Source: Eggerthellaceae bacterium (GTDB lineage: Bacteria; Actinomycetota; Coriobacteriia; Coriobacteriales; Eggerthellaceae). From it: a DNA stretch of 7,913 nt. A program made the position numbers and the translations under genes. Shown in pieces: positions 1 through 7,913 of the stretch. Each line of letters begins with the position of its first letter. Within the stretch, counting starts at the first letter, position 1. Under the pieces are notes generated by a model. The model was not told where the DNA came from. It saw nothing but the letters and a program-made list of their open reading frames with translations, and made no database searches. The DNA is taken from assembly GCA_017459485.1 (NCBI GenBank), contig JAFUCW010000395.1, positions 1 to 7,913 on the forward strand, read 5' to 3'.

Positions 1-2450
1 TGAACACCATCCCTGTTAGCCTGCGAAGCAGGCTCGTTAGACGCATGAAGCAGCGGAGCGCACGATGAAGAATCTGAATCAGCGAAGCGAGATTCAGATT
101 CTTCGAGCAGCGGAGCGGCTGACGCGGAACCGTCCCCCGGCGCGCCCTCCGGAGCGCCCCCCGCAGCGTCAGCCTCTCCGCCGTTCGCCAGAACGGCGGA
201 ACCGAGCAAAATCGCAGGCTCACCTTCGTAGAGCGCTTCGCTGCAGAGGCCCAAAAGGGCACTCGCCGCGTCGAACAGGCGCCCAACCGACGAAGTGTAG
301 GGCGTATTAATGTCCTGGTCGATCATGCGCTGACAAATGTCGGCCTCGTCCCCCAGGGCTTCGAGCAAGCAGGATGCAGCAGGATGATCAAGCAGGTCGA
401 AAGACCAGAGCACTCCGTATGCACAGCGCATCGGGTGTTTAATGGCCGCTGCTGCGCCTGGAAGCGGGAAATAGGCGAAGTTGGCAAGACGCTCGTAGGT
501 GTCCAAATTGGCAAGCAGCACTTCCCCACCCCAAATGGCGCCGTCGGGACCAAATCCTGTTCCGTCGAATGCGAATCCCACAACGGGTCCCTCCAACCCG
601 TTTTCCGCCATCGCGGATGCAATGTGCGCATGGTGATGCTGCACTTTGACTACAGGCAACGACTGACCGGCCGCCCATTTGCTTGTCAGGTATTCGGGAT
701 GCATGTCGCAGGCAACCAGGGTCGGATGCAAATCGAACAGGTGCTCATAGATGCGTTTCGAATCGAGCCAGGAATCGTACGTCGGGACGTTTTCCATGTC
801 TCCCATGTGCTGAGATACGAACGCTCGCCCATTGCCCAGTAGGCAGAACGTGTTCTTCTGCTCCGGACCCGTAGCAAACACCACGTTATTCCCAGGTTCC
901 ACCAGGCTTCCCGTACCAGCGGAGGAGGGCGCATCCGAGGGGATGGGTGCGCCCTCGGCGACCGTCTGAACACCGTTCCTGAAAGCCTGCGAAGCAGGCT
1001 CGTTAGAAGCATGAAGCAGCGGAGCGCACGATGAACCTTCCGAATCGGCGAAGCCAGATTCGGAAGTTCGAGCAGCGGAGCGGCGCGTCGCCGAGGGGGC
1101 ACCCGTCCCCTCGGATGCGCCCTCCGGAGCGCCCTCCGCGGCGGCGGGTGGTTCCGCCGTTCGTAGAACGGCGGAACTGAGAGGAAGCGGCGCATACCCA
1201 CGTGCGCGCCGAATGAACTGAATGGCGGTCTCTCCCTTGTCGAAGTCGAGCACGCGTACCACCGAATCGTCATAGCGAGAGCGAATGGATCTGTTATTCC
1301 CCAATAGCGCGTCGGCAATGCCAGCAAGCGCAACACGTGCTACTTCGTCGTCGGTCTGAATTGGTTCGTCGTGCACGTTGCCAGACGTGAACACCAGCAT
1401 GGAAGCACCTGCGCGCTCTTCAAAATCGTGCATGATCAGGTGCTGCAGAGGCGTTGAGGGAAGCATGACGCCCAATTCAGGAAGAGCATCCGCCAAACCT
1501 GGAGCAAACTCGGCACCCTTTATCTTGCGCAGTAGAACAATGGGCCGCGCCGACGAGCAAAGCAACGCCTCCTCTTCGGCGCTTACCTCGCACCACGAAC
1601 GGGCAGCCTGCACGCTTGGTACCATGACAGCAAACGCCTTGCCTTCACGCCGCTTCCGCCGGCGCAGTTCGGCAATCGCATCGACGTTGGAGGCGTCGCA
1701 GACCAAGTGGAAGCCACCAAGCCCCTTGACTGCCACAATCTTGCCCTCTAGCAGCATCTCCACTGCACGTCCAAGAATCGCATCCGACTCTGCACGCGTG
1801 GACCCCCACTCGATCTGGACGTCCCTGTGCGTACGCGCATCCCCTGCCTCACCTGCATTCGGGCCTGGATCAAGCACAGCGAAATTGATCGCAGGACCGC
1901 ACTCGAAGCATGCGTCAGGCTGGGCGTGGAACCGACGGTCTGCAGGATCGACGTACTCAGAAGCGCATTGCTTGCACATGTCGAACGACGCCATGGACGT
2001 TTTCGCGCGATCGTAGGGCAGGCCATCGATGATGGTGAAACGCGGGCCGCAGTTCGTGCAGTTGATGAATGGGTAGCGAAACCGGCGGTTTGCAGGGTCG
2101 AAAAGCTCCTGCAGGCAATCGTCGCACGTGGCAAGGTCGGGCGACACCAGGGTGGTCTCTTCCGTCTCTTCGGAGTCTGAAAAGCGTATCTCGAACGACG
2201 TATACCCCTCCAAAGGCACTTCCCGCATGTCGATCCGCTTGATCTGCGCCGCAGCTGGAGGATTGTCGTGCATGTCCATGACGAACTCGTCGACAAGCTG
2301 CTCTTCGCCCTCTGCATGGATATGAACCCCGTCGACAGCGTTGAGCACCCAGCCGTTGACAAGATGGCGCTTCGCCAAACGGTACACGAATGGCCGAAAG
2401 CCCACTCCTTGGACGATGCCTGTTACGTATATGTCGAGAGCATTAAGCAT
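1..2450 (-). CDS. hypF: HypF, carbamoyltransferase for [NiFe]-hydrogenase maturation, 3' end cut by window, with two repeat-encoded insertions
   Basis: HypF converts carbamoyl phosphate and ATP to carbamoyl-adenylate and passes the carbamoyl group to the HypE C-terminal Cys, the source of the CN ligands of [NiFe]-hydrogenase (family knowledge). The frame is open from 2450 to base 1: 816 codons and no stop. Visible in order: an acylphosphatase module with GIVQGVGFRPF (residues 11-21; R19 and N37 in the catalytic positions); two zinc-finger pairs (C109/C112, C131/C134 and C159/C162, C181/C184); a YrdC-like module (KGLGGFHLVCDA 242-253, TSGN 355-358, DDSV 394-397, ending RRARGYAP at 421); and a Kae1-like module (EQKNTFC 530-536, HHHAH 605-609, FDGTGFGPDGAIWGGE 628-643, SSVGRLFDAA 720-729, YEGE 741-744). 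E. coli HypF has about 14 residues between RGYVP and VLCLGADLKNTFC; here about 101 lie between RGYAP and VVFATGPEQKNTFC. A second insertion starts near residue 750. ATG 2450 gives the usual ~10-residue lead to GIVQGVGF, but its SD is weak. GTG 2510 is an in-frame alternative; the upstream stop is at 2541-2543. Confidence -1.
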   Translation of the reverse strand, partial: MLNALDIYVTGIVQGVGFRPFVYRLAKRHLVNGWVLNAVDGVHIHAEGEEQLVDEFVMDMHDNPPAAAQIKRIDMREVPLEGYTSFEIRFSDSEETEETTLVSPDLATCDDCLQELFDPANRRFRYPFINCTNCGPRFTIIDGLPYDRAKTSMASFDMCKQCASEYVDPADRRFHAQPDACFECGPAINFAVLDPGPNAGEAGDARTHRDVQIEWGSTRAESDAILGRAVEMLLEGKIVAVKGLGGFHLVCDASNVDAIAELRRRKRREGKAFAVMVPSVQAARSWCEVSAEEEALLCSSARPIVLLRKIKGAEFAPGLADALPELGVMLPSTPLQHLIMHDFEERAGASMLVFTSGNVHDEPIQTDDEVARVALAGIADALLGNNRSIRSRYDDSVVRVLDFDKGETAIQFIRRARGYAPLPLSSAVLRTAEPPAAAEGAPEGASEGTGAPSATRRSAARTSESGFADSEGSSCAPLLHASNEPASQAFRNGVQTVAEGAPIPSDAPSSAGTGSLVEPGNNVVFATGPEQKNTFCLLGNGRAFVSQHMGDMENVPTYDSWLDSKRIYEHLFDLHPTLVACDMHPEYLTSKWAAGQSLPVVKVQHHHAHIASAMAENGLEGPVVGFAFDGTGFGPDGAIWGGEVLLANLDTYERLANFAYFPLPGAAAAIKHPMRCAYGVLWSFDLLDHPAASCLLEALGDEADICQRMIDQDINTPYTSSVGRLFDAASALLGLCSEALYEGEPAILLGSAVLANGGEADAAGGAPEGAPGDGSASAAPLLEESESRFADSDSSSCAPLLHASNEPASQANRDGV
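18..34. repeat. Short hairpin with GCGAAGC apex, copy A
   Basis: AGCCTGC-GAA-GCAGGCT is a perfect 7-bp stem with a 3-base loop. It is identical to 984-1000. The coding-strand reading is AGCCTGC-TTC-GCAGGCT and encodes part of EPASQA. Confidence -1.
67..104. repeat. Long perfect hairpin of copy A
   Basis: GAAGAATCTGAATC (67-80) is exactly complementary to GATTCAGATTCTTC (91-104), giving 14 bp around a 10-base loop holding GCGAAGC (82-88). It is flanked by direct repeats AGCAGCGGAGCG at 49-60 and 106-117. It corresponds to 1033-1069 in copy B, where the stem is kept with different bases. Confidence -1.
117..174. repeat. Inverted repeat enclosing the GC-rich part of copy A
   Basis: GGCTGACGC (117-125) and GCGTCAGCC (166-174) are perfect 9-bp arms around 40 bases that include the shared block 142-159. 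Copy B has a different inverted repeat at the matching place (1091-1114), so the architecture is similar although the bases differ. Confidence -1.
177..200. repeat. Outer hairpin of copy A
   Basis: TCCGCCGTTC (177-186) pairs with GAACGGCGGA (191-200) around the loop GCCA. In hypF sense this is the upstream end of the second insertion and encodes SAVLANGG. It matches 1151-1177. Confidence -1.
924..962. repeat. Left terminal inverted repeat of copy B
   Basis: The reverse complement matches 1087-1125 at 37 of 39 positions; the differences are at 951 versus 1098 and at 944 versus 1105. The arm can also fold on itself: GAGGGCGCA at 925-933 pairs with TGCGCCCTC at 948-956. Local and long-range pairings are therefore mutually exclusive. 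Confidence -1.
984..1000. repeat. Short hairpin with GCGAAGC apex, copy B
   Basis: Identical 17-base perfect hairpin to 18-34. It lies inside the terminal inverted repeats of copy B, in the same relative place as in copy A. Confidence -1.
1033..1069. repeat. Long hairpin of copy B
   Basis: CTTCCGAATC (1037-1046) pairs with GATTCGGAAG (1057-1066). After one unpaired C (1036), GAA (1033-1035) pairs with TTC (1067-1069). The loop is GGCGAAGCCA, with GCGAAGC at 1048-1054 and a possible extra GGC/GCC pairing. It is flanked by the 12-bp direct repeats at 1015-1026 and 1071-1082. Confidence -1.
1087..1125. repeat. Right terminal inverted repeat of copy B
   Basis: Partner of 924-962. It can also form a local hairpin, CCGAGGGG (1091-1098) with CCCCTCGG (1107-1114). 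Its outer end, GCGCCCTCC, continues into the block GGAGCGCC shared with copy A, so the duplicated unit extends past this repeat toward the hairpin at 1151-1177. Confidence -1.
1151..1177. repeat. Outer hairpin of copy B
   Basis: GTTCCGCCGTTC (1151-1162) pairs with GAACGGCGGAAC (1166-1177) around a 3-base loop: a perfect 12-bp stem. In hypF sense it is the start of the first insertion, encoding SAVLRTAE directly after RRARGYAPLPLS. Confidence -1.
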
Positions 2451-2512
2451 AGGCGTTTCATCATATCGCAAAGAGCTGGAAACATCGGCAGAACGACGCT
2501 TCTGCGTCACCT

Positions 2513-2527
2513 CAATAGGTGCTATTG
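2513..2527. promoter_or_regulatory. Small inverted repeat in the pgi-hypF gap
   Basis: CAATAG (2513-2518) and CTATTG (2522-2527) are perfect 6-bp arms around GTG in the 132-bp gap before hypF. A second weak hairpin, GACGC-TTCT-GCGTC, lies at 2495-2508, and a -10-like TATGAT (minus strand, 2465-2460) sits 9 bases before ATG 2450 with no good -35. An operator or hypF promoter is possible, but the support is only these short motifs. Confidence -1.
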
Positions 2528-2582
2528 GCGGCAGGCCCGACTATCTTTCAGCAACAACAATGCTCCGATATAGGCAGCATTC

Positions 2583-4292
2583 TTACGCAAGCGAGCTGCA
2601 GATGCGGCGAACCACTTCGCCAAGTTGACGCAGCACGATGCTCGAATTGTCGGGCAGGTGGACATGGATGCAGCGCCTGCCCCGTTCGTTGAGAATTTGA
2701 AGGTCGCCTTCGGCTTGCGCCTTTGCCAGCGAAGCAAGGCTTGGCGCAGGAGCGTTTTCCAACGGTATGTCTTTCAGTTCGCCCGCAGACACGATGAGGA
2801 ATACGCCGTTGTTCGGACCGCCCTTCTGAAGCTGCCCTGTCGAGTGCAGGTAGCGTGGACCGATCTCCAGGCATGACGCAACACCGCGCGCTGTCGCAAC
2901 CGAATGGCGGATGGTCTCGAGCGCTTCGCGTCGTCCTTCGCCTGCAAAGGGCACGAATGCGTTAAGCGCGAAATAGTCTCCAGGCTGGATGCTGTCGATT
3001 AGGGCATGCAGCGCCACTTCCAAACTGCGCGCACCTTTGAACTCGTCTCCCAAGCGCACCTCGACAGTGCCCATGGAAAGGCTTCCGATGCTGTCCTGCA
3101 CGAAATCGGGCTCGGAATGCCCCTTTTCGAGAATGCCCATCACGGCCGCCTTCGACGCCGCGACGTCGGGCTGGTCGAATGGGCATACTTGCATGAGGTA
3201 GCCGCACATGGCAATGGCGTACTCCCACATGACGAAGTGCTCGGCAAGCTCGCGCACGTTTTCGATCGAGTATTCCACGCATGGAATATCGGGGCTCATG
3301 TAGGAATAGCTCATCTCAAAGTTCTTGCGCTCGTCCCAGAGGTCGGTTTTGGTCTTGTACATGAGTGCCACGCGGTCGCCCGAGTCTTCGGTAAGAACCA
3401 GCGGGTCGATTTCGATATTGGGAAGAATGCCCTTGCCGCACTTGCCCAAGCTTTCCGCCACCAGCTGCTCTATCCACAGACCCAGCACGCGGCCACGCTT
3501 GGGCGCCAGAAAGCTGAATTTGTCGCGCCCTGCCTGAGAGTTGTCAAAGAGAAATGCCGCCAAGCGAATTGCCGGATTGTCGGCAGAGTCTTTGCTGCAC
3601 TCTTCTTCCGCCGTGATCGCATGAGACATGAACTCGTCGATGTTAATGCCCACAAGCGCCGTGGGGACCAATCCGAACACCGAAAGCGCGCTGAAGCGAC
3701 CGCCCACAGATGGCTCGCCCACAAACAGCCCATACCAGCCTGCCTCCGTGGCGATGTTTGCCAGTTCGGTGCCTGGGTCGGTGATGGCCACCAGCTGCTT
3801 GGTCACCTGTTCGGGGGAAAGAACCTTTTCCATTTCCGCCCGCACTGCTTGGAGCATGAGACGCGTTTCGATAGTCGTGCCGCTCTTCGACGACACGATG
3901 ACCATGGTCGATTCGGGCCGCAGCCCCGTCATTATCGAGCGCACGCGCACCGGAGAATCCGAATCGAGCACGCGAAACTTGACCGTGACAGAGTCCTCTT
4001 TGTTGTACTTGGTGATGGTCATGGGAGCCTGGGTTGACCCACCTTCGCCGATAAGCAGAACCGAACGCATTCCCGAAGCAATCGCGCCCTGAGCGAACTC
4101 GACGATGCTGCTGACCGGATAGGGGGGCTTGGAGGCAAGATCGACCCATCCCATATAGTTCTTCGCCTGCTCTTGCGCGTCCGCATCGAACGCGAACAGG
4201 GTCGTGTCTTTGGCGTGAATCCTGCTTGCGACCTGGTCTTTGACCAGCAAGTCGACAGAGGGATAGAGCGGTGCAGTTCCGGAAGATACCAT
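2583..4292 (-). CDS. pgi: Glucose-6-phosphate isomerase (569 aa), Tal-Pgi-related form
   Basis: Cytoplasmic enzyme interconverting glucose 6-phosphate and fructose 6-phosphate in glycolysis and gluconeogenesis. Visible signatures: GEGGSTQAP (82-90) and SSKSGTTIET (134-143), the SIS-type sugar-phosphate loops; EPSVGGRFSALSVFGLVP (193-210), the first Pgi signature region; ESLGKCGKGILP (280-291); PFDQPDVAASK (371-381), resembling the second Pgi signature FDQxxVxxxK with its catalytic Lys; and YLHSTGQLQKGGPN (481-494). Segments such as ESxGKxGKG and HSTGQLxKGGP are typical of the Pgi part of transaldolase-Pgi fusions rather than the E. coli enzyme; no transaldolase part is present here. In related proteins I recall a His where Q489 stands (GQLHKGG). 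The ATG at 4292 has a strong SD, AAGGAG, 4 bases upstream. It lies 11 bp after the response-regulator stop, so co-transcription with that gene is likely. Confidence -1.
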   Translation of the reverse strand: MVSSGTAPLYPSVDLLVKDQVASRIHAKDTTLFAFDADAQEQAKNYMGWVDLASKPPYPVSSIVEFAQGAIASGMRSVLLIGEGGSTQAPMTITKYNKEDSVTVKFRVLDSDSPVRVRSIMTGLRPESTMVIVSSKSGTTIETRLMLQAVRAEMEKVLSPEQVTKQLVAITDPGTELANIATEAGWYGLFVGEPSVGGRFSALSVFGLVPTALVGINIDEFMSHAITAEEECSKDSADNPAIRLAAFLFDNSQAGRDKFSFLAPKRGRVLGLWIEQLVAESLGKCGKGILPNIEIDPLVLTEDSGDRVALMYKTKTDLWDERKNFEMSYSYMSPDIPCVEYSIENVRELAEHFVMWEYAIAMCGYLMQVCPFDQPDVAASKAAVMGILEKGHSEPDFVQDSIGSLSMGTVEVRLGDEFKGARSLEVALHALIDSIQPGDYFALNAFVPFAGEGRREALETIRHSVATARGVASCLEIGPRYLHSTGQLQKGGPNNGVFLIVSAGELKDIPLENAPAPSLASLAKAQAEGDLQILNERGRRCIHVHLPDNSSIVLRQLGEVVRRICSSLA

Positions 4293-4303
4293 TATTCTCC
4301 TTG

Positions 4304-5017
4304 TTAGATTTCGAGCGCCTTCTTAAGCGACGCCACCCGCCGACGAGATACGGGAACCTGTTCGTCGCAGCTATCGAGCGAAAGCAGCAAGGTCCCTCCT
4401 GCAACGCTTTCGACTTCGGTAACCAAAGACAGATTGACCAAATAGCCCCGATGCACGCGGAAAAAACCATGCCCTTCGAGGCGCTTTTCAAGCTGGGAAA
4501 GAGACGATGTGCTGAAATAGCGCCCGTTGTCCGTTTGCAGGTAGGTGTAGTCGTCGCGCGCCACCACGAACCTCACGGTGTCCACGCCGATAAGAATCTT
4601 CTTGTTGTTCTTCTCTACGGGGATGCGTTCGCTCCGCTGCGCCTGGGCCTGAAGGCGCACCTGTTCCCACACGCGATCCACCGCCTGGCGCAGACGCTCC
4701 GTTTCTACGGGCTTCACCAAATAGTCAATGGCATGCACGTTGAACGCATCGAGCGCATATTCGCTGTACGCTGTCACAAACACGACCGCAGGCGGGTTCT
4801 TCAACGTCTGGAGTGCTTCGGCAAGTTGCAAACCCGTTGCTTCTGGCATGTTGATGTCCAGAAAGACCAGATCGCATGGATGCGCTTTCAGGCGATCGAT
4901 GGCTTCGCGAACGTTGGAAGCCTCCGCGACAACCTCGACCCGACCTACTTCATCGAGCAGGAAACGCAGCTCTGAGCGCGCTGGCGCTTCGTCGTCTACG
5001 ATGAGAGCTTTTATCAC
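4304..5017 (-). CDS. LytTR-family response regulator (237 aa)
   Basis: Transcription factor of the LytR/AgrA class. The N-terminal receiver (about 1-120) has the acidic pair in LIVDDE, the phospho-acceptor Asp in FLDINMP (D54 from the start chosen here), the Thr of VFVTAYSEYALDAF (T81) and Lys of YLVKP (K101). A linker rich in Q and R leads to a LytTR DNA-binding domain (about 135-237) with DDYTYLQTDNGRYF, GFFRVHRGYLVNL and VPVSRRR motifs. GTG 5017 is preferred over GTG 5023 because GAGG (5028-5025) then sits 7 bases upstream and the protein begins MIKALIVDDE as in its relatives; the upstream GTG has only one base of spacing. The cognate kinase is almost certainly the upstream gene ending at 5220. 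Target sites are not identifiable here; the gene may regulate the exporter operon or itself. Confidence -1.
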   Translation of the reverse strand: MIKALIVDDEAPARSELRFLLDEVGRVEVVAEASNVREAIDRLKAHPCDLVFLDINMPEATGLQLAEALQTLKNPPAVVFVTAYSEYALDAFNVHAIDYLVKPVETERLRQAVDRVWEQVRLQAQAQRSERIPVEKNNKKILIGVDTVRFVVARDDYTYLQTDNGRYFSTSSLSQLEKRLEGHGFFRVHRGYLVNLSLVTEVESVAGGTLLLSLDSCDEQVPVSRRRVASLKKALEI

Positions 5018-5024
5018 GCACACA

Positions 5025-5028
5025 CCTC
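5025..5028 (-). promoter_or_regulatory. Shine-Dalgarno site that decides the regulator start
   Basis: GAGG on the minus strand lies 7 bases before GTG 5017 but only 1 base before the in-frame GTG 5023, which favours the shorter protein. Confidence -1.
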
Positions 5029-5036
5029 ATCTTTCA

Positions 5037-5059
5037 TAGCGCCCAATGCGCTGGCGCTA
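5037..5059. promoter_or_regulatory. Hairpin or operator in the response-regulator leader
   Basis: TAGCGCC (5037-5043) and GGCGCTA (5053-5059) are perfect 7-bp arms around a 9-base loop. The element lies between the putative TATAAT box and the start of the regulator gene, so it is either in the 5' leader or an operator. No U-tract follows, so it is not an intrinsic terminator. Confidence -1.
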
Positions 5060-5072
5060 ACCTGCTGCGCAA

Positions 5073-5078
5073 ATTATA
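5073..5078 (-). promoter_or_regulatory. Candidate -10 box for the regulator-pgi unit
   Basis: A perfect TATAAT on the minus strand in the only sizeable kinase-regulator gap. Transcription would start near 5066, about 50 bases before GTG 5017. I see no good TTGACA-like -35 at 16-18 bases and no extended -10 TG, so an activator or another sigma factor would be needed if the box is real. Confidence -1.
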
Positions 5079-5219
5079 GCCGTAACGACACTTATGCGCG
5101 TATTTCTCGCCAAAACCCCACCTTGCGGCCTACAGCACGCTCCGGCACGCTTCCAATTCGGATGGATCGCCTGCGCTTGTGCGCATCAAGGAAGGAGAAG
5201 AGCTCTGGGTGCGGATCTG

Positions 5220-6530
5220 CTATCGCGCCGAGGGCAGGTCGGTATTGGCGCATGCGCCCTTCAAGAGCAGCATGACGCGCGTGCCTGCCCCTTCGCTACT
5301 TTCCACCTGCATAGACGACCCTAGCCCGAAGTAGCCTTTCACGCGCTCCTGGATGTTGCGCATGGCAATGCCCAGGCTGTCGGACGACTCTCCGCTTTCT
5401 AAACCGGCTTTAACGTCGCTGGTCATGCCCACTCCGTCGTCGGACACCATCACAATAAGGTCGCCTTCAGACCGCCTTGCCTCGCACGCGACGTGCAACG
5501 TGCCTTCGGAGGGCATGCCATGCCTTACTGCGTTTTCCACCAGAGGTTGGACCATAAACGCTGGCACCAGGCAGTTTTCTGCACCGACTTCCACATCGGT
5601 CGAAAAGCTTAGGCGCTCTTCGCCGAATCGTGCAACCTCGAAGCCAAAATAGCGTCTGGTTTGGTCGAGTTCACGCTGAAGCGTGATCAGGTCCGCAGAG
5701 TTCTCCAGCGTGGATCGGTAGAACACCGCAAACTCGCGCAAGAGATCGCGCGCATGGTCGGGGTCGGTTCGGATTAACGAGGCGATCGTGTTTATGGTGT
5801 TGAACAGGAAGTGGGGATTGATCTGGCTCTGAAGCACTTTGAGCTCCATGGAAGTCGCAAGCTTGCGCTGATCTTCGAGCGCACGTGCCGAAGCCTGAGT
5901 GGAAAGCAGCTCCGCAAAACCCAGCACGATGGATTGCTGCGTTTCGTTGATGCGCCGAGCAGAAGGATAGTAAAACTTGAGCGTGCCGATCGTTTCTTCG
6001 CCAAGAGTCAAAGGAGCAATGATGGCAGCACGCACCGTACTCGACTCGGGCAAGCCGATTTCATCTTTCGTGCGAAGCACGCGCGGAAGCCCATCGTTAA
6101 TGACAGCTTGGGTTACCGCCGTAGCGATGGGAGACCCCAACGGATGGAGTTCGGAGTCGCGGCCGGCATAGCCCAGAATGCGCTCCGTGTCGGTAAGGGC
6201 CACCGCCACTGCAGAGGTTGCGGGAAGAATACGCTCGCATATCCGTTGAGCGCTTTTGGAAGACATGCCGTTTTCACTCATGAATTCAAGCGTGTCGGAC
6301 GCAAGCGTAAGCATGGTATCCGACTGGGACGCCCTAATGCGATCGGGGTCGAGCCAAATTCTGATGAGCAGAATGAGACTCACCGTGAACACACTGCCAC
6401 CTATGAAGAGCGCCAGTATGGCACGCTGAGGATGCACCAGATTAACGAACAGCACAGTGCCGGAAACGGCCGCACTAAGGATGAGCAGCACTTCCGCAAT
6501 GCGAAAAGCCGTGCGACGTTCGATAGCCAT
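5220..6530 (-). CDS. LytS-type sensor histidine kinase with two TM helices and GAF domain (436 aa)
   Basis: Membrane-bound kinase expected to phosphorylate the LytTR regulator downstream. Two hydrophobic helices (about 10-32 and 37-60) are joined by a very short external loop, followed by a GAF-like domain (about 75-215), a helix with ALEDQRKLATSMELKVLQSQ, and the His_kinase motif QINPHFLFNTINTIASL with phospho-accepting H240. The ATPase follows with N-box QPLVENAVRHG (328-338), G1 box DDGVGM (364-369) and GIAMRNIQERV (387-397). LytS itself has a 5-TM sensor; here two TMs and almost no extracellular part suggest sensing by the cytosolic GAF domain or within the membrane. ATG 6530 is chosen because the open frame further upstream only overlaps the exporter gene and encodes Cys/Arg-rich shadow sequence. 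GGGGGA lies 5 bases upstream. The start is 2 nt after the exporter stop, so the two are probably translationally coupled. Confidence -1.
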   Translation of the reverse strand: MAIERRTAFRIAEVLLILSAAVSGTVLFVNLVHPQRAILALFIGGSVFTVSLILLIRIWLDPDRIRASQSDTMLTLASDTLEFMSENGMSSKSAQRICERILPATSAVAVALTDTERILGYAGRDSELHPLGSPIATAVTQAVINDGLPRVLRTKDEIGLPESSTVRAAIIAPLTLGEETIGTLKFYYPSARRINETQQSIVLGFAELLSTQASARALEDQRKLATSMELKVLQSQINPHFLFNTINTIASLIRTDPDHARDLLREFAVFYRSTLENSADLITLQRELDQTRRYFGFEVARFGEERLSFSTDVEVGAENCLVPAFMVQPLVENAVRHGMPSEGTLHVACEARRSEGDLIVMVSDDGVGMTSDVKAGLESGESSDSLGIAMRNIQERVKGYFGLGSSMQVESSEGAGTRVMLLLKGACANTDLPSAR

Positions 6531-6532
6531 GC

Positions 6533-7339
6533 CTATCCCCCAACCACGAATTCGTTGACCGCCAGCAAGACGGCGACCACCAGCAAGAACAAACCGAACC
6601 CCAGTCGAAGCGAACGTTCGGGAATGCGTTTGACCAAATTCGCGCTGAGCATGGCCGCAGGAATGGAGCCTGCCGCCACGGCCAAGCCAATTGCCACGTC
6701 CACATTGCCCAACGCTCCCTGCGTAAAGGCCGCCGAAGCAGCGATAATCGCAACAGCAAACAGCGACGTTCCCGAAGCATGCTTCATGGTAATGCCTACG
6801 CCGGAAAGGAAGATCGGCACCATCAAAAACCCGCCACCAAGCCCAACGTAGCCGCCTGCCACGCCAGCTGCAATGCCCGCAACGGCGCCAAGAAGATATT
6901 GCCTTCGGGACAAGCGGGGCGTCTTGATAGGCTGCGTGCTGCCTTCGCCCTCCCCCAATGCGGACGTTTTGGGAACGGCAAGGCCCTTGCGTATCATCGT
7001 CGCCGCTGAATAGGCAACCACCAATGCCGCTGCTGTCATGACCATCCATGCTGGTGAGCGCGACGCAAGCCACACACCAATGGGGGACGTGAGCGCACCG
7101 CAGCCGCCGGCAACGAGCGCAAGCGGCACAATGCACGTTTTATTGCGGACGTGCGAAACCGACCCCCCGATCGAGGTGAAAATCATAGCGAACATCGACG
7201 TCCCCGTTGCCGCCAACGCGCTCATGCCGAAGCCCAGACGGAACAAAGGCACCATCATCGATCCACCCCCCACGCCCAAGATGCCTGAAAGGGTGCCGAT
7301 GACCACACCGCACAGCACCGCCGCAACAACGAGGAACAC
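6533..7339 (-). CDS. TSUP / TauE-SafE family membrane exporter (268 aa)
   Basis: Integral membrane protein of the sulfite exporter TauE/SafE (TSUP) family. Characterised members move small organosulfur or organic anions such as sulfite, sulfoacetate or thiosulfate; the substrate here cannot be told. The internal duplication is plain: LGVGGGSMMVP (21-31) in the first half and VGLGGGFLMVP (165-175) in the second, each in an early helix. About 8 hydrophobic helices are separated by a charged loop (about 117-146). The start is GTG at 7339, with AAAGGA 7 bases upstream, and it falls 17 bp after the stop of the preceding gene. The stop abuts the histidine kinase, linking this transporter to the two-component system; the kinase may sense the exported compound. 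Length and layout are normal for the family. Confidence -1.
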   Translation of the reverse strand: MFLVVAAVLCGVVIGTLSGILGVGGGSMMVPLFRLGFGMSALAATGTSMFAMIFTSIGGSVSHVRNKTCIVPLALVAGGCGALTSPIGVWLASRSPAWMVMTAAALVVAYSAATMIRKGLAVPKTSALGEGEGSTQPIKTPRLSRRQYLLGAVAGIAAGVAGGYVGLGGGFLMVPIFLSGVGITMKHASGTSLFAVAIIAASAAFTQGALGNVDVAIGLAVAAGSIPAAMLSANLVKRIPERSLRLGFGLFLLVVAVLLAVNEFVVGG

Positions 7340-7356
7340 GCCTGGGTCCTTTGCCG

Positions 7357-7913
7357 CTATTCGGCTAGGTTAAGACGGATTTCGCCTGTCGAACCAGGAT
7401 CGATGCTACGCACCAAAGCGGGAGGCTCGATGTCCATATCGTAGGAAACCATTGAGCGCAGCAGCGTGGAAGAAAGCTGCCTGTCTCCTTCGGTACGCGC
7501 CATCACTTCCGGCCACGTCGTCTGGAACTCGAAGTAGTTCGCACAGTTCTCTTCGGCATAAAGGGCAGCCTCGTGCGCTGCGGCGCTTGCTGCCTCGCGG
7601 TATGCCGCCTTGTCGGGACGGCCGAAACTGCGCAGCCATGCGGTCCGCCTGATACGCTTTTCGATTCCCTCTTCCAAAAACGGTCCCGGATAGGGCTCGA
7701 GCGATGCAGGCCTGATTTGCTGCAAATCCACTTGGGAGCGGCTGTATTCGACTTTGCGAAACTCGTAAAGCCAACGGTAGATATCCTGGCGAAAACGTGT
7801 TCCTTCGCTGCGAGTCTCGGGAGGAAGGTGCCGCAGCGTCCTCTGGGTGTCGAACCACATGTCCGAACCGTACATGCGCAAGTTAAGCAGGTAGTCCAGG
7901 TCCTCGCCGCGCA
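7357..7913 (-). CDS. Unrecognised protein, C-terminal 184 residues (5' end outside window)
   Basis: The frame is open from the window edge to TAG 7357-7359, and codons continue upstream of the TTG at 7881 (reading RGEDLDYLLNL), so the real start is probably outside. Visible: a basic, aromatic stretch (MYGSDMWFDTQRTLRHL, IYRWLYEFRKVEY), a helix-prone AAYREAASAAAHEAALYAEE segment, one Cys, and no predicted TM, signal peptide or metal-binding cluster. I do not recognise the family. The 17-bp gap to the exporter start implies one transcript, so it may belong to the same functional unit. Confidence -1.
   Translation of the reverse strand, partial: RGEDLDYLLNLRMYGSDMWFDTQRTLRHLPPETRSEGTRFRQDIYRWLYEFRKVEYSRSQVDLQQIRPASLEPYPGPFLEEGIEKRIRRTAWLRSFGRPDKAAYREAASAAAHEAALYAEENCANYFEFQTTWPEVMARTEGDRQLSSTLLRSMVSYDMDIEPPALVRSIDPGSTGEIRLNLAE

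Follow-up and report, generated by a model that had tools for sequence, protein, structure and literature searches.

Rickettsia and Wolbachia, both intracellular, are the best-known hosts of palindromic elements that lie in frame in a large number of core genes, and the locus considered here, a window of 7,913 nucleotides from a metagenome assembly of an Eggerthellaceae bacterium (referred to below as G000), raises the question of what the two inserts in its hypF gene are and whether they belong to an element of that kind. A first-pass annotation had suspected an actinobacterial host, as is the case. The gene itself is identified by a TIGR00143 match of 651 bits (cut-off 466) and continues on contig C155, with an 18-nt overlap giving an in-frame joined HypF of 994 aa. 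Both inserts are in frame and the hypF frame is open through them (the features are listed in the table below).

The two copies of a palindromic unit that had been claimed are confirmed by a direct repeat, D1, in which positions 1–98 and 967–1064 align gap-free over 98 bp at 88% identity; additional matching blocks come after it in unchanged order (102–119/1067–1084 at 100% and 190–206/1165–1181 at 94%). The proposal that both derive from one unit with the same hairpins in the same order stands, with the correction that the outer stems (P1) of inserts 1 and 2 differ in sequence. In insert 1 the P1 arms form an inverted repeat of 39 nt (924–962/1087–1125, 95% complementary), and the mosaic as a whole is wider, at ~895–1178, than the limits of 924–1180 first assigned to it. 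The stretch 920–1130 folds far better than 200 dinucleotide shuffles (z of -10.4 and -11.2 for the two strands). The conserved motif lies on the strand opposite to the hypF coding strand, and the insert peptide is read from its complement. Between copies the P1 arms vary in sequence and there are no constant terminal inverted repeats; unit size is ~120–300 bp, and a GTAG end is not constant. A GTAG or GCAG stretch was seen by eye ahead of the outer stem in several copies.

Table. Position of hypF, its two inserts and their structural parts in the window (P1–P3, predicted stems; R1, core model).
Feature	Position	Strand	Remarks
hypF (carbamoyltransferase HypF)	3..2450	-	816 codons in window, cut at window start; remainder on contig C155
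Insert 1, in-frame mosaic, YrdC/Kae1 linker	895..1178	.	approximate ends, set by eye using four sister species with an empty site
P1 outer stem 5' arm, insert 1	924..962	+	95% complementary to 1087–1125
Conserved core, insert 1 (TCTGAAC ... GAGCAGCGGAGCGG)	965..1083	+	R1 121.6 bits for 949–1100
P2 hairpin, apex C(GAA)G, insert 1	984..1000	+	
Anchor motif GCATGAAGCAGYGNAGCGCA, insert 1	1009..1028	+	motif search
P3 hairpin, insert 1	1036..1066	+	fold
P1 outer stem 3' arm, insert 1	1087..1125	+	complementarity to 5' arm
REP-like hairpin GTTCCGCCGTTC..GAACGGCGGAAC, insert 1	1151..1177	.	one end of in-gene unit
Insert 2, in-frame, Kae1-like module after YEGEPAILL	1..204	.	truncated at window edge, remainder on contig C155; approximate end
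Conserved core, insert 2	1..118	+	first two bases outside window; 97.2 bits for 1–135
P2 hairpin, insert 2	18..34	+	
Anchor motif, insert 2	43..62	+	
P3 hairpin, insert 2	70..101	+	
P1 outer stem 3' arm, insert 2	121..150	+	5' arm on contig C155; by eye, joined sequence
REP-like hairpin, end of insert 2	176..202	.	

The suggestion that the HypF linker is unusually long was upheld, as with insert 1 it exceeds the YrdC/Kae1 linker of all 15 orthologues in our alignment (four of them from sister genomes), though linker length varies among orthologues and L048 and L049 have ~50–65 residues without the repeat. Residues 430–519 of HypF, corresponding to insert 1, are predicted to be disordered (pLDDT <50), which agrees with the earlier picture of the peptide as a tolerated loop. 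A conserved protein domain was rejected, since none of 253 candidates, all proteins of similar length sharing short words, matched residues 448–520 at E <= 1e-3.

The repeat is a dispersed family, with eleven copies in G000, of which seven lie in six protein genes and all seven are in frame. These genes are unrelated core genes: hypF (twice), purL, dnaX, ftsH, rnr, where the insert sits inside the catalytic RNB region, and a tsaB-rimI-tsaD fusion. In-gene copies are also present in the sister genomes G001 (ftsH, U32 and mnmA) and G004 (ftsH, purL at another site than in G000, and a second U32 gene), and a degenerate copy in ftsY retains a similar peptide. Among the copies inspected, 13 of 23 within the genus are in genes, compared with two of 46 outside it, both in one SufB/D-like gene; the remaining 44 were placed between genes by a simple gene finder, which may have missed in-gene copies elsewhere because it overlooked two of the 12 within the genus, each lying at the end of a contig. 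It should be noted that the dnaX and rnr copies, intergenic according to the gene finder, were reassigned on homology, that two copies were assigned to intergenic DNA by inspection (C144) or by their position after groEL (G004:C50), and that ten matches in the genus were left out of the inspection (two in G001, one in G004, six in G002 and one in G005).

The reading frame used within genes is strongly restricted: 13 of 15 in-gene copies are read in frame -0, one of six, the exceptions being the tsaB-rimI-tsaD copy, which has the other orientation, and the second of the SufB/D copies, read in frame -1. Most frames of the motif strand contain stops, and frame -1 is also open in all 14 in-gene copies tested.

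Several of the filled sites have empty counterparts in sister species. Insert 1 is absent from hypF in five of five sister genomes and insert 2 from all four whose sequence was read there; purL site A is empty in four of four sister genomes with a match and the tsaB-rimI-tsaD site in five of five. The U32 sites are empty in G002, G003 and G004, with no anchor motif in stretches L254 and L255, and the FtsH and RNase R comparisons leave out the G003 rows, which are in the wrong reading frame. In a small tree of copies, hypF copy 1 pairs with the purL copy (support 0.985) and hypF copy 2 with the ftsH copy (0.856), although several deeper nodes are poorly supported (0.000–0.343), and concerted evolution could also explain the clustering of copies by genome.

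Further searches indicate that the repeat is spread across the family. The core model R1 matched 42 of 138 Eggerthellaceae genomes, in 20 of 48 genera, with from 0 to at least 23 matches per genome among relatives, and in a phylum sample scanned with stricter filters and eight candidates scored per genome it was found in four of 396 genomes, all four Eggerthellaceae. The anchor pattern occurs in 55 genomes, some of which are probably chance because the search tolerated two mismatches and its reversed control turned up in nine genomes. A phage or plasmid vector was rejected, as the exact pattern had no occurrence in viral contigs and the repeat had no plasmid match.

We consider it probable that the hypF inserts represent two distinct copies of this Eggerthellaceae repeat, with a predicted long outer stem and two inner hairpins, that it is a small non-autonomous mobile element, and that it is kept in genes only where one harmless frame adds a flexible loop. 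In favour are the dispersed copies, those in frame in unrelated core genes, the empty sites, the predominant frame, the placing of the two hypF copies in the tree, the predicted disorder of insert 1 and the paired changes between the outer stems of hypF copy 1 and the purL copy, detailed below. We infer that the element copies into new sites, often just past gene 3' ends, and harmful insertions are likely to be lost, leaving the in-frame ones. As a rule, a copy within a gene would survive only where the motif strand lies opposite the coding strand, because of the stops in most of its frames, and in the frame giving a Ser/Ala/Pro/Glu-rich peptide, not in the equally open Arg/Phe/Leu-rich frame; such survivors would lie in linkers, loops and tails and would be translated. 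What is recognised during movement would probably be the motif strand, single-stranded and folded, and the enzyme acting on it did not turn up in the analysis. Indirect signs of such a step are a GNA triloop in 52 of 66 P2 apices (counted without a shuffled control) and outer-stem mismatches that are strand-asymmetric for A.G and C.T (70 against 8) and even for G.T and A.C (42 and 49), these counts not being independent. Against it, the P3 loops do not show a GNA-type rule, both strands of 920–1130 fold about equally well, and the RNAalifold consensus and two of the five covariation measures given below are weak. The searches also yielded no transposase, no fixed ends and no target duplication, the empty sites lying in diverged, variable loops, and the genomes G021, G025 and G062, although rich in copies, gave no hit to Y1 transposase genes.

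The alternative to which we give most weight, although we think it doubtful, is a structured RNA or mRNA 3'-end element (a terminator or stabiliser) selected for its RNA fold, with the in-gene copies as by-products. The conserved core has covarying pairs, with C-G changed to U-A at two long-range pairs and none broken. Covariation was counted on alignment A1, which holds 36 of 46 rows (46 of 66 sites had both anchors and 20 lacked one; nine near-duplicate or odd rows and L147 were left out), using a structure drawn by eye, since RNAalifold on this MAFFT alignment gave a weak consensus of -3.13 kcal/mol that did not recover P2 and paired columns 68–79 and 69–78 instead. The hand-drawn structure beat the shuffles in percentage paired, both-sided cells and covariation score (0 of 500 reached them), and was not above them in pairs changed on both sides (5, shuffled mean 5.5) or in further pair types (9, shuffled mean 12.9). 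An RNA element would also suit the position of intergenic copies, 37 of 51 of which have the 3'-side gene pointing toward them (a hand count; binomial p 0.002, with copies not independent), and the copy found behind groEL in G000, G002, G004 and G005. However, the mRNA from upstream would there bear the complement of the purine-looped motif strand, the outer stem has no wobble preference as a sign of RNA (G.T 42, A.C 49), and the number of matches per genome varies widely between relatives. A known RNA was rejected, as no Rfam 15 covariance model matched the window or six loci up to E 1, and this too speaks against an RNA element.

Selection for the peptide itself, as a useful linker or tag spread by recombination between genes, would account for the single frame of most in-gene copies, the similar peptide of the degenerate ftsY copy, and the greater number of differences at third codon positions (1029, against 787 and 719, in 45 non-independent pairs of 10 copies including the intergenic C408). 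We nevertheless regard it as improbable, given that in the same comparison codons with nonsynonymous differences exceed those with synonymous ones by 1147 to 426, that sister species have the same proteins without the insert, and that copies inspected outside the genus are mostly intergenic. Nor would a peptide need outer-stem arms that stay complementary across two genes, as they do between hypF copy 1 and the purL copy, where 31 of 39 P1 pairs are identical standard pairs, six have changed on both sides and still pair, and two have changed on one side. A REP element of the GTAG type that a RAYT (Y1 transposase) moves would share with our repeat its palindromes, its intergenic place at gene 3' ends, sometimes as inverted pairs, and the GTAG or GCAG stretches mentioned above, and REPs within genes are known (PMC3733652); it is set against by a unit several times the 20–40 bp of such elements and by the inconstant GTAG, and we hold it to be quite improbable. 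Mobilisation by RAYT is not supported, as the presence of Y1_Tnp (scored as presence in the genome) is unlinked to that of the element: it occurs in 20 of the 42 family genomes that bear the element, in 51 of the 96 that do not, and in none of the three genomes with most matches. Removal of the insert from mRNA, like a tiny intron, might be suggested by the strong fold on both strands and by the place of the rnr insert, but splicing would need neither the retained frame nor the lack of stops seen in in-gene copies, making this very improbable. Local duplication of a native HypF loop has next to no probability: there are two similar inserts in hypF, both in loops variable among orthologues, but copies also occur in other genes and intergenic DNA, and the hypF copies are not sisters, each being closer to the purL or ftsH copy than to the other, which refutes it.

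Among known systems, the mobile element that we favour is closest to the protein-coding palindromic elements of Rickettsia and Wolbachia, as the first-pass annotation had suggested. According to PMC2229807, PMC10969869 and PMC3767692, these are dispersed repeats of 100–150 bp, both intergenic and in frame in conserved genes, and at least one insert, that of R. conorii gmk, is translated and the enzyme active. The Eggerthellaceae repeat fits the description of a palindromic, dispersed repeat of about this size and is found inside ORFs without disrupting the frame. It is likened to the Rickettsia elements (RPE) by description, not by sequence, and we do not file it among them; its host is not one of the Rickettsiales and its core was found only in Eggerthellaceae among the family and phylum genomes searched. 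It further differs from the Rickettsia and Wolbachia elements in that the outer stem is variable but paired, the units are GC-rich mosaics of up to ~300 bp, and the inspected copies outside one genus are nearly all intergenic. Like REP/BIME and GTAG REPs, it is palindromic, lies at gene 3' ends, is sometimes paired and forms mosaics that include a small REP-like hairpin; unlike REP/BIME and RAYT-linked REPs, it is larger, has a conserved multi-hairpin core and is not associated with a Y1 transposase, and it is not the 20–40 bp stem-loop with a constant GTAG end that defines GTAG REPs and REPtrons. Some bacterial MITE families (ERIC/RU, Correia and QMITE of Coxiella) are described as forming in-frame gene fusions (PMC2229807, PMC5896051); these are likewise small and dispersed with a long terminal stem, whereas in our repeat this stem differs between copies, constant terminal repeats are lacking and no target duplication was seen in the diverged, variable loops of the empty sites.

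We found no published element of such a kind for Eggerthellaceae within the open-access literature of one library. A separate family in these gut-associated bacteria would point to more than one origin of the phenomenon. With sister species that differ in whether a given core gene is filled or empty, it would also become testable in another group, from the way these repeats move and the reasons for the survival of a single frame to the amount of inserted sequence that a core enzyme can bear.

A bolder version, which we think rather unlikely, is that this family-wide element exists as single-stranded DNA folded around GNA mini-hairpins, that some enzyme copies it, and that its long outer stem is kept perfect by using one arm as template for the other; in one genus known from ruminant guts it would have become an engine adding disordered loops to essential proteins.

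The first-pass annotation had placed two in-frame copies of one repeat unit in hypF, and this was borne out by a reading frame which is open across both inserts. The inserts share 88% identity over 98 bp, after which more matching blocks follow in the same order; the outer stem (P1) of insert 1 is 39 bp long with arms that are 95% complementary, and this stretch folds better than shuffled sequences by 10–11 standard deviations on either strand. Insert 2 is truncated at the window edge, and contig C155 (18-base overlap) completes hypF in frame to give a 994-residue protein, a join which also relies on frame and gene content since the overlap between C155 and the window contig C324 is itself repeat sequence. 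In the AlphaFold2 model, pLDDT falls below 50 at residues 430–519, 759–780 and 787–798 and is mostly above 80 in the domains (low pLDDT is also expected for any insert without homologues). The nearest relatives of this HypF come from metagenome assemblies labelled Eggerthellaceae or Coriobacteriaceae bacterium, including red deer and roe deer assemblies. Gene names were checked against NCBIfam profiles.

Coordinates of hypF, its inserts and the associated REP-like hairpin (window positions unless a DNA stretch, L, is named)
Feature	Position	Strand	Remark
hypF	2450–3	minus	TIGR00143 match
hypF insert 1	~895–1178		
hypF insert 2	1–204		
REP-like hairpin TTCCGCCGTTC..GAACGGCGGAA	176–202; 1151–1177		also L011, L012, L027 position 2138

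The repeat is dispersed, with at least 11 copies in the source assembly (G000, in which the window is C324:1–7913) by blastn with positions 967–1090 as the query, this number being a lower bound as contigs of the fragmented assembly (504 contigs, 72% completeness) end within the repeat (window position 1 and the C155 end, C142 and C144). The same search found copies in three of the five other genomes of the genus, and G002 was a further one picked up by a pattern for the anchor (the short motif between the inner hairpins P2 and P3) and by a covariance model. Four of these sister genomes were tied to records by 100% nucleotide identity across the hypF region: G001 to JAFUCE010000154 (RGIG4361), G002 to CACXMZ010000007 (RUG11413), G004 to CAMORQ010000049 and G005 to CAJOJB010000047. 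With ≤2 mismatches allowed, the anchor pattern is present in 55 of the 138 genomes of the family, some of them by chance since the reversed control occurs in nine (once in each), and the covariance model, built on 36 cores, finds matches in 42/138. In the phylum sample 4/396 genomes match, all four belonging to Eggerthellaceae, and there were no exact matches to the repeat pattern in viral contigs and none to the repeat in plasmids. Some copies form inverted pairs ~150–480 bp apart (L138, L139, L140, L141, L143), like REP doublets.

Seven of the 11 G000 copies lie in genes, namely hypF (twice), the FGAM synthase gene purL, and those for FtsH, RNase R, DnaX and a TsaB-RimI-TsaD fusion, where the repeat sits at the junction of the RimI and TsaD parts; the other four lie between genes, including one behind groEL. 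In-gene copies occur in ftsH, a U32 gene and mnmA of G001, and in ftsH, purL (at a different site from G000) and a second U32 gene of G004, whose ftsY (L249:323–1885) has a degraded copy detectable by peptide similarity alone and left out of the counts. Outside the genus, 44 of the 46 copies inspected with a codon-based gene finder were intergenic, an upper bound because the finder overlooked two copies at the ends of contigs, in dnaX and rnr, and two were within one SufB/D-like gene of G058. A copy follows groEL in G000 (L015), G005 (L026), G002 (L145) and G004 (L250), and was apparently inherited in place; GroEL was identified by profile in G004 only, and in the other three by its Gly-Gly-Met tail.

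The in-gene sites are often empty in sister species. HypF insert 1 is absent from G001–G005 and from all 15 aligned orthologues (four from the same genomes), insert 2 from G001, G002, G004 and G005, the tsaB-rimI-tsaD insert from 5/5 sister genomes, and the RNase R insert from G002, G004 and G005; the same loop in G001 RNase R (L193) holds ~65 extra residues unrelated to the core. At purL site A, G000 is ~117 residues longer than G001, G002 and G005, which have 6–7 residues there, and G004 has none. The G004 insert at purL site B, before the amidotransferase domain, is absent from G001, G002 and G005, and G000 purL (L166) has ~40 extra residues there unrelated to the core. The host loops were already variable, so that insert ends are approximate and any target duplications would be masked.

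The unit runs from the variable outer stem P1 through TCTGAACACC, a linker, hairpin P2 and a T/A-rich stretch to GCATGAAGSAGCGNAGCGCAyGA, hairpin P3 (very variable in length), GArCAGCGGArCGG and the second P1 arm; in most of the G062 copies listed, a long stem replaces the linker and short P2. Two long-range pairs alternate between C-G and U-A (29:7 and 26:10, n=36) and are never broken. Between hypF copy 1 and the purL copy, 31 of the 39 P1 pairs are the same, six differ by two-sided changes with pairing kept, and two by a one-sided change that turned a wobble or mismatched pair into a standard one, so the palindrome is maintained within two coding regions. P2 stem sequences vary freely, but 52/66 sites carry a C(GNA)G triloop at the apex; DNA mini-hairpins with a GNA loop and G-C stem are credited with extraordinary stability in PMC4686876. 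P1 mismatches are uneven between strands for A.G vs C.T (70 vs 8) and even for G.T vs A.C (42 vs 49; 46 rows). Triloops and uneven mismatches point towards a motif strand that folds as DNA, but the counts are non-independent and no comparable rule was found for P3 loops.

Frames -0 and -1 of the complementary strand are open in 14/14 tabled in-gene copies and a motif-strand frame in three, and stops in the motif strand account for the orientation of in-gene copies. Thirteen of 15 in-gene copies are read in frame -0, giving the peptide SSCAPLLHASNEPASQ..VQT, the exceptions being the tsaB-rimI-tsaD copy, in which the motif strand is coding, and the second of the SufB/D copies, whose anchor is read in frame -1. 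That one of the two open frames is preferred suggests that selection favoured a peptide which is soluble and disordered.

A small tree built from 21 copies places in-gene copies near others of their own genome (G000 with the intergenic C408 copy; G004; G001), including the same-site ftsH tail copies. Support was found for hypF1 + purL (0.985), hypF2 + ftsH (0.856), G004 ftsH + U32 (0.997) and three G001 copies (0.998); the G004 trio as a whole is not supported (0.261), further deep nodes are weak, and the tsaB-rimI-tsaD copy pairs instead with the G000 groEL copy (0.905). Such clustering fits either bursts within lineages or concerted evolution. The repeat is likely a mobile, non-autonomous palindrome, and its copies in genes would be those that survived sifting by reading frame and protein tolerance. 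No association was found between Y1 transposases and the element-bearing family genomes. Rickettsia palindromic elements, Wolbachia repeats, in-gene REPs and MITE fusions have already been described (PMC2229807, PMC10969869, PMC3767692, PMC3733652, PMC5896051), and searches of one open-access library for repeats in Eggerthella, Eggerthellaceae, Adlercreutzia and Coriobacteri listed no such element.

The REP-like hairpin is a separate repeat, with 25 matches (≤4 mismatches) across the scanned stretches of G000. Five of these are in genes: hypF (twice), ftsH, dnaX and the aconitase gene acnA, where the core is missing. Another repeat peptide, ETISGTsETLADsSTTyG, is in frame in G001 HypF (L046, in a different loop) and G000 FtsH (L012), and this repeat is also held by the intergenic C408 stretch of G000 (L010).
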